DNA of 49,316 nucleotides, taken from the NCBI RefSeq assembly GCF_006538365.1, contig NZ_BJKN01000003.1:13106-62421 (forward strand), read 5' to 3'. The notes below the pieces were generated by a model. That model was not told where the DNA came from and ran no database searches. It saw nothing but the letters and a program-made list of their open reading frames with translations. Within the stretch, counting starts at the first letter, position 1. Each line of letters opens with the position of its first letter. Below are positions 1-49,316 of the stretch, piece by piece. Source of the stretch: Moorella sp. E308F. GTDB lineage: Bacteria; Bacillota; DSM-521; Neomoorellales; Neomoorellaceae. The translations under genes were made by a program, and so were the position numbers.

Positions 1-106
1 AATAACAGGTAAAAGCCATAGATAAATGGCAATTATCAACAAATATGGCAACTTGCAATAAAGAAGAAGGGAGGATAGTATAGCTTAATTTTTTCAAAAA
101 AATGTC

Positions 107-135
107 TTGACAACGGGGAGCACTACACTTTTTAT
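107..135 (+). promoter_or_regulatory. sigma-A-like promoter
   Basis: TTGACA at 107-112, a 17-base spacer and TTTTAT at 130-135. It points toward the decayed genes at 257-1380. The -35 box is consensus and the -10 box is weaker, so transcription is plausible but untested. No intact gene follows closely. Confidence 0.4.
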
Positions 136-256
136 TCTATCGGCAGGGACTATTAAACCTTTTTAATCAAAGCAAGGGTGCTTTAAAGGAGAAGGTTGTC
201 ATATCCATTGGTAACTAATATAATTTTGCTATCAATATGATAGCAAGGGGGGCTAA

Positions 257-430
257 TTTTGAATTGTTAGGAGCCGTCCTTTGCTCCCCGCCGCATTTGA
301 GATTGCTTATGGTTGCAGGCGGACGCTATATGATAGCTTATATATTGTCCTGGCCATGGCCAAAAAAGGGGTCTTCATTACAGCAGATGAACGATTGGTC
401 AACGCGTTACAGCATTTTGATAAGGTATAA
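257..430 (+). pseudogene. VapC-like PIN toxin remnant
   Basis: Only the C-terminal third of a PIN-domain ribonuclease can be read. From about 290 the plus frame gives PAAFEIAY, then TLYDSLYIVLA (the acidic residue of the third PIN motif), then VFITADERLVNAL and a stop at 428-430. Upstream the frame is closed by stops, and the likely preceding residues lie in another frame, so at least one frameshift and an N-terminal loss have occurred. VapC toxins normally have about 130 residues and follow an antitoxin gene, which is absent here. It is a fossil; the family call rests on the YDSLYIVLA and TADERL motifs. Confidence 0.5.
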
Positions 431-472
431 ATGCAGTCCCGAACAGCATCTTAATGCCAGGGAGGTTTTAGC

Positions 473-1380
473 GTGCAGCAAAGCAAATTCTCATTAAAAA
501 CGGCTATGTAGTATCCATGAATTCCCTCCGGCAGGTCTTCGCCGGCGGCGATGTCCTGGTGGAAGGGGATAAGATCGTCGCTATCGGGCAGGTACCGGCG
601 GAACTAATCAAACAGGATGCCGAAATCGTCGATGCCAGTGGCAAGATCGTCATGCCGGGACTGGTCAATACCCACGTACACTTGTCCCAGCAACTGGGGC
701 GCGGCCTGGGCGACGATGTCGACTTGCCAACCTGGCTTCACGAACGCATCTGGCCCTATGAAAGCAGTATGGACCTGGAGGATTCCTATATCTCCTCCCT
801 GGCTTGCTGATTGGAATTAATCTACTCCGGGGTGACGACCTTTGCCGAGCCTGGCGGCCAGGAGGTCGATGGTATGGGTCGCGCCGTTGAGGAAATAGGC
901 CTCCGTGGCATTTTGGCTCGTTCAACCATGGACTGCGGCGAAGGGCTGCCGCCCAAGTGGCGGGAGAGTACCAACTATGCCCTCCGGAAACAGGAAGAGC
1001 ATATCAAGCGCTGGCACGGCCAGGCTAACGGCCGCATCAAGGTTTGGTTCGGCCTGCGGACTATCTTCAACAATTCCGATGAGCTAATCAAACGCACCAA
1101 GGACCTGGCCGATAAATACGGGGTAGGCATCCATATGCACGTGGCCTAGATTGATGAAGAAGTACGCTTTGCTAAAGCCACCCGCGGCCATACCACCGTC
1201 GAGCACCTGGCCCACCTGGGAGTCCTGGATGCCAATTTCCTGGCCGTCCATACCGTCTGGCTGACGGAAAAGGAGATTGACCTTTTCCTGCTGCATGATG
1301 TTAAGGTATCCCACAACCCGGCTGCGGTCATGCGCGTCCTGGGCTTTGCCCGGGTGCCGGAAATGATAGATGCCAGGTTC
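473..1380 (+). pseudogene. amidohydrolase (MtaD/DadD-like deaminase) pseudogene
   Basis: This is a broken metal-dependent amidohydrolase of the TrzA/AtzA-MtaD group, enzymes that deaminate methylthioadenosine, S-adenosylhomocysteine or 5'-deoxyadenosine. GGGAGG lies before a GTG at 473. The two bracket a 4-base duplication that throws the start out of frame with the body, which reads from 484. The metal motif THVHLSQQLGRG, the region HMHVA and AVHTVWLTEKE remain. In-frame stops lie at 808-810 (TGA) and 1147-1149 (TAG). After PEMIDA near 1378 homology ends, so the final Asp ligand and the C-terminal third are gone. AhcY, the next enzyme in the same salvage chemistry, is encoded 8 kb downstream. 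The exact substrate cannot be told. Confidence 0.75.
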
Positions 1381-1440
1381 TTTATGTCAAAGATGTCGCT
1401 TTCCTTTACATCCAGGGTCATTTCCTTTACATTAGATTAA
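1378..1440. repeat. IS-end-like short direct repeats at the break of the amidohydrolase
   Basis: TTTCCTTTACAT occurs at 1400-1411 and again at 1421-1432, spaced 21 bases, exactly where homology to the amidohydrolase stops. Repeated short blocks of this kind occur at the ends of some insertion sequences such as IS21-like elements, but no transposase gene lies nearby, so a solo IS end left after deletion is only an inference. Confidence 0.3.
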
Positions 1441-1466
1441 AAGTAGGGGAAAATGAGGTGAGAACT

Positions 1467-1724
1467 GTGCCTATCGCCAAGATATCAGCTAAAGGCCAGG
1501 TAACTATCCCGGCAGAAATACGCAAATTTTTAGGTGTCACACCGGGTACGCATCTTCGCTTTGTGATCCGTGGCGACACTGTACAGATTGAAAAGGGTGG
1601 GCAGGGGATAGTCGCTCTGAAGGGTAGCGTGCCGGTTGCTGAGGAACAAGATTTTAAGGCAGTACGTCAGCATGCCATGGGGGAGGCTGCCAGCGAAATT
1701 GCCGGGGAAGGCAAAGACAATTGA
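1467..1724 (+). CDS. AbrB/SpoVT-type antitoxin
   Basis: A protein of about 85 residues with an N-terminal swapped-hairpin AbrB DNA-binding domain: KISAKGQVTIPAEIRK then FLGVTPG, the classic signature of MazE/VapB antitoxins. It would bind its own promoter and neutralise the downstream PIN toxin. GTG at 1467 is preferred because GAGGTG at 1455-1460 is ideally spaced; an upstream in-frame GTG at 1458 would lie inside that ribosome site. It overlaps the vapC pseudogene by about 26 bases, as is typical for toxin-antitoxin pairs. Since the toxin is broken, the antitoxin may be an orphan regulator. Confidence 0.8.
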   Translation: MPIAKISAKGQVTIPAEIRKFLGVTPGTHLRFVIRGDTVQIEKGGQGIVALKGSVPVAEEQDFKAVRQHAMGEAASEIAGEGKDN

Positions 1725-2117
1725 CGCCAATATCATATTTCGTTTTCTCTTAAATGATAACCCGGAGAAGGCTGAGCGGTGTTCAGCCCTTTTACAAAGG
1801 GTTGAATGCGGGGCAGAGCAAGTATTTTTACCCGACCTGGTCATTGCTGACGTAGTATGAACATTGGAAAAGTTTTATCGTCAACCCAAAGCGAGGATAA
1901 AAGAAATATTACTTCCCCTATTATCTCTCCGGGGTATGCGGCTTTCCAGCAAGTCGGTGGCTAGGAAAGCGTTGGAGTGGTATGTAGAAAAAACGTTGAT
2001 TGGACGGATGCCTTTGTTGCCATCAGTATGGCAGCCGGAAACCGGATGGAGATATATTCTTACGATCGTCATTTTGATAAGTTTCCGAAAATTAAGAGGA
2101 TTGAGCGCTCGACATGA
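1699..2117 (+). pseudogene. VapC-like PIN-domain toxin, disrupted
   Basis: The reading begins around a TTG at 1699 and gives KTIDANIIFRFLLNDNP, the first PIN acidic motif. A TGA at 1858-1860 replaces what is probably a Trp codon. After YVEK near 1990 the frame shifts, consistent with one A lost from a run of A; the following frame gives DWTDAFVAISMAAGN and SYDRHFDKFPKIKRIE, ending at 2115-2117. Restoring one base and one codon would give a normal PIN ribonuclease of about 135 residues. Its antitoxin gene just upstream is intact. Confidence 0.75.
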
Positions 2118-2190
2118 TAGAGGGCCTCCCATTCGGTGTCATCTCTGTTGGTTTCGAAGTCTGTCATAGTAGGAACTGCCTTTTTTGGAA

Positions 2191-2400
2191 TTATTCATAA
2201 TTTATGTTATATTTTGCTTCTAACCTTTTGATCTGTTCCTCCGCCTCTTTGATTTGATGTTTTAACTGGATTTCTGTTGGCTGGGCTGATAGCGCATGCT
2301 TTGCCACTGTTGTTATTCGTTCCGTCCCGGGATAACTATCTGCGCCTGATGAGGAACTTCAAAAGGGATGTCTTCCACCAGTTGCGACGTCTGCCCCCAA
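2191..2400 (-). pseudogene. decayed small-protein remnant
   Basis: On the minus strand the last part reads ALSAQPTEIQLKHQIKEA then EEQIKRLEAKYNINYE and a stop at 2191-2193, a convincing amphipathic coiled-coil tail. Just upstream, in another frame, lies QLVEDIPFEVPHQAQIVIPG, which looks like the continuation across a frameshift. No ribosome site or clean start exists. The family is not recognised. The stretch 2401-2730 shows only further short, frame-broken pieces on the same strand and nothing that can be called. Confidence 0.3.
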
Positions 2401-2730
2401 CCCCCCGAGGTTTATCGCTTTAGTTCTCCCAGGGATAATTGGTATCTGGAAGAAGTGAGGGGGAGCGTCATCTTGATTCCCCATTATCCCCGGCAGAATT
2501 TCGGGAGGCGCTCGGGTTGCTCCTCAGCATTTCCTTATCCTCTTGCCGGCTAAAAGCCAGCTTAGTGTCACCATAGGTGATCGGCCATTTACACAAAATG
2601 ATTTACACTCCCTCTCCCGGCGGCCATTTTGCTTTTTCCGAATCCGGCTGACCAGTTCACTTTCCCCCGGCGAAAAAAAGGGGGCCGACGCAGCAACTGC
2701 GCCGTTCAGAGTATGGCTTTCGCAAACCAA

Positions 2731-5241
2731 TTAATTTGCCACCTTTTGCCCTTCGGAAAATTCCTCTGGGGTAAGGATCACCTGAAAAAATATCTCCACA
2801 AGCTTCGGGTCAAATTGCGTGCCTGCACACCGGCGTATCTCCGCCAGGGCTTCTTCGACCGTTTTAGCTCTTCTATACGGCCTATCGGAGGTCATGGCGT
2901 CAAAGGCATCGGCAATGGCTAAAATACGGCACTCGATGGGTATTTCATCCCCTTTGAGGCCCAAGGGGTATCCGGTGCCGTCCCATTTTTCGTGGTGTTT
3001 TAAGATCAGGTCGGCGATCCCCGCTAAATCCGGTGAGGCCAGGGCGATCCGGTAGCCTTTCTCCGGATGCTGGCGCATAATCTCCCATTCTTCATCTGTG
3101 AGGGGGCCTTTTTTGAAGAGTATTCTGTCGGGTATACCCACTTTACCTATGTCGTGGACCTGAGCCAGAAGAGAAAGGTTGGCCAGCTGTTGCGGCGAAA
3201 GCCCCATCTTTTCTCCCAGGATCCGGCATAAGTGCTGCAGGCGCCGGCCGTGCCCTTCAGTCAAATGGTCGCGCTCCGACAGTGCGGCAAGCAAGGCATT
3301 GACGATCTTGCTCCGAGCGCTGGTGCCGAGGTATAGTTTTTCCCGGTACATAAGATCGTCTGCCCTTTTATAGGTTTGCTTTAAAAGTTCCTCCGAATTG
3401 TACGCTGTAGCTATGCCGAAGGAGACGCTCAAAGGAAGCCGGGGATGTTTTCGATTGTATTGCTCAATGGATAAACGCAGGTGGTGCAGTATATTCGATC
3501 CCGTAGCCTCATCGGTGCGGGGCAGAAGGGCCACAAATTCATCTCCACCCACCCGTGCCACAATATCCGAGGGGCGCAGGGCTTTCTTAAGGATCTGAGC
3601 GCAAGCAATCAAGAGTTTATCGCCCTTATGGTGGCCCATGGTATCGTTGACAAGCTTCAGGCCGTTCACATCGGCTACTATTATGCTGATGGGATATTTG
3701 TTGCTCTTACCCAAGCGCTTGAGCTGTTCTTCAAAAAATGTGCGGTTGTAAAGACCTGTCAGCTGGTCATGGAGGCTAACATATTCCAGCTTCTGGGCAA
3801 CCCTCTTTTTCTCAGTGATATCCATTATGTTCCCTAGTGTCACCCTCTGGCCCTCGTGCTGCAGGGAAGCCACCGTCTCCTCGACCCACTTAATTTCACC
3901 ACATTTGGTAATAATCCTGAACTCGTAGGGCTGGGCAACCATGCCTTTTAACATCTTTACGGCGTTGCGTCGCACGGCCTCCCTGTCTTCCGGGTGTACG
4001 AGGCTCAAGGCTTCTCTGCCGATTAGTTCTTCCTGAGAGTAACCCGAGAGCTTTTCAAACCGGGCGTTTACCAGCCGAAACCTTCCTCCGTCGACTATGT
4101 ACATCCCTATAGGGGAAAGACTAAAAATACTTCTCAATAGCTCCTCTTCGCGTTTGCGTTCGGTGATGTCCCTCACGGTGGCTAGTATTGCATCTTTGCC
4201 CGCAAAAGTAATTTTCTTCAAACATATCTCCGCATCAAAAACTGTGCCGTCCACCGGCCGCCTGGCTTTCCATTCAAACCGCGGACTTTCTCCTTCTACC
4301 GCTTTTTGCCACCATTCGCGGAGCTGTTCCAGGGGATTGTCCGGGCTGGAGTAATCTTGGGCGATGGACAGCTTTACGGCCTCTCCTTTTGAGGTTATAC
4401 CGTACATGCGCAACATGGTTTCGTTAACATCCAGTATTTCCCCTTCAGGTTCATGTATAAAAATAGCATCGTGGACGCTGTTGAAAATCGTCCGAAACGC
4501 TTCCTCCGCCTGGATCCGTTCGGTGACCTCGAAACATACTTCTACTATACCCTCAATTATTCCTTTCTGGCTTTTTACAGGGTAACCCCTTACAAAAAAT
4601 TGCTTGCCTTCGTGGGGCGTCACTATGCCCTCCTGAGGCACGCCGGTCTTAAATGCGCTGATAACGGGACATCCGGCGCACGGTTCCTTCCTGCGGTGTA
4701 ATATCTCATAGCAAAGACCGCCTGTCAGCTCCTCACCCCTTTTTTCCGCGTACTTCGCTGCTGAGGTGTTGGCCCACAAAATGCGGTGCTCTGCATCCTG
4801 GTAGATCAACAGCTCCACTATACTGTCCAAAATGGTCTTCTTTTCCCAGTCTGATTCTTTTATTTTATTTTCCATTTGTTTGAGCGCAACCATATCTTCG
4901 ATGCGGCGGGCAAAAATGTTGAATAGCCTTTTTTCCCGACCGGAAATCCGTGCTGAAGCTTCCAGAAATATTAAGCCCCGCACACCATGGGACATCAAAT
5001 AGACAAACCCGCTCTCGCCGGGGTTCTTGATCCTCTCCGTGAATTCCTCGCCTTTTCTAAAACCCCATTTCCCCAGACATATAAGCCTGCCGCCCTCATC
5101 AAGCATTATGGCAAGGCGGCGTATTCCGAGAAGCCGGCTTCCTTTCTCCACAATTTCTTGTATCAGATCTTCGTATCGCTCCGGGAAGGAAAAATTTACT
5201 ATCTCGTATAAGGTCAAAAGCTCAGCAACATCAAAGGACAC
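2731..5241 (-). CDS. GAF/PAS-GGDEF-HD-GYP cyclic-di-GMP signalling protein
   Basis: An 836-residue cytoplasmic protein combining cyclic-di-GMP synthesis and hydrolysis. In order: a GAF-like sensor (about 1-120), three PAS domains (about 130-490; the first has a CAGCP motif), a GGDEF diguanylate cyclase and a C-terminal HD-GYP phosphodiesterase. GGDEF is intact near residue 565, with an RPSD inhibitory site just upstream, implying product inhibition. The HD-GYP part keeps HDIGK (near 694), HHEKWDGTGYP and DAFDAMTSDRPYR, so both activities look possible. No membrane segments are seen. It starts with GTG 3 bases after the FIST gene stop, so the two are surely co-transcribed, and FIST may supply ligand sensing. 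The net activity cannot be predicted. Confidence 0.92.
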   Translation of the reverse strand: MSFDVAELLTLYEIVNFSFPERYEDLIQEIVEKGSRLLGIRRLAIMLDEGGRLICLGKWGFRKGEEFTERIKNPGESGFVYLMSHGVRGLIFLEASARISGREKRLFNIFARRIEDMVALKQMENKIKESDWEKKTILDSIVELLIYQDAEHRILWANTSAAKYAEKRGEELTGGLCYEILHRRKEPCAGCPVISAFKTGVPQEGIVTPHEGKQFFVRGYPVKSQKGIIEGIVEVCFEVTERIQAEEAFRTIFNSVHDAIFIHEPEGEILDVNETMLRMYGITSKGEAVKLSIAQDYSSPDNPLEQLREWWQKAVEGESPRFEWKARRPVDGTVFDAEICLKKITFAGKDAILATVRDITERKREEELLRSIFSLSPIGMYIVDGGRFRLVNARFEKLSGYSQEELIGREALSLVHPEDREAVRRNAVKMLKGMVAQPYEFRIITKCGEIKWVEETVASLQHEGQRVTLGNIMDITEKKRVAQKLEYVSLHDQLTGLYNRTFFEEQLKRLGKSNKYPISIIVADVNGLKLVNDTMGHHKGDKLLIACAQILKKALRPSDIVARVGGDEFVALLPRTDEATGSNILHHLRLSIEQYNRKHPRLPLSVSFGIATAYNSEELLKQTYKRADDLMYREKLYLGTSARSKIVNALLAALSERDHLTEGHGRRLQHLCRILGEKMGLSPQQLANLSLLAQVHDIGKVGIPDRILFKKGPLTDEEWEIMRQHPEKGYRIALASPDLAGIADLILKHHEKWDGTGYPLGLKGDEIPIECRILAIADAFDAMTSDRPYRRAKTVEEALAEIRRCAGTQFDPKLVEIFFQVILTPEEFSEGQKVAN

Positions 5242-5244
5242 TAT

Positions 5245-6456
5245 CTACCACCCCGCGGCCGCAACGATCGTCTTGTTATAAAACAGCGGAGTCCCTGAGA
5301 CACTGCTTATTTCTCCGAAAGAAAGCATCCCTAAAACCGGGATCTCGGGTTTAAGCCTCCGGGATATTGCCTCCATTTCCCTGGAAAAATCTTTACCCAG
5401 CAATAAATAGCGGGATACACAATCAAACAAGATAAGAACTTTGGGAGTGACCGGGGTATTTAAGGCACCTTCCGCTACCCTCCCGGCGGCAGCAATTAGA
5501 CTTTCAGCATCACCTTCCATGATAGTAGCAATGGTGTTTTCGGGAATTTCTGTAACAAATAAGATGCTTCCGTCTTCCTCTGCTTTCAGCGGATCCCGAA
5601 TGATAAATTTTCCCCCGGCAGCGGGCAAGCCCAGGGGGTATTGCATTCCGTAGTAAGGAAATCCGTTTCTGGTACAGCTGCGGACCAGAGCCGTATACCT
5701 CTCAAATGCCGGAATTCCGTCAATTTCATAAACTCGCCTGCCCTCCGCCCTGGTTATAGTAAAAGGCTCGCCTGCGGGGATCCACCCATGGTCCAGCTCC
5801 ACTTTAAAGTTTATCCCCCTCAACACTGCCGCGGCTACAGCATCACTGCCCACCCCTTCTTCGGTAAATTGGTAGGTGCTGTTGAACCGCAAATTGTCCC
5901 CGCTGCCTCCCCCTATATACTGGAAGTCCGGTCCCATGGCGTTATATAGTCCCCTTAATAGTTCAGAAATGTTGGCGTTAGATCCATCCGGAAAAAGCAA
6001 AACAGTTCCGGGGCTGTCTCCGCCTTTTTTTAATAAAGCCTCGCCCGCTTTTTCACCTTTGACAAAGGGACCTGCCGATATAATTCTTTCCAGGTGAGTT
6101 GCCGCCTCTATTCCTTCTCCGCCGATAGCGCAGACACTTACGCCTCTGGCGTATATTTCAAAGCCAAAGATAATACCCGGTACCCAAGCGCCTATCAGGG
6201 GGGAATTACCTACCACCCTTACGGCGCCTACAATCACCTCTTCGGGGTCGTAGCCCTCAGTGGTCAAAACCAGCGTCAGGGCTGGTCGTCCGGTCCGGCC
6301 CAAAGCCTGCTCCAGAGCGCATTGTACGGCGGCCCTGGCATCATATTCGTTGCTGAAGCCTAACCCCACACGCAAATCAGGTATTCGGGTCACCGGCCAA
6401 TATGCCCCTCCTGTCTTCTCACTATAATTCGCAGAGCCGTTTCCGGGCGACGTCAA
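5245..6456 (-). CDS. FIST-domain sensor protein
   Basis: A 403-residue protein with FIST_N followed by FIST_C, a sensory module usually found in signal-transduction proteins and thought to bind small ligands such as amino acids. Supporting stretches are RVGLGFSNEYDARAAV at the N terminus, a glycine-rich core (YIGGGSGDNLRF) and a C-terminal segment ending PVLGMLSFGEISS. There is no signal peptide or membrane helix. The gene leads an operon with the GAF/PAS-GGDEF-HD-GYP gene 3 bases downstream, so it probably modulates that enzyme. A sigma-H-like promoter lies about 220 bases upstream. The ligand is unknown. Confidence 0.85.
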   Translation of the reverse strand: MTSPGNGSANYSEKTGGAYWPVTRIPDLRVGLGFSNEYDARAAVQCALEQALGRTGRPALTLVLTTEGYDPEEVIVGAVRVVGNSPLIGAWVPGIIFGFEIYARGVSVCAIGGEGIEAATHLERIISAGPFVKGEKAGEALLKKGGDSPGTVLLFPDGSNANISELLRGLYNAMGPDFQYIGGGSGDNLRFNSTYQFTEEGVGSDAVAAAVLRGINFKVELDHGWIPAGEPFTITRAEGRRVYEIDGIPAFERYTALVRSCTRNGFPYYGMQYPLGLPAAGGKFIIRDPLKAEEDGSILFVTEIPENTIATIMEGDAESLIAAAGRVAEGALNTPVTPKVLILFDCVSRYLLLGKDFSREMEAISRRLKPEIPVLGMLSFGEISSVSGTPLFYNKTIVAAAGW

Positions 6457-6674
6457 CTTGACTATAAAGACTTTAACGCCAAAGACAGCATACCCACAGT
6501 TTCCCTGTCAAACAATGACCGTTTCTGCCCCGCGGCAAGCGGACGGGAACCAGGAAGCCCCTGTGCTCCCGGCTACACAAGGTGTGGACAGTGACCCGGA
6601 AGATGCCGCTACCTCGCACGGCAGCAAGAGTTTCTTCTGTCCTGTGGGCACGATCCATTCCTTCTCTAGCACAT

Positions 6675-6703
6675 TTATTCTACAGGTTTCTGCCTTTTTC
6701 CTT
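6675..6703 (-). promoter_or_regulatory. sigma-H-like promoter upstream of the FIST operon
   Basis: Read on the minus strand, AAGGAAAAA (6703-6695) is followed after about 11 bases by GTAGAATAA (6683-6675). This matches the sigma-H pattern AGGAWWW then RnnGAAT. It would leave a leader of about 210 bases before the FIST start. The rest of 6457-7118 shows no convincing gene or terminator. Confidence 0.4.
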
Positions 6704-7118
6704 TGTGGAGAGGAAAATTTTGAGCATAAAAGCCAAGGGCAGCACTTTATACAATATGCTTTGCCTTGACGTAAAGGGGTGTCCAGGGGGAGGGGAAGGG
6801 ATACTAAAGCTTGAAAACAGCTCAAGCCAAAAATCAATTTTTGGATGTCACGAATAAGGATAAAAATGGTCGAAGACGGGATGAGCTTGGAGGAAAATAT
6901 TAGTTTGCATCGAATTTCTAACTTACTTAATTAGTTCACTGAAAAAGTCCACTTTTTTACATCGCATAAGAAATGTTAATTCTGGACTGTAGTCCGAGTG
7001 AGCTTTCTAACTGCTTCACTTATCTTGTTATACAATTGTTGCCAACCTGTAAATGGTTCAAACGTCTCCAACGCTGGCGCGCTGGAGGGGAGGCTACTAT
7101 TATTCTTCTGAAGTGTAA

Positions 7119-7298
7119 ATATGGATTACGCCGCAGGATAGTACAGACGACCAGGACTTCCGGGAGCCAGCCGGCTGTGGAAGGGGTGAAACGGTCTTTT
7201 ACTGCCGTGGGGCGGAGCTTATCCTGGAAAAGACCGACAGCTGCGATAAGGGGATAACCGCAGGGATAGGAACTGTTTCTACGAAAAAGAAAAAATAA
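7119..7298 (+). pseudogene. short cysteine-containing ORF without a normal start
   Basis: An open frame of 59 codons ends at TAA 7296-7298, closely before the next gene's ribosome site. The C-terminal half looks genuinely coding: CGRGETVFYCRGAELILEK, then TDSCDKG, ending in a Lys-rich tail. The frame opens after a TAA at 7116-7118 with no ATG, GTG or TTG and no ribosome site, so it is either a truncated gene or uses ATA/ATT. A near-perfect CGGTCTTTT/AAAAGACCG inverted repeat lies within it. The family is not recognised. Confidence 0.28.
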
Positions 7299-7334
7299 TC
7301 CCAAAAAAGATGCACAAAGGAGACGGCAGAGCGC

Positions 7335-8945
7335 ATGAACCCAAGCCAGCAAAAAGATGAACTTCACCAACTGGTGGATGCTCTCCCGGAGGAGAAAACC
7401 GGGACGGCCAGGAAACTTCTAGAACCCCTGCTTAATGACAGCAGAGGGATTCCGCCAGAAGGCTTAGTGGAGAGGCTACATCTTCTCGAAAGAATCATCG
7501 ATTGCCTTCCGGATGCCACCCTTGCTGTGGACCGCCAGGGGAGGGTGCTGGTGTGGAACCGGGCTATGGAAGAAATGACAGGGGTCAAGAAAGAAGAAAT
7601 CCTAGGCAAAAGCGAATACGCTTACGCGGTACCATTTTTTGGGAAACAGAGACCCATCTTCGTAAACATTTTGCTCGGCAATGGTAAGGATTGGGAGCAA
7701 GAGTACGAGAAAATAGAGAGGAAGGGCCATATTCTTGTCGGCGAAGGTTTTGCACCTTTCGCCTGCGGTGGCAGAGGGCTTCACTTCTGGACCCTAGTGG
7801 CCCCGATCTACGACGATAAAGGGAACCTGCTCGGGGCAGTTCAATGTATCCGCGACATTGGCGAGCGCAAGAGGATGGAAGAGGAATTGAAGCGCTGGAG
7901 CACCCGTGATGCCCTCACCGGGCTTTACAACCGCACGTTCTTCGAGGAAGAACTGCGGCGGATGGAAAAGAGCCGCTCTTATCCCATTAGCCTCGTTCTC
8001 TGTGACCTCGACGGCTTAAAAATAGTCAACGACATGCTGGGGCACGAGCAGGGTGACGAGCTTTTACGCCGCGCAGCAAAGGTGATCGCGAGTTGTCTCC
8101 GGGAGTCTGAGGTGGTAGCCCGAGTTGGCGGAGACGAGTTTGCCATAATCCTGCCGCAAACAGGACGGAAAACAGCTGAGGAAGTGGCCAGGCGTATAAT
8201 TGAAGCAGCGGAAAGGGACTCTGCCCGGCACCCGGACCTTCCTTTAAGCATCTCCGTGGGGGCGGCGACGGCGGAAGATGCTTCGCGCCCGCTGCGGGAG
8301 GTGTACAAAGAAGCAGATGATGCGATGTATATGAATAAGCTGGCCAGCGGGAAAGACCCACGGGCGGCGGTGATCCGCGCCCTCAAGACAGCCTTAGAGG
8401 AGAAAGACTTTCACAATACGGAGCGCATGAAAGAGATTGCCTGCTTGCTGGGAGAAGCGGCGGGTTTATCGCGCGAAGAAATTGATAATCTCCGCCTCCT
8501 GGTGGACGTGCACGACATTGGTAAGCTGGCAGTACCGGACAATATCCTTTTAAAGCCCGGTCCTCTTACAGAAGAAGAATGGGAAGAAGTCCGGCGGCAC
8601 CCTGAGGTGGGGTACCGTATTGCCCTCTCTTCGGGAGAGTTATCCACAGTAGCTCCTTATATTCTTCAACATCATGAACGGTGGGACGGGCGGGGTTATC
8701 CTCAGAGCTTGCGGGGAGAACAAATTCATCTTTTAAGCCGCATCCTGGCTATAGTTGACGCCTACGATGCCATGACGTCGGAGAGGCCCTACCGCCGTGC
8801 GCTGGCGCACGAGGAGGCCTTGGAAGAGCTCAAGAGATGTGCGGAAAAGCAGTTTGACCCGCATCTTGTGGAGATTTTTGTAGAATTGCTGTCAGGGAAA
8901 AAGAACGCCGGGGCAAAAGTGGCACCGGGCCTGCATGGGATGTAA
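7335..8945 (+). CDS. PAS-GGDEF-HD-GYP cyclic-di-GMP signalling protein
   Basis: A 536-residue soluble protein. An unusual N-terminal helical segment (ELHQLVDALPEEKTGTAR) resembles antitoxin N termini. A PAS domain (about 50-175) is followed by GGDEF (intact GGDEF near residue 264, with RESE where the inhibitory RxxD would be) and HD-GYP (HDIGK near 392, HHERWDGRGYP, DAYDAMTSERPYR). It can in principle make and break cyclic-di-GMP; the degenerate inhibitory site suggests weaker product feedback than in the 2731-5241 paralogue. AAAGGAG at 7316-7322 fits the ATG. The gene is monocistronic and diverges from the FIST operon. The signal sensed by the PAS domain is unknown. Confidence 0.92.
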   Translation: MNPSQQKDELHQLVDALPEEKTGTARKLLEPLLNDSRGIPPEGLVERLHLLERIIDCLPDATLAVDRQGRVLVWNRAMEEMTGVKKEEILGKSEYAYAVPFFGKQRPIFVNILLGNGKDWEQEYEKIERKGHILVGEGFAPFACGGRGLHFWTLVAPIYDDKGNLLGAVQCIRDIGERKRMEEELKRWSTRDALTGLYNRTFFEEELRRMEKSRSYPISLVLCDLDGLKIVNDMLGHEQGDELLRRAAKVIASCLRESEVVARVGGDEFAIILPQTGRKTAEEVARRIIEAAERDSARHPDLPLSISVGAATAEDASRPLREVYKEADDAMYMNKLASGKDPRAAVIRALKTALEEKDFHNTERMKEIACLLGEAAGLSREEIDNLRLLVDVHDIGKLAVPDNILLKPGPLTEEEWEEVRRHPEVGYRIALSSGELSTVAPYILQHHERWDGRGYPQSLRGEQIHLLSRILAIVDAYDAMTSERPYRRALAHEEALEELKRCAEKQFDPHLVEIFVELLSGKKNAGAKVAPGLHGM

Positions 8946-8984
8946 AGTATGCCCGTTTTCTTTCCAGGGCCTTGCTGGACAAAC

Positions 8985-9406
8985 AGAAAGCAGAAAGCAA
9001 TGATAGTATCAATGTCTATATTTAGCAGGAGCAGGTTCCGGGCTACTTCCCGTTTGCCTTTTAGTTCGCCCTCCAGTTTACCTTCTAATTTTCCTTGCGA
9101 TAAAATCTCTTGCTTCATTTCATCCAGAGCTATTTCCAGGTTGCTAATCATCTGTTCCACCTCCAGAGGATTGTTGGCATCCAGGATGCAGTCCACTTTT
9201 GCCTGTATGCTGGCAGGCAGGACATAGGATTTGTTCACCAGGATGAGGTCGTCGGCCTCGATAGCCTCCACCCATTCTTCCCGAACGATGGTTTTCAGCA
9301 GTTCCAGAGAAACTCTTTTGTCGGAAAGGAGTTGCCCGTAACCTTTGTCGTGGGGGTGGTGGGGAGGCTGGAGCTGCCCGTGCAGGAGGAAGACACTTAA
9401 GCTCAC
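8985..9406 (-). pseudogene. Rpn-family PD-(D/E)XK nuclease/transposase remnant
   Basis: The N terminus (HPHDKGYGQLLSDKR, REEWVEAIEADDLILV) is that of Rpn recombination-promoting nucleases. It joins in frame, after SYVLP, directly to the typical tail (AKVDCILDANNP, EMISN-like region, SQGKLEGKLEGELKGK). The whole catalytic PD-(D/E)XK core, about 150 residues, is missing. After NIDIDTII, near 8990, homology stops and the frame runs antisense through the end of the neighbouring gene. An internally deleted, C-terminally truncated and surely inactive copy. Confidence 0.65.
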
Positions 9407-9668
9407 CGCCGGAACAAATGTTTGAGCATATTATAACTCCGGCGGCGGGAAGAAAGCAAGAGGGAAGAGAACAGATGTAAGGAGGATTTTTACTAGCAGG
9501 GAGATATGTTAAAGTCTCTACAGGTTAAGAAAAGCGCCTTAATCTAACAATAACAGGAAGATGACACTTAGGAAAATTACCCTACAAACCAAGTGATGAG
9601 ACAGGTGGGTACAGTTTGACGCTTACGGCTACTTTTTAACGATTTGGGCAGCCTATTTCCAAAAAGGC

Positions 9669-9693
9669 AGGATTCTACCTCTCGGTGAAGAAT
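9669..9693 (+). promoter_or_regulatory. sigma-H-like promoter for ahcY
   Basis: AGGATTC at 9669-9675, an 11-base spacer and GAAGAAT at 9687-9693 fit the sigma-H pattern (AGGAWWW, RnnGAAT). It lies about 105 bases before the ahcY start. If right, ahcY is induced at the transition to stationary phase or sporulation. The remainder of 9407-9796 holds no visible gene. Confidence 0.45.
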
Positions 9694-9799
9694 AAAGCAT
9701 TGTTTAAAGAAGGCAAATCTTTGCAGATTGGGAGCGAAACTGTCGCTGCATCCTGGCCGCCGGTAAGATTGAGGTGTAAAGGTTAAGGAGGAAACGTTG

Positions 9800-11050
9800 A
9801 TGCAAGCATCAATCATTCGCGATCCCAACCTGGCCCCCGAAGGCCGGTTGAAGATCGACTGGGTCCGCAACAACATGCCTATCTTAAATGAAATTCGCCG
9901 CGATTTCGAAGAACGCCGCCCCTTTGCCGGCAAGCGGGTGGCCATCTGCCTGCACCTGGAGGCCAAGACCGCTTACCTGGCCCTGGTCATCAAGGCCGGA
10001 GGAGCAGAAGTAGCCATCTGCGGTTCCAACCCCCTTTCCACCCAGGATGACGTTTGTGCCGGGCTGGCCAGCCAGGGGGTTGCCGTTTACGCCCGCCACG
10101 GCTGTACGGCGGAGGAGTACAACACCTTCCTGAACAAAGTCCTGGACACCAGGCCTAATCTCATCATCGATGACGGCGGCGACCTGGTTCATCTCCTCCA
10201 TACCGGTCGGCGAGAAGTCCTGCCGGAGATTATCGGCGGCGCCGAGGAAACGACTACCGGGATTTTACGCCTGAAGGCCATGGAAGCCGAGGGGGTGCTG
10301 GCTTTCCCCATGGTCGCCGTTAACAACGGTGACTGCAAGCACCTTTTTGACAACCGCTACGGCACCGGCCAGTCCACCTGGGACGGGATCATGCGCAACA
10401 CCAACCTGACGGTCTGCGGCAAAACTGTGGTCGTGGCCGGCTACGGCTGGTGCGGCAAGGGTGTGGCCATGCGGGCCAAAGGCCTGGGCGCCCGGGTGAT
10501 TGTCACCGAGGTCAACCCCATTGCCGCCAACGAAGCCCTTATGGACGGTTTTCAGGTCATGCCCATGCGGGAAGCGGCCAGGTATGGGGATTTCTTTGTT
10601 ACCGCTACCGGCTGCAAGGACGTCATCCGCGGCGAGCACTACGCCGTGATGAAGGACGGGGCAATCCTCGCCAATGCCGGTCATTTTGATGTGGAAATAA
10701 ATAAACCGGAACTTATGGCCATGGCCAGGAGCCACCGGGTGGCCCGCCGCAATATCGAGGAGTTTGTCCTGGAAGACGGCCGGCGCATCTATCTCCTGGC
10801 CGAGGGGCGCCTGGTGAATATCGCTGCAGCCGACGGTCACCCGGCGGAGATCATGGATCTCACCTTTGCCCTCCAGGCCCTCTCCCTGGACTACCTGCTG
10901 AAAAATGCCGGCAAACTGCCCGCCAGGGTTCTTCCCGTGACTGAGGAAATCGACCGCCGGGTGGCGTCCTTACGCCTGCGCTCCCTGGGGGTGGAGATCG
11001 ATACCCTGACCGAAGAACAGGAACGCTACCTGGCCAGCTGGCGCCACTAG
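9800..11050 (+). CDS. ahcY: adenosylhomocysteinase (or S-inosylhomocysteine hydrolase)
   Basis: A 416-residue NAD-dependent hydrolase that splits S-adenosylhomocysteine into homocysteine and adenosine, removing the inhibitor of methyltransferases. Visible features: HLEAKTAYL, the substrate region [13 protein letters not shown] with the catalytic Lys and Asp near residues 180 and 184, and the Rossmann motif GYGWCGKG near 213. The C-terminal Lys/Tyr extension of mesophilic enzymes is absent, as in archaeal and thermophile enzymes; some such short forms prefer S-inosylhomocysteine made by a DadD-type deaminase. A broken DadD/MtaD-like gene lies at 473-1380. ATG 9800 follows AAGGAGG; a TTG directly before it is less likely. 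A strong terminator follows. Confidence 0.9.
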
Positions 11051-11136
11051 TAGGTGGCATTCTGGACCCTGCCAGGGAAGACCATAAAGTAGCAATGGAG
11101 GCTAGAAACTAGAGCGTGATAAGTTTTAAAGAAAGT

Positions 11137-11184
11137 AAAATTCCCTGCCCGGCAGGAAAACTCAAAATGGCAGGGAATTTTTTT
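11137..11184 (+). terminator. rho-independent terminator with alternative inner hairpin
   Basis: AAAATTCCCTGCC (11137-11149) pairs with GGCAGGGAATTTT (11169-11181) and is followed by T's. The first arm can instead pair locally as CCTGCC-C-GGCAGG (11145-11156), which would break the long stem, so two exclusive folds exist between ahcY and the acyl-CoA synthetase. It may simply end ahcY or act as an attenuator. Confidence 0.6.
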
Positions 11185-11214
11185 ATGTATGCTTTTAGTA
11201 AGGAGGTTCCCGGG

Positions 11215-12690
11215 ATGTTACTCTGGCAACTGCCCCGGCGACATCGAGAAAGAATTGGGCAACCGGCTCTAGTTTATCAGGGTCAACAGATCACTTATGG
11301 CGAGCTGGTCGAATGGATCGATGCCTACGCCAGGCTCTTCCAGGAACTGGGTGTCAGGCCCGGCGAAAGGGTGGCCATCTGTTCTCCCAACTGCCCGGAA
11401 TTCATCTACAGCTACCTGGGAGCCCTGCAGGCGGGGGCTATTGTTGTACCCTTGAACCTGATGCTGACCCGGGAGGAAATCGCCTTTATCATCCGGGATG
11501 CCGGCTGCAGCACTATGGTCATTCACAGGATGATTGTGGAGCGTACGGGCCTGGCGCCGCAGCAGGCGGCTGCTCTGGGCTTGAAACACCTGCTGGTCCT
11601 TGACGAGAAAACCGCGGCCAGGGCCCAGGCTGCGCCACCGGCACCGCCGGTGACGGCATCAGAGGAAGATATCTGCGTTTTCCTCTACACCTCCGGCACT
11701 ACCGGTCGGCCCAAGGGAGCCATGCTGAGCCATAGAAACTTCCTGGCAGACATTGAAGCCATGGACGCCGTATCCAATCTGGGCCCGGAAAACAACTTCC
11801 TCTGCGTGCTGCCCATGTTCCACAGCTTTGCCTGGACGACCAGCGTCCTCCTGCCCCTGTACCTGGGCAGTACCATCACCATTAAAGAAAGCTTCCAGCC
11901 CAAGGATACGTTGAAAACCCTCACCGAAGAAAATATCACCGTCTTCTGCGGCGTACCATCCATGTATGCCGTTCTCCTGCGTATGGGCGAGAAGGGCCAG
12001 TTTAAGACCCTGAAGTTTGCTATTTCCGGCGGGGCTCCCCTGGCGGCAGAGGTCCAGCGCGGCTTTGAGGAAAAATATTCCTTTCCCCTGGTGGAAGGCT
12101 ACGGCCTTTCCGAAGCGGCGCCGGTGGTCTGCCTGAATCCGCTGTACGGCGTCCGCAAGCCGGGGTCCATCGGCCTTCCCCTGCCGGGGGTGGAGGTTAA
12201 AGTGGTGGACGATAATGACCAGGAAGTACCGGTGAATGAAGTGGGAGAGTTGGTAGTCAGGGGTCCCAACGTCATGGCCGGCTATTATAACCAGCCGGAA
12301 GAGACGGCCGCCGCCTTAAGGGGTGGCTGGCTCCATACCGGTGACCTGGCGCGGCGGGACGAGGACGGTTATTTCTACATTATCGACCGCAAGAAAGACA
12401 TGATCATCCTGGGCGGCTTTAATGTCTATCCCCGGGAGGTAGAGGAGGTCCTCTTAACCCACCCGGCCGTACAGGAAGCGGCAGTGGTCGGCGTCGGTGA
12501 CCCGCTCAAGGGTGAGACGGTAAAGGCTTATATTGTTTTGAAGGAAGGGGCCTCTGCCGACAGGCGGCAGTTACAGGAATTCTTAAAAGAATACCTTGCC
12601 GCCTACAAGATCCCCCGCTTATTTGAATTTGTGGCAGAGCTGCCCAAAAGCCCTACAGGCAAGGTGCTGAAAAAGCTATTGAAGGGCTAG
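11215..12690 (+). CDS. long-chain acyl-CoA synthetase (AMP-forming)
   Basis: A 491-residue member of the ANL superfamily, which activates a carboxylate with ATP to an acyl-adenylate and then transfers it to CoA. Motifs in order: the P-loop YTSGTTGRPKG near residue 158, VEGYGLSEAAP, the hinge/ATP region HTGDLARRDEDGYF near 373, DRKKDMII, and the C-terminal catalytic Lys in SPTGKVLKK near 482. It is soluble and of normal length. ATG 11215 follows AAGGAGG and matches the family start; an in-frame extension back to 11116 would cross the terminator. Substrate chain length cannot be told. The HD-domain gene follows after 67 bases. Confidence 0.88.
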   Translation: MLLWQLPRRHRERIGQPALVYQGQQITYGELVEWIDAYARLFQELGVRPGERVAICSPNCPEFIYSYLGALQAGAIVVPLNLMLTREEIAFIIRDAGCSTMVIHRMIVERTGLAPQQAAALGLKHLLVLDEKTAARAQAAPPAPPVTASEEDICVFLYTSGTTGRPKGAMLSHRNFLADIEAMDAVSNLGPENNFLCVLPMFHSFAWTTSVLLPLYLGSTITIKESFQPKDTLKTLTEENITVFCGVPSMYAVLLRMGEKGQFKTLKFAISGGAPLAAEVQRGFEEKYSFPLVEGYGLSEAAPVVCLNPLYGVRKPGSIGLPLPGVEVKVVDDNDQEVPVNEVGELVVRGPNVMAGYYNQPEETAAALRGGWLHTGDLARRDEDGYFYIIDRKKDMIILGGFNVYPREVEEVLLTHPAVQEAAVVGVGDPLKGETVKAYIVLKEGASADRRQLQEFLKEYLAAYKIPRLFEFVAELPKSPTGKVLKKLLKG

Positions 12691-12757
12691 GGAATCACCT
12701 TGAGTCCTGTCATTTTTTCGGTTAAAATGGTAACAGGCGGGAAGAGGAGTGGTCCCG

Positions 12758-13339
12758 GTGTCGGTGGCACCAGAGGTGGCAGGTTTGCTGGATCGCCTGC
12801 GTAAACACAGTATGACGACATACCAGCATTCCTGTAATGTCGGCAATCTGGCCTGCGCCCTGGCTGAGGGACTGGGGCTCCAGCAGGAAGAAGTGAACAT
12901 CATTACCCTTGGAGGCCTGTTGCACGATATAGGTAAAACGCGGGTGCGGGCGGCCATTCTCCACAAGGCGGCGCGTTTGACGGCAACGGAGTGGGAGATC
13001 ATGCGCCGCCACCCGGAATTCGGCGTCCAGATCCTGGCCGGTAATGAGAAATTTGAGGTCATTGAGCCCCTGGTGGCCTATCACCATGAACGCTGGGACG
13101 GGCAGGGTTATTGCGGCCTGGGGGGCAGCGATATTCCTCTGGGAGCCCGGATTATTGCCCTGGCCGATGCCTTTGACGCTATGACCTCCTGCCGGGCCTA
13201 CCAGTATTCCAAGAATTTGCTGGACGGTATCCAGGAGCTGGCGGCAGGGGCCGGTAAGCAGTTTGATCCCCGCCTGGTGCAGCTTTTTTTCGATGTCATG
13301 CCGGATATTCTCAAACGCAATAGCCGCCGGGCCGGTTGA
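12758..13339 (+). CDS. stand-alone HD-GYP-like phosphohydrolase
   Basis: A 193-residue protein consisting only of an HD-GYP-type domain. HDIGK at about 56-60 and HHERWDGQGYCG give the metal ligands, but the signature Pro of GYP is Cys here; DAFDAMTSCRAY completes the fold. HD-GYP domains hydrolyse cyclic-di-GMP; with the altered motif the substrate is less sure and the domain may be a divergent or effector form. GTG 12758 is preferred because AAGAGGAG is well spaced; a GTG at 12749 is also in frame. Downstream of the acyl-CoA synthetase, it ends at a shared terminator. Confidence 0.82.
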   Translation: MSVAPEVAGLLDRLRKHSMTTYQHSCNVGNLACALAEGLGLQQEEVNIITLGGLLHDIGKTRVRAAILHKAARLTATEWEIMRRHPEFGVQILAGNEKFEVIEPLVAYHHERWDGQGYCGLGGSDIPLGARIIALADAFDAMTSCRAYQYSKNLLDGIQELAAGAGKQFDPRLVQLFFDVMPDILKRNSRRAG

Positions 13340-13355
13340 AGAAGGTACAGACAGC

Positions 13356-13389
13356 AAAGCCACCGGGTATAAAAAACCGGTGGCTTTTT
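13356..13389. terminator. bidirectional terminator
   Basis: AAAGCCACCGG pairs with CCGGTGGCTTT around a GTATAAAAAA loop, followed by T's on the plus strand and A's before it, so it can serve both the HD-GYP gene and the convergent Cys-rich gene. Confidence 0.8.
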
Positions 13390-13393
13390 AAAT

Positions 13394-13840
13394 TTACCTT
13401 TTCTTGCGTTCCTTGTAGGCCTGCAACAACCTGCCGCCGGTGCCGGGGCTGTGGCGGCCGACCTGCATCAAGTAGGCAGAAACACTCCCCTCATAATCGA
13501 AATTTTCTCCGAGGAGGGCCAGCTCCAGGGCGCGGCGGGTGACGTTGATCACGCATTCTTCTTCGTGGTTGTCGCGGCAGTCCTGGCACTGCATTAAAAC
13601 TTCAACCAGGGCAGCAATTAGATCCTGCTGGTAGTAGACGCGCAGGTCGTCCTGGGGGATCAGCTCATGTCCCCGGGGGATGCGGACGGTATTTTTCTGC
13701 CGGGCATAGGCCAGGGCCGTCTGGGCGAAACCAATCAGGCAATGGGCTTTATTACAGGTGCCGCATTCGGCCACCGTCTTGCAGCAGCGGTCGATGGCTC
13801 CCTGAATCTTTTCCAGGTCGACATTACGGGCAGTCATCAT
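13394..13840 (-). CDS. hypothetical cysteine-rich protein next to siroheme reductase
   Basis: A 148-residue soluble protein, not recognised. It has two Cys groups, CCKTVAECGTCNKAHC near residues 19-34 and CQDCRDNHEEEC near the middle, suggesting metal or Fe-S binding, and a basic tail. GGAGGTCTAGC precedes the ATG. It lies 15 bases after the siroheme-reductase-like gene on the same strand, so it is probably co-transcribed and may be an accessory or electron-transfer partner. No signal peptide. Confidence 0.7.
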   Translation of the reverse strand: MMTARNVDLEKIQGAIDRCCKTVAECGTCNKAHCLIGFAQTALAYARQKNTVRIPRGHELIPQDDLRVYYQQDLIAALVEVLMQCQDCRDNHEEECVINVTRRALELALLGENFDYEGSVSAYLMQVGRHSPGTGGRLLQAYKERKKR

Positions 13841-13855
13841 GCTAGACCTCCAATC

Positions 13856-14566
13856 TTAAAACCCGGCGAAGGCGAGAAAGTCATTTTCTTCCGGCGGGCG
13901 GTACCGGGTCAGAAAATCCTCAGGCGGCAGGAACGGTTCCAGCCCCACTCGGGCAATGGTGTTGCAGAGGCGCTCCCGGGGTTCGGCCAGGGCATCGTAA
14001 CGTTCCAGGATAAAAGTGAGGAGATTTATGACCCCTTCCCCGGTAATGCAGGTGGCAATGGGACGGGCATGGATGGGTTTACGGCTGCCGCCCCGGCCGC
14101 CAAGGTAGACGTTATAGGTGTCGCTGCCGGTGGCAATAATGCCGTAATCGGCGCAGAGGGGATCGGTGCAGCCGCGGTGACAGCCGGCTAAGGCGATTTT
14201 AAAATCACAGGGAGTGGGACGGTTCATGAACCGGTCCTGGAGTTCCCCGCCCAGTTCGAAAACGTCGCTTAAAGACCGCTGGCAGAGGTCCTTGTTGCCG
14301 GCGCAGGCCTTGACATTGCGCACGATTTCGCCGAAAACGCCGACCCTTAAGCCAAGAGCAGCAACGCCGGCCCGTAAATCCTCCAGCTTTGTTTCCGGAA
14401 TGACAAATATCAAAGTCTGGCGAGTGGTCAATTTACAGTACTGGCAATCAACGTTCCGGGCCAGTTCCCCCAGTCCGGCCAGCTGGGCAGAGGTAAGCAC
14501 GCCGCACTTGGCGACGATGCCTACTCCCAGGTAACCGGAGCGTTGTTTAAAAATAGCGTCCCCCAT
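13856..14566 (-). CDS. small siroheme sulfite/nitrite reductase-like protein
   Basis: A 236-residue protein matching one ferredoxin-like half plus the siroheme-[4Fe-4S] domain of sulfite/nitrite reductases, like the small reductases of anaerobes. NVKACAGNKDLC and LAGCHRGCTDPLC contribute cluster Cys (first pair spaced one residue wider than the usual Cx5C), and TTRQTL is the typical substrate-side Arg motif. It would reduce sulfite or nitrite in the cytoplasm with an external donor. GGAGGTGATAGA precedes the ATG. First gene of a two-gene minus-strand operon, divergent from the zinc-ribbon gene. A non-catalytic siroheme-binding role cannot be excluded. Confidence 0.82.
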   Translation of the reverse strand: MGDAIFKQRSGYLGVGIVAKCGVLTSAQLAGLGELARNVDCQYCKLTTRQTLIFVIPETKLEDLRAGVAALGLRVGVFGEIVRNVKACAGNKDLCQRSLSDVFELGGELQDRFMNRPTPCDFKIALAGCHRGCTDPLCADYGIIATGSDTYNVYLGGRGGSRKPIHARPIATCITGEGVINLLTFILERYDALAEPRERLCNTIARVGLEPFLPPEDFLTRYRPPEENDFLAFAGF

Positions 14567-14685
14567 TCTATCACCTCCAGTAGTAATAACTATTATTTCT
14601 TCACGGAAGGGAAAATTCCTGCTTATAAGGGAAACTCTGCCGGGCTATACTAAGGAGGAAAATGTGAGGAGGGATTAAGATCGAG

Positions 14686-14841
14686 ATGGGTGCCGACAAC
14701 GCTCCGCTGAGTTACCGCTGCAGCCGCTGTGGCAATACCTTTAAGGTCAACCCGGGCGGCGCCAGTATCTGTCCTGTCTGCGGTTTTAACTGTGGCCCGG
14801 ATAAGTGCCGGCAGATGGAAACCTCTGATGAAGGTTATTAA
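14686..14841 (+). CDS. small zinc-ribbon protein
   Basis: A 51-residue protein. YRCSRCGNTF and ICPVCGFNC give two CxxC knuckles separated by about 15 residues, a rubredoxin-like/rubrerythrin-type zinc ribbon, followed by CGPDKC. ATG 14686 is the first usual start after a TGA at 14665; GAGGAGG at 14667-14673 is somewhat distant (12 bases). It lies 34 bases before queG on the same strand, probably one transcript. The function is unknown; a redox or nucleic-acid role is possible. Confidence 0.75.
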   Translation: MGADNAPLSYRCSRCGNTFKVNPGGASICPVCGFNCGPDKCRQMETSDEGY

Positions 14842-14875
14842 AGTTAAATTAAGTTAGGTAGAGGAGAACCGGATT

Positions 14876-15973
14876 ATGCTGGCAAGCGAACTAAAGGAAT
14901 GGGCGGCACGCCGGGGCCTGGTCCTGGGAATAGCCCCGGCCCGGCCCTTTGAATTTGGAGAGGAAGCTTTAAAATGGCGGGCGGAAAGAGGCCTAAAAAC
15001 CCCTTTTGCCAACGGTAGCCTGGAAGAACGTTGCCGGCCCCGGCTCCTTTACCCTGCGGCTCGTTCCCTGGTAGTGGTAGCCAGCCCCCACCCGGAACCG
15101 GCCGTTCCTCCGGGACCGGGGGAGGGACTGATTGCCCGTTACGCCCTGGGACCGGATTACCACGCTGTACTGCAGGGCCATCTCCGGGACCTGGCCGGCC
15201 TTTTACAGCAGGCCGGTGCCAGTTTGACCGCCATCCAGGTGGATAGCGGCCCCCTGCTGGAAAGGGAGGCCGCTTACCTAGCCGGACTGGGATATTACGG
15301 CGCCAGCTGCAACCTGATTATACCGGGACTGGGATCGGGTGCCTCCCTGGGACTCCTGATAACCGACCTGGATCTGGAACCCGGTGTACCCCTGGAACCA
15401 GCTGCCTGCGAGGGCTGCGGTCGGTGCCTGGCAGCCTGCCCGTCGGGAGCTTTAGTAGCCCCTGGCCGCCTGAACCCGGAACGCTGCCTGTCCTACCTGA
15501 CCCAGAAGCGGGGTGTGATCCCGGCGGAACTGCGCCCCTTTTTTAAGCAATATATCTGGGGTTGTGATGTCTGTCAGGAAGCCTGCCCGGCCAACCGGCG
15601 GGAAAAGGGGGGATTACGCGCAGAAATAACATCCGGTTCAGAGCAAAGGCTAACATGGCCGGACCTGGCTGCCATCGTTACTATGGATAAGGATCAATTT
15701 AAGCAAACCTTTGGTCCCACGGCTCTGGGCTGGCGGGGAAAAACAGTGCTTCAGCGCAATGCTGTCCTTCTCCTGGGCAACCGGGGTGACCCTCAGGCCC
15801 TGGCACCTTTAGCGCAGGCCCTGCGGGCCCCGGCCGCTGTGTTACGTGGGCATGCCGCCTGGGCCCTGGGGCACCTGGGTGCGGCGGCCCGCCCGGCCCT
15901 GGAAAAGGCCCGCCGGGAAGAAACCGACCCCTGGGTGCGCCGGGAGATTGAGGAGGCCCTGGCCTTCCAGTAG
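14876..15973 (+). CDS. queG: epoxyqueuosine reductase QueG
   Basis: A 365-residue cobalamin- and Fe-S-dependent enzyme performing the last step of queuosine tRNA modification, reduction of epoxyqueuosine. The N-terminal cobalamin-binding region contains VDSGPLLERE. Two [4Fe-4S] motifs follow, CEGCGRCLAACP near residue 180 and CDVCQEACP near 230, then a C-terminal HEAT-like repeat (QRNAVLLLGN, HAAWALGHLG) that contacts tRNA. Length is normal for the family. AGAGGAG precedes the ATG. A strong terminator follows. Confidence 0.9.
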   Translation: MLASELKEWAARRGLVLGIAPARPFEFGEEALKWRAERGLKTPFANGSLEERCRPRLLYPAARSLVVVASPHPEPAVPPGPGEGLIARYALGPDYHAVLQGHLRDLAGLLQQAGASLTAIQVDSGPLLEREAAYLAGLGYYGASCNLIIPGLGSGASLGLLITDLDLEPGVPLEPAACEGCGRCLAACPSGALVAPGRLNPERCLSYLTQKRGVIPAELRPFFKQYIWGCDVCQEACPANRREKGGLRAEITSGSEQRLTWPDLAAIVTMDKDQFKQTFGPTALGWRGKTVLQRNAVLLLGNRGDPQALAPLAQALRAPAAVLRGHAAWALGHLGAAARPALEKARREETDPWVRREIEEALAFQ

Positions 15974-15995
15974 ACGGCTGGCGGGCGTTGGAGTA

Positions 15996-16034
15996 ATATA
16001 AAACCCCGGTTTCGAGTTTACCGGGGTTTTATAT
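15996..16034. terminator. bidirectional terminator between queG and pgiA
   Basis: ATATAAAACCCCGGT pairs perfectly with ACCGGGGTTTTATAT around a 9-base loop. It is A-rich on one side and T-rich on the other, so it can terminate from both directions. Confidence 0.88.
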
Positions 16035-16095
16035 TGTCCATCTGGAAAACAGCCATTTTCATGCGTTGCAGGTGGCCGGCGTACTGCTAACGGCA

Positions 16096-16830
16096 CTACT
16101 TTAAAATTTTAAAGGCCTCCGGTTCGGCCACAAAGGCCTCATACAATGTTTTATTTTTAACAATACTAACGGGCTGGTTGAGATTGGGGGCGGCAACCAT
16201 CTTCAGGGCTACCGAATTTTGGTAGTGGGTATTTTTAACAAAGTCACCTTTACCGTCTTCGCCCTCCAGGTAGTAATAGGCGGCACCACGCTTCTCCCGG
16301 AAGGGACCGTAAAGGGAGGAAAAGTGGCTCTCAATGAGATTGGCCATGACCAGGGGTTGGCTGCCGGGGTTGATGGTTACATGGCCGTAGGCCGGAGGGA
16401 TGAAGACTTTGTCGCCTTTTTTGGCTTCGACGGCCATAATTTCTTCTACTTCACCGCTGCGGTTATTTTTCTGCAGCAGGTAAATGGCTTCCCCCTCAAG
16501 TACTTCGTAGTACTCGGGATAGGTTTCGGAAGAGTGGGGTTTCAGCGGGTGGAAGTGCCCTACGGTTTTAATATACTCTTTACCAATGGTACCCGGCAGG
16601 ACAACGGTTATATCGTAGCGGATGTCGTGCTGCTGGTACAATTGCCGGTCTTTTTCCAGGCAGACGCCCCGGTACATGTAATAAAGGGGCCGGTCGCTGG
16701 GTGGGACATCGGCATAGAGGACTGGTAGGGCATCAGCGAGACGCCGGATATCAGGTTCCGGGGCTAATACCCCGCTGGTAAAAGTTAAAAGACCACTGGG
16801 TTCCAGGGTAAAATGCTTCCCTAAAATCAT
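16096..16830 (-). CDS. pgiA: cupin-type glucose-6-phosphate isomerase
   Basis: A 244-residue metal-dependent phosphoglucose isomerase of the cupin (archaeal) type, interconverting glucose-6-phosphate and fructose-6-phosphate. The metal site is visible as GHFHPLKPHSSETYPEYYE, and the second cupin motif as PPAYGHVTINPG. ATG 16830 follows GGGGAGG; the open frame extends further upstream without support. It is about 50 residues longer than typical archaeal enzymes. Such enzymes occur in some thermophilic Firmicutes, probably by old transfer from archaea. It shares the strand with the unknown gene 94 bases upstream. Confidence 0.85.
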   Translation of the reverse strand: MILGKHFTLEPSGLLTFTSGVLAPEPDIRRLADALPVLYADVPPSDRPLYYMYRGVCLEKDRQLYQQHDIRYDITVVLPGTIGKEYIKTVGHFHPLKPHSSETYPEYYEVLEGEAIYLLQKNNRSGEVEEIMAVEAKKGDKVFIPPAYGHVTINPGSQPLVMANLIESHFSSLYGPFREKRGAAYYYLEGEDGKGDFVKNTHYQNSVALKMVAAPNLNQPVSIVKNKTLYEAFVAEPEAFKILK

Positions 16831-16924
16831 GGAGGATGACCTCCCCGGATTATTTTCTTTACCATTATAACCTAATGGCGCTGAAAAACAACCCTTTTTG
16901 GGGCCAGGGACGCTTTGCTGCCAT

Positions 16925-17296
16925 TTAGTTAGACTGCCTTTGCCCGTACATCTCCCGGAAAATGCGGGTAATAACCCTTTTTTCTTCTTCATCAAACAGT
17001 CGAGTCACGGAAAATTCCACCACGGTCGTCAGGGTACCATCGGGCAGCTCGTAAATCTCTGACTTGACAATGTGTCCGTAGCCCAGGACCTCCTCGCTTT
17101 TAGTCACAATCAGGGCCTCCATACCTACCGGGTGGGCCAGCTTATGGCCCTGGCGAAAGAATCCCAGGATAATATTACCACTGGTACGCTTCCATAGGAG
17201 CAGGTTTTCACCGTCGCCTTTTTGCTCGTTGGGTTTTTGCGGCAGTTCATCCACCGGTAGGCGGATCAGCCAGGTAAACTCGTACTTGTACCCCAC
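16925..17296 (-). CDS. hypothetical protein
   Basis: About 123 residues, soluble and mixed alpha/beta, not recognised. Notable stretches are YEFTWLIRLP, LLLWKRTSGNIILGFFRQGH and FDEEEKRVITRIFREMYG. The start is uncertain: GTG at 17296 has GAGGTG five to six bases upstream; ATG at 17302 sits right against it, and TTG at 17326 is also in frame. It is divergent from prkA across about 180 AT-rich bases. The N terminus resembles proteins binding a small ligand, but no function can be given. Confidence 0.65.
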   Translation of the reverse strand: MGYKYEFTWLIRLPVDELPQKPNEQKGDGENLLLWKRTSGNIILGFFRQGHKLAHPVGMEALIVTKSEEVLGYGHIVKSEIYELPDGTLTTVVEFSVTRLFDEEEKRVITRIFREMYGQRQSN

Positions 17297-17474
17297 ACCC
17301 ATCACCTCGGCGATATTTTTTGCCAATCCTTATATAATCATTCGGCTTCGCTCCTTAGTTTTCCTGCTTCTGTCAGCGATCTTCTTTTTCCGGTTCATGA
17401 TACATATTTATATAATACTCCTACCTTATATTCGCTGCTATTTTTCCTTTTCCCTGGAAAGGAGGAAGGGCCCG

Positions 17475-18236
17475 GTGAAAATCCTGCAACGCCTGGAGGA
17501 ATACCGCCAGGAAGCCAAAAAGTTATACTGGGAAGGCACATTTGCCGATTACCTGGCCATGGTGATTAAGAATCCCCAGCTGGCTCGTCTGGCCCATGCC
17601 CGGATATATGACATGATTGCTGCCGCCGGGGTAGAAGAAGTCGACGGCGTCAAGCGCTACCGCTTTTTTAGCGAAGAAATCTTTGGGCTGGAGCGTACCC
17701 TGGAAAAGCTGGTGGAAGAGTATTTTCATTCGGCCGCCCGCCGCCTGGATGTGCGTAAGCGCATCCTGCTCCTCATGGGGCCCGTCAGCGGTGGCAAGTC
17801 GACCATTGTAACTATGCTCAAACGGGGCCTGGAAAGGTACAGCCAGACCGATGCCGGCGCCGTCTACGCCATTAAAGGATGTCCCATGCACGAAGAACCC
17901 TTACATCTCATCCCACGGGAACTCAGGCCGGAGCTCCAGAAGGAATACGGTATCTATATCGAAGGCAGCCTCTGTCCCGTCTGCCAGCTGATGGTCGAAG
18001 AGAAGTATAACGGCCGGGTGGAGGAGGTACCGGTGGAACGCATCATACTTTCGGAAGAGAAACGGGTCGGAATCGGCACCTTCAGCCCTTCTGATCCCAA
18101 ATCCCAGGATATTGCCGAACTCACCGGCAGTATCGATTTTTCCACCATTGCCGAATACGGTTCCGAGTCGGACCCCCGGGCCTACCGCTTTGACGGTGAA
18201 CTCAATATTGCCAACCGGGGGATCATGGAGTTCCAG
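17475..18236 (+). pseudogene. prkA: prkA, 5' segment (codons 1-254), interrupted
   Basis: The N-terminal 254 codons of PrkA, a sporulation-associated AAA+/serine-kinase-like protein conserved in endospore formers. GTG 17475 follows GGAAAGGAGGAAGG. Seen: FADYLAMVIKNP, the Walker A motif LLMGPVSGGKSTIVTML, YAIKGCPMHEEPLHLIP, GIGTFSPSDPKSQDIAELTG and AEYGSESDPRAYRF. Homology stops after RGIMEFQ at 18234-18236; the frame then runs 21 more codons of non-prkA sequence to a stop at 18297. A full PrkA has about 630 residues. The next 34 codons lie at 28636-28737. Precise removal of 18237-28635 joins them in frame, so the gene is interrupted rather than decayed. Usual partners (yhbH, spoVR) are not in the window. 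Confidence 0.92.
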
Positions 18237-18259
18237 CTTACTCTTAGAACCATACAACG
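18234..18259 (+). repeat. left attachment site of element 1 in prkA
   Basis: The host half ends CAG (18234-18236). On the element side an arm TCTTAGAACCATACAACG lies at 18242-18259. Its exact inverse is at 28611-28628 beside the other junction. CAG is common to both junctions, so it contains the crossover. This is the expected geometry for a large serine recombinase. Confidence 0.85.
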
Positions 18260-18438
18260 ACTTGACAATAGAAACCGCCTGGGTGTTCCAGGCGTTTAGC
18301 AGGCGGGGAGGGGAGAGAGTAGGGAGTAGGGCGGATTAACCCCCGCAGATTGGACATATGCACCCGACATTAAGCTCTCTCGCAATTTTTCTTCAAGTTT
18401 TAAAGGGGCAAAGGCTTTCGAATACGCACCAATTTACG

Positions 18439-19394
18439 TCACACCCTCACGGGATGTCTGGGCTGCAATCCTGTCTCGATATGACGACGGTAAAACTTGG
18501 CCGGCGACAGGTAGTGCAAACTGGAGTGCAACCGGCGGTTGTTGTAACGGCTAACGAATTCTACGACCGCCTGATATGCCTCCGCATAGGTCCCAAACTC
18601 GCCCATCGACAAGCATTCATCCTCAAGAAGCCGATGGTACGATTCGATATATGCGTTCATATTCGGTGTCTTGGGCGGTATTCTCTCGTGTAGGACATTC
18701 CATCGCTCACACTCCGATTCAAACAGATGACTTACAAACTGGGGTCCATTATCTGAACGGATGATGGGTAATGGTAAATTCCTTTGAAGAATCTGACGTT
18801 TCCATAATGCTGCTCGAAAAGTTTCAACGGCATGTCTGGCTTCACAGGTTAGACCAATATGATAGCCCACAATCTGCCTGTCATAGACGTCAATGTACGA
18901 CAGCACAAAGAAAAACCGGTCTTCTCCTGCAATGTACCCGTACTTCACATCGACCTCCCAGAGCTGGTTTGGCGCTGTGATAGTGCGGTTCTGGGCCAAA
19001 TTCCGCGGGTGTTTCCGACGGAGGTTCCGTTGTGGCCGCAGAATATCCAGTTCCTTACACAGGCGGTATACCTTTTTCTCGTTCACCACCAGCTCATGAT
19101 CTTGTCGAAGCATATGAGTGAGCTTACGGTACCCGTAGGCGTAACCATCACCGGAAATAGACTCCATAATCCATTCCTTAATCTGTTCATCACTGACCTT
19201 GCGGCCGCCCATAGTCAGTGAATGACCAGGAAACGGACGTCCACCTGAAGTGGTATGCGGCTTTGGTTCATGTGTTAATTGATAATAATAGGTGGATCGG
19301 GAAACCCCCACTATGCGCAGCACGAGAGTAGCGTTGTACCCGGCTGTGATCCACTTGTGCGCAATGGCTACTTTATCTGCAAGTGAGGGTTGGC
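18439..19394 (-). CDS. IS3-family transposase OrfB
   Basis: The DDE integrase-like subunit, about 300 residues. Catalytic residues are visible in WEVDVKYG (first D), RSDNGPQFVS (second D) and NAYIESYHRLLEDE (E). The N-terminal helix-turn-helix region contains GYRKLTHMLR and VNEKKVYRLCKE. The first in-frame ATG is internal; the frame is open upstream into orfA and is most likely entered by -1 frameshifting at the A7G run (minus strand, T's at 19395-19401), as in other IS3 elements, giving an OrfAB transposase. It appears intact. Confidence 0.88.
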
Positions 19395-19709
19395 TTTTTT
19401 TAATAGGTCACGCAATATAGCAATTTCAAGGTCTTTTTCGCCCAGAAGTTGCTTTAGATGGGTATTCTGTTTGTCTAACTCACGGTTCTCTGCAACGAGT
19501 CGGGCGTGTTCCTGCTGAGTAACGTGGGTGGCGTTTCCCTTTGGGCTACTGCCTTGCATGGGTTGGCCGGCTTTGTACTGACGAACCCATCGGCTGACAA
19601 TATTCGGCCGGATATCATACTTCCGAGCAACGACGGAATTATTTCCGGCAGCGATGGCCTGTTCGACGACCTGGCGCTTGAACTCTAGGGTAAATTTCCG
19701 ACGTTCCAC
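19368..19709 (-). CDS. IS3-family transposase OrfA
   Basis: A 113-residue helix-turn-helix protein: RRKFTLEFKRQVVEQAIA, then VARKYDIRPNIVSRWVRQY, followed by a leucine-zipper-like coiled coil (ENRELDKQNTHLKQLL). It binds the IS ends and regulates transposition. AGGAGG-like sequence precedes the ATG. Its 3' end overlaps the start of the orfB frame at a slippery A7G. Confidence 0.88.
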   Translation of the reverse strand: MERRKFTLEFKRQVVEQAIAAGNNSVVARKYDIRPNIVSRWVRQYKAGQPMQGSSPKGNATHVTQQEHARLVAENRELDKQNTHLKQLLGEKDLEIAILRDLLKKANPHLQIK

Positions 19710-19836
19710 TTGAACAACCTCCTGACCTTATAGTCTCATTAATTTGGAAGATTGTCCAATCTAATTTCGGGGCTTAAGAGTAGGGATGCAGTAATTCTTA
19801 GCTACTTTTGATTTTTTTATCCTTGTAGGGCAGTTT

Positions 19837-20154
19837 CTATTTGCCCTTTGGTATTACAACATCTCGTGCACCAGCGGGTAGGGAATGGTACCCTGCATAT
19901 CCAGGATAGCCTGGATATCCGGGATAACCTGGGTAGCCAGGATACCCTGGATGACCTCTATATGGTCTATTTTCAAAATAGAAAAAGCGATTGCCATTAT
20001 ATATTGTACCCAGATAGCTACCCTCTGGCGTTACCACATTAAAATCATCCCAGGGGAGCCATCCTATCCAATTTCCTTCTTTGTCGTAAACATATTTGTC
20101 AGTTCGAAATGCAATCCATTCGCCTCTTGAGTTAAAAAGATGTTGTACTGACAT
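19837..20154 (-). CDS. 4-fold beta-flower-like protein with Gly-Tyr-Pro repeats
   Basis: 105 residues. The first 70 follow the repeated G-x-WI-x-F pattern of small beta-flower proteins (NSRGEWIAFR, KEGNWIGWLPWDDF, GSYLGTIYNGNRF). The tail holds six tandem PGY triplets encoded by 9-base DNA repeats near 19900-19960, then a basic end. ATG 20154 is chosen because AAGGAGG lies 8 bases upstream; the longer open frame back to 20226 has no support. Function unknown; such proteins are short accessory genes in Firmicutes. The repeat count may vary among strains. Confidence 0.7.
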   Translation of the reverse strand: MSVQHLFNSRGEWIAFRTDKYVYDKEGNWIGWLPWDDFNVVTPEGSYLGTIYNGNRFFYFENRPYRGHPGYPGYPGYPGYPGYPGYAGYHSLPAGARDVVIPKGK

Positions 20155-20275
20155 CTCTTTCGCCTCCTTAATCCTATCTTGGTTGTTTCTTATTTTGCAA
20201 TTTTCAAAAATACCCCCTCCCCACACCTACAGCCCAGATAGCTTTTCAATACAACGACGGCTTATTTAAGCTATA

Positions 20276-20301
20276 ATCAATCTGGTTCCACCCGCAGTTC
20301 G
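20276..20301. repeat. 26-bp repeat, copy 1 (encodes a shared C terminus)
   Basis: Nearly identical (2 mismatches) to 20990-21015. On the minus strand both copies end an open frame with the residues LRVEPD and a stop, so the repeat probably marks related small genes; this copy is a fragment overlapping the intergenic space between 19837-20154 and 20323-20946. Confidence 0.45.
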
Positions 20302-20322
20302 TACACCAAAACGTTAAATCTT

Positions 20323-20946
20323 TTAAAAGTAATTAGGAAATTTTCTTTGGAGTGTTTTTATAACCTCGTAAGCAATTTGACGAATAGCTGCTAGTTCGGG
20401 ATTTAAAATCGGTCCTCGTTCAACACCATTTTCTACATACATCCACCCCAACAAATTATTCCTGCTAAGTTTTGCATAAGCTTCATGTAAGGTTGGGTCT
20501 ACATGCGCTCCTCCATCTTTGTTTGCAACGGCCAAAATTACATCCTTTCTACTAAATTCGTAGCTATCATTTTTAAACACAATTTTATTCCACCATAGAT
20601 CAAAAGGAACCCAAACTCGAGGTCGCCCAGGAGGGCCATCATCCAAGGGAGCCCAATATTCTACTCCTTTAGGCCCCATTTTAATTCCGATTAAACCCAT
20701 ATGACTTATTAGGTTTTTGGGGTTGTAATCATAAGCAGTATCATAAAAAATAGTATTTTTACAGTTGAGCTGGGTTAATAATGACTTTGATCTATTGGTA
20801 TCGTGAACCAAAACACGGATTACTACTGCTAATCTTTTGGCCTCACCTTTAAAACCTTCATCATATGATTTACACGAGTTTTGTAGAAAAATAATTTGGT
20901 CTTTTAAATGGGCATATAAGTCATCTAGTGTTTGGCTTACTCCCAT
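20323..20946 (-). CDS. hypothetical AT-rich accessory protein
   Basis: 207 residues, soluble, not recognised. An N-terminal helical part (LDDLYAHLKDQIIFLQ, LAVVIRVLVHDTNRSKSLL) resembles HEPN-type helical bundles of defence-associated proteins, followed by a beta-rich middle (VEYWAPLDDGPPGRP, VWVPFDLWWNKIVF) and KDVILAVANKDGGAHVDP. The base composition is clearly AT-richer than the host genes, a sign of transfer. The minus-strand ATG at 20946 is preceded by AGGAGAG. A phage-defence or abortive-infection role is only a guess from style and location. Confidence 0.6.
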   Translation of the reverse strand: MGVSQTLDDLYAHLKDQIIFLQNSCKSYDEGFKGEAKRLAVVIRVLVHDTNRSKSLLTQLNCKNTIFYDTAYDYNPKNLISHMGLIGIKMGPKGVEYWAPLDDGPPGRPRVWVPFDLWWNKIVFKNDSYEFSRKDVILAVANKDGGAHVDPTLHEAYAKLSRNNLLGWMYVENGVERGPILNPELAAIRQIAYEVIKTLQRKFPNYF

Positions 20947-20989
20947 ATATATCTCTCTCCTTTAGTCTTAAAATCTTATTTTATGCTAT

Positions 20990-21015
20990 ATCAATCTGGT
21001 TCCACTCGCAGTTTG
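20990..21015. repeat. 26-bp repeat, copy 2
   Basis: Second copy of the repeat at 20276-20301, at the 3' end of the small minus-strand gene 20991-21092. Together the two copies flank the hypothetical gene at 20323-20946, so that gene may have been inserted into or beside a duplicated small gene. Confidence 0.45.
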
Positions 21016-21092
21016 ATTTCGGGTTGATTTCGGGTATTGCCCCGGGGCGGCTTCATGGTGATCTTGGGTTTCTTTTTGAAAAGGGGAAGCAT
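20991..21092 (-). CDS. small basic protein
   Basis: 33 residues, rich in Lys and Pro (PLFKKKPKITMKPPRG), ending KLRVEPD. ATG 21092 has AGAGGAG 8 bases upstream; an in-frame ATG at 21098 is closer to the site. The C terminus recurs at 20278. No known family. Confidence 0.4.
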   Translation of the reverse strand: MLPLFKKKPKITMKPPRGNTRNQPEIKLRVEPD

Positions 21093-21146
21093 TTGCATTT
21101 CTCCTCTCTTGACTTGTCACCTTTTGTCGAAAACTGTATATACATC

Positions 21147-21173
21147 AAAACCGCCGAGTTTGGCGGTTTTTTT
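21147..21173. terminator. terminator
   Basis: AAAACCGCC pairs with GGCGGTTTT, with seven T's on the plus strand. It sits at the end of the minus-strand ImmA/IrrE remnant. A sister hairpin with the same stem lies at 23457-23476, with similar flanking bases (TTTTGTCGAA). Confidence 0.6.
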
Positions 21174-21606
21174 ACTTTATGATCTTATATCGCATCATTT
21201 CCACCGGCAACCCAACCCTGGCCGCAAATTGCTCCAAGGTTTCATTTAGTTGCGGCTCTTCGCCCCAGGTAATCAATTCTACGGTAAATCAATCTGTTGG
21301 CTTCATACTCTACCCTAGATTCCATCAGGGTATGTTCTGCAAGGAAGAAATATCCCGCCCCCCGCGGAGACAATTGCCTGTGTCCCAATTCGTGGGCTAA
21401 AATGACACGTTTTAGCCATGCCGGGAGGTTGGAGTTAAGGACAATGGTAACCTTACCGGCTATTTCGAGGATCAGGCCCTTAATCCGGCGAAAGGGGAAT
21501 TCGTCAACGTCAATACCCATCTCCTGCGCTAGGCGATATGGGTCACTGGTTTTATATTTTTCTATTAGCTGCTAACAGATTGCTTGATATATTCCACAGG
21601 GTTCAC
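21172..21606 (-). pseudogene. ImmA/IrrE-type zinc peptidase, frameshifted
   Basis: A metallopeptidase that in related elements cleaves the repressor to induce excision. The body reads YKTSDPYRLAQEMGIDVDEF, then VILAHELGHRQLSPRG with the HExxH zinc motif, then RVEYEANR. Two lesions are visible. Near 21575 one base appears lost, separating a GTG-started N terminus (NPVEYIKQSVSS) from the body. Near 21285 a 4-base duplication (GATTGATT) shifts the frame away from the true C terminus (TWGEEPQLNETLEQFAA, ending KIIK). The zinc-site segment alone could still be translated from an internal ATG at 21520 but would lack both ends. Confidence 0.7.
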
Positions 21607-21674
21607 CCGCTTGACCATGCAAAACGGTGTCGTTTCAATCCTCACCCGCAAGGAAGCCGAGTGCAAATGAAAAT

Positions 21675-21956
21675 TTATTTTTTATAAACATCTCCGCGTG
21701 GCCCAATGACCTCAATAATTATTAGTCGTTCTTCGATTTTTACGTTGTAAATAATCCGCATGTCACCAACGCGATATCTGTACTTTTGGCTAAAGCCCCG
21801 TAACGGCTTGATATTTGGCCCGCTTACGGGGTTCGCGGAAATTGCCTCAATTGCAGTCGCAATGCGTTTTTGGGTGGCCCGATCAACGCGTTTAAGATAG
21901 CTGCGAGGCTGGGTTAATAGCTGGACTTTAAAGGTCGAGTTCTCGCTTGAGTTCAT
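21675..21956 (-). CDS. RelE/ParE-superfamily toxin
   Basis: 93 residues. The pattern SYLKRVDRATQKRIATAIEAI, IKPLRG, KYRYRVGDMRIIYNV, LIIIEVIGPRGDVY is that of RelE/ParE/YoeB-like mRNA interferases or gyrase poisons, with the conserved Arg residues and C-terminal His/Lys region. ATG 21956 overlaps the antitoxin by 29 bases, giving translational coupling; a longer frame to 21989 lies wholly inside the antitoxin gene. It should act in the cytoplasm when the antitoxin is lost, which would help maintain element 1. Confidence 0.82.
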   Translation of the reverse strand: MNSSENSTFKVQLLTQPRSYLKRVDRATQKRIATAIEAISANPVSGPNIKPLRGFSQKYRYRVGDMRIIYNVKIEERLIIIEVIGPRGDVYKK

Positions 21957-22302
21957 CCCAGCTAACGCCGCCTTCCTCTTGCCCCTCATTCAAGGCTGCT
22001 CTTTCGCTTTCCGGCCAGTCCAGGTAAATATAGTCGCGACATACGGGGCAAATGAATTCGTCATGCCAGACGTTTTCCCATGGCGTGTTGGGGTCATCTA
22101 AAAAGTCTGCAAGCACAAGGGTGGTGCCGCATTTAGGACAGTTAGGATCGATATAAAAAGGCTTGTTATGCGGTCGCGACATGGCCGCGCTTTCTGGTTG
22201 TACGATTTTTACCAGCCTTTCCAGGTACCTTTTGGCTCTTGCTACGTTTTGCTCCGGAAGCATGTCAACCAGGCGGTGAAGCTCTTCTTTGGGCAAGCTC
22301 AT
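21928..22302 (-). CDS. antitoxin with embedded zinc ribbon
   Basis: 124 residues in three parts. The N-terminal helical pair (KEELHRLVDMLPE, AKRYLERL) is typical of small antitoxins. A central zinc ribbon (NCPKCGTTLVLADF then FICPVCRDYIYLDW) follows. The acidic C-terminal tail (GGVSWDELKRELDL) has the form of toxin-wrapping ends of RelB/Phd-type antitoxins. The gene precedes and overlaps the RelE/ParE-type toxin. A zinc ribbon inside such an antitoxin is unusual and may add DNA or metal sensing. ATG 22302 follows an A-rich, weak ribosome site. Confidence 0.72.
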   Translation of the reverse strand: MSLPKEELHRLVDMLPEQNVARAKRYLERLVKIVQPESAAMSRPHNKPFYIDPNCPKCGTTLVLADFLDDPNTPWENVWHDEFICPVCRDYIYLDWPESERAALNEGQEEGGVSWDELKRELDL

Positions 22303-22324
22303 TAAAAATCACCCCTTTTTTCTT

Positions 22325-22414
22325 TTACCGTTTTTTCTTCTCAAGTTCCCACTTTACCTTCAGGTAGGTGAGAATATCATCATTGTCTTCTTCGTCTCCT
22401 AATATCGGTTTCAT
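22325..22414 (-). CDS. 29-residue charged peptide, translationally coupled
   Basis: An acidic half (PILGDEEDNDDILTYLKV) followed by a basic tail. Its ATG overlaps the stop codon of the DUF4236-TPR gene (ATGA at 22411-22414), and GGAGG directly abuts the ATG, so translation probably depends on termination of the upstream gene. No family recognised. It could be chance, but the coupling and composition support it. Confidence 0.4.
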   Translation of the reverse strand: MKPILGDEEDNDDILTYLKVKWELEKKKR

Positions 22415-23406
22415 CCTCCAAATGAAGGATCCAATTCTTTCAACAGAGCCTTGACATCTTCATATTCTGTATCCTCGACATATATCTTATAAAATTGCTT
22501 TATAGCTTTATTGTTCTCTCCTAATTCCTTATAAGTTATTCCTAACAAATAGCGGAATAACTTCATTTGTTCATCCATGCTTTTTCGACTACGAACAGGT
22601 CCTTTTTCAAGGACCTCTAGCGCTAACTCAGGTTTATTTAAACCGAGAAAAGCGGAAGCTAGCGCATTTATTACTACTAATTCTTGTTTCATTTCAGGTG
22701 GTAGGCTTTGTAAGATCTCTATGGCCTTATGGTATTGTTTGGTAATCCCCAATGTACTAGCATAATTTAACTTAATTACAGCATCATCTGGATAACTTGC
22801 AAGATATTTTTCAAAGTACTTAGCTGCTTCTTCAGGATTATCTAAGCGCCTATACAAAAAGGCTATTTCGCGGTATAATAAGATAATTTCTGGTTTAATC
22901 TCCAAGACTTTCAAAAATTCTTCTAAAGCCTTTTGCCATTCACCTTTTTGCAGAGCTATTTTCCCTTGCAGGAAATGATTCTTGGCTTTTCCAGTGGGGG
23001 AATTCGCGGATTTAGATGCCCACGCTATTTGGATTATAATTCCTAGAACACCAAGGGGCCACCAAATAAAGAGAAATATTACGGATATCAAAAACCATAA
23101 GCAGCCAAGAGATGTATAAGTTGTACTAGTGGCCAACTCTGGAGGTATGTCAAGATTATAACCTTCAATTTTGGGCTGGCTAGAAACATTCTGCTCAGCT
23201 TTAGAGAAGTCTCTGCTTTTATTTTTTCCAAAATAGTTAATGGAATAAAGTCCTGTTCCCGGAATGCTTGTTGAGGTATAAGCACCACGAGGACCAATGC
23301 CTACTCGAAAGCCTTTTCCTCCGACACTTAGTCCAACGCCGCGTTTGCTTAAGTTTAGGCGAACTCCTTTTGCGATCCTAATACTTTTTCGGAACCTCCA
23401 GCCCAA
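22411..23406 (-). CDS. DUF4236-TPR membrane protein
   Basis: 331 residues. The N-terminal DUF4236 domain (RFRKSIRIAKGVRLNLSKRG, GVGLSVGGKGFRVGIGPRG) is followed by a hydrophobic hairpin (about 95-130, LGCLWFLISVIFLFIWWPLG), then at least five tetratricopeptide repeats (WQKALEEFLKVLEIKPE, EEAAKYFEKYLASYPDD, YHKAIEILQSLPPE). Membrane-anchored with cytoplasmic protein-binding repeats. TTG start after GAGGTGG. DUF4236 proteins are frequent in prophages and accessory loci; the function is unknown. Clearly AT-rich. Confidence 0.78.
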   Translation of the reverse strand: MGWRFRKSIRIAKGVRLNLSKRGVGLSVGGKGFRVGIGPRGAYTSTSIPGTGLYSINYFGKNKSRDFSKAEQNVSSQPKIEGYNLDIPPELATSTTYTSLGCLWFLISVIFLFIWWPLGVLGIIIQIAWASKSANSPTGKAKNHFLQGKIALQKGEWQKALEEFLKVLEIKPEIILLYREIAFLYRRLDNPEEAAKYFEKYLASYPDDAVIKLNYASTLGITKQYHKAIEILQSLPPEMKQELVVINALASAFLGLNKPELALEVLEKGPVRSRKSMDEQMKLFRYLLGITYKELGENNKAIKQFYKIYVEDTEYEDVKALLKELDPSFGG

Positions 23407-23456
23407 TTAAACCACCTCAAACTTGTCATTTTTTGTCGAATTATGCTCATACACTA

Positions 23457-23476
23457 AAACCGCCATTCGGCGGTTT
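23457..23476. terminator. terminator downstream of the repressor
   Basis: AAACCGCC pairs with GGCGGTTT around ATTC, with a short T-run on both strands; 8 bases beyond the end of the minus-strand repressor gene. Confidence 0.55.
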
Positions 23477-23483
23477 CTATTAT

Positions 23484-24251
23484 CTACTTTCGCATAAATT
23501 TTTGCATCATATTCCACTGTATATCAATAATTTCTTTTAGTTGGGCTGGTGTAATTCCGTACTGGATGGCTTTTTGAATAACGGAGTCCCATTCTTTTAA
23601 TGTTATATCCCTGGTAGATAAATAATTCGTAAAATGCCAGTAAGGGGGAGGCTCTTTTTTAAGTAAAGCTACCATAATTCCACCTATACGATAGCTTTCA
23701 TCCATCACAATATCTTCAAAATCGGGGTTAGCTGCTCTTAATATATCGCCCTTTTTACTATCCCTAAAAAAATACTTTAGGGTTGCCTCTGAGAAACCCG
23801 AAGCATTATCATGTAATGCTACTACAATATCACCTGAATGCACTATTTGGGATTCACGACATAATGCATAATCGCCTTCGTGGATCCCTACTCCTATCAT
23901 GCTTTCGCCTTTTACCTGCAAGGCAAAATCAGCTTTAATATCGGCGGGAATATCTAATTCCCCTTCATAATTCTCTTCGGTTAATAAAGGTATGCCAGCG
24001 CGAATGTTGCCTAATATAGGTATTTGAGAGGTCATATCAGGCGGTAAAGGTTTATCGGTACGTCCGAAAAGATAATCGGTGCTTACCCTAAAAAAATTGG
24101 CTATTCGTTGTAACGTATAATAATCGGGTTCTCTTTTGTCTGCTTCATAAAAAGAAATCGTAGATTCTCCTAATGAAAGCATTTTTGCCAACTCTGATTG
24201 AGTAAGCCCTTTATCAAGACGTAACTCTCTTAATCTCGAGCCGAAAGTCAT
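23484..24251 (-). CDS. XRE/S24 LexA-like phage repressor
   Basis: 255 residues. An N-terminal Cro/CI helix-turn-helix (RLRELRLDKGLTQSELAKML, GESTISFYEADKREPD), a linker with the likely self-cleavage Ala-Gly in IRAGIPLL (near residue 83), and a C-terminal S24 peptidase with the Ser in GESM (near 116) and the Lys in TLKYFF (near 159). It should repress element genes and self-cleave upon RecA activation. ATG 24251 follows GAGGGGAG; the longer frame to 24479 covers the promoter region and is not coding. An extra C-terminal tail of about 50 residues is present. A perfect palindrome at 24289-24306 is its likely operator. Confidence 0.88.
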   Translation of the reverse strand: MTFGSRLRELRLDKGLTQSELAKMLSLGESTISFYEADKREPDYYTLQRIANFFRVSTDYLFGRTDKPLPPDMTSQIPILGNIRAGIPLLTEENYEGELDIPADIKADFALQVKGESMIGVGIHEGDYALCRESQIVHSGDIVVALHDNASGFSEATLKYFFRDSKKGDILRAANPDFEDIVMDESYRIGGIMVALLKKEPPPYWHFTNYLSTRDITLKEWDSVIQKAIQYGITPAQLKEIIDIQWNMMQKFMRK

Positions 24252-24288
24252 ATGTCTCCCCTCGATATAATTATAACTTGCAATATGT

Positions 24289-24306
24289 AAAGAGATAGAT
24301 CTCTTT
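24289..24306. promoter_or_regulatory. candidate repressor operator
   Basis: AAAGAGAT-AG-ATCTCTTT, a perfect 8+2+8 palindrome 38 bases upstream of the repressor start and 41 bases before a divergent promoter. The position fits autoregulation and control of the rightward transcript. No second copy was noticed. Confidence 0.5.
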
Positions 24307-24346
24307 GCGAAAAGTAAAGGCGGGAAATTTATCAATTGGAATAATC

Positions 24347-24375
24347 TTGACAAATTGCAGAGATAGCAATAAGAT
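24347..24375 (+). promoter_or_regulatory. divergent promoter near the repressor
   Basis: TTGACA at 24347-24352, 17-base spacer, TAAGAT at 24370-24375. It drives rightward transcription opposite to the repressor, as in a lysis-lysogeny switch. The start would be close to 24381, so the ATG at 24380 would be leaderless. Confidence 0.6.
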
Positions 24376-24379
24376 AGAT

Positions 24380-24505
24380 ATGAACGGCCTGACTGACTTG
24401 ATCCAGGAGCTCCGCGAATGGAAGGCGGCCGAGGAAGAATGGAGAAAAGTCTGGATGCCAAGCTCGACCAGGCTATCACCTGCTCCAGGGGTCGGCGCCA
24501 TATGA
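24380..24505 (+). CDS. small helical protein, possibly leaderless
   Basis: 41 residues: an amphipathic, Trp-rich helix (LTDLIQELREWKAAEEEWRK) with a Pro-rich tail. It is the first frame after the divergent promoter; its ATG lies only 5 bases after the -10 box, so translation would be leaderless, or this is the remnant of a longer gene. The early-gene position would suit an anti-repressor or excision factor, but no family is recognised. Confidence 0.35.
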   Translation: MNGLTDLIQELREWKAAEEEWRKVWMPSSTRLSPAPGVGAI

Positions 24506-24536
24506 TTTATGCGCAGCCAGGGAGTGCAGCAGCCTT

Positions 24537-24686
24537 ATGGTGGATATTTCAACAGGAATAGCGCCAGCGGCCATCTCCGCTGGCGTGGCCGAACCGGCTC
24601 TGTGTTCGGAGTGCGGCAGCCAGCTGGAGGACGCGGGGTGCAGGGTGTATTGTTCAGACCGTGGGTATAAACATAATAAGGAGTGA
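24537..24686 (+). CDS. small zinc-ribbon-like protein (possibly degenerate)
   Basis: 49 residues. LCSECGSQLEDAGCRVYCSD carries one CxxC and two further Cys; the second knuckle looks degenerate (YCSDRGY where CPNCGY would be usual). ATG 24537 has GGGAG about 12 bases upstream. Followed immediately by a terminator, so it ends the short rightward transcript. Confidence 0.4.
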   Translation: MVDISTGIAPAAISAGVAEPALCSECGSQLEDAGCRVYCSDRGYKHNKE

Positions 24687-24693
24687 TAAGAGA

Positions 24694-24728
24694 AACCCCT
24701 TGGGTCTAACCGGATCCGGGGGCTTTTT
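24694..24728 (+). terminator. terminator of the early rightward transcript
   Basis: ACCCC pairs with GGGGGC-side bases around an internal GGTCTAACC fold, then TTTTTT. A related arrangement (GCCCCCAGG then CGGATCCGG and TTTTT) recurs at 25025-25075. Confidence 0.5.
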
Positions 24729-24794
24729 TGCTTGTCACACAAAAACAGCCCCCCGAAATAGAGGTGCTAACGGATTAGGAAATTTGAACAGATT

Positions 24795-24878
24795 TTAGTC
24801 ATCCCCAAAGAACAGCAGGATGAGGATTAGGAGCAGTATAAAAGCAAATCTGTGACGAAAAAACCCAAAGCCATCCAT
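24795..24878 (-). CDS. YjcZ-like hydrophobic micropeptide
   Basis: 27 residues: a short Gly/Phe-rich, basic head (MDGFGFFRHRF) and a single hydrophobic helix (AFILLLILILLFF) ending GDD. The composition matches the tiny YjcZ/SscA-type sporulation and coat-associated membrane peptides of Firmicutes. AGAGGG lies about 5 bases before the ATG, and a sigma-K-like promoter sits 28 bases upstream, supporting mother-cell expression late in sporulation. It would insert in a spore or mother-cell membrane. The homology call is by style, as sequences this short rarely align well. Confidence 0.55.
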   Translation of the reverse strand: MDGFGFFRHRFAFILLLILILLFFGDD

Positions 24879-24905
24879 AAAGACCCTCTTTTCCGTTTCT
24901 TACTA

Positions 24906-24933
24906 TATCGTATGAAACGGGCGGAGATGTGTG
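24906..24933 (-). promoter_or_regulatory. sigma-K-like promoter
   Basis: On the minus strand CATACGATA (24914-24906) matches the sigma-K -10 pattern CATAnnnTA, and CAC (24933-24931) lies 16 bases upstream as the short -35. It is suitably placed for the micropeptide gene. The -35 is only three bases, so chance cannot be excluded. Confidence 0.4.
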
Positions 24934-24949
24934 AGTGTTAACGCCTAAA

Positions 24950-25075
24950 TTTAGATCTCGTTGAGAATGGTGTAACGGAGGTGGTGCCTACGGGCACTGC
25001 TTATCTTAAATGAGAGAAAGCCCCCAGGCCTACGGGATTAGTCCCGCGGATCCGGAAGCTTTTTGTTTTTCGAGT
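24950..25075 (+). ncRNA. possible structured RNA
   Basis: The stretch has no convincing ORF but several hairpins: GTGCC-TACG-GGCAC (a UNCG-type tetraloop), CGGGA-TTAG-TCCCG and a final CCGGATCC-rich fold before TTTTTG. This could be a small element-encoded RNA or just a terminator region. No known RNA family is recognised. Confidence 0.2.
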
Positions 25076-25167
25076 TCAGCCGATAAGTTTATTTTGTATG
25101 TATAAACATCGTGTTTTTATCTTACATCATATTTTTAACAGCCAGATGCAAAATGAAAAAATCATGA

Positions 25168-25196
25168 TTGACATCAGGGGTTTAACTTGGTATTAT
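25168..25196 (+). promoter_or_regulatory. sigma-A promoter of the HARE-HTH gene
   Basis: TTGACA at 25168-25173, exactly 17 bases, TATTAT at 25191-25196. It lies 55 bases before the GTG start and is the best sigma-A promoter in element 1. Confidence 0.65.
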
Positions 25197-25251
25197 TTTT
25201 GATGTAGAGGAAAATTAATCCATAAAAGCCAAACAAGGAGGTGTTGGTGAC

Positions 25252-25788
25252 GTGGGAGCCGTGGAACAAATAGCTTCTATTGCTGAACAGGCTCTTAAGG
25301 AGTTACAAGAGGAAATAGCTTCGTTAGAATTCCAAATTGAACAGCTAATAAATAAAAAGAAATTAGCCGAGACTAAAATGAAAAGTCTTCGCATGTTCAT
25401 TGAAACTAACTCGGGAAAAACTTCCGCAATTAGTCTTCCCGAAAACCAAGTTGAAGAGTTACTGGACGATCCTGAAGAAGTTTTTGCTGATATGAAGCCG
25501 CTATCTGGAAAAGAGCTTTCTAATGCAATCGAAGAAGTGTTGCGGGAAGCATTGCCTAATCCCTTGCATTATGAAGAAATTATAAAGAGGCTAAACAGTA
25601 AGGGTATAAGAGTACCTGGTAATCAAGCTAGAAATATTATGAATTACCTGGTGCGGGATCAGCGTTTTATAAGAGTTAAAAAAGGCACATATACTATAAA
25701 ACCTGAGAACGATGTTACAGATGTAAATAACGAAAGCCCTTATTTACCGGAAGGGGTAGATGAAAAAAGTGAAGTAATACAACAATAA
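25252..25788 (+). CDS. coiled-coil HARE-HTH protein
   Basis: 178 residues. An N-terminal coiled coil (about 5-45, LKELQEEIASLEFQIEQL) is followed by a winged-helix HARE-HTH domain (about 80-145: ELSNAIEEVLREALPNPLHY, EEIIKRLNSKGIRVPG, YLVRDQRFIRVKKGTYTI), a fold shared by restriction endonucleases, chromatin proteins and RNA-polymerase delta. An acidic tail ends the protein. It probably binds DNA as a coiled-coil dimer or modifies transcription. GTG 25252 follows AAGGAGGTG. It has its own strong promoter. Confidence 0.78.
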   Translation: MGAVEQIASIAEQALKELQEEIASLEFQIEQLINKKKLAETKMKSLRMFIETNSGKTSAISLPENQVEELLDDPEEVFADMKPLSGKELSNAIEEVLREALPNPLHYEEIIKRLNSKGIRVPGNQARNIMNYLVRDQRFIRVKKGTYTIKPENDVTDVNNESPYLPEGVDEKSEVIQQ

Positions 25789-25958
25789 AGGCCAAGCCAA
25801 CCTGCGACTTGGACCTTGCCCCTGGTGTCCGACGGCGAGCCGATGGACAGCCTGTTATGGGGCCAGCTTATAATAAATAAAATCCCCAACAATTATTATA
25901 ACCCATACTGGCGTCCAGGGCAAGGGTATCCCCGTCGGAGAAAGGATGGTAGCAAGCC

Positions 25959-26078
25959 ATGCTTATTTTCCGAGCGTGGATCACCCTGCGAAATGGTCGC
26001 AGGATTTACGCTAGGGATTATGGCAAAAGGGCATTCCCGATTTGGGTAGAAACTAAAACGGGAACTAAGAAGCCCTAA
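25959..26078 (+). CDS. conserved-looking small basic protein
   Basis: 39 residues: MLIFRAWITLRNGRRIYARD then YGKRAFPIWV and a Lys/Thr tail. The pattern of an aromatic-basic beta strand pair followed by YGK-AFPI recurs, from memory, in short orphan proteins of thermophilic Clostridia. AAAGGA lies 11 bases upstream. It precedes a strong terminator. Function unknown. The upstream stretch 25816-25950 is open but not convincing. Confidence 0.5.
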   Translation: MLIFRAWITLRNGRRIYARDYGKRAFPIWVETKTGTKKP

Positions 26079-26094
26079 GCTAAGTCCCTAAAGG

Positions 26095-26127
26095 AAAGCA
26101 GGATTATGCTGGCTAATCCTGCTTTTA
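26095..26127 (+). terminator. terminator
   Basis: AAAGCAGGATTA pairs perfectly with TAATCCTGCTTT across a 7-base loop, followed by TTTTATTAT. It ends the small basic protein gene. Confidence 0.8.
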
Positions 26128-26161
26128 TTATACCCAACAAAATACGAAAATAAACGTTACT

Positions 26162-26192
26162 AATATTAGTCTATCCATGATAGACTAATATT
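26162..26192. repeat. 31-bp perfect palindrome
   Basis: AATATTAGTCTATC, spacer CAT, GATAGACTAATATT: 14-bp perfect arms. A third partial half-site AGACTAAT follows at 26195-26202. There is no T-run, so it is not a terminator; it looks like a protein-binding or recombination site. Confidence 0.7.
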
Positions 26193-26213
26193 GAGACTAA
26201 TCAGCAGGATTAA

Positions 26214-26524
26214 CCCCTTATCCTTGGTCCCTGGTGCTATCTTTTGGGGAAGCACAGAGAGCTACATGCCTTATGGACAATACTAACCCAAGGCAAGAAA
26301 GGTTATTCCAGGCACCCCGAAACCTTGAGATGGCGGGGGAAGCTGAAAGCCCTTTATTTGCGCCATGAAAAACTGGCAAAAGAAATGAAAAGTAGGAGCT
26401 ATAGCCATTGCAGCCCCTTGATATTCGTTTGGCAACGGGTAGCGCCCTGCAAAATCAGTATGTTAATACACCTGAAGAACAAAAGGCAATTCTAAGGTCC
26501 AAACAATGTGATTGCGATGTGTAG
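26214..26524 (+). pseudogene. endonuclease V-like pyrimidine-dimer glycosylase remnant
   Basis: The frame LLGKHRELHALWTILTQGKK, YSRHPETLRWRGKLKALYLRH, EMKSRSYSHCSP has the layout of T4 endonuclease V-like repair glycosylases (HRE near the front and RHPETLRW-type core). After SHCSP one C appears lost from a C-run near 26418; the next frame gives LDIRLATGSALQ, YVNTPEEQKAILRSKQCDCD and a stop at 26522-26524. The N terminus is missing because a TAA closes the frame at 26211. The family name is moderately sure; its decay is clear. Confidence 0.5.
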
Positions 26525-26554
26525 GGAAGGGCCTACCGCGGAATACTACCACTG

Positions 26555-26794
26555 GTGATAAGAAAAATAGGCCGAATAATTAGAACCTGCCGCTGTGGAA
26601 ACACCTACGTTCACGAAGAACTAGAATCCCCTGAATGCCCAAACTGTGGCCGGATCGGCGAAGTGGAGGACAGAAGAATCCATCGTTGCGAAAACTGCCC
26701 TATAGTTGAAAAGTGCCCTCCGGAACGTAAAGAAGGTGGGACAAAGTATGGAGTCTGCATGCACTATAGGCACCCGGATCCGGTGAGATATTGA
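26555..26794 (+). CDS. zinc-ribbon protein
   Basis: 79 residues with RTCRCGNTYVHEE, SPECPNCGRIGE, HRCENCPIVEKCPP and a late Cys, i.e. at least two zinc knuckles. Small Zn-ribbon proteins of this kind are common in phages and mobile elements as transcription or DNA-binding factors. GTG 26555 is the first start in the frame; no strong ribosome site is seen. Ends 280 bases before the recombinase gene. Confidence 0.55.
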   Translation: MIRKIGRIIRTCRCGNTYVHEELESPECPNCGRIGEVEDRRIHRCENCPIVEKCPPERKEGGTKYGVCMHYRHPDPVRY

Positions 26795-26866
26795 GGTATA
26801 TCTACACCGTGGATTCGGGTCCATTCCTTTTTAGTCAAGATGGTCCTAACGCCATGGAAAAGAACT

Positions 26867-26890
26867 AGCCGGGGTTTATGCCCCGGCTTT
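26867..26890. terminator. terminator
   Basis: GCCGGGG-TTTATG-CCCCGGC followed by TTT on the plus strand. It overlaps the stop codon of the 35-residue minus-strand gene and can end the zinc-ribbon transcript. Confidence 0.6.
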
Positions 26891-26983
26891 CAATAATTGC
26901 CTAATAAACCTTATAATAAATTCTGCTACAATTTCCCAATCAGCCGGATCGTCAGAATAAATCCTCTCTATTTCCATCTCCAT
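26876..26983 (-). CDS. 35-residue protein divergent from the recombinase (candidate excision factor)
   Basis: An acidic N terminus (MEMEIERIYSDDPADW) then a hydrophobic/basic helix (AEFIIRFIRQLLKAG). GGGGAGGG lies 7 bases before the ATG, good evidence that it is real. It shares a roughly 90-base divergent control region with the large serine recombinase. Large serine recombinases need a small, sequence-diverse directionality factor for excision; a tiny gene in this position is a natural candidate, but nothing in the sequence proves it. Confidence 0.55.
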   Translation of the reverse strand: MEMEIERIYSDDPADWEIVAEFIIRFIRQLLKAGA

Positions 26984-27076
26984 GGGGCCACCCTCCCCGG
27001 TGCCGGATTGGTATAATATATTCAAGGCATGAGTTGTCCAAAAACAGGCATAAAATGGTAACGGGTGGGCACCAGG

Positions 27077-28645
27077 ATGGCTAAAGCAGCGATTTATTGC
27101 CGGGTATCTTCGGAGGAACAGGCCGAGAGAGGGACAATTGAAGGCCAGGTCCAATATGCAAAAAAATACTTGGACCTCCATGGGCCAGAGGCTGGAATAA
27201 CGGAATGGGAATTCTACCTTGATGAAGGGGTTTCCGGGACTGTAGCCCTCCCTGACCGACCGGCAGGAGCTCGCCTGGTGGCCGATGCCCGGGCAGGAAA
27301 GTTTCAGGTGCTCTACGTTTACCGGCTGGACCGCCTGGCCCGGAGTGTAAAGCATGTATTGGATACATATGATCTTCTTGAGAAGCAGGGTATCGCCCTC
27401 AAAAGTATGACCGAGGCCTTCGATACAGGCACCCCGACCGGGAAGTTCTTCATGACCCTTCTCGCCAGCATAGCAGCCCTGGAGCGGGATACTATCCTGG
27501 AACGCACCCAGATGGGCAAAGACCGAAAGGCGCGCCAGGGAAAATGGGTTACGGGGATGCCTCCCTTCGGGTACCGGATCGGGGCCGACGGGTCCCTGGA
27601 GGTCTATGAAGATGAGGCCGAGACGATCCGGTTGATTTTCCGCCTCTACCTTGATGGCATGAGCACCATTGACATCGCCAAATATCTCAATGCCCGCGGC
27701 ATCCCTACCCCGGCCAAATCTAAGCGAACGAAGAATAAGAGCACCGGGAAGTGGCACGCCGGCCATATTTCTATTATCCTCCGGACCGAGGCCTACACGG
27801 GAACCTATACCTACCTTAAACGGTCTAAGCGGAGGAAGGATACCATAGAGATACCGGTACCGGTCATAGTTTCTAGCCATGATTTTGTTGCCGCCCAGGC
27901 CAAGCTCATAGAAAACGCCGACGCCGCCCGGGGAAGCCGGGGGCGTAATTACCTGCTCCGGGGGCTTATCTTCTGCGGCAACTGCGGCCGGCGGATGGTC
28001 GGCAGTTCGGGTATGAGTAAAGAGGGGCGGGTTTACTATCGATGCACCGGCGCCATAAACACAGGTGCTGGCCGGCTATGCAACGCGAAGATGATCCGGG
28101 CCAGGGACATTGAACAAGCCGTTTGGCAGGATATTGAGGAGTTTGCTAAGGATCCGGGAAAAGTCCGTGAAATTATGGAGGCTAAAATTAAAGAGAACAA
28201 GCAGAAATTGGACCCGGTAAAAGATGAGCTGGCGGGGCTAGAGAAGGCAATCCTCGAGAAGCAGGCGGCCAGGGGCAAGGTGCTATCATTCTGTGCCCGG
28301 GGTATAATTTCGGACCAAGAAGCCGAGGAGGAGTTAAAAAACCTGGGCCGGGAGATTGAGACCCTGGTAGCCAGGCGAGATTTTCTTTTTGGCAAACAGC
28401 AATCGGCCCAGCAGTTTGAAACGGAAGCCCTCACCGCCCAGGTTCTTATGGAGGACCTGGCGAAACGTCTGCAGGACGTAACTGATGAGCAAAAAGGCGA
28501 AATCATACAGGCCCTGGTTAAGCGGATTGACGTTTATACTATCGAGGAAGATGGAAAGCGTCGGTCCAAGGTAGTCATCCAGTACAGGTTTGGGCCAGGT
28601 TCGGAAATGGCGTTGTATGGTTCTAAGACTAACAGGAAATGCTAA
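27077..28645 (+). CDS. large serine recombinase of element 1
   Basis: About 522 residues. An N-terminal resolvase catalytic domain with the nucleophile Ser in YCRVSSEEQ (near residue 11) and YRLDRLARS; a recombinase domain (GMPPFGYRIGADG); a zinc ribbon (FCGNCGRRMVGS, then YYRCTG and LCN); and a coiled coil before the C terminus (KPVKDEL-like region, EAEEELKNLGREIETL). It should catalyse integration into and excision from prkA. The last codons and the stop lie across the right junction in prkA sequence (28633-28645), so excision changes its C terminus. ATG 27077 is favoured; GTG 27065 is possible. TATAAT lies at 27012-27017. Confidence 0.93.
   Translation: MAKAAIYCRVSSEEQAERGTIEGQVQYAKKYLDLHGPEAGITEWEFYLDEGVSGTVALPDRPAGARLVADARAGKFQVLYVYRLDRLARSVKHVLDTYDLLEKQGIALKSMTEAFDTGTPTGKFFMTLLASIAALERDTILERTQMGKDRKARQGKWVTGMPPFGYRIGADGSLEVYEDEAETIRLIFRLYLDGMSTIDIAKYLNARGIPTPAKSKRTKNKSTGKWHAGHISIILRTEAYTGTYTYLKRSKRRKDTIEIPVPVIVSSHDFVAAQAKLIENADAARGSRGRNYLLRGLIFCGNCGRRMVGSSGMSKEGRVYYRCTGAINTGAGRLCNAKMIRARDIEQAVWQDIEEFAKDPGKVREIMEAKIKENKQKLDPVKDELAGLEKAILEKQAARGKVLSFCARGIISDQEAEEELKNLGREIETLVARRDFLFGKQQSAQQFETEALTAQVLMEDLAKRLQDVTDEQKGEIIQALVKRIDVYTIEEDGKRRSKVVIQYRFGPGSEMALYGSKTNRKC
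28611..28635 (+). repeat. right attachment site of element 1
   Basis: Arm CGTTGTATGGTTCTAAGA at 28611-28628, then CTAA, then CAG at 28633-28635, after which prkA resumes with GAA. The arm is the exact inverse of 18242-18259. Joined in the excised circle, the two arms form a near-perfect palindrome of 48 bases centred within CAG. Confidence 0.85.
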
Positions 28646-28737
28646 AATGTGATGAGAAATTTCTGTATAATCTCCTCAGCCTCTCCCAGGAGGGCAACTT
28701 TAAAGCCGGCCGTTTTGCTTTGATCTCAGCGGATGAG
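28636..28737 (+). pseudogene. prkA: prkA, middle segment (34 codons)
   Basis: This directly continues PrkA after RGIMEFQ: EMLKCDEKFLYNLLSLSQEG then NFKAGRFALISADE, as in the well-conserved PrkA core. The frame matches the 5' segment exactly once element 1 is removed. After GAG (28735-28737) a TAG follows and homology stops, where PrkA normally continues with Leu-Ile-Val-Ala-His. The remaining half of prkA (about 340 codons) is not in the window, so a second interruption begins here. Confidence 0.92.
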
Positions 28738-28781
28738 TAGTCAGTTACCTCATACCACCAATAGCCGATCCCTTAGAGAAG

Positions 28782-30344
28782 CTACTTCCTGAATGAGAAT
28801 AAAGGGTATATTTCCAGGTTAAACTTGCCCTTGCCTGTCTTAGTGAGATATACTGCCGAGATAAGGCCGCGTAGCAAATTGTTTTTTGCCGTCTTGTCTT
28901 TTGCTGCATGATAAGCTGCCAGGAAGGTTTTGATGTTTTCTTTCAGGGTTACCATTTCCCGCTCGGCATTGTCCGGGGCTTTATTATTTTGCGGGATATT
29001 TTCTAAAAGGGCCATCTCCCTTTTTATTTCCTGCTGGCGTTCTAAAAAAGTCTCGTCGTCGTAGACGCCTGCTTCATATTTCTCGCAGATAAAGTTCAAC
29101 CTGCGCCTGAGTTCAGCTTTTTTTTGTTCTATGGCTTCGGCAACGTCCAGGGTGGCCGCCGCTTCTTTCTGGGCGTTATAGGTCTCATTAAACATTTCTA
29201 CTAGCTTTTGCGTATCAAATTCGCCTAGCTGTTCCAGGTAATTTAAAATACTTGCCTCTACATCCCGGTATTTTACAAAGCCACACCCATTAGGGCAGAA
29301 TAAGAATTCTTTGTGATAGACGCTGGTTCCTCCTGTTTTTTTGCGGTAATGCTGGATATTTAACTGCCTTATCATGTGTTTGCCGCATTTGGCGCAGATG
29401 ACCAGGCCAGCCAGTTCGCAGGGCGAAAAATCCATTTTTACATGGGGCCGGCTGGCGTTTTTGAGGTTAATTTTTGCCTGGGCTATTTCCCAGGTTTCTT
29501 TATCTATTATGGGCGGGTGGGCATTATGCACAACTATCCATTCTGATTCGGGCCGCTCATAATACTTGTTTTCAACTCTCCTGCTGGTGCGGAATTTCAC
29601 GGTACCGATATAAACCTCATTTTCTATTATTCGCTTTACAGAAAGGTAATTCCAACGTGCAGCCCGGCCGGGGCTGGTAATGCCAAGGCGGGTAAGGTAA
29701 GTGGCTATTGCTTTGTGGGATACCTCTTTCCCCTCCAACCCGTTATTGAAAAGATCAAATATAAGTCTTACTACTTTGGCTTCCTCTTCGTAAGGTTCAA
29801 GGCGCATGGTATTCTGGTTTAAACGGTAACCATAGGGCACCGAGCCGGCAACCCATTTTCCTTCTTTGGCGTATGTATACCTGGCCCCGATTAAGCGTTC
29901 GCGGGTCATTTCAAATTCTTCCCTGGCCAGGAACAACTCGAACCGAATCTGGCGGAGGTCGGCGCTGTTTTGCGGGTCATACGTCTTAAAGGGGGTGAGG
30001 ATAAAAATACGTTTATTTACAATGAGATCATAAATCTGGCCCATGTCGGTATAAGTGCCCCTGCCGAGACGGGGTATCTCCTTGACGGCTATGGCGTCGT
30101 ATTTACCCTCTTTTAGTTCTTTAATTACCTGTTGGAATACGGGGCGGGTTTCTATTTTATCCCCGGAGCCGATTTCCTCGGCTATATCATACGGGACTTT
30201 AAGCCTCTCCAGTTCGTCAACCATTAATTTCCTTTGGGCTGCCAGGGTATCCTCACCGGTTCGCCTTTCCCGGGCTATGTCCTGCCGGGAACGGCGGAGG
30301 TAGCAAACGATATTGTTTATAGTTGCATCTTCAGGGAGGTACAT
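28782..30344 (-). CDS. large serine recombinase of element 2
   Basis: 520 residues, unrelated in detail to the one in element 1. The catalytic Ser lies in CYLRRSRQD (near residue 19), with EIPRLGRG and the resolvase core; a recombinase domain (GSVPYGYRLNQNT, RWNYLSVKRIIENEVYIG), a zinc ribbon (VICAKCGKHMIRQ, LFCPNGCGFVKYRD) and a coiled coil (KKAELRRRLNFICEKYEAG). ATG 30344 follows AAAAGGAAGG. Its 3' end faces the prkA junction 44 bases away. It should mediate recombination at that junction. Its normal length and intact motifs suggest activity. Confidence 0.92.
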   Translation of the reverse strand: MYLPEDATINNIVCYLRRSRQDIARERRTGEDTLAAQRKLMVDELERLKVPYDIAEEIGSGDKIETRPVFQQVIKELKEGKYDAIAVKEIPRLGRGTYTDMGQIYDLIVNKRIFILTPFKTYDPQNSADLRQIRFELFLAREEFEMTRERLIGARYTYAKEGKWVAGSVPYGYRLNQNTMRLEPYEEEAKVVRLIFDLFNNGLEGKEVSHKAIATYLTRLGITSPGRAARWNYLSVKRIIENEVYIGTVKFRTSRRVENKYYERPESEWIVVHNAHPPIIDKETWEIAQAKINLKNASRPHVKMDFSPCELAGLVICAKCGKHMIRQLNIQHYRKKTGGTSVYHKEFLFCPNGCGFVKYRDVEASILNYLEQLGEFDTQKLVEMFNETYNAQKEAAATLDVAEAIEQKKAELRRRLNFICEKYEAGVYDDETFLERQQEIKREMALLENIPQNNKAPDNAEREMVTLKENIKTFLAAYHAAKDKTAKNNLLRGLISAVYLTKTGKGKFNLEIYPLFSFRK

Positions 30345-30439
30345 GTAGAAACCTTCCTTTTGTTTTTTGGTATGAGTTATATTTCGTTATGTAACCAAAT
30401 ATTCCTGCTTTTTGCAAATACCTCGAAAGGAGCGGTTAT

Positions 30440-30691
30440 ATGGCTTCTGACTTAATCCTTCCTGATCCAGATCCCGCTATTCAGCCAGGGAAAGCAGTTA
30501 TCGGTAAGAACTACCGGGTAAGATACGTGAACCGGGAAAAAAGTCACCCGCTGTATGGCCAGGCCGGGACCGTACAGGCGAGAGCCAGGGGGCCGGGACC
30601 AAGGAATTTGCTTGTAAAGCTGGATGACGGAGAACTGGTGGTGGCACCCTGGGGCAATTGGAGAATGGCAAGGGGGGATAGCGATGTTTAA
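30440..30691 (+). CDS. hypothetical KOW-like small protein
   Basis: 83 residues: KNYRVRYVNREKSHPLYGQA, GTVQARARGPGPRNLLVKL and DDGELVVAPWGNWR suggest a small SH3/KOW-type beta barrel. GAAAGGAG precedes the ATG. It overlaps the cpaB-like gene by 8 bases and is the first gene of the Tad operon. Function unknown. Confidence 0.65.
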   Translation: MASDLILPDPDPAIQPGKAVIGKNYRVRYVNREKSHPLYGQAGTVQARARGPGPRNLLVKLDDGELVVAPWGNWRMARGDSDV

Positions 30692-31274
30692 GAACTACCG
30701 GCTGATGCTGCTGATAGGCCTAATCTGCGGCGGGTTGGCGGCGTTCGGCGCCGTGACTGCCGTCAACCAGAAAGTCGGCGCGGTCCCGGCGGTGGTGGCG
30801 GCAAAAGACATAGAAGGCCGCCGGGCGCTGGCGGCCGGGGACCTGACGGTTTCATTGCTGCCCCGGTCGGCGCTGTACAAAGACGCCCTGGCTTCGGTAA
30901 GCCAGGCGGTGGGGCAGGTGGCCAGGGGGTTTATCCCGGCAGGGACGGTCATGCGGGCATCGATGCTCCTGCCGCCCGATAAGGCGGGGATAAGCGGGAT
31001 TTTGAGCGAATACCCCGGCCTGGTGGCCGTCGCGGTAAAGGTCGATATAGAGACGAATTTGGCCGGCGCTTTGCAGGCCGGGGACAAGGTGCAGGTCATA
31101 GCCCGGCATAAAGATGCGGGAGGCGGCAGGCATGAGGTGGTTGCCAGCGCGGCCCCGGTCCTGGCGGTGAACGACAAAGGCGTCATTTTAGGGCTTACGC
31201 CGGAAGAAAACGGCAGGTACCAGCAGGCCCTGGCCGGGGGCGCTGCAATATCCTTCGCCCTCCTGGGCGAGTAG
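30684..31274 (+). CDS. cpaB: CpaB/RcpC-like SAF-domain pilus protein
   Basis: 196 residues. An N-terminal membrane anchor (MLLIGLICGGLAAFGAVTAV), a SAF domain (VVAAKDIEGRRALAAGDLTV, RGFIPAGTVMRASML) and an RcpC-like domain (LVAVAVKVDIETN, LQAGDKVQVIAR). CpaB/RcpC proteins act in Tad pilus assembly at the envelope. ATG 30684 lies after a GGGGGA stretch; the open frame back to 30624 is not used by the family. Overlaps the previous gene. Confidence 0.85.
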   Translation: MFKNYRLMLLIGLICGGLAAFGAVTAVNQKVGAVPAVVAAKDIEGRRALAAGDLTVSLLPRSALYKDALASVSQAVGQVARGFIPAGTVMRASMLLPPDKAGISGILSEYPGLVAVAVKVDIETNLAGALQAGDKVQVIARHKDAGGGRHEVVASAAPVLAVNDKGVILGLTPEENGRYQQALAGGAAISFALLGE

Positions 31275-31289
31275 GGAGGAGGGGTAGTT

Positions 31290-32564
31290 CTGGAAAAAGC
31301 GATTGTTTTGGGAGACGAAAAATTCGTAGAAACCTTTCTGTCCGGGTGGGCCGGGCCTTTGCCGGTGGCCGGTGCGGCTACGGGTTTGGAAGCGGCGCAG
31401 AACCTGGTTTTGGAAGACAATACGGTGGCCGTGGTGGGGTTTCCAGGTGGTGGCGGGGTAGAACTGGCCAAAGAGATAGCGGCCAGGTACCCCCGTTGCC
31501 GGGTATTCCTGGCCGTGGACGATAAAGACCTGGCCGATATGGCCCTGTGGCGGCGGATGGCCGCCCGGGGCATCGTGCTGGTATCCGTTAATAATGCTGC
31601 CGCGGAGGTGGCGGCGGCGTTAAAGGATGCCGGTTTCAGGGAAGGGCCCGCGCCTTTGCCTTCGGCCCGGGCCGGGGAGAAGCCGGGGAGCTGCCGGGAT
31701 GAAAGGGGAAAAGTATCTATTGCTTTGTGGAGCACCAGGGGCGGTGTGGGCAAGACGGCCCTGGCCGTCTCCCTGGCAGCCCTCCTGGCCGTCCGGGGCC
31801 GGGAGATCAGGAAGGATTACCGGGTGGCGCTGGTGGACGCCGACGCCGACGGCGGGAACTTGAGCTACTGGCTGGGTTGCCCGAATCCCCGGGTGACCCT
31901 GCCGGCCTGGCTTGATGCGCCGGAAGACAGCGTTGGCTGGGATACGGTGCGGGAATACCTGCTCGTTCATGAGAGAAGCGGCCTGTACTTCCTGCCGCGC
32001 TCCAACCGGGCCACCGACGAGGAATACGTCACCGCCGGGCTGATGGCAAAGGTCCATGCCGGGCTGTCAACGTACTTTGACACGGTGATTTACGACATGG
32101 GCACGGCTGTCCGCAAGGAGAACAACTATACTCCTTACCTGCTTTCTACGGTTGACACTATCCTGGTGGTGGCGCGGCCGGACCTGCCCACCATCCAGAG
32201 CATCAAGAACGACCTGGACGAACTGGCGCCCAAATGGGGCCTGGACCCGGGCAAGCTGCGGCTGGTCCTGAACCGGCGGGGGAGGGGAGCAGGGTACAAG
32301 TTAGGAGATATTGCCAGGCATATGGGTATCCCCCTCCTGCTGCCGGGCCTGCCGGAGGACGTCCATGTAGACCGGGCCGCCGGCCGGGGCGAACCCGTGG
32401 TGCTGGCGTACCCGGGCTGCGACTTCAGCCGGGCGGCCGGGCTGATGCTTGCCAACCTCATGGGGCGGGAGTTTGCCGGCGCGGGCGACAAAAAAAGGCC
32501 CTGGGAGCATGTGGCCGGGCTTTTCCGCCGCCGGGCGGCTGCGGCGCGGGGAGGTGAGGCTTGA
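31290..32564 (+). CDS. tadZ: TadZ/CpaE-like P-loop ATPase
   Basis: About 424 residues. An N-terminal receiver-like domain without the usual phosphorylation site, then a MinD/ParA-type ATPase with the deviant Walker motif TRGGVGKTALA (near residue 150), VALVDADADGGNLSYWLG and TVIYDMGTAV. TadZ localises the Tad machine in the cell. GGGAGGAGGGG is well spaced to CTG 31290 but not to the next in-frame start TTG 31308, so a rare CTG start is likely. Its stop overlaps the tadA ATG (TGATG). Confidence 0.85.
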   Translation: MEKAIVLGDEKFVETFLSGWAGPLPVAGAATGLEAAQNLVLEDNTVAVVGFPGGGGVELAKEIAARYPRCRVFLAVDDKDLADMALWRRMAARGIVLVSVNNAAAEVAAALKDAGFREGPAPLPSARAGEKPGSCRDERGKVSIALWSTRGGVGKTALAVSLAALLAVRGREIRKDYRVALVDADADGGNLSYWLGCPNPRVTLPAWLDAPEDSVGWDTVREYLLVHERSGLYFLPRSNRATDEEYVTAGLMAKVHAGLSTYFDTVIYDMGTAVRKENNYTPYLLSTVDTILVVARPDLPTIQSIKNDLDELAPKWGLDPGKLRLVLNRRGRGAGYKLGDIARHMGIPLLLPGLPEDVHVDRAAGRGEPVVLAYPGCDFSRAAGLMLANLMGREFAGAGDKKRPWEHVAGLFRRRAAAARGGEA

Positions 32565-33817
32565 TGGCGGGCAGGGACGCTGCTTTGGAGCCTGGCCTGC
32601 TGGAAAAGGCGCGCTACCGGGCTATCATGCGCATCCGGCGGGAGAACCGGGAGGTCCTGCGCCGGCCGGAAAGCCACCGGGACTACTTGCAGCGGGTTTT
32701 CCGGGAAGAACTGGAACGCATAAGGCCGGACATGTCCATGGGCCAGTTGAGGGAACTGGCCCGGGAACTGGCCCTGGACGTCATGGGCTACGGGCCGCTG
32801 TATGACCTGCTCCGCGACCCCAAGGTCACGGAGATCCAGGTCTTCGCGCCGGACAAGGCGCTGGTGGAAAGGGAAGGGGAGATTATGGAAGCCGGGGTCC
32901 GCTTCCGGGATATGGACCACCTGTTGAACATCACAAAAAGCCTGGTGGGCCTGGCCGGGGCCAGGCTGGACGAGAACAGCCCCCTGGTGACCTGCCAGCT
33001 GCCGGACGGGTCCCGGCTGACGGCTGGCATCGCCCCGGTGGAGTTAAACGGCGTTTTTTTAGGCATCAGGAAGTTCCCGGAGTTTTTGGACCTGGAGGAA
33101 CTGGCGCGGCGGGGGACTTTGACCCGGGAAGCCGCGGCGTTTTTGCGGCTGGCGGTAGAGGTAGGGCTGAATATCGCCGTCACCGGTCCGGTGGGGGTGG
33201 GGAAGACGACCATGATGAACGCTTTAGCCTGCCTGATCCCCCTGGACAAGACCTTGGCTACCACCGAGGAAGTGGCGGAGCTGCAGTTCCCGCGGCGGCG
33301 GGACGTGCGGCGGCTGGTGGCTAAATTCCCGAACGTGGAAGGCGGCGGGGAGATCTCCTTGCCTGCGCTGCTCAAAGCCCAGCTGCGCCACCAGCACGAC
33401 TGGGACATCATCGGCGAGTGCCGGGCGGCGGAGGCCTACTACGTGCTCACGGCAACCACCGCCGGCCACAGCGTCATGACCACCTTCCATGCCGAAACCC
33501 CGTCAGAAGCCATTACCCTGCGCTTCCCGGACATGGTCCTGCAGTCGGAAGAAGGGCGCTCTTACGGGGACGCCAGGGCTATCGAGCGCAAAACGGCCTT
33601 GAGCTTCGACGTGGTAGTGCAGATGGCCCGGTCCGGGCGGGAGCGCAAAGTGGCGGAGATAGCCGCCGTAGGGTGGGACGGGAAGACGGTGATCGAGCCT
33701 TTGTTCCGCCTGGAGGGTGATAAGCTGGTAAGTGCCGGCGGCAGGGGGCTGGAACTGCTTAGAGTCAAGCGGCCCTATCGCAACTGGAAGGCGGTGGGAT
33801 GCAATGCTGCTGTTTAG
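32564..33817 (+). CDS. tadA: TadA/CpaF secretion ATPase
   Basis: 417 residues, the motor of Tad pilus assembly. The N-terminal domain contains DVMGYGPLYDLLRD and VTEIQVFAPDKALVE. Walker A is GPVGVGKTTMMN near residue 208, the Walker B/Asp-box region is DWDIIGECRAAEA, and the His box is HSVMTTFHAETPSEA. It forms a hexamer at the cytoplasmic face of the membrane. ATG 32564 overlaps the previous stop and follows GAGGTGAGG. It overlaps tadB by 14 bases. Confidence 0.93.
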   Translation: MAGRDAALEPGLLEKARYRAIMRIRRENREVLRRPESHRDYLQRVFREELERIRPDMSMGQLRELARELALDVMGYGPLYDLLRDPKVTEIQVFAPDKALVEREGEIMEAGVRFRDMDHLLNITKSLVGLAGARLDENSPLVTCQLPDGSRLTAGIAPVELNGVFLGIRKFPEFLDLEELARRGTLTREAAAFLRLAVEVGLNIAVTGPVGVGKTTMMNALACLIPLDKTLATTEEVAELQFPRRRDVRRLVAKFPNVEGGGEISLPALLKAQLRHQHDWDIIGECRAAEAYYVLTATTAGHSVMTTFHAETPSEAITLRFPDMVLQSEEGRSYGDARAIERKTALSFDVVVQMARSGRERKVAEIAAVGWDGKTVIEPLFRLEGDKLVSAGGRGLELLRVKRPYRNWKAVGCNAAV

Positions 33818-34676
33818 CGGCGTCATGGCTTTCCTGGCCGCCGTTGCGCTAACGGCAGGGCTTTTCGCCCGGCGGCGGCGCGACCCCATAGCGGAACGGC
33901 TGGAACAGATGCGCCGCAAGCCCTGGCGGGCCAGTTTCAAAGCCCGGATGCGGGCGGGCAGGCGCCGTGAAGACGGCGCGGCGGCCGGGGCCGCGGCCCT
34001 GGGGGCCCTGCTTGCCGGGGCTTTGAGCTTTATGGTTGCCGGTTCGTTTTTCGCCCTGTTCCTCGGCGGCGCCGCCGGGTTTTTTTGTTTTCCACGGCTT
34101 TTAGAGGAGCTGCGCCGCAAAAAACTGCGGGAGGACTTTGCCAACGAATTAGGATCGGGGGTGCGGGCCCTGGCCCGGGGCTTGCGGGGCGGGGCGTCTT
34201 TAGTCCAGGCCTTCGCCTACGCCGCCGGGGAAACGAAAGGGGTTGTGGGCGGCGAGTTCCGCCGGGTGGTGGAAGAGAGCCGGGGCGGCAGCGTCGTCGA
34301 GGCGGTAGGGCGCCTGGCGGCCAGGGTGGACATGCCGGAGGCCTGGATGCTGGCCGACGCCGTGCGGATGCTGGGGCGGACAGGCGGGCAGGACAGCCTT
34401 TCCCTGCTGGAGGCCTGCGCCGGCGAGATCGCGGCGCGGCGGGCGAGAATACGCCGCGCCCACGCCCAGACGGCCGGCATCCGGTTTGAGGGATTTTTGG
34501 CCAGTGTTATCCCTGTGGCCATGTTCCTGTGGTTTTACTTTAGTTTTGGCGACGATTACCGGGTTATGGTGGAGACGGCCCGGGGCCGGACGATGCTGGC
34601 CGTTGCCGTGGGGAGCCTGGCCGTGTGCTGGGCGCTGGTACTGGCGATCTTAAGGCGGGCGGGTATGGAAGACTGA
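33804..34676 (+). CDS. tadB: TadB-like inner-membrane platform protein
   Basis: 290 residues. An N-terminal helix (LLFSGVMAFLAAVALTAGLF), a hydrophobic pair near residues 60-95, the T2SF domain (ELGSGVRALARGLRGGASLV, LAARVDMPEAWMLADAVRML) and C-terminal helices. It forms the membrane platform with TadC. ATG 33804 lies inside the end of tadA. Frame and motifs are continuous. Confidence 0.87.
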   Translation: MLLFSGVMAFLAAVALTAGLFARRRRDPIAERLEQMRRKPWRASFKARMRAGRRREDGAAAGAAALGALLAGALSFMVAGSFFALFLGGAAGFFCFPRLLEELRRKKLREDFANELGSGVRALARGLRGGASLVQAFAYAAGETKGVVGGEFRRVVEESRGGSVVEAVGRLAARVDMPEAWMLADAVRMLGRTGGQDSLSLLEACAGEIAARRARIRRAHAQTAGIRFEGFLASVIPVAMFLWFYFSFGDDYRVMVETARGRTMLAVAVGSLAVCWALVLAILRRAGMED

Positions 34677-34695
34677 GAGGAAAGAGGTGGCCGGA

Positions 34696-35577
34696 ATGTT
34701 CTACTCCTTGCTGGCGGGGGCCTGCGTTTTCTGCCTGGTCACGGCTTTCTTTTCCTGGCGGCAGCGCAACCCTTTGGCTGAATGGGTGGAGAGGAGGAGC
34801 AGGGCGGCGCTGCCTTTAAAGGCGCGCATCAGCCTTTTTTTGCGGGAGGCCGGGCGGCAGGCGCAAGGTTACGTGCCCCGGGCGCTGGCGGACCTTTTCA
34901 GCAGCCGGCGCCTGGCCCTGATGTTGAGGCTGGCGGGGACGCCCTTCGGCCTTGCCGCCGGGGAGTTCCAGGGGCTGCTTTTCCTGGCGGGCCTGGCCGG
35001 GATTGCCGCCCTGGTCCTGGGGCGCGCCCTGGGGGCCGGGGCCTTGCCCGGCCTTATGGTGTTGGGCGCCGGCGTGGGCCTGCCCCTCTTGTGGGTGCGG
35101 GTTTCGGCCGGCAGGACCCAGGCCCGGATGCGGCGCAGCCTGGGGTATTTCATCCGTCAATTGGCGGTGGGGGCCGCCGGGCGGGTGTCGATCCTTGATA
35201 TGTTCAAGGACATGGCCGCCAACGCCGGGCATGACCCCCTGGCGCGGGAGATCGAAGCAGTAGTCGAAGAAGTCGAAAGGGGCGGCCGGAAGTTGAGCGA
35301 GGCCCTGCACGACATGGCCGCCAACATCGACATCCCCGAGGCTTACGAACTGGCCGCCGAGCTGGCGGCGGCGGAGAGGTACGGCGGCGAGGGCCTTGCC
35401 GCCGGCCTTAAAACCCTGGCCCGGTCCCTGGACGCCCGGCGGGAGGCGGAGAGCATAAGCGCCGTCCAGAAGGCGGAAACATGGATCACCATGGTCATCG
35501 CCGTCACGGTGGTCCTCTCCGGCTCAATCTTCATGGTGGGGGCCATGGTCCTCAATTTTTTGGAGGTATGGCATTGA
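34696..35577 (+). CDS. tadC: TadC-like inner-membrane platform protein
   Basis: 293 residues. Same architecture as TadB: an N-terminal helix, central hydrophobic pair (LFLAGLAGIAALVLG), a T2SF domain (RRSLGYFIRQLAVGAAG, MAANIDIPEAYELAAELAAA) and a C-terminal helix (WITMVIAVTVVLSGSIFMVG). ATG 34696 follows AGAGGTGG; an in-frame GTG at 34687 is less well placed. It pairs with TadB. Confidence 0.87.
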   Translation: MFYSLLAGACVFCLVTAFFSWRQRNPLAEWVERRSRAALPLKARISLFLREAGRQAQGYVPRALADLFSSRRLALMLRLAGTPFGLAAGEFQGLLFLAGLAGIAALVLGRALGAGALPGLMVLGAGVGLPLLWVRVSAGRTQARMRRSLGYFIRQLAVGAAGRVSILDMFKDMAANAGHDPLAREIEAVVEEVERGGRKLSEALHDMAANIDIPEAYELAAELAAAERYGGEGLAAGLKTLARSLDARREAESISAVQKAETWITMVIAVTVVLSGSIFMVGAMVLNFLEVWH

Positions 35578-35634
35578 GGGAAAGGGGGTGAGACAATCCC
35601 GGCCAATCACCTGTGAAAGGAGGTGACATAAATA

Positions 35635-35853
35635 ATGGTGAAGTTCAAGCAGGGTTTTAAAAATGCAGCCGGAAGCTTAAAAAACACCTTAAAGATCCTG
35701 GCTGATGACAGCGGGGTCCTCCAGTGGGTGGCTATCACGGCGGTTATGGTTGGGCTGTTTATCTGGGGCTACAACAGGTACGTCAAAGACCCGGCTTATG
35801 ACACGTTTTCCCAGACGGGCGATTACTTGAGCGCCGGGATCAACGGCGAATAG
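35635..35853 (+). CDS. pilin-like small membrane protein (Flp position)
   Basis: 72 residues: a basic, amphipathic head (about 1-25), DDSGVLQWVAITAVMVGL as a hydrophobic helix, then a short polar tail (YNRYVKDPAYDTFSQTGDYL). It sits between tadC and the prepilin peptidase gene, where the major Flp pilin is expected, and AAGGAGGTG precedes the ATG. A classic Gly-Glu cleavage motif is not obvious, so it may be a divergent pilin. Followed by a terminator, allowing higher dosage of this gene. Confidence 0.6.
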   Translation: MVKFKQGFKNAAGSLKNTLKILADDSGVLQWVAITAVMVGLFIWGYNRYVKDPAYDTFSQTGDYLSAGINGE

Positions 35854-35861
35854 CCGGCGGG

Positions 35862-35888
35862 GGGCGGGTTTTAATCCCGCCCTTTTTT
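35862..35888 (+). terminator. terminator after the pilin gene
   Basis: GGGCGGG-TTTTAAT-CCCGCCC then TTTTTT. Probably a partial terminator inside the Tad operon that raises pilin mRNA over the downstream genes. Confidence 0.8.
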
Positions 35889-35905
35889 CTTTCTAGCAGG
35901 AGGGG

Positions 35906-36397
35906 GTGGGAAAAATAACAAGTTTGGTTAAGCACGTTGTTTTGCTAGTCCTCCTGGCGGCGGCCGGGGTTAAAGATGTGAAGACTTCTAAAATCCCAAA
36001 CGTGTATACCTTGCCGGCCATCGCCCTGGGGGTATTGCTGGCGGGGCCGGGGTGGAAAGCGGCCCTGCTGGATGCCGCGGCAGGCTTTCTTTTGTTTTTA
36101 CCGGTTGTGCTGCTGGGCCTGGCGGGCATGGGGGACGCCAAGCTCTGCGCGGCGGCCGCCTCCCTGATTGGGTTCCAGCAGGCGGGGCTGGGGGCCTGGC
36201 TGGGGACGGTTTATTGCGCTTTATGGGTTGCCTGGCGGGAGGCCCGGAAAGGAAACTTTTTGCGCTGGGCGAAATCGCAAGTTTACGCCGCGCCGCAGGC
36301 CCTGGCAGGCCGGGCGCCGGGAGGGGAAAAATATCCCTTCGCGCCTTTTTTCGCCGCCGGGGTGGCGGCGGCGGTGCTTTGGGGGTGGCTGTCCTGA
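35906..36397 (+). CDS. tadV: TadV/CpaA-type prepilin peptidase
   Basis: 163 residues, a GxGD aspartyl protease with several helices. The two catalytic Asp lie in KDVKTSKIPN and GLAGMGDAKLCAAAAS. It cleaves and may methylate prepilins at the membrane. GTG 35906 follows AGGAGGGG. The short form lacks the cytoplasmic domain of PilD, normal for Tad systems. Its end overlaps the tadE frame. Confidence 0.87.
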   Translation: MGKITSLVKHVVLLVLLAAAGVKDVKTSKIPNVYTLPAIALGVLLAGPGWKAALLDAAAGFLLFLPVVLLGLAGMGDAKLCAAAASLIGFQQAGLGAWLGTVYCALWVAWREARKGNFLRWAKSQVYAAPQALAGRAPGGEKYPFAPFFAAGVAAAVLWGWLS

Positions 36398-36855
36398 AGA
36401 AAGGCGAGGAAGGGCACGTCCTGGAGTTCACCCTTTTTGTGGGGGTCATTTTCTTCTTCATCTTCGGGATGCTGGTCTACAGCATGAGGGCCAACGCCAC
36501 GAGCGTCTGCATCAGCGCCGCCCGCGAGGCGGCCCGCACCCTGGCCGTTACCCATTCCGAGGAGCAGGCCAGGGCCAGGGCGGCGGAGGTGGTCCAGTCC
36601 AGCCTGTACACCGGCGCCAGGGCCGGTACGACCAGGGCGGGAGAACCCCACAAGGCATTTGACCCGGACCAGCCTAACCCTGAACGGCCGGACGTAATAC
36701 TTGAGGACGACGGGACCTGGTGCCGCGCCTGGGTGTATTACCACCTGCCCAACGCGGTGCCGGGACTGCCCAGACTCCTGAACCGCAGGGCTTCTCTCCT
36801 GGACCGGTACATCACGGTGGGCGGGTACGCGGTGTTTAAACGGGAGGTGGAGTGA
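36385..36855 (+). CDS. tadE: TadE-like pseudopilin
   Basis: About 156 residues. EEGHVLEFTLFVGVIFFFIF is a TadE N terminus with the conserved Glu-x-x-Leu-Glu before the helix, followed by an extracytoplasmic domain (CISAAREAARTLAVTH). GTG 36385 is the best start; the long frame upstream overlaps tadV. The stop lies in the 32-base repeat that begins the 1-kb insert. Confidence 0.8.
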   Translation: MAVLKKGEEGHVLEFTLFVGVIFFFIFGMLVYSMRANATSVCISAAREAARTLAVTHSEEQARARAAEVVQSSLYTGARAGTTRAGEPHKAFDPDQPNPERPDVILEDDGTWCRAWVYYHLPNAVPGLPRLLNRRASLLDRYITVGGYAVFKREVE

Positions 36856-36866
36856 TGTTTGGCAGG
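36835..36866 (+). repeat. 32-bp direct repeat, copy 1
   Basis: Begins TTTAAACGGGAGGTGGAG and is identical to 37877-37908, starting 1042 bases earlier. It spans the end of tadE and the tadG ribosome site and ATG; this copy therefore carries a decoy tadG start that stops after about ten codons. Confidence 0.9.
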
Positions 36867-37627
36867 GCAGGCGTTTCCTTTCTTTTGTAAATTATGGTGT
36901 AAAAGTTAAATTGTTTTTTTGTGCCGCGTATTGTCACGGCTTTTCCGGGGTCGATCAATGTGGGAATTGAAGTGCATTTTACGCCTGCGCCGGCAAGCTT
37001 TAATAAGCCGCCAACCGCCAAAGGAGTATAGCCGTAGATTATAGCTCCTTTTATTAATTTTGTTTTTGAAAGGAAGAGCAGCAGCAGCCTGGCGTCTTCA
37101 ACAAGCGCATCTTTCAGGTAAGGGTTCCTTTTATATTTACAGGCTAGTGGCAAGTGGACTTCCAGGTAAAGACTATTCAGGGGGAGGTGTAAGTTCACAT
37201 TTCCTGCGGTTAGAAATTTGAGGGCGAAGTAATAACATAATGGCGATGATAAGTAGAGGCGAAAATATTTTGTTCCGCTTGCCATGCGAATCAAAAAGTT
37301 AATGATTTCTGTAAGGATTAAATACCCGAATATAAAAAGCCAGGGCGCAATTAAACAGAAATGCAAAGGCGGTTGTAAGGAAAAGTTGTTTTTAAAAAAG
37401 ATAAAGATAAGGGGATGAAAGAAATGGATAAAAATAAAATGGAAGGCTACCCAGAAAAAAATACCTGTTATTCCGAAGAGGTTTGCAATGACCCCAATGG
37501 CCGAAAAGGGCAAATGTATGATGGTAAAGATAATATGGAGGATTGCCATCAATGCTTGCTTATATGCCTGTTTATAAAGGGATTGCGGATTGCCTGCTAT
37601 ATGGCCATTGCAGCGATGGTGTGCCAT
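36836..37627 (-). CDS. AT-rich membrane protein in the insert
   Basis: 263 residues on the strand opposite to the operon. About four hydrophobic helices near the N terminus (ILHIIFTIIHLPFSAIGVIA, FIFIHFFHPLIFIFF, IAPWLFIFGYLILTE), then a soluble domain (KYFRLYLSSPLCYYFALKF, NLHLPLNSLYLEVHLPLAC). GGAGG lies 9 bases before the ATG at 37627. The last residues read into the direct repeat, so the original C terminus was probably lost or slightly extended. Not recognised. It overlaps the plus-strand frame at 37424-37627; only one of the two may be used there. Confidence 0.5.
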   Translation of the reverse strand: MAHHRCNGHIAGNPQSLYKQAYKQALMAILHIIFTIIHLPFSAIGVIANLFGITGIFFWVAFHFIFIHFFHPLIFIFFKNNFSLQPPLHFCLIAPWLFIFGYLILTEIINFLIRMASGTKYFRLYLSSPLCYYFALKFLTAGNVNLHLPLNSLYLEVHLPLACKYKRNPYLKDALVEDARLLLLFLSKTKLIKGAIIYGYTPLAVGGLLKLAGAGVKCTSIPTLIDPGKAVTIRGTKKQFNFYTIIYKRKETPALPNITPPPV

Positions 37628-37876
37628 TTTATGATACCTCCGGGCCGGGGAATTTGGCTGTTTTCCCGGCTATTTATCATATTGGTGGCGATCAGGACTT
37701 CCTACGCTGTTATTGTTGAGGATTTATATAATGAATATTGGTATGGCGGCGGCTTTATAGTTTTATTCTTTTACACGCTCCTATCATTATGGATACAAAA
37801 ACATGCGGACTATTCTTACCTGGACAGGTTGCTTGAATAATATGCTTTTAATTCTGCATTTTTATGGAAATTCCTC
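36867..37876. mobile_element. 1.04-kb AT-rich insert in the Tad operon
   Basis: About 1 kb of visibly AT-rich DNA between identical 32-base repeats, splitting tadE from tadG. Outside the insert the GC-rich operon is continuous. It carries two hydrophobic ORFs and no transposase. Insertion by an unknown mechanism, or copy-in by recombination, would explain the 32-base duplication. Confidence 0.65.
37424..37840 (+). CDS. small membrane protein in the insert
   Basis: About 138 residues: an acidic/Cys-containing head (SEEVCNDPNGRKGQMYDGKD), then helices ICLFIKGLRIACYMAIAAM, RLFIILVAIRTSYAVIV and GGFIVLFFYTLLSLWI. AAGGGG is 6 bases before the ATG. The region beyond 37628 is coding only in this frame, which supports it; its first 200 bases overlap the minus-strand gene. 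Not recognised. Confidence 0.45.
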   Translation: MDKNKMEGYPEKNTCYSEEVCNDPNGRKGQMYDGKDNMEDCHQCLLICLFIKGLRIACYMAIAAMVCHFMIPPGRGIWLFSRLFIILVAIRTSYAVIVEDLYNEYWYGGGFIVLFFYTLLSLWIQKHADYSYLDRLLE

Positions 37877-37908
37877 TTTAAACGGGAGGTGGAGTGATGT
37901 TTGGCAGG
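37877..37908 (+). repeat. 32-bp direct repeat, copy 2
   Basis: Identical to 36835-36866. This copy provides the working ribosome site and ATG of tadG. Confidence 0.9.
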
Positions 37909-38436
37909 CTGCGCGGCGAGGAGGGTTTTTTGCCCCTCTTTATGGCTCTGATGATGCCCTTGATAATCTTCGCCTGGGGCCTGGCTGTCGACTTCAGCCG
38001 GGCCCATTTCGTCAAGGCGGGGCTGCAGACGGCGGTCGACGCGGCGGCGCTGGCCGGGGCCATGACGGCTGTGCCGGTGGTGGAGGTGGAATACCATCCG
38101 GTGACGGATGCGGGCGGCAACGTTACTGGAGTGGAGGAGACGGTCACGAAATGGCAGGCGGTTATCCAGGATGAAGCCCTGGCCGCCAGCGAGGCGCGGG
38201 ACGCCTTCCGGGCCAACAGCGGCTTGCTGGACACAAGCGCCGGGGTGGAGTTCGACGAGGGCAGCGGTTACACGGGGGCGAAGCAGGGCGAAGACGCGTA
38301 CGTGGCAGAAGCAAGGGCGAAGGTCAGGACGCCCTGGGCGGGCGCGGCGGCGGCCCTGATGGCCGGCGACAGGTCTTTCTATGAGGCGCCGGTCAGCGCC
38401 AGGGGCGCGGGACAGGCGGTAGTGAAATCGGATTAA
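37894..38436 (+). CDS. tadG: TadG-like pilus assembly protein
   Basis: 180 residues. RLRGEEGFLPLFMALMMPLI is a TadE/TadG N-terminal helix with the Glu-Glu-Gly-Phe motif, followed by DFSRAHFVKAGLQTAVDAAA-type packing and an extracytoplasmic domain. Shorter than proteobacterial TadG, with no von Willebrand domain, as in Gram-positive loci. GGGAGGTGGAG precedes the ATG, inside the second direct repeat. Confidence 0.82.
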   Translation: MMFGRLRGEEGFLPLFMALMMPLIIFAWGLAVDFSRAHFVKAGLQTAVDAAALAGAMTAVPVVEVEYHPVTDAGGNVTGVEETVTKWQAVIQDEALAASEARDAFRANSGLLDTSAGVEFDEGSGYTGAKQGEDAYVAEARAKVRTPWAGAAAALMAGDRSFYEAPVSARGAGQAVVKSD

Positions 38437-38462
38437 AAAAAGAAAGGACAGGTGGTCTTTTT

Positions 38463-38945
38463 ATGCGGAAGGGTATCGTGGCGTTGATGGTATCGGCGGC
38501 TTTTGTCGCGGGGGCAGCCGCCGGTTTCGGCGGCGGGTATTACAAATACGTCGTCGAGCCTCAAAAGCAAGCCGTTGAGATGGCCAAAAAACAACAAGAA
38601 GAGATGAACAGGATGGTGCGGCGGGGGACTTTGACCGCGGTAGAGCCGGGCAAAATTACCCTTAAAGTTGAAGACGGCGGCGGGGATATAGGGCAGGAGT
38701 TGACCCTATCTTTGAGTGAGGACGCCACCTTGCAGGTGGGGATGAATTTCATAGACGAAGACGGGAAGGCTGGCGTCACGAAATGGTTTAAACCGGGCGA
38801 TGCCGTAAGCGTCCTGGCCAAAGACGGGGAGGCCCTGGCCCTGTACAGGCCGGCGCGGCCGGGAGAGGAAATACAGGAAGGCGGGGAGGGCGGCGATGCC
38901 TTACCTTCCCCTGAAGCCGGCCAGGCGCAGGGGCAGAAAAAGTGA
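38463..38945 (+). CDS. secreted/anchored protein with an OB-like domain
   Basis: 160 residues. A signal or anchor helix (MVSAAFVAGAAAGFGGGYY), a short coiled coil (MAKKQQEEMNRMVRRG), then a beta-rich part (TLTAVEPGKITLKVEDGGG, FKPGDAVSVLAKDGE) like DUF5666/OB folds, and a Glu/Gln-rich tail. AAAGGACAGG precedes the ATG. Last clearly pilus-linked gene; the role is unknown. Confidence 0.65.
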   Translation: MRKGIVALMVSAAFVAGAAAGFGGGYYKYVVEPQKQAVEMAKKQQEEMNRMVRRGTLTAVEPGKITLKVEDGGGDIGQELTLSLSEDATLQVGMNFIDEDGKAGVTKWFKPGDAVSVLAKDGEALALYRPARPGEEIQEGGEGGDALPSPEAGQAQGQKK

Positions 38946-39006
38946 TGCAGGCAAAACCTCAATGCGGGGCATTGAGAGCATTTTATGAATTGGGAGGCGG
39001 GATTTT

Positions 39007-39387
39007 GTGTGGAAGGTTTATTTCCAGGAGAAAATTCCTTTTTTATGGAATGACGCTTTGGAATTCCCGGCATGGCTTTTGCCTTTGTTTTACTGCTGGA
39101 AATCAGCCCCCTTCGTTTTTGGCCTGGGCGCGGCAGGGTTTGTAGCTGCGGCCGTCTACTCCCGGCATAGCGGCGATGTGTATTATAACGCTCTTATCCT
39201 CAAAATGGGCTTCTGGTTTATTTCCCTGGTGTGGGTTCCTTTAAAGGACGCCGCGAAGGTTGAGTTCCGGAATTTGGCGGCGGTGCGGGAAAAAGCGGAC
39301 GGGTTGGCGGAAGTGAGAAAAAACAGGAAGATCCTAAACAGCATAGCGGACGGCTATGGGGATGAAGTTTACGGCAAGGCCAGGTAG
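39007..39387 (+). CDS. hypothetical membrane protein
   Basis: 126 residues with two hydrophobic stretches (PLFYCWKSAPFVFGLGAAGF, MGFWFISLVWVPL) and a charged C-terminal helix (FRNLAAVREKADGLAEVRKN). GTG 39007 follows GGGAGG at 8 bases. Not recognised. Ends the pilus transcript. Confidence 0.6.
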   Translation: MWKVYFQEKIPFLWNDALEFPAWLLPLFYCWKSAPFVFGLGAAGFVAAAVYSRHSGDVYYNALILKMGFWFISLVWVPLKDAAKVEFRNLAAVREKADGLAEVRKNRKILNSIADGYGDEVYGKAR

Positions 39388-39445
39388 GGCCCTGCTACGT
39401 GTCAACGGCCCGGCATCGCGGCGGTTTGGATAGATAAGGCGGCAG

Positions 39446-39480
39446 GCGGCAGGAGCGCTTTTTAAGCGCCCCTGCCGCTT
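39446..39480 (+). terminator. terminator of the Tad operon
   Basis: GCGGCAGG-AGCGC then TTTTTAA, GCGC-CCCTGCCGC, followed by TTTGATTT: a long two-part stem with a U-rich end. Confidence 0.65.
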
Positions 39481-39486
39481 TGATTT

Positions 39487-39680
39487 AAGGCCTTCCGGCT
39501 GCCTTTGCATTGTACCGCCGCCCCGGCCGTAACGGCAAGGGTGCGGCCTGCGGCATATGCTCCTTCGCTTCGCTCAGTCCGCTATTCCTCGGCCCGGCCC
39601 AGCACTCAAAAAAATTGAGTGCTGGGCTGCCCTTGCCTCCCGGCCGGGCGGCAAGTTTTACAGTTAAGGCCGGAAGGCTT
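39487..39680. repeat. 194-bp imperfect palindromic element
   Basis: Nested inverted repeats: the outer AAGGCCTTCCGGC (39487) faces GCCGGAAGGCTT (39669-39680); the middle GCCGCCCCGGCCG and GGCAAGGG face CCCTTGCC and CGGCCGGGCGGC; and the centre is a perfect 13-bp hairpin GCCCAGCACTCAA/TTGAGTGCTGGGC (39597-39627). It has no ORF. It looks like a MITE or large REP-type palindrome. The remaining bases 39681-39851 hold no gene. Confidence 0.55.
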
Positions 39681-39851
39681 GAGGCTGGAGGCCTGGATAA
39701 GAGATAAGGGGTGGCAAAAGATGGGGAGATATGAGGTCGGGGCGAGCTGCCGGTTATATTGATAAATTGGCAGGCCTGGGGTAAAATGGAGGTGAGGAAG
39801 GTGGCTGAAATGGTAACACCTTCAATACTTCTGGCCCGGGAGGGACCATTC

Positions 39852-40169
39852 ATGAATGAAAAAATAGTTTATTCTATGGCTAAACGTATACAGGAGAAGT
39901 TTAATCCCGAAAAAATAATAGTTTTTGGCTCCTGGGCGAGGGGTGAAGCCGGGCCGGACAGCGATGTTGACATCCTGGTTATCATGGACTGCACGCGGGA
40001 ACAAAAGCGGGAGATACAAGCAGCCATCAGGAAGGAACTACGGGAGTTTAATGTCCCTAAAGATATTGTAATTGCTAGCACGGAGGACATAAACAAGTAT
40101 AAAGATGCCTGGTGGACTGTTTACCATCCTGCCCTTGCGGAAGGGAAGGTGCTTTATGAACAGCAGTGA
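39852..40169 (+). CDS. MNT-type minimal nucleotidyltransferase (antitoxin)
   Basis: 105 residues. IIVFGSWARGEAGPDSDVDI is the GSxxRG...SDxD nucleotidyltransferase motif. Such proteins adenylylate or bind the partner HEPN toxin and act as antitoxin. GGGAGGG lies 8 bases before ATG 39852; the frame is open to 39759 without support. It overlaps the HEPN gene by 14 bases. Confidence 0.85.
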   Translation: MNEKIVYSMAKRIQEKFNPEKIIVFGSWARGEAGPDSDVDILVIMDCTREQKREIQAAIRKELREFNVPKDIVIASTEDINKYKDAWWTVYHPALAEGKVLYEQQ

Positions 40170-40554
40170 GAGGAAAGAAGAAGCCTTGAAATGGCAGGAT
40201 AGGGCGAGAAGGGACCTGCGGGTGGCGAAGATGCTTTTTTATGATAAAGAACCGGAATTTGATCTGGCTTGTTATTTATCGCAGCAATGCGCCGAAAAAA
40301 GTTTAAAAGCCCTTTTAATCCACCGGGGGATAAGGTTCGCTTACAGGCATGATCTTGACTACCTTGTAGGGTTATTGCCGCCGGGGGAACAAGAAACATA
40401 TTACAACATAAGATTGGAATGGTTGAGCGGATGGGTTACTGAAGGGCGTTATCCTGGAGACACCGCAGGTGCGACAAAAGAAGATGCTCAAAGAGCAATC
40501 GAGATAGCGGAAGTTATATATAATAACGTTTCCAGGTCTTTGCAAAACGGGTAG
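40156..40554 (+). CDS. HEPN-domain toxin
   Basis: 132 residues, all-helical: ALKWQDRARRDLRVAKMLFY, DLACYLSQQCAEKSLKALLI, then AYRHDLDYLVGLLPP, the place of the RxxxxH-type motif, though here it reads R-H-D-L. HEPN proteins of this pairing are RNases or targets of AMP-ylation. GGAAGGTG before ATG 40156, within the end of the MNT gene. Confidence 0.83.
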   Translation: MNSSERKEEALKWQDRARRDLRVAKMLFYDKEPEFDLACYLSQQCAEKSLKALLIHRGIRFAYRHDLDYLVGLLPPGEQETYYNIRLEWLSGWVTEGRYPGDTAGATKEDAQRAIEIAEVIYNNVSRSLQNG

Positions 40555-40643
40555 GTGGCGTTTTCTGATTTCCGTTAAATGTAACGAAGGAGGAAGGTAA
40601 CATGCTTCCCAGGTCCAAATTCAAAATAAAGGAGGCCGATACC

Positions 40644-41147
40644 GTGACCCGCAACCTCAACATTGTTGCCGCTTTCCTCCTGGCCGCGGCCGTATTCCTG
40701 GCGGCCGGGGGAATTGCGGAGGCGAAGAATTCGAATGTAACGTTTGTGATAGATTACAATCTTTTCGCATATTTGACACCAAATAAAGAAGTCAACCACG
40801 GGATAGTGAACCGCGAGATGGACGTGGCCCCCTTCGTCGAAAACGGTCGCATCTACATCCCCGTGCGCTACCTGGCCGAGGGGATGGGCGCCTCGGAAAA
40901 GGACGTAGTGTGGGACGAAGCCACCAAGACCGTCACCATCAGCCTGGAAGGCACCACGGTGAAGCTCCAGATGGGGAGCAATATCCTCTACGTCAACGGC
41001 GAGCCTCAAGAGATGGACGTCACCCCGGTCATCAGGGACGGCAGGGTGTTCCTGCCCGCCCGGTTCGTGGCCGAGGCGTTCGGGTACGAGGTTACTTATA
41101 GGGGCGGGGCCGACAAAGGGGTATATTTTCACTATAAAAAAGAATAA
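40644..41147 (+). CDS. secreted copper-amine-oxidase-N-domain (stalk) protein
   Basis: About 167 residues. Signal peptide AAFLLAAAVFLAAGGIAEA, then two repeats of the stalk domain typical of thermophilic Firmicute surface proteins (VENGRIYIPVRYLAEGMG, VIRDGRVFLPARFVAEAFGY). GTG 40644 with AAGGAGG gives a normal signal peptide; ATG 40602, with its own GAAGGAGG, adds 14 residues. Exported, probably wall-associated. Confidence 0.8.
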   Translation: MTRNLNIVAAFLLAAAVFLAAGGIAEAKNSNVTFVIDYNLFAYLTPNKEVNHGIVNREMDVAPFVENGRIYIPVRYLAEGMGASEKDVVWDEATKTVTISLEGTTVKLQMGSNILYVNGEPQEMDVTPVIRDGRVFLPARFVAEAFGYEVTYRGGADKGVYFHYKKE

Positions 41148-41157
41148 CATTAAACCC

Positions 41158-41203
41158 AAGGAGGTGAACGGCCCCGGCGCATTGCGACGGGGCCTAAACT
41201 ATG
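41158..41203 (+). promoter_or_regulatory. ribosome site separated from the start by a hairpin
   Basis: AAGGAGGTG at 41158-41166 lies about 35 bases before ATG 41201, too far for normal use. Between them GGCCCC and GGGGCC (41170-41194) can pair, which would bring the site to within about 10 bases of the ATG. Confidence 0.45.
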
Positions 41204-43120
41204 CGCCTGGAAAAGAAGGCGGCGGGGAGAGTTTTTCTCTCCTTTTTTGTTTCTCTCGCATTGATAACGGTTGCGGCTTTTACGGCGCCGCGGGAAGCCG
41301 GGGCGTGGGCCACCACCACGGCCGGCCCGTACGGGCTAAAATACGCCTACACCGAAGGGGCGTTCTTCCAGTTTTACTCGGTGCACCCCTTGCTCGTGGG
41401 GAAATACGGCGGGGACGAGTGGCCTAACAGCTCGCAGATGGTCGACTTGCCGGAAGAAGACCGCTTCGCGCCGGACATGCTGTTCGCGCCTATCGACTAT
41501 TCCACGGGCGGGCTGGACATAGGGGCGGGGTACGGCTTCATGCATCCCGCGGCTGTCCCGGAGGACCTGAAGACCTGGCTGGAAGCCCTGGAATGGCCCG
41601 AGACAGGCGGCTATTACAACGTCACGGACGCCGGGGAAAACCAGGGGAGCATTGCTGTCCGGGACATATTCTACCACAACTACTACGGCACGTATTTTAA
41701 AGCCGCGTCCAACCCCACAAGCGCCTCGGCTACCAGCCCCCTCGACATGGGCGACAGCGGCAGCGGCACCCAATGGGTGGCAGCGATCAACGACGGGGAG
41801 TATGATTTCACGCCGGTGTATTACCATGAGAGCCTGCCGGAGATAGGAGAGAATCCTCAATTTATCTACCTTTACAGCTTCACCAAAGAGGGGGCGATAG
41901 GCTTCCTCCACCGCATGTACCAGTCGTTTTCCGGCGGCCTTCAATTCCTGATGCCCGACGGCGGGTGCGAGTTCAAGATGGTGGCCTTCACCGCGGACCT
42001 TTCGGTGGCGTCCGTCGCCGCGGGGACGCCGGGGAGCGACGGCATGGCCGCCTACGGCGTGGTTATTGAAAACCTCTCGCCTTTCGAGGCCCACAACGCC
42101 CTGTTCGAGCTGTACGCCTGGCCGGACGGCGCCTCGTTCCCCACCCTGGTGGCGAGCAAAACGGTGAGCGTGCCCCGCGCCAGCGTGGCCAAAGGCACGC
42201 CGGGCGCGGTCACCCTGACGGGATTTTTCGCAGCGCCTGTCGGCGAGGATTTCCGCCTGATCGCGACCATCAACGCCCCGTACAGCGCTTCCGGCAGCGT
42301 CCTGGGCAGCAACCCCGGCAGGTGGTCGGGCCAGCCGTACAAGCCCTTGTACGAGGACAGCGTGCCGCCGGGCATGACCGCGTTTATGGAGTATTACTAC
42401 GACAACAACGTCAAGGCCACCAGCCTCATAAGCGGTTCCCCGGAGGACGATTCTTCCGGCGGCGGCGGTTCTTCCAGCGGCGGCTCTTCCGGTTCAAGCG
42501 GCAGCGGCGATGAAGAAGAGGAGGAAGAAGGCGAAGGCGACCTCATAGCCCGCAGCGTGATTTTGTACAGCAGCAGCGGCAGCCAGATGGCCGGCGCCTT
42601 GACCGCCAGCACGGAATACACGGTAAAGGCGTCTTTCCGGTCCACCTTCGACGTAGGCGGGTACGCCCAGCTGCGGTTATATCGCAAGGACACAGGATGT
42701 TCCTTGAGCGATTCCAAGTATGCCTACTTCGAGCCGGGAGGCAGTTTGACATGGACCACAAAAGTCACTTCAGGCACGGTCGGCACAAAAACCTTTATAG
42801 CGACTGTCAACCTCTTCTACGACGACGGGGAGTGGAACCCGGGAAAATTCAGGGTCGCGGCAGACCAGGGACTGGTGGAAGAGACCACTTATGACAACAA
42901 CAAAGTGGAAGAAACGTATGCCGTAAACGAAAACACGGAGCCGAGCACGGAAAGCAACTACGCCGAATATTACCCTTACGTGAAAAAACTGGTGCCGCGT
43001 TACCGGACAGAGACCCGGTGGATATGGGTGCCGGAAGTGAAAAAGGTGCCGGTGTATTTTAACAAGAGCCAGCCGAAAATCCGGGTGCGGCTGATACCGT
43101 TCACGGGAGAAGGAGAATGA
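41201..43120 (+). CDS. large secreted protein with CARDB-like domain
   Basis: 639 residues. Signal peptide (LSFFVSLALITVAAFTAPRE), an unrecognised N-terminal 400 residues, a Ser/Gly then acidic linker (GGSSSGGSSGSSGSGDEEEE) near residue 415, then a CARDB-like beta domain (ARSVILYSSSGSQM, TYDNNKVEETYAV). The C terminus is basic (VPRYRTETRWIWVPEVKKV). A probable surface or pilus-associated adhesin-like factor. It heads a pair with the next gene. The translation start depends on a hairpin (see 41158). Confidence 0.7.
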   Translation: MRLEKKAAGRVFLSFFVSLALITVAAFTAPREAGAWATTTAGPYGLKYAYTEGAFFQFYSVHPLLVGKYGGDEWPNSSQMVDLPEEDRFAPDMLFAPIDYSTGGLDIGAGYGFMHPAAVPEDLKTWLEALEWPETGGYYNVTDAGENQGSIAVRDIFYHNYYGTYFKAASNPTSASATSPLDMGDSGSGTQWVAAINDGEYDFTPVYYHESLPEIGENPQFIYLYSFTKEGAIGFLHRMYQSFSGGLQFLMPDGGCEFKMVAFTADLSVASVAAGTPGSDGMAAYGVVIENLSPFEAHNALFELYAWPDGASFPTLVASKTVSVPRASVAKGTPGAVTLTGFFAAPVGEDFRLIATINAPYSASGSVLGSNPGRWSGQPYKPLYEDSVPPGMTAFMEYYYDNNVKATSLISGSPEDDSSGGGGSSSGGSSGSSGSGDEEEEEEGEGDLIARSVILYSSSGSQMAGALTASTEYTVKASFRSTFDVGGYAQLRLYRKDTGCSLSDSKYAYFEPGGSLTWTTKVTSGTVGTKTFIATVNLFYDDGEWNPGKFRVAADQGLVEETTYDNNKVEETYAVNENTEPSTESNYAEYYPYVKKLVPRYRTETRWIWVPEVKKVPVYFNKSQPKIRVRLIPFTGEGE

Positions 43121-43137
43121 AAGGAGGATAAACGCGA

Positions 43138-44796
43138 TTGCAGCTAAAAAAACTGCTGGCGCTGTCTTTTTTGCTGCTCGCCGCGGCGTTTTTTCCGGGC
43201 CGCGCCGGGGCCGAAGAGGCGGGGTGGGAGACCCTGGCCGACGGCACGAAGGCTTACGGCTTCTGGGCGGCATACGGCGGGACCGAGTTTCTAATCGAGT
43301 GCGACCCGGACACGGGCGAAAAGACGGGATACGCCTACGTCAACAGCGGCAAGTACGTGGCGGAAGAGGCCACGGTGCTGGACGGCTATGACGAGACGTA
43401 CTATATAGACTACAGCCAGCCCAAGCGCTACCTCTACCCGCCTTATTTCTTCCCCCTCATATACAGGGACACGACTTTGTCGATAAGGCGGGGCACGGAA
43501 GACCCGGAAATGGTGTATTACCCTTACGGCACGACGCTTTCTGAAGACTGGCGGCAGGTGATAGTGCCGGTCTACAACCCCAACGAGTGGCCGATCACGG
43601 CGCAGGTCAACCTGACTATGGCCAACGGGGACAAGTGGTCGGGCGAGATATACCTGGACGCGGGCGAGACCAAATACGTGCTGCTCAAAATACCGGAAGG
43701 GGCCAAGGCCAATTCAGGATCTAGCAGTTTCAAGACGACGTACATCACCGCTTACGGCAGGGTTGAGGAAAACCACGACCCTTACGCCCCACCGAAATAC
43801 CAGGAAGACCCCCGCGCGTCCGACGGCAATGTGGTGGCCAGGCATGCCGACTTCAGGGGATTAAGTTTTGGCAGCCCGGAATGGTATGACGAGCGTGATT
43901 CTCAAAAGGTTTTTATACTGCAACCGGCTTTCAAAGAGGTGATGCGGTGGGTGCCGGATGACCCGGGCAACTGGCGCGTAGGGCATCCGGAGTATGATAC
44001 GGTGCCTGGTTACCGGTGGACGAGGGTGGATGTAAGCGTGCCCGGCACAATTGAGGGTGAGCCGTTGCCGATCCCGGCCACCCAGGAGGATATCGACAAT
44101 CTGCGGGCTGTAGGGCCAGTGGAAGGTAAATATTATAAAACCGAAGGGGCTACGGTTAGCGTTTGCAATAAAGATAAAATCGCCAGCGGGCGGGACGAAG
44201 ACGGCGATAAGATTGACGTATACCGCTATTATTACAAGGCTAGAATCCCGGTGATTAACAATACCGGCTTTATTGCCAGGTTTGATAACCTGAAACTGGT
44301 CACCCGGCAACGTATTAACGGCGACTGGGAAAAAGTGATCATGCCGGGAAGCGCGTCGGGCGGCCCCGTCCCACCCGGGGAAACAGGAGAGTTATATGCC
44401 GAGTTCACCCAGGACAACTACGAGCTTGTGAATAAAAAGAAAAATATCTGGGAAAGGCAAAGAATATTCAGCCCAAGAGTGATTGCTGGGAGCGTGTTTA
44501 ACGGTATCGGTGGCATATACTATCCCCAAATACTAGAGACGGATGTCACCATCAACGCCGTGGCCGGTTGCGAGGATTACAATAAAGAGCGGCACTGGTC
44601 GAGGGAATTCATGCCTTCTCTGAGGGTAACCATGTTTGATTTCGAGGAGGTAATGACACCCGAAGAACTGGCAACCTTTGCCCAATACGTAGATCCTGGT
44701 ATCAGGGACAATATCATCCATTTCCTGGCTGGACGGCTGGAGTTGATGGAAGTAAGCGCAGAATACAACAGGTATGACGCTATTTTTGACGATTAG
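43138..44796 (+). CDS. large secreted protein, unrecognised
   Basis: 552 residues with a clean signal peptide (LLALSFLLLAAAFFPGRAGA) and a beta-rich, Tyr/Pro-rich extracytoplasmic body (YYIDYSQPKRYLYPPYFF, VPVYNPNEWPITAQVNLTM, RIPVINNTGFIARFDNL). No known domain. TTG 43138 follows AAAGGAGG. It lies 17 bases after the previous gene, so they are co-expressed and may work together at the surface. The last third is less GC-rich. Ends at a terminator. Confidence 0.7.
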   Translation: MQLKKLLALSFLLLAAAFFPGRAGAEEAGWETLADGTKAYGFWAAYGGTEFLIECDPDTGEKTGYAYVNSGKYVAEEATVLDGYDETYYIDYSQPKRYLYPPYFFPLIYRDTTLSIRRGTEDPEMVYYPYGTTLSEDWRQVIVPVYNPNEWPITAQVNLTMANGDKWSGEIYLDAGETKYVLLKIPEGAKANSGSSSFKTTYITAYGRVEENHDPYAPPKYQEDPRASDGNVVARHADFRGLSFGSPEWYDERDSQKVFILQPAFKEVMRWVPDDPGNWRVGHPEYDTVPGYRWTRVDVSVPGTIEGEPLPIPATQEDIDNLRAVGPVEGKYYKTEGATVSVCNKDKIASGRDEDGDKIDVYRYYYKARIPVINNTGFIARFDNLKLVTRQRINGDWEKVIMPGSASGGPVPPGETGELYAEFTQDNYELVNKKKNIWERQRIFSPRVIAGSVFNGIGGIYYPQILETDVTINAVAGCEDYNKERHWSREFMPSLRVTMFDFEEVMTPEELATFAQYVDPGIRDNIIHFLAGRLELMEVSAEYNRYDAIFDD

Positions 44797-44802
44797 GCTG
44801 AT

Positions 44803-44829
44803 GCCGGGGCGAAAGACCCCGGCTTTTTT
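44803..44829 (+). terminator. terminator
   Basis: GCCGGGG-CGAAAGA-CCC CGGC followed by TTTTTT, just after the secreted-protein gene. Confidence 0.88.
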
Positions 44830-44850
44830 GTGTAGTGAGGCTTTAAGAAG

Positions 44851-44931
44851 AAAAGGAGCGAGGTTTTATTTTGGCACTCCAAGTTAACAATCAACCGGAC
44901 CTGGCCCCGGTCAGGGCCGTAGGGGTAGACG
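44851..44931 (+). repeat. 81-bp repeat, copy 1 (parM head)
   Basis: Matches 47103-47183 at 71 of 81 positions, including the ribosome site and the first 20 codons of the ParM-like gene. Confidence 0.85.
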
Positions 44932-44936
44932 CATGA
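44871..44936 (+). pseudogene. truncated parM head
   Basis: TTG then ALQVNNQPDLAPVRAVGVDA and a stop, the N terminus of the ParM-like protein at 47120. It breaks at the Asp of the first phosphate loop, where the sce7726 gene begins (the two overlap at GCATGA). A relic of an insertion or duplication. Confidence 0.7.
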
Positions 44937-45958
44937 AAGTTTCAAAACCAGCCATGGTAGATCGAAAAGATACCTGGCGTTTTATTACTAAAGCTTTATG
45001 CCGCATACTCTGGTATTCTTCTTGGGTGTTACTCTTTTTGGATGTATTCACGTTTTTCCTCGTGCTAATAGCTGCAGTCCTGCTGTTTACACAGGGTTTT
45101 AAAATTGAAGCCATCCGCTTAATTAAGCTGAGAGGCTTTTTCTCTTTGCCAGGACTTCTTATAGCTTTTTGGGGGATGTTAATTTGTTGCCTCGCAGATC
45201 CTGGTAAGAGGCTAAATTCATTGCGTCATATGATCTTTCGATTGGGTCGTCGGGGGGCAGATTCACTGTGGCTTTCCAAAAAAAGGGGGCACTTTAGCAT
45301 AGAAATGAGTTATAATACTACTGAGAAGGAGCATTTTGCCGGAACGGAGAAAGCCATTATGGTAACAAACGACAGGGAAATTAGGCAGGAGATTAGCGAT
45401 AGCCTCATAAAAAAATATGGTAAAGAACCGGGCACTATGATAGTCCACGAGTTAAAGGTGTGCCAAGGGGAAGCCCGAATTGATATAGCCTTGGTTAATG
45501 GTGCTATGCATGGCTATGAGATAAAAAGTGATCGAGATACCCTGGAGAGACTACCAGGGCAAATTAAGATATATAATCGAGTGTTTGATACTATTACTAT
45601 TATTACTGGTATTAGTCATTTAAAAGAAGTTGCTACCCTAATACCCCCTTGGTGGGGAATTAAGGTAGCAAGCTGCGAGGCTTCAGGTAAGATTACCATA
45701 ACAGAAATACGTCAACCAGAAAGCAATGCTAATATTGACGCCTTTTCCTTGGCCCAGTTTCTTTGGAAAGATGAGCTTGTGGATTTAGTTATGCGCTATA
45801 ATGTGGGCAAAGAAATAAAGAGACTAACACGTGCTCAACTTTGGGCTTATGTGTCGGAAAATATTCCGCTGGAAGAACTTAAGGCATATGTTAGAGAATG
45901 CCTTAAGAAGAGACAAGCATGGCGACCTGATGCCCAACGTACGTTAAATGATGATTAG
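44933..45958 (+). CDS. sce7726-family membrane-anchored nuclease-like protein
   Basis: 341 residues. N-terminal hydrophobic segments (VLLFLDVFTFFLVLIAAVLL, GFFSLPGLLIAFWGMLICCL), then an sce7726 domain (about 155-275) with a PD-(D/E)XK layout: HELKVCQGEARIDIALVNGA, then GYEIKSDRDTLERLPGQIK, giving E, D and ExK (Lys near residue 198). Such genes pair with sce7725/Beta-protein genes, often in defence islands. It is AT-rich and convergent with its partner, overlapping it by 56 bases. The membrane anchor is unusual. No strong ribosome site; coupling to the parM fragment is likely. Confidence 0.78.
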   Translation: MKVSKPAMVDRKDTWRFITKALCRILWYSSWVLLFLDVFTFFLVLIAAVLLFTQGFKIEAIRLIKLRGFFSLPGLLIAFWGMLICCLADPGKRLNSLRHMIFRLGRRGADSLWLSKKRGHFSIEMSYNTTEKEHFAGTEKAIMVTNDREIRQEISDSLIKKYGKEPGTMIVHELKVCQGEARIDIALVNGAMHGYEIKSDRDTLERLPGQIKIYNRVFDTITIITGISHLKEVATLIPPWWGIKVASCEASGKITITEIRQPESNANIDAFSLAQFLWKDELVDLVMRYNVGKEIKRLTRAQLWAYVSENIPLEELKAYVRECLKKRQAWRPDAQRTLNDD

Positions 45959-46940
45959 TGTTAATCGGTACCCAACTTCTCATATTTCCATGGTTACAAT
46001 TATTAGAGCCGGTGCATTTTTGATTAGCACATTCATAAATTTTCATATCTCCCCAACTAAAATCTTTACCACAGAAGATGTCTGATATATTAATAAGTTT
46101 TTGTGATAGGCTGTGAAATTGTGTATAATCATAAGGGTTTCTTGGATCGCGAATTCCACGGACAATATACCATGTATTTTCTGAGGTATATCTAATGGTT
46201 GGTATTATAGTAATGCTGTGATCGTATTCCTGATCATGTGGATCGTCCGGTCCATAGTCTCCAAACTTAACATATGAATGTTTGTTGTGGACTTCCTTCC
46301 ATAATATCCATTCCTTTCTTTCCAATAACGATATTTTGTTTTGAGGAACATTCAAACTTTCAGGGAATGAGGACCCAGCCACAATTACATTTCTAAAATC
46401 CGAAGCTTTTATTTGAGTAAGCATAAAGCATATAACAGTAGCTAATGATTTTATAACGTCTTGAGGCAATTGTACTATTTCTCCCAAATCAACAATTAAA
46501 TCAATAGATTGTTTATCAGCTCCAGCGTCTTTATATAATCGCTCCTCAAAGTTATTTACGTCCTCAAGTTCCTGAATGCCCACCCTCAAGGCAATACCGT
46601 TAGAGAATATGTTAGCTTTTTCGCGTATTAATTGAGAATACTCTATAGGTTTGCTTGCTGAAATAACCGGTATTATAGCTAGCTTAGAGCTTTCGGGCTC
46701 GGTCAATACTGCTTCCATAAAATCATTTAAGTCGTCTCTAAAGGTAGGGTGAAAATCAAGGTAAAACCGCCGCCCTTCACCCCAATTTTTTATAATTTCA
46801 CTTGCGAAACTATCTGGTTTGGTCTCCTTCATAATATTTAGTACAGGGCATAAGTTATTTTTGGCTTCATCCGACAACCTACGCAACGCCAGTCGTTCTC
46901 CTTCTTTCCATTTAAGAATGGGTACATAAAACTCTGGCAT
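45903..46940 (-). CDS. sce7725/Beta-family protein
   Basis: 345 residues. The N-terminal signature EFYVPILKWKEGERLALRRL and the later IIPVISASKPIEYSQLIREK, DLIVDLGEIVQLP match the Beta_protein/sce7725 family, possibly a phage-related beta-barrel enzyme fold. A Cys-rich tail (YECANQKCTGSNNCNHG) may bind metal. ATG 46940 with GGGGGA is preferred to the longer frame. Convergent with the sce7726 gene; the pair is a likely defence or stress module of unknown activity. AT-rich. Confidence 0.75.
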   Translation of the reverse strand: MPEFYVPILKWKEGERLALRRLSDEAKNNLCPVLNIMKETKPDSFASEIIKNWGEGRRFYLDFHPTFRDDLNDFMEAVLTEPESSKLAIIPVISASKPIEYSQLIREKANIFSNGIALRVGIQELEDVNNFEERLYKDAGADKQSIDLIVDLGEIVQLPQDVIKSLATVICFMLTQIKASDFRNVIVAGSSFPESLNVPQNKISLLERKEWILWKEVHNKHSYVKFGDYGPDDPHDQEYDHSITIIPTIRYTSENTWYIVRGIRDPRNPYDYTQFHSLSQKLINISDIFCGKDFSWGDMKIYECANQKCTGSNNCNHGNMRSWVPINTNHHLTYVGHQVAMLVSS

Positions 46941-47102
46941 AGATGGCAATCCCCCTAATTGCAGCATAAAATTTTTATAAACAATAATACCACATATATT
47001 TAAAGAAAATGGTCGATTGTTGTCGTGTAATCTCATATTTATGGTGGCTAGGGCATATTGCTGCCCTGGCTTTTTTTATGAAGGACTTTATTCAACCAAA
47101 GA

Positions 47103-47183
47103 AAAAGGAGCGTGGTTTTATGCTGGCACTTCAAGTTAATAACCAACCTGGCCTGGCCCCGGTCAAGGCCGTGGGGGTAGACG
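47103..47183 (+). repeat. 81-bp repeat, copy 2 (intact parM head)
   Basis: Partner of 44851-44931; includes AAAAAGGAG and the start of the intact ParM-like gene. The two copies bracket the sce7726/sce7725 cassette. Confidence 0.85.
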
Positions 47184-48166
47184 TGGGGTACGGTTTCGTC
47201 AAGGCGGTTTCGCCGGTGGCCAGGGTTTCCTTTCCCTCGGTAGTGGCGCCTTATATTGAGGACCCCCTAAGTGGCTTGTTTTACGATGGGACGGGCCACA
47301 GGGTACGGGTGCGGAAGGCTAACGGGGAGGTAGAGGAAAAACTTGTCGGCGAGGCGGCCCTGCGATCCCTGGCGGCCACTGCCACCTTAAGCCGGGAGAA
47401 ACCTGCATCCCTCCATGATCTGATGCTGTTGGCGGCCGCCTACCTGGCGGGCGCCGGGGATAAAGGACCATTTCCCAAACAGGTTGACCTGGCGGTGGGG
47501 TTGCCCCTGGCCTATTTCCGCGCCCAGAAGGACGCTTTGAAGAAGCGCCTGGAGGGCCTGGCGGCCTGGGTGAGCGTGGACGGTGGGGAAGAGAGGTATA
47601 TTAGCTTCGGCAAGGTGCTGGTATTCCCCCAGGGGGCGGGGGTGGTGCTGGCGGGGGATGTAGTCCTGCCCGGGAATGGTTATCTGGGAGTGGTCGATGT
47701 GGGAACATACACCACCGACTACCTGCTCTTTGAAGACCGGGGTGATGGTGTCCCCCGTCCCCTGCCGGAGGTCTGCGGCAGCCTGGAGGCTGGCGTGAAC
47801 CTCCTGCACCGCGCCCTGGCGGCCGAGTTCCAGCGTCAGACGGGCGCCCCTCTGGCCCCGTCCATGTACCAGGAGGTTGTTGAAGACGCACTAGCCGGGC
47901 GGCCCATTCACTATGCAGGCAAGGATATCCATCTTGAGGAAAAGTTACTAAAGGCCAGGCGCGATATCGCCCAGGCTATCGCCCAGGGGGTGTTGGCCGC
48001 CTGGGGCGGTCGGTCCGGGTTTGTGGCTCTGACGCTCCTCGCCGGCGGCGGGGCCTGCCTGTTTGGAGAAGAACTTCTGCGAGCCTTGCCGGGGGCGCGG
48101 GTGGCTAAGGAACCGCTATTCGCCAATGCTATGGGTTATCTTAAGATGGTTTGTAACAATGATTAA
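47120..48166 (+). CDS. parM: ParM-like actin-family partition protein
   Basis: 348 residues of the actin-like ATPase superfamily used by plasmids for segregation. The first phosphate loop is GVDVGYGFVKAVSP near residue 20, the second VVDVGTYTTDYLLF near 195, and the adenosine motif LAGGGACLFGE near 310. It would polymerise to separate DNA copies. AAAAAGGAG precedes the ATG. The gene is followed by iterons and a ParR-like gene, completing a type II partition locus. Its presence argues that element 2 has or had a plasmid-like stage. Confidence 0.82.
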   Translation: MLALQVNNQPGLAPVKAVGVDVGYGFVKAVSPVARVSFPSVVAPYIEDPLSGLFYDGTGHRVRVRKANGEVEEKLVGEAALRSLAATATLSREKPASLHDLMLLAAAYLAGAGDKGPFPKQVDLAVGLPLAYFRAQKDALKKRLEGLAAWVSVDGGEERYISFGKVLVFPQGAGVVLAGDVVLPGNGYLGVVDVGTYTTDYLLFEDRGDGVPRPLPEVCGSLEAGVNLLHRALAAEFQRQTGAPLAPSMYQEVVEDALAGRPIHYAGKDIHLEEKLLKARRDIAQAIAQGVLAAWGGRSGFVALTLLAGGGACLFGEELLRALPGARVAKEPLFANAMGYLKMVCNND

Positions 48167-48258
48167 GCCTTGCAATTGCTAATACAACAGGGGTTTTAAA
48201 AGAGATTTTGTAACAATAGTGAGTATGTAAGGACATAGCATTCTTTGTTTGTAACAAA
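48150..48258 (+). repeat. three iterons between parM and parR
   Basis: TTTGTAACAAT at 48150-48160, the same at 48207-48217, and TTTGTAACAAA at 48248-48258. The TTGTAACAA core is identical in all three. They would suit a ParR-binding centromere. Confidence 0.6.
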
Positions 48259-48272
48259 CGAGGTGAAATATA

Positions 48273-48530
48273 TTGTCCGGTGCCTTGAAACGCCTTAATT
48301 TGCAGTTACCACAAAACCATCCCGTATTCCGTTACCCGCCCCGCATCAGGGCAAAAGTGGCCCGGGAATGGCTGGACCTGGGGATGCGCCTGGCGGCCAT
48401 AGAAGAAAGGTTGGCCAAGCTGGAAGAGCGGGGGGCTGTTCCTTCTGCTTCAGGCGCTGACAATGGGGAAGGGAAGAAAATTGACCCTATCAAATTCCGG
48501 GAAACCCTGGCGGGAGTTTTTGATTTTTAA
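48273..48530 (+). CDS. parR: ParR-like small DNA-binding protein
   Basis: 85 residues. A short basic N-terminal strand-helix (LKRLNLQLPQNHPVF), a helical middle (RAKVAREWLDLGMRLAAIEE) and a C-terminal helix ending FRETLAGVFDF. Such ParR/StbB-like adapters bind iterons and cap ParM filaments; the terminal hydrophobic segment is where ParR proteins bind ParM. TTG 48273 with GAGGTG. The call is mainly by position. Confidence 0.6.
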   Translation: MSGALKRLNLQLPQNHPVFRYPPRIRAKVAREWLDLGMRLAAIEERLAKLEERGAVPSASGADNGEGKKIDPIKFRETLAGVFDF

Positions 48531-48550
48531 AAGAGAGGTGGTGGCCAGAG

Positions 48551-48865
48551 GTGGGGGAGAAGAACCCGTTTGTACCGGTGCACGTGCAGGTGTCAGAACT
48601 GGTCCTTATACCTGAGAGCGAAATTATCGTTTTAAAGCCGCCCGGGCAGACGCCCGTGACGGTTTACTATATCGGTCCCGACCAGATGGAAAAGGTAGAA
48701 GAATACTTCGCCAGCAAGTGGAAACTCTACAGCCCCTGGCGGAAAGAAGGTGATTCCCTTGCTCAAAAAAAGCGACGTCGAAGCGGTAATAAGGCACCCC
48801 GAAAGGATACGGGTCTACTACCATCCGATAGTGGAACTTACGTCCGGGCGGTTATGGGGGTATGA
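48551..48865 (+). CDS. hypothetical protein overlapping the EAL gene
   Basis: 104 residues; the first 70 are well formed (VHVQVSELVLIPESEIIVLK, TPVTVYYIGPDQMEKVEEYF), the last 35 are basic and lie over the start of the EAL gene, so the tail may be incidental. GTG 48551 after AGAGAGGTGG. Not recognised. Confidence 0.5.
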   Translation: MGEKNPFVPVHVQVSELVLIPESEIIVLKPPGQTPVTVYYIGPDQMEKVEEYFASKWKLYSPWRKEGDSLAQKKRRRSGNKAPRKDTGLLPSDSGTYVRAVMGV

Positions 48866-49316
48866 GGCTTTGGTCCGGGGTGAGGGAATTCTTGCCAAAC
48901 CGGGGCGGCTCTTTAAAAGCGCCGCGGCCTGGGGGCTTTTGGGCGAGCTGGATACGGTCTGCTTTCTGGCCGCCCTGGCCGGCGGCTACCCGCCGGAGGG
49001 GTACTTAAGCGTTAACGTGACGGCGGCAGGGCTGGTTGCTATTGACGCCGGCGCCTATGCGAATCCACGGCTAGTCATCGAGTTAACCGAGTATGGCTTA
49101 AGGGATATACAGCAATTAACGGGTACTTTAAGTGCCTGGCGCGGGAATGGCGCCAGGATAGCTATAGACGACGTGGGGCCGGATATAGGCCAGCTTAGGG
49201 CGGCCCTGTACCTGCGGCCTGATTTTGTAAAAATAGATCGTTCCCTGGTGCGGGGCTGCGACTGCCATGTTTCTAGCCGCCTGCTGCTGGCCCAGGCCCT
49301 GGAGGTATGCCGTTAC
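48759..49316 (+). CDS. EAL-domain cyclic-di-GMP phosphodiesterase (cut by the window end)
   Basis: At least 186 residues, continuing past the end. YYHPIVELTSGRLWGYEALV carries the EAL signature, then VNVTAAGL, LVIELTEYGL (ELTE), AIDDVGPDIGQLRA (DDxG) and PDFVKIDRSLV (KID Lys): the catalytic set looks complete so far. It hydrolyses cyclic-di-GMP to pGpG. TTG 48759 has GAAGGTG 5 bases upstream; GTG 48750 is also in frame. It may link element 2's Tad pilus to cyclic-di-GMP. Confidence 0.85.
   Translation, partial: MLKKSDVEAVIRHPERIRVYYHPIVELTSGRLWGYEALVRGEGILAKPGRLFKSAAAWGLLGELDTVCFLAALAGGYPPEGYLSVNVTAAGLVAIDAGAYANPRLVIELTEYGLRDIQQLTGTLSAWRGNGARIAIDDVGPDIGQLRAALYLRPDFVKIDRSLVRGCDCHVSSRLLLAQALEVCRY

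Follow-up and report, generated by a model that had tools for sequence, protein, structure and literature searches.

The locus analysed here raises the question of how about 1 kb of AT-rich DNA came to lie between tadE and tadG in the Tad operon of Moorella sp. E308F, bounded on either side by the same 32-bp sequence. An earlier note on the window, i.e. the whole stretch of 49,316 nt that was analysed, had described an AT-rich insert with identical 32-bp flanking repeats in this operon, and the description proved accurate in its coordinates as well as in substance. A repeat search returned two direct repeats of 32 nt that are 100% identical (32/32 positions) with a start-to-start distance of 1042, and the 1,010 bp strictly between them have a GC content of 40.1%, as compared with about 60-70% in the neighbouring tad genes and 52.5% in the window. 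The coordinates of all features are collected in Table 1.

Table 1. Features of the insertion locus in the coordinates of the window
Feature	Position	Strand	Remarks
tadE	36394..36855	+	Complete; Pfam PF07811
Copy 1 of the 32-bp target duplication	36835..36866	+	End of tadE (VFKREVE, stop) and old tadG start MFGR; single copy at the same place in G001 and G002
263-aa orphan frame	36836..37627	-	N-terminal half is hydrophobic; preceded by a GGAGG ribosome site (37637-37641); last codons enter copy 1
11-codon frame MFGRAGVSFLL	36855..36890	+	Arisen at the old tadG start after copy 1
Inserted DNA	36867..37876		1010 bp, 40% GC; single copy in the genome; not at the orthologous site of G001 and G002
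141-aa frame, doubtful gene	37415..37840	+	Predicted to form two or three helices; overlaps the beginning of the 263-aa frame in antisense
Putative leader motif AGGAATTTCC-N6-ATGCAGAATT (genus form AGGAATTT-N8-ATGCAGAATT)	37850..37875	-	26 bases on the far right of the insert
Copy 2 of the 32-bp target duplication	37877..37908	+	Holds the GGGAGG ribosome site and the ATG that tadG now uses
tadG-like gene	37897..38436	+	Complete, starts from copy 2; Pfam PF13400

The earlier note had suggested looking for empty sites in relatives, and these were found. A DNA search of 61 genomes identified a high-similarity tad region in two congeners, G001, matched to Moorella stamsii DSM 26217 (NZ_PVXL01000021.1), and G002, matched to M. 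mulderi DSM 14980 (NZ_LTBC01000032.1). In both genomes tadE is followed by one copy of the 32-mer and then directly by tadG, with 32 of 32 positions of the 32-mer being identical in G002 and 30 of 32 in G001. As the 32-mer is present in a single copy at these exact empty sites, the event is a clean insertion with an exact 32-bp target duplication. Distant tadG homologues also occur in three further genus genomes (G008, G009 and G010), where the tadG neighbourhoods differ and are uninformative for the insertion site. That the repeats were instead created during assembly is extremely improbable. On either side the window stops exactly at a 10-N gap, and each of the two gaps has the same 127-mer on both sides, a pattern that looks like pieces assembled with k = 127 and then joined. 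The contig was thus apparently built with k-mers far longer than the 32-bp repeats, and k-mers of this length would resolve such repeats, rendering an artefact unlikely; moreover, neither gene is damaged, and the duplicated bases correspond precisely to the empty site.

The other members of the operon were assigned by Pfam as RcpC/CpaB-like, ParA-like, a TadA-like ATPase (T2SSE), two TadB/C-like T2SSF proteins and a type IV prepilin peptidase, and tadG is 75% identical in G001 and 74% in G002. At the empty site the stop codon of tadE overlaps the start codon of tadG (TGATG). After the insertion tadE ends normally in copy 1 and tadG starts from copy 2 with a ribosome site of its own, GGGAGG followed by ATG, in line with the earlier proposal that the duplication recreates the tadG ribosome site. 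Both the TadE and the TadG protein are consequently predicted to be preserved, the sequence indicating that the stop-start overlap was lost and that a frame in antisense orientation now lies between the two genes. Just downstream of the Tad operon, at 39759-40554 of the window, a nucleotidyltransferase gene and a HEPN gene form a pair that is likely to be a toxin-antitoxin or defence pair.

From the perfection of the repeats the earlier note had concluded that the event is recent. The perfection itself stands, and the dating is weakened by the relatives, in which the 32-mer is also conserved at 32/32 and 30/32 positions. The 60 bases beside the 32-mer are identical at 58 positions on the left and 52 on the right in G001, and at about 55 of 60 on each side in G002, as counted by eye from the alignment, while the mean identity over the longer tad matches to the relatives is 84% and 75-76%. 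The site hence lies in a conserved patch with flanks that are about 87-97% identical, which makes it a poor clock for the insertion, and the perfect repeats weakly suggest, without proving, that the insertion is young.

Two overlapping frames are present in the insert, and both had been regarded as plausible membrane-protein frames before. For the minus-strand frame this view is backed by length and ribosome site: the frame comprises 277 open codons from stop to stop, a length that none of 2,000 dinucleotide shuffles reached (shuffle maximum 196), and GGAGG is located 9 nt before its ATG. It is doubtful for the plus-strand frame, the 153 open codons of which were reached by 6 of 2,000 shuffles and which overlaps the other frame in antisense. 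The 263-aa minus frame is far longer than expected by chance, and the plus frame is doubtful. Since the plus frame has a hydrophilic start that lies opposite hydrophobic codons of the other frame, the plus frame may be a shadow, and one of the two frames probably is. With its good ribosome site the 263-aa frame could be a selected gene rather than scrap.

Searches of Pfam, PHROGs, NCBIfam and PADLOC assigned no family to either frame, all scores being at chance level, and no relatives of the minus frame were detected in 298 other genomes of the phylum, the named genome collection, viral contigs, phages or plasmids. For the plus frame, matches with E-values of 0.002-0.004 in 3 of 299 genomes covered 30-73 residues, and as two of the three crossed stop codons they were treated as chance; in phages a single weak match was obtained (E 0.7), and two further searches with this frame gave no match. 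By eye the 263-aa frame had resembled DUF2953 (YtfI-like), an assignment that we discarded because PF11167 matches another gene of the genome and not this one, and BLASTP gave E = 10. A search of solved structures with the 263-aa frame gave no match. With no alignment supplied, AlphaFold gave models that were too poor to use (mean pLDDT 54.0 and 56.7), and a PDB fold search with the first of these poor models yielded no match at E <= 0.001. Thus, the earlier statement that mechanism and cargo are unexplained remains valid in that known families give no explanation.

A clean, exact duplication is what a transposase produces, and long target duplications are documented in two IS families, the IS1202 group and IS1549/IS1634. 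The chief rival to the reading that we prefer below is therefore a transposon of a long-duplication family that is non-autonomous or decayed, with the transposase being supplied elsewhere. According to the available sections of PMC10132070, elements of the IS1202 group have target duplications of 16-28 bp, a length of about 1.5-2.5 kb, terminal inverted repeats and a large transposase. The insert shares the long duplication with them, but its 32 bp exceed the range given in that text, and it contains neither inverted repeats nor a transposase gene. The accessible part of PMC2266710 gives target duplications of variable length, 8-514 bp, for IS1549/IS1634, so that long duplications are again a common feature, whereas that family differs from the insert by its transposase gene and conserved ends. 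As the earlier note had stated, the insert holds no transposase: no transposase family was found in either frame with Pfam, PHROGs, NCBIfam or PADLOC. Terminal inverted repeats above chance were likewise absent from the insert, the best local score of 6 being matched in 386 of 500 shuffles. The genome, which is 99.98% complete in 10 contigs, contains the insert once, without a second copy or shared ends, and gave 0 matches to the IS1634-family transposase (NF033559). On this evidence we consider a transposon unlikely.

Integration of a small circular DNA by a single crossover, either site-specifically at a core no longer than 32 bp or through homologous recombination, would have the same outcome, with perfect repeats on both sides of the insert and a single copy in the empty site; the 32-mer would then be an attachment-type repeat and not a fill-in duplication. 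However, neither of the hallmarks of a site-specific integrative element was found, as family profile searches detected no integrase in the insert and the palindrome score of the 32-mer lies within chance, being equalled in 205 of 1000 shuffles. Furthermore, the circle would have needed to carry 32 bases of tadE/tadG coding sequence beforehand, and we regard this route as quite unlikely. Elsewhere in the window, at 18439-19709, lies a transposase gene pair consisting of an rve integrase core and an upstream helix-turn-helix-like orf, parts of which have near-identical copies in G004 and G010.

Indications of the origin of the DNA came from its right end. The last 26-29 bases of the insert match G000:C1:1166660 and G002:C14:1583 and had been considered as a shared transposon end, which was rejected as the match proved to be a genus-wide leader motif. 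Allowing up to 3 mismatches, the motif was found at 38 sites in 10 of 11 genus genomes as compared with 2 sites for a reversed control pattern. Among 30 sites that were fetched, 8 are followed on the same strand, at a distance of 27-54 nt, by the start of a gene that has a ribosome site, and in 3 such a gene starts further away, including the motif in the insert, with a distance of 222 nt; for the remaining 19 a simple script located no gene within 300 nt. Judging by the starts of their proteins, the genes downstream of the motif include a cheW-like and a pyrH-like one. Positions 37850-37875 thus appear to be a genus-typical leader element and not a transposon end. As the motif is usual for genes of the genus, the insert looks like ordinary chromosomal DNA of a relative and not like a phage or an IS, which points, short of proof, to a related genome as the source of the captured DNA.

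A donor was found neither in the own genome nor in 299 genomes of the phylum (at the protein level) nor in viral, phage and plasmid collections, an absence that does not exclude capture. At the DNA level, the insert had no match in plasmids and phages at E <= 0.01 and only short chance-level matches in 18 genomes of the family (E >= 0.015), and scanning viral contigs for a pattern of 27 bases near its left end gave no match. An Rfam identity for the region was dismissed, the best match (E 0.25) being far below the gathering score. The copy number also bears on replication template switching, which needs no transposase and can leave flanking repeats of any length: the fork would have moved from the tad template to another one, from which 1,010 bp were copied, and resumed 32 bp upstream of the point of exit. 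The anatomy of repeat and empty site fits such an event, but the copied template should remain in the cell, and there is only one copy in a genome that is 99.98% complete. The template may have been on a plasmid or phage that was lost; template switching appears slightly less likely than integration of a circle.

The reading that we prefer, tentatively and with somewhat less than an even chance of being correct, explains the insert by the capture of a DNA fragment at a staggered double-strand break. The chromosome would have been broken between tadE and tadG by two nicks on opposite strands, 32 bases apart, leaving 32-nt overhangs. A linear fragment of 1,010 bp would then have been joined to both ends of the break, and fill-in of the overhangs by a polymerase would have resulted in one exact 32-bp copy on each side. 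Joining may have been carried out by the cell's own Ku, ATP-dependent ligase and LigD-type polymerase, and the insertion would have been tolerated because it landed at a site where the duplication keeps both tad genes whole. The enzymes at work and the passivity of the fragment are inferred, as are the break and its stagger, the staggered break from the duplication only.

What we found at the locus and in the genome is what capture calls for: the repeat corresponds to a single-copy empty site, transposon ends and further copies are missing, and the cell encodes end-joining enzymes. The Ku gene of the genome is adjoined by a gene for an ATP-dependent ligase, and a gene for a LigD primase-polymerase is located some 2 kb upstream. 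Of the 11 genus genomes 9 have Ku, and those that lack it are 84% and 58% complete. In addition, the minus frame crosses the left boundary of the insert into the duplicated target, which fits a gene that was cut by the end of the fragment. The mechanism has three weak points, namely that a stagger of 32 nt is long, that no donor was found, and that the scanned contig offers no second example. The last point is based on 424,000 bases of contig C3, which were scanned for perfect direct-repeat pairs of at least 18 bp with a spacing of 200-3,000 bp and without a collinear partner, the CRISPR array being left out. Five isolated pairs were obtained, among them that of the insert, which is the only one with a clearly AT-rich interior, and no second clear long-duplication insertion was recognised in these 424 kb.

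Capture at staggered breaks is known from eukaryotes. New introns of Daphnia, which according to the available part of PMC4202315 arise from staggered-break insertions with direct repeats of 4-12 bp, share with the insert the unique DNA, the terminal direct repeats, the lack of a transposase and the empty site in relatives; for Drosophila, too, the accessible portion of PMC3296678 discusses insertions at staggered breaks that leave direct repeats. The insert differs from these cases by a much longer duplication, with 32-bp repeats around 1,010 bp, and by its host, a bacterium with repair of the Ku/LigD kind. In the literature that we searched, which was covered in part, no bacterial insertion of such a kind was found. 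A further reading, which we judge to be highly improbable, is a tiny Moorella mobile element of an undescribed kind, about 1 kb long, without transposase or inverted repeats, that would carry an orphan membrane-protein gene under a genus-type leader and rely on a host enzyme cutting with a 32-bp stagger. A Cas1-Cas2-like integrase would be one candidate for this enzyme, its normal product being a duplication of CRISPR-repeat length, and a CRISPR array with a 30-bp repeat (GTTCGCAGCCTACCTATGAGGAATTGAAAC) is located on the contig of the insert (G000:C3:246554-249984).

AT-rich orphan genes abound in bacterial genomes, and the route by which they entered is rarely visible; at this locus the footprint is intact. 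If end joining made the insertion, the locus would be an example of single-fragment capture and of a route for orphan genes that needs no mobile element, with its general weight being limited by the fact that it is one event in one genome with an orphan cargo.

Other AT-rich segments and repeats were noted in the window and on the contig. A second AT-rich segment (36% GC) lies at 20263-21020 of the window, is flanked by direct repeats of about 39 nt that are imperfect except for 16 nt, and carries one orphan minus-strand frame of 207 aa (20323-20946) without a Pfam or PADLOC family. In G002:C17 the surroundings of this segment are present without it, together with a longer zinc-ribbon-like gene, so that the segment may have resulted from recombination between paralogues. 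An isolated perfect direct repeat of 92 bp is found at G000:C3:333268 and 335896 with a spacing of 2,628 bp. Finally, G000:C3:265046-269490 contains repeated AT-rich cassettes with an interior GC content of 0.34-0.42 and a spacing of about 2.0-2.3 kb, which have in common a GC-rich, terminator-like stretch with a T run behind it.
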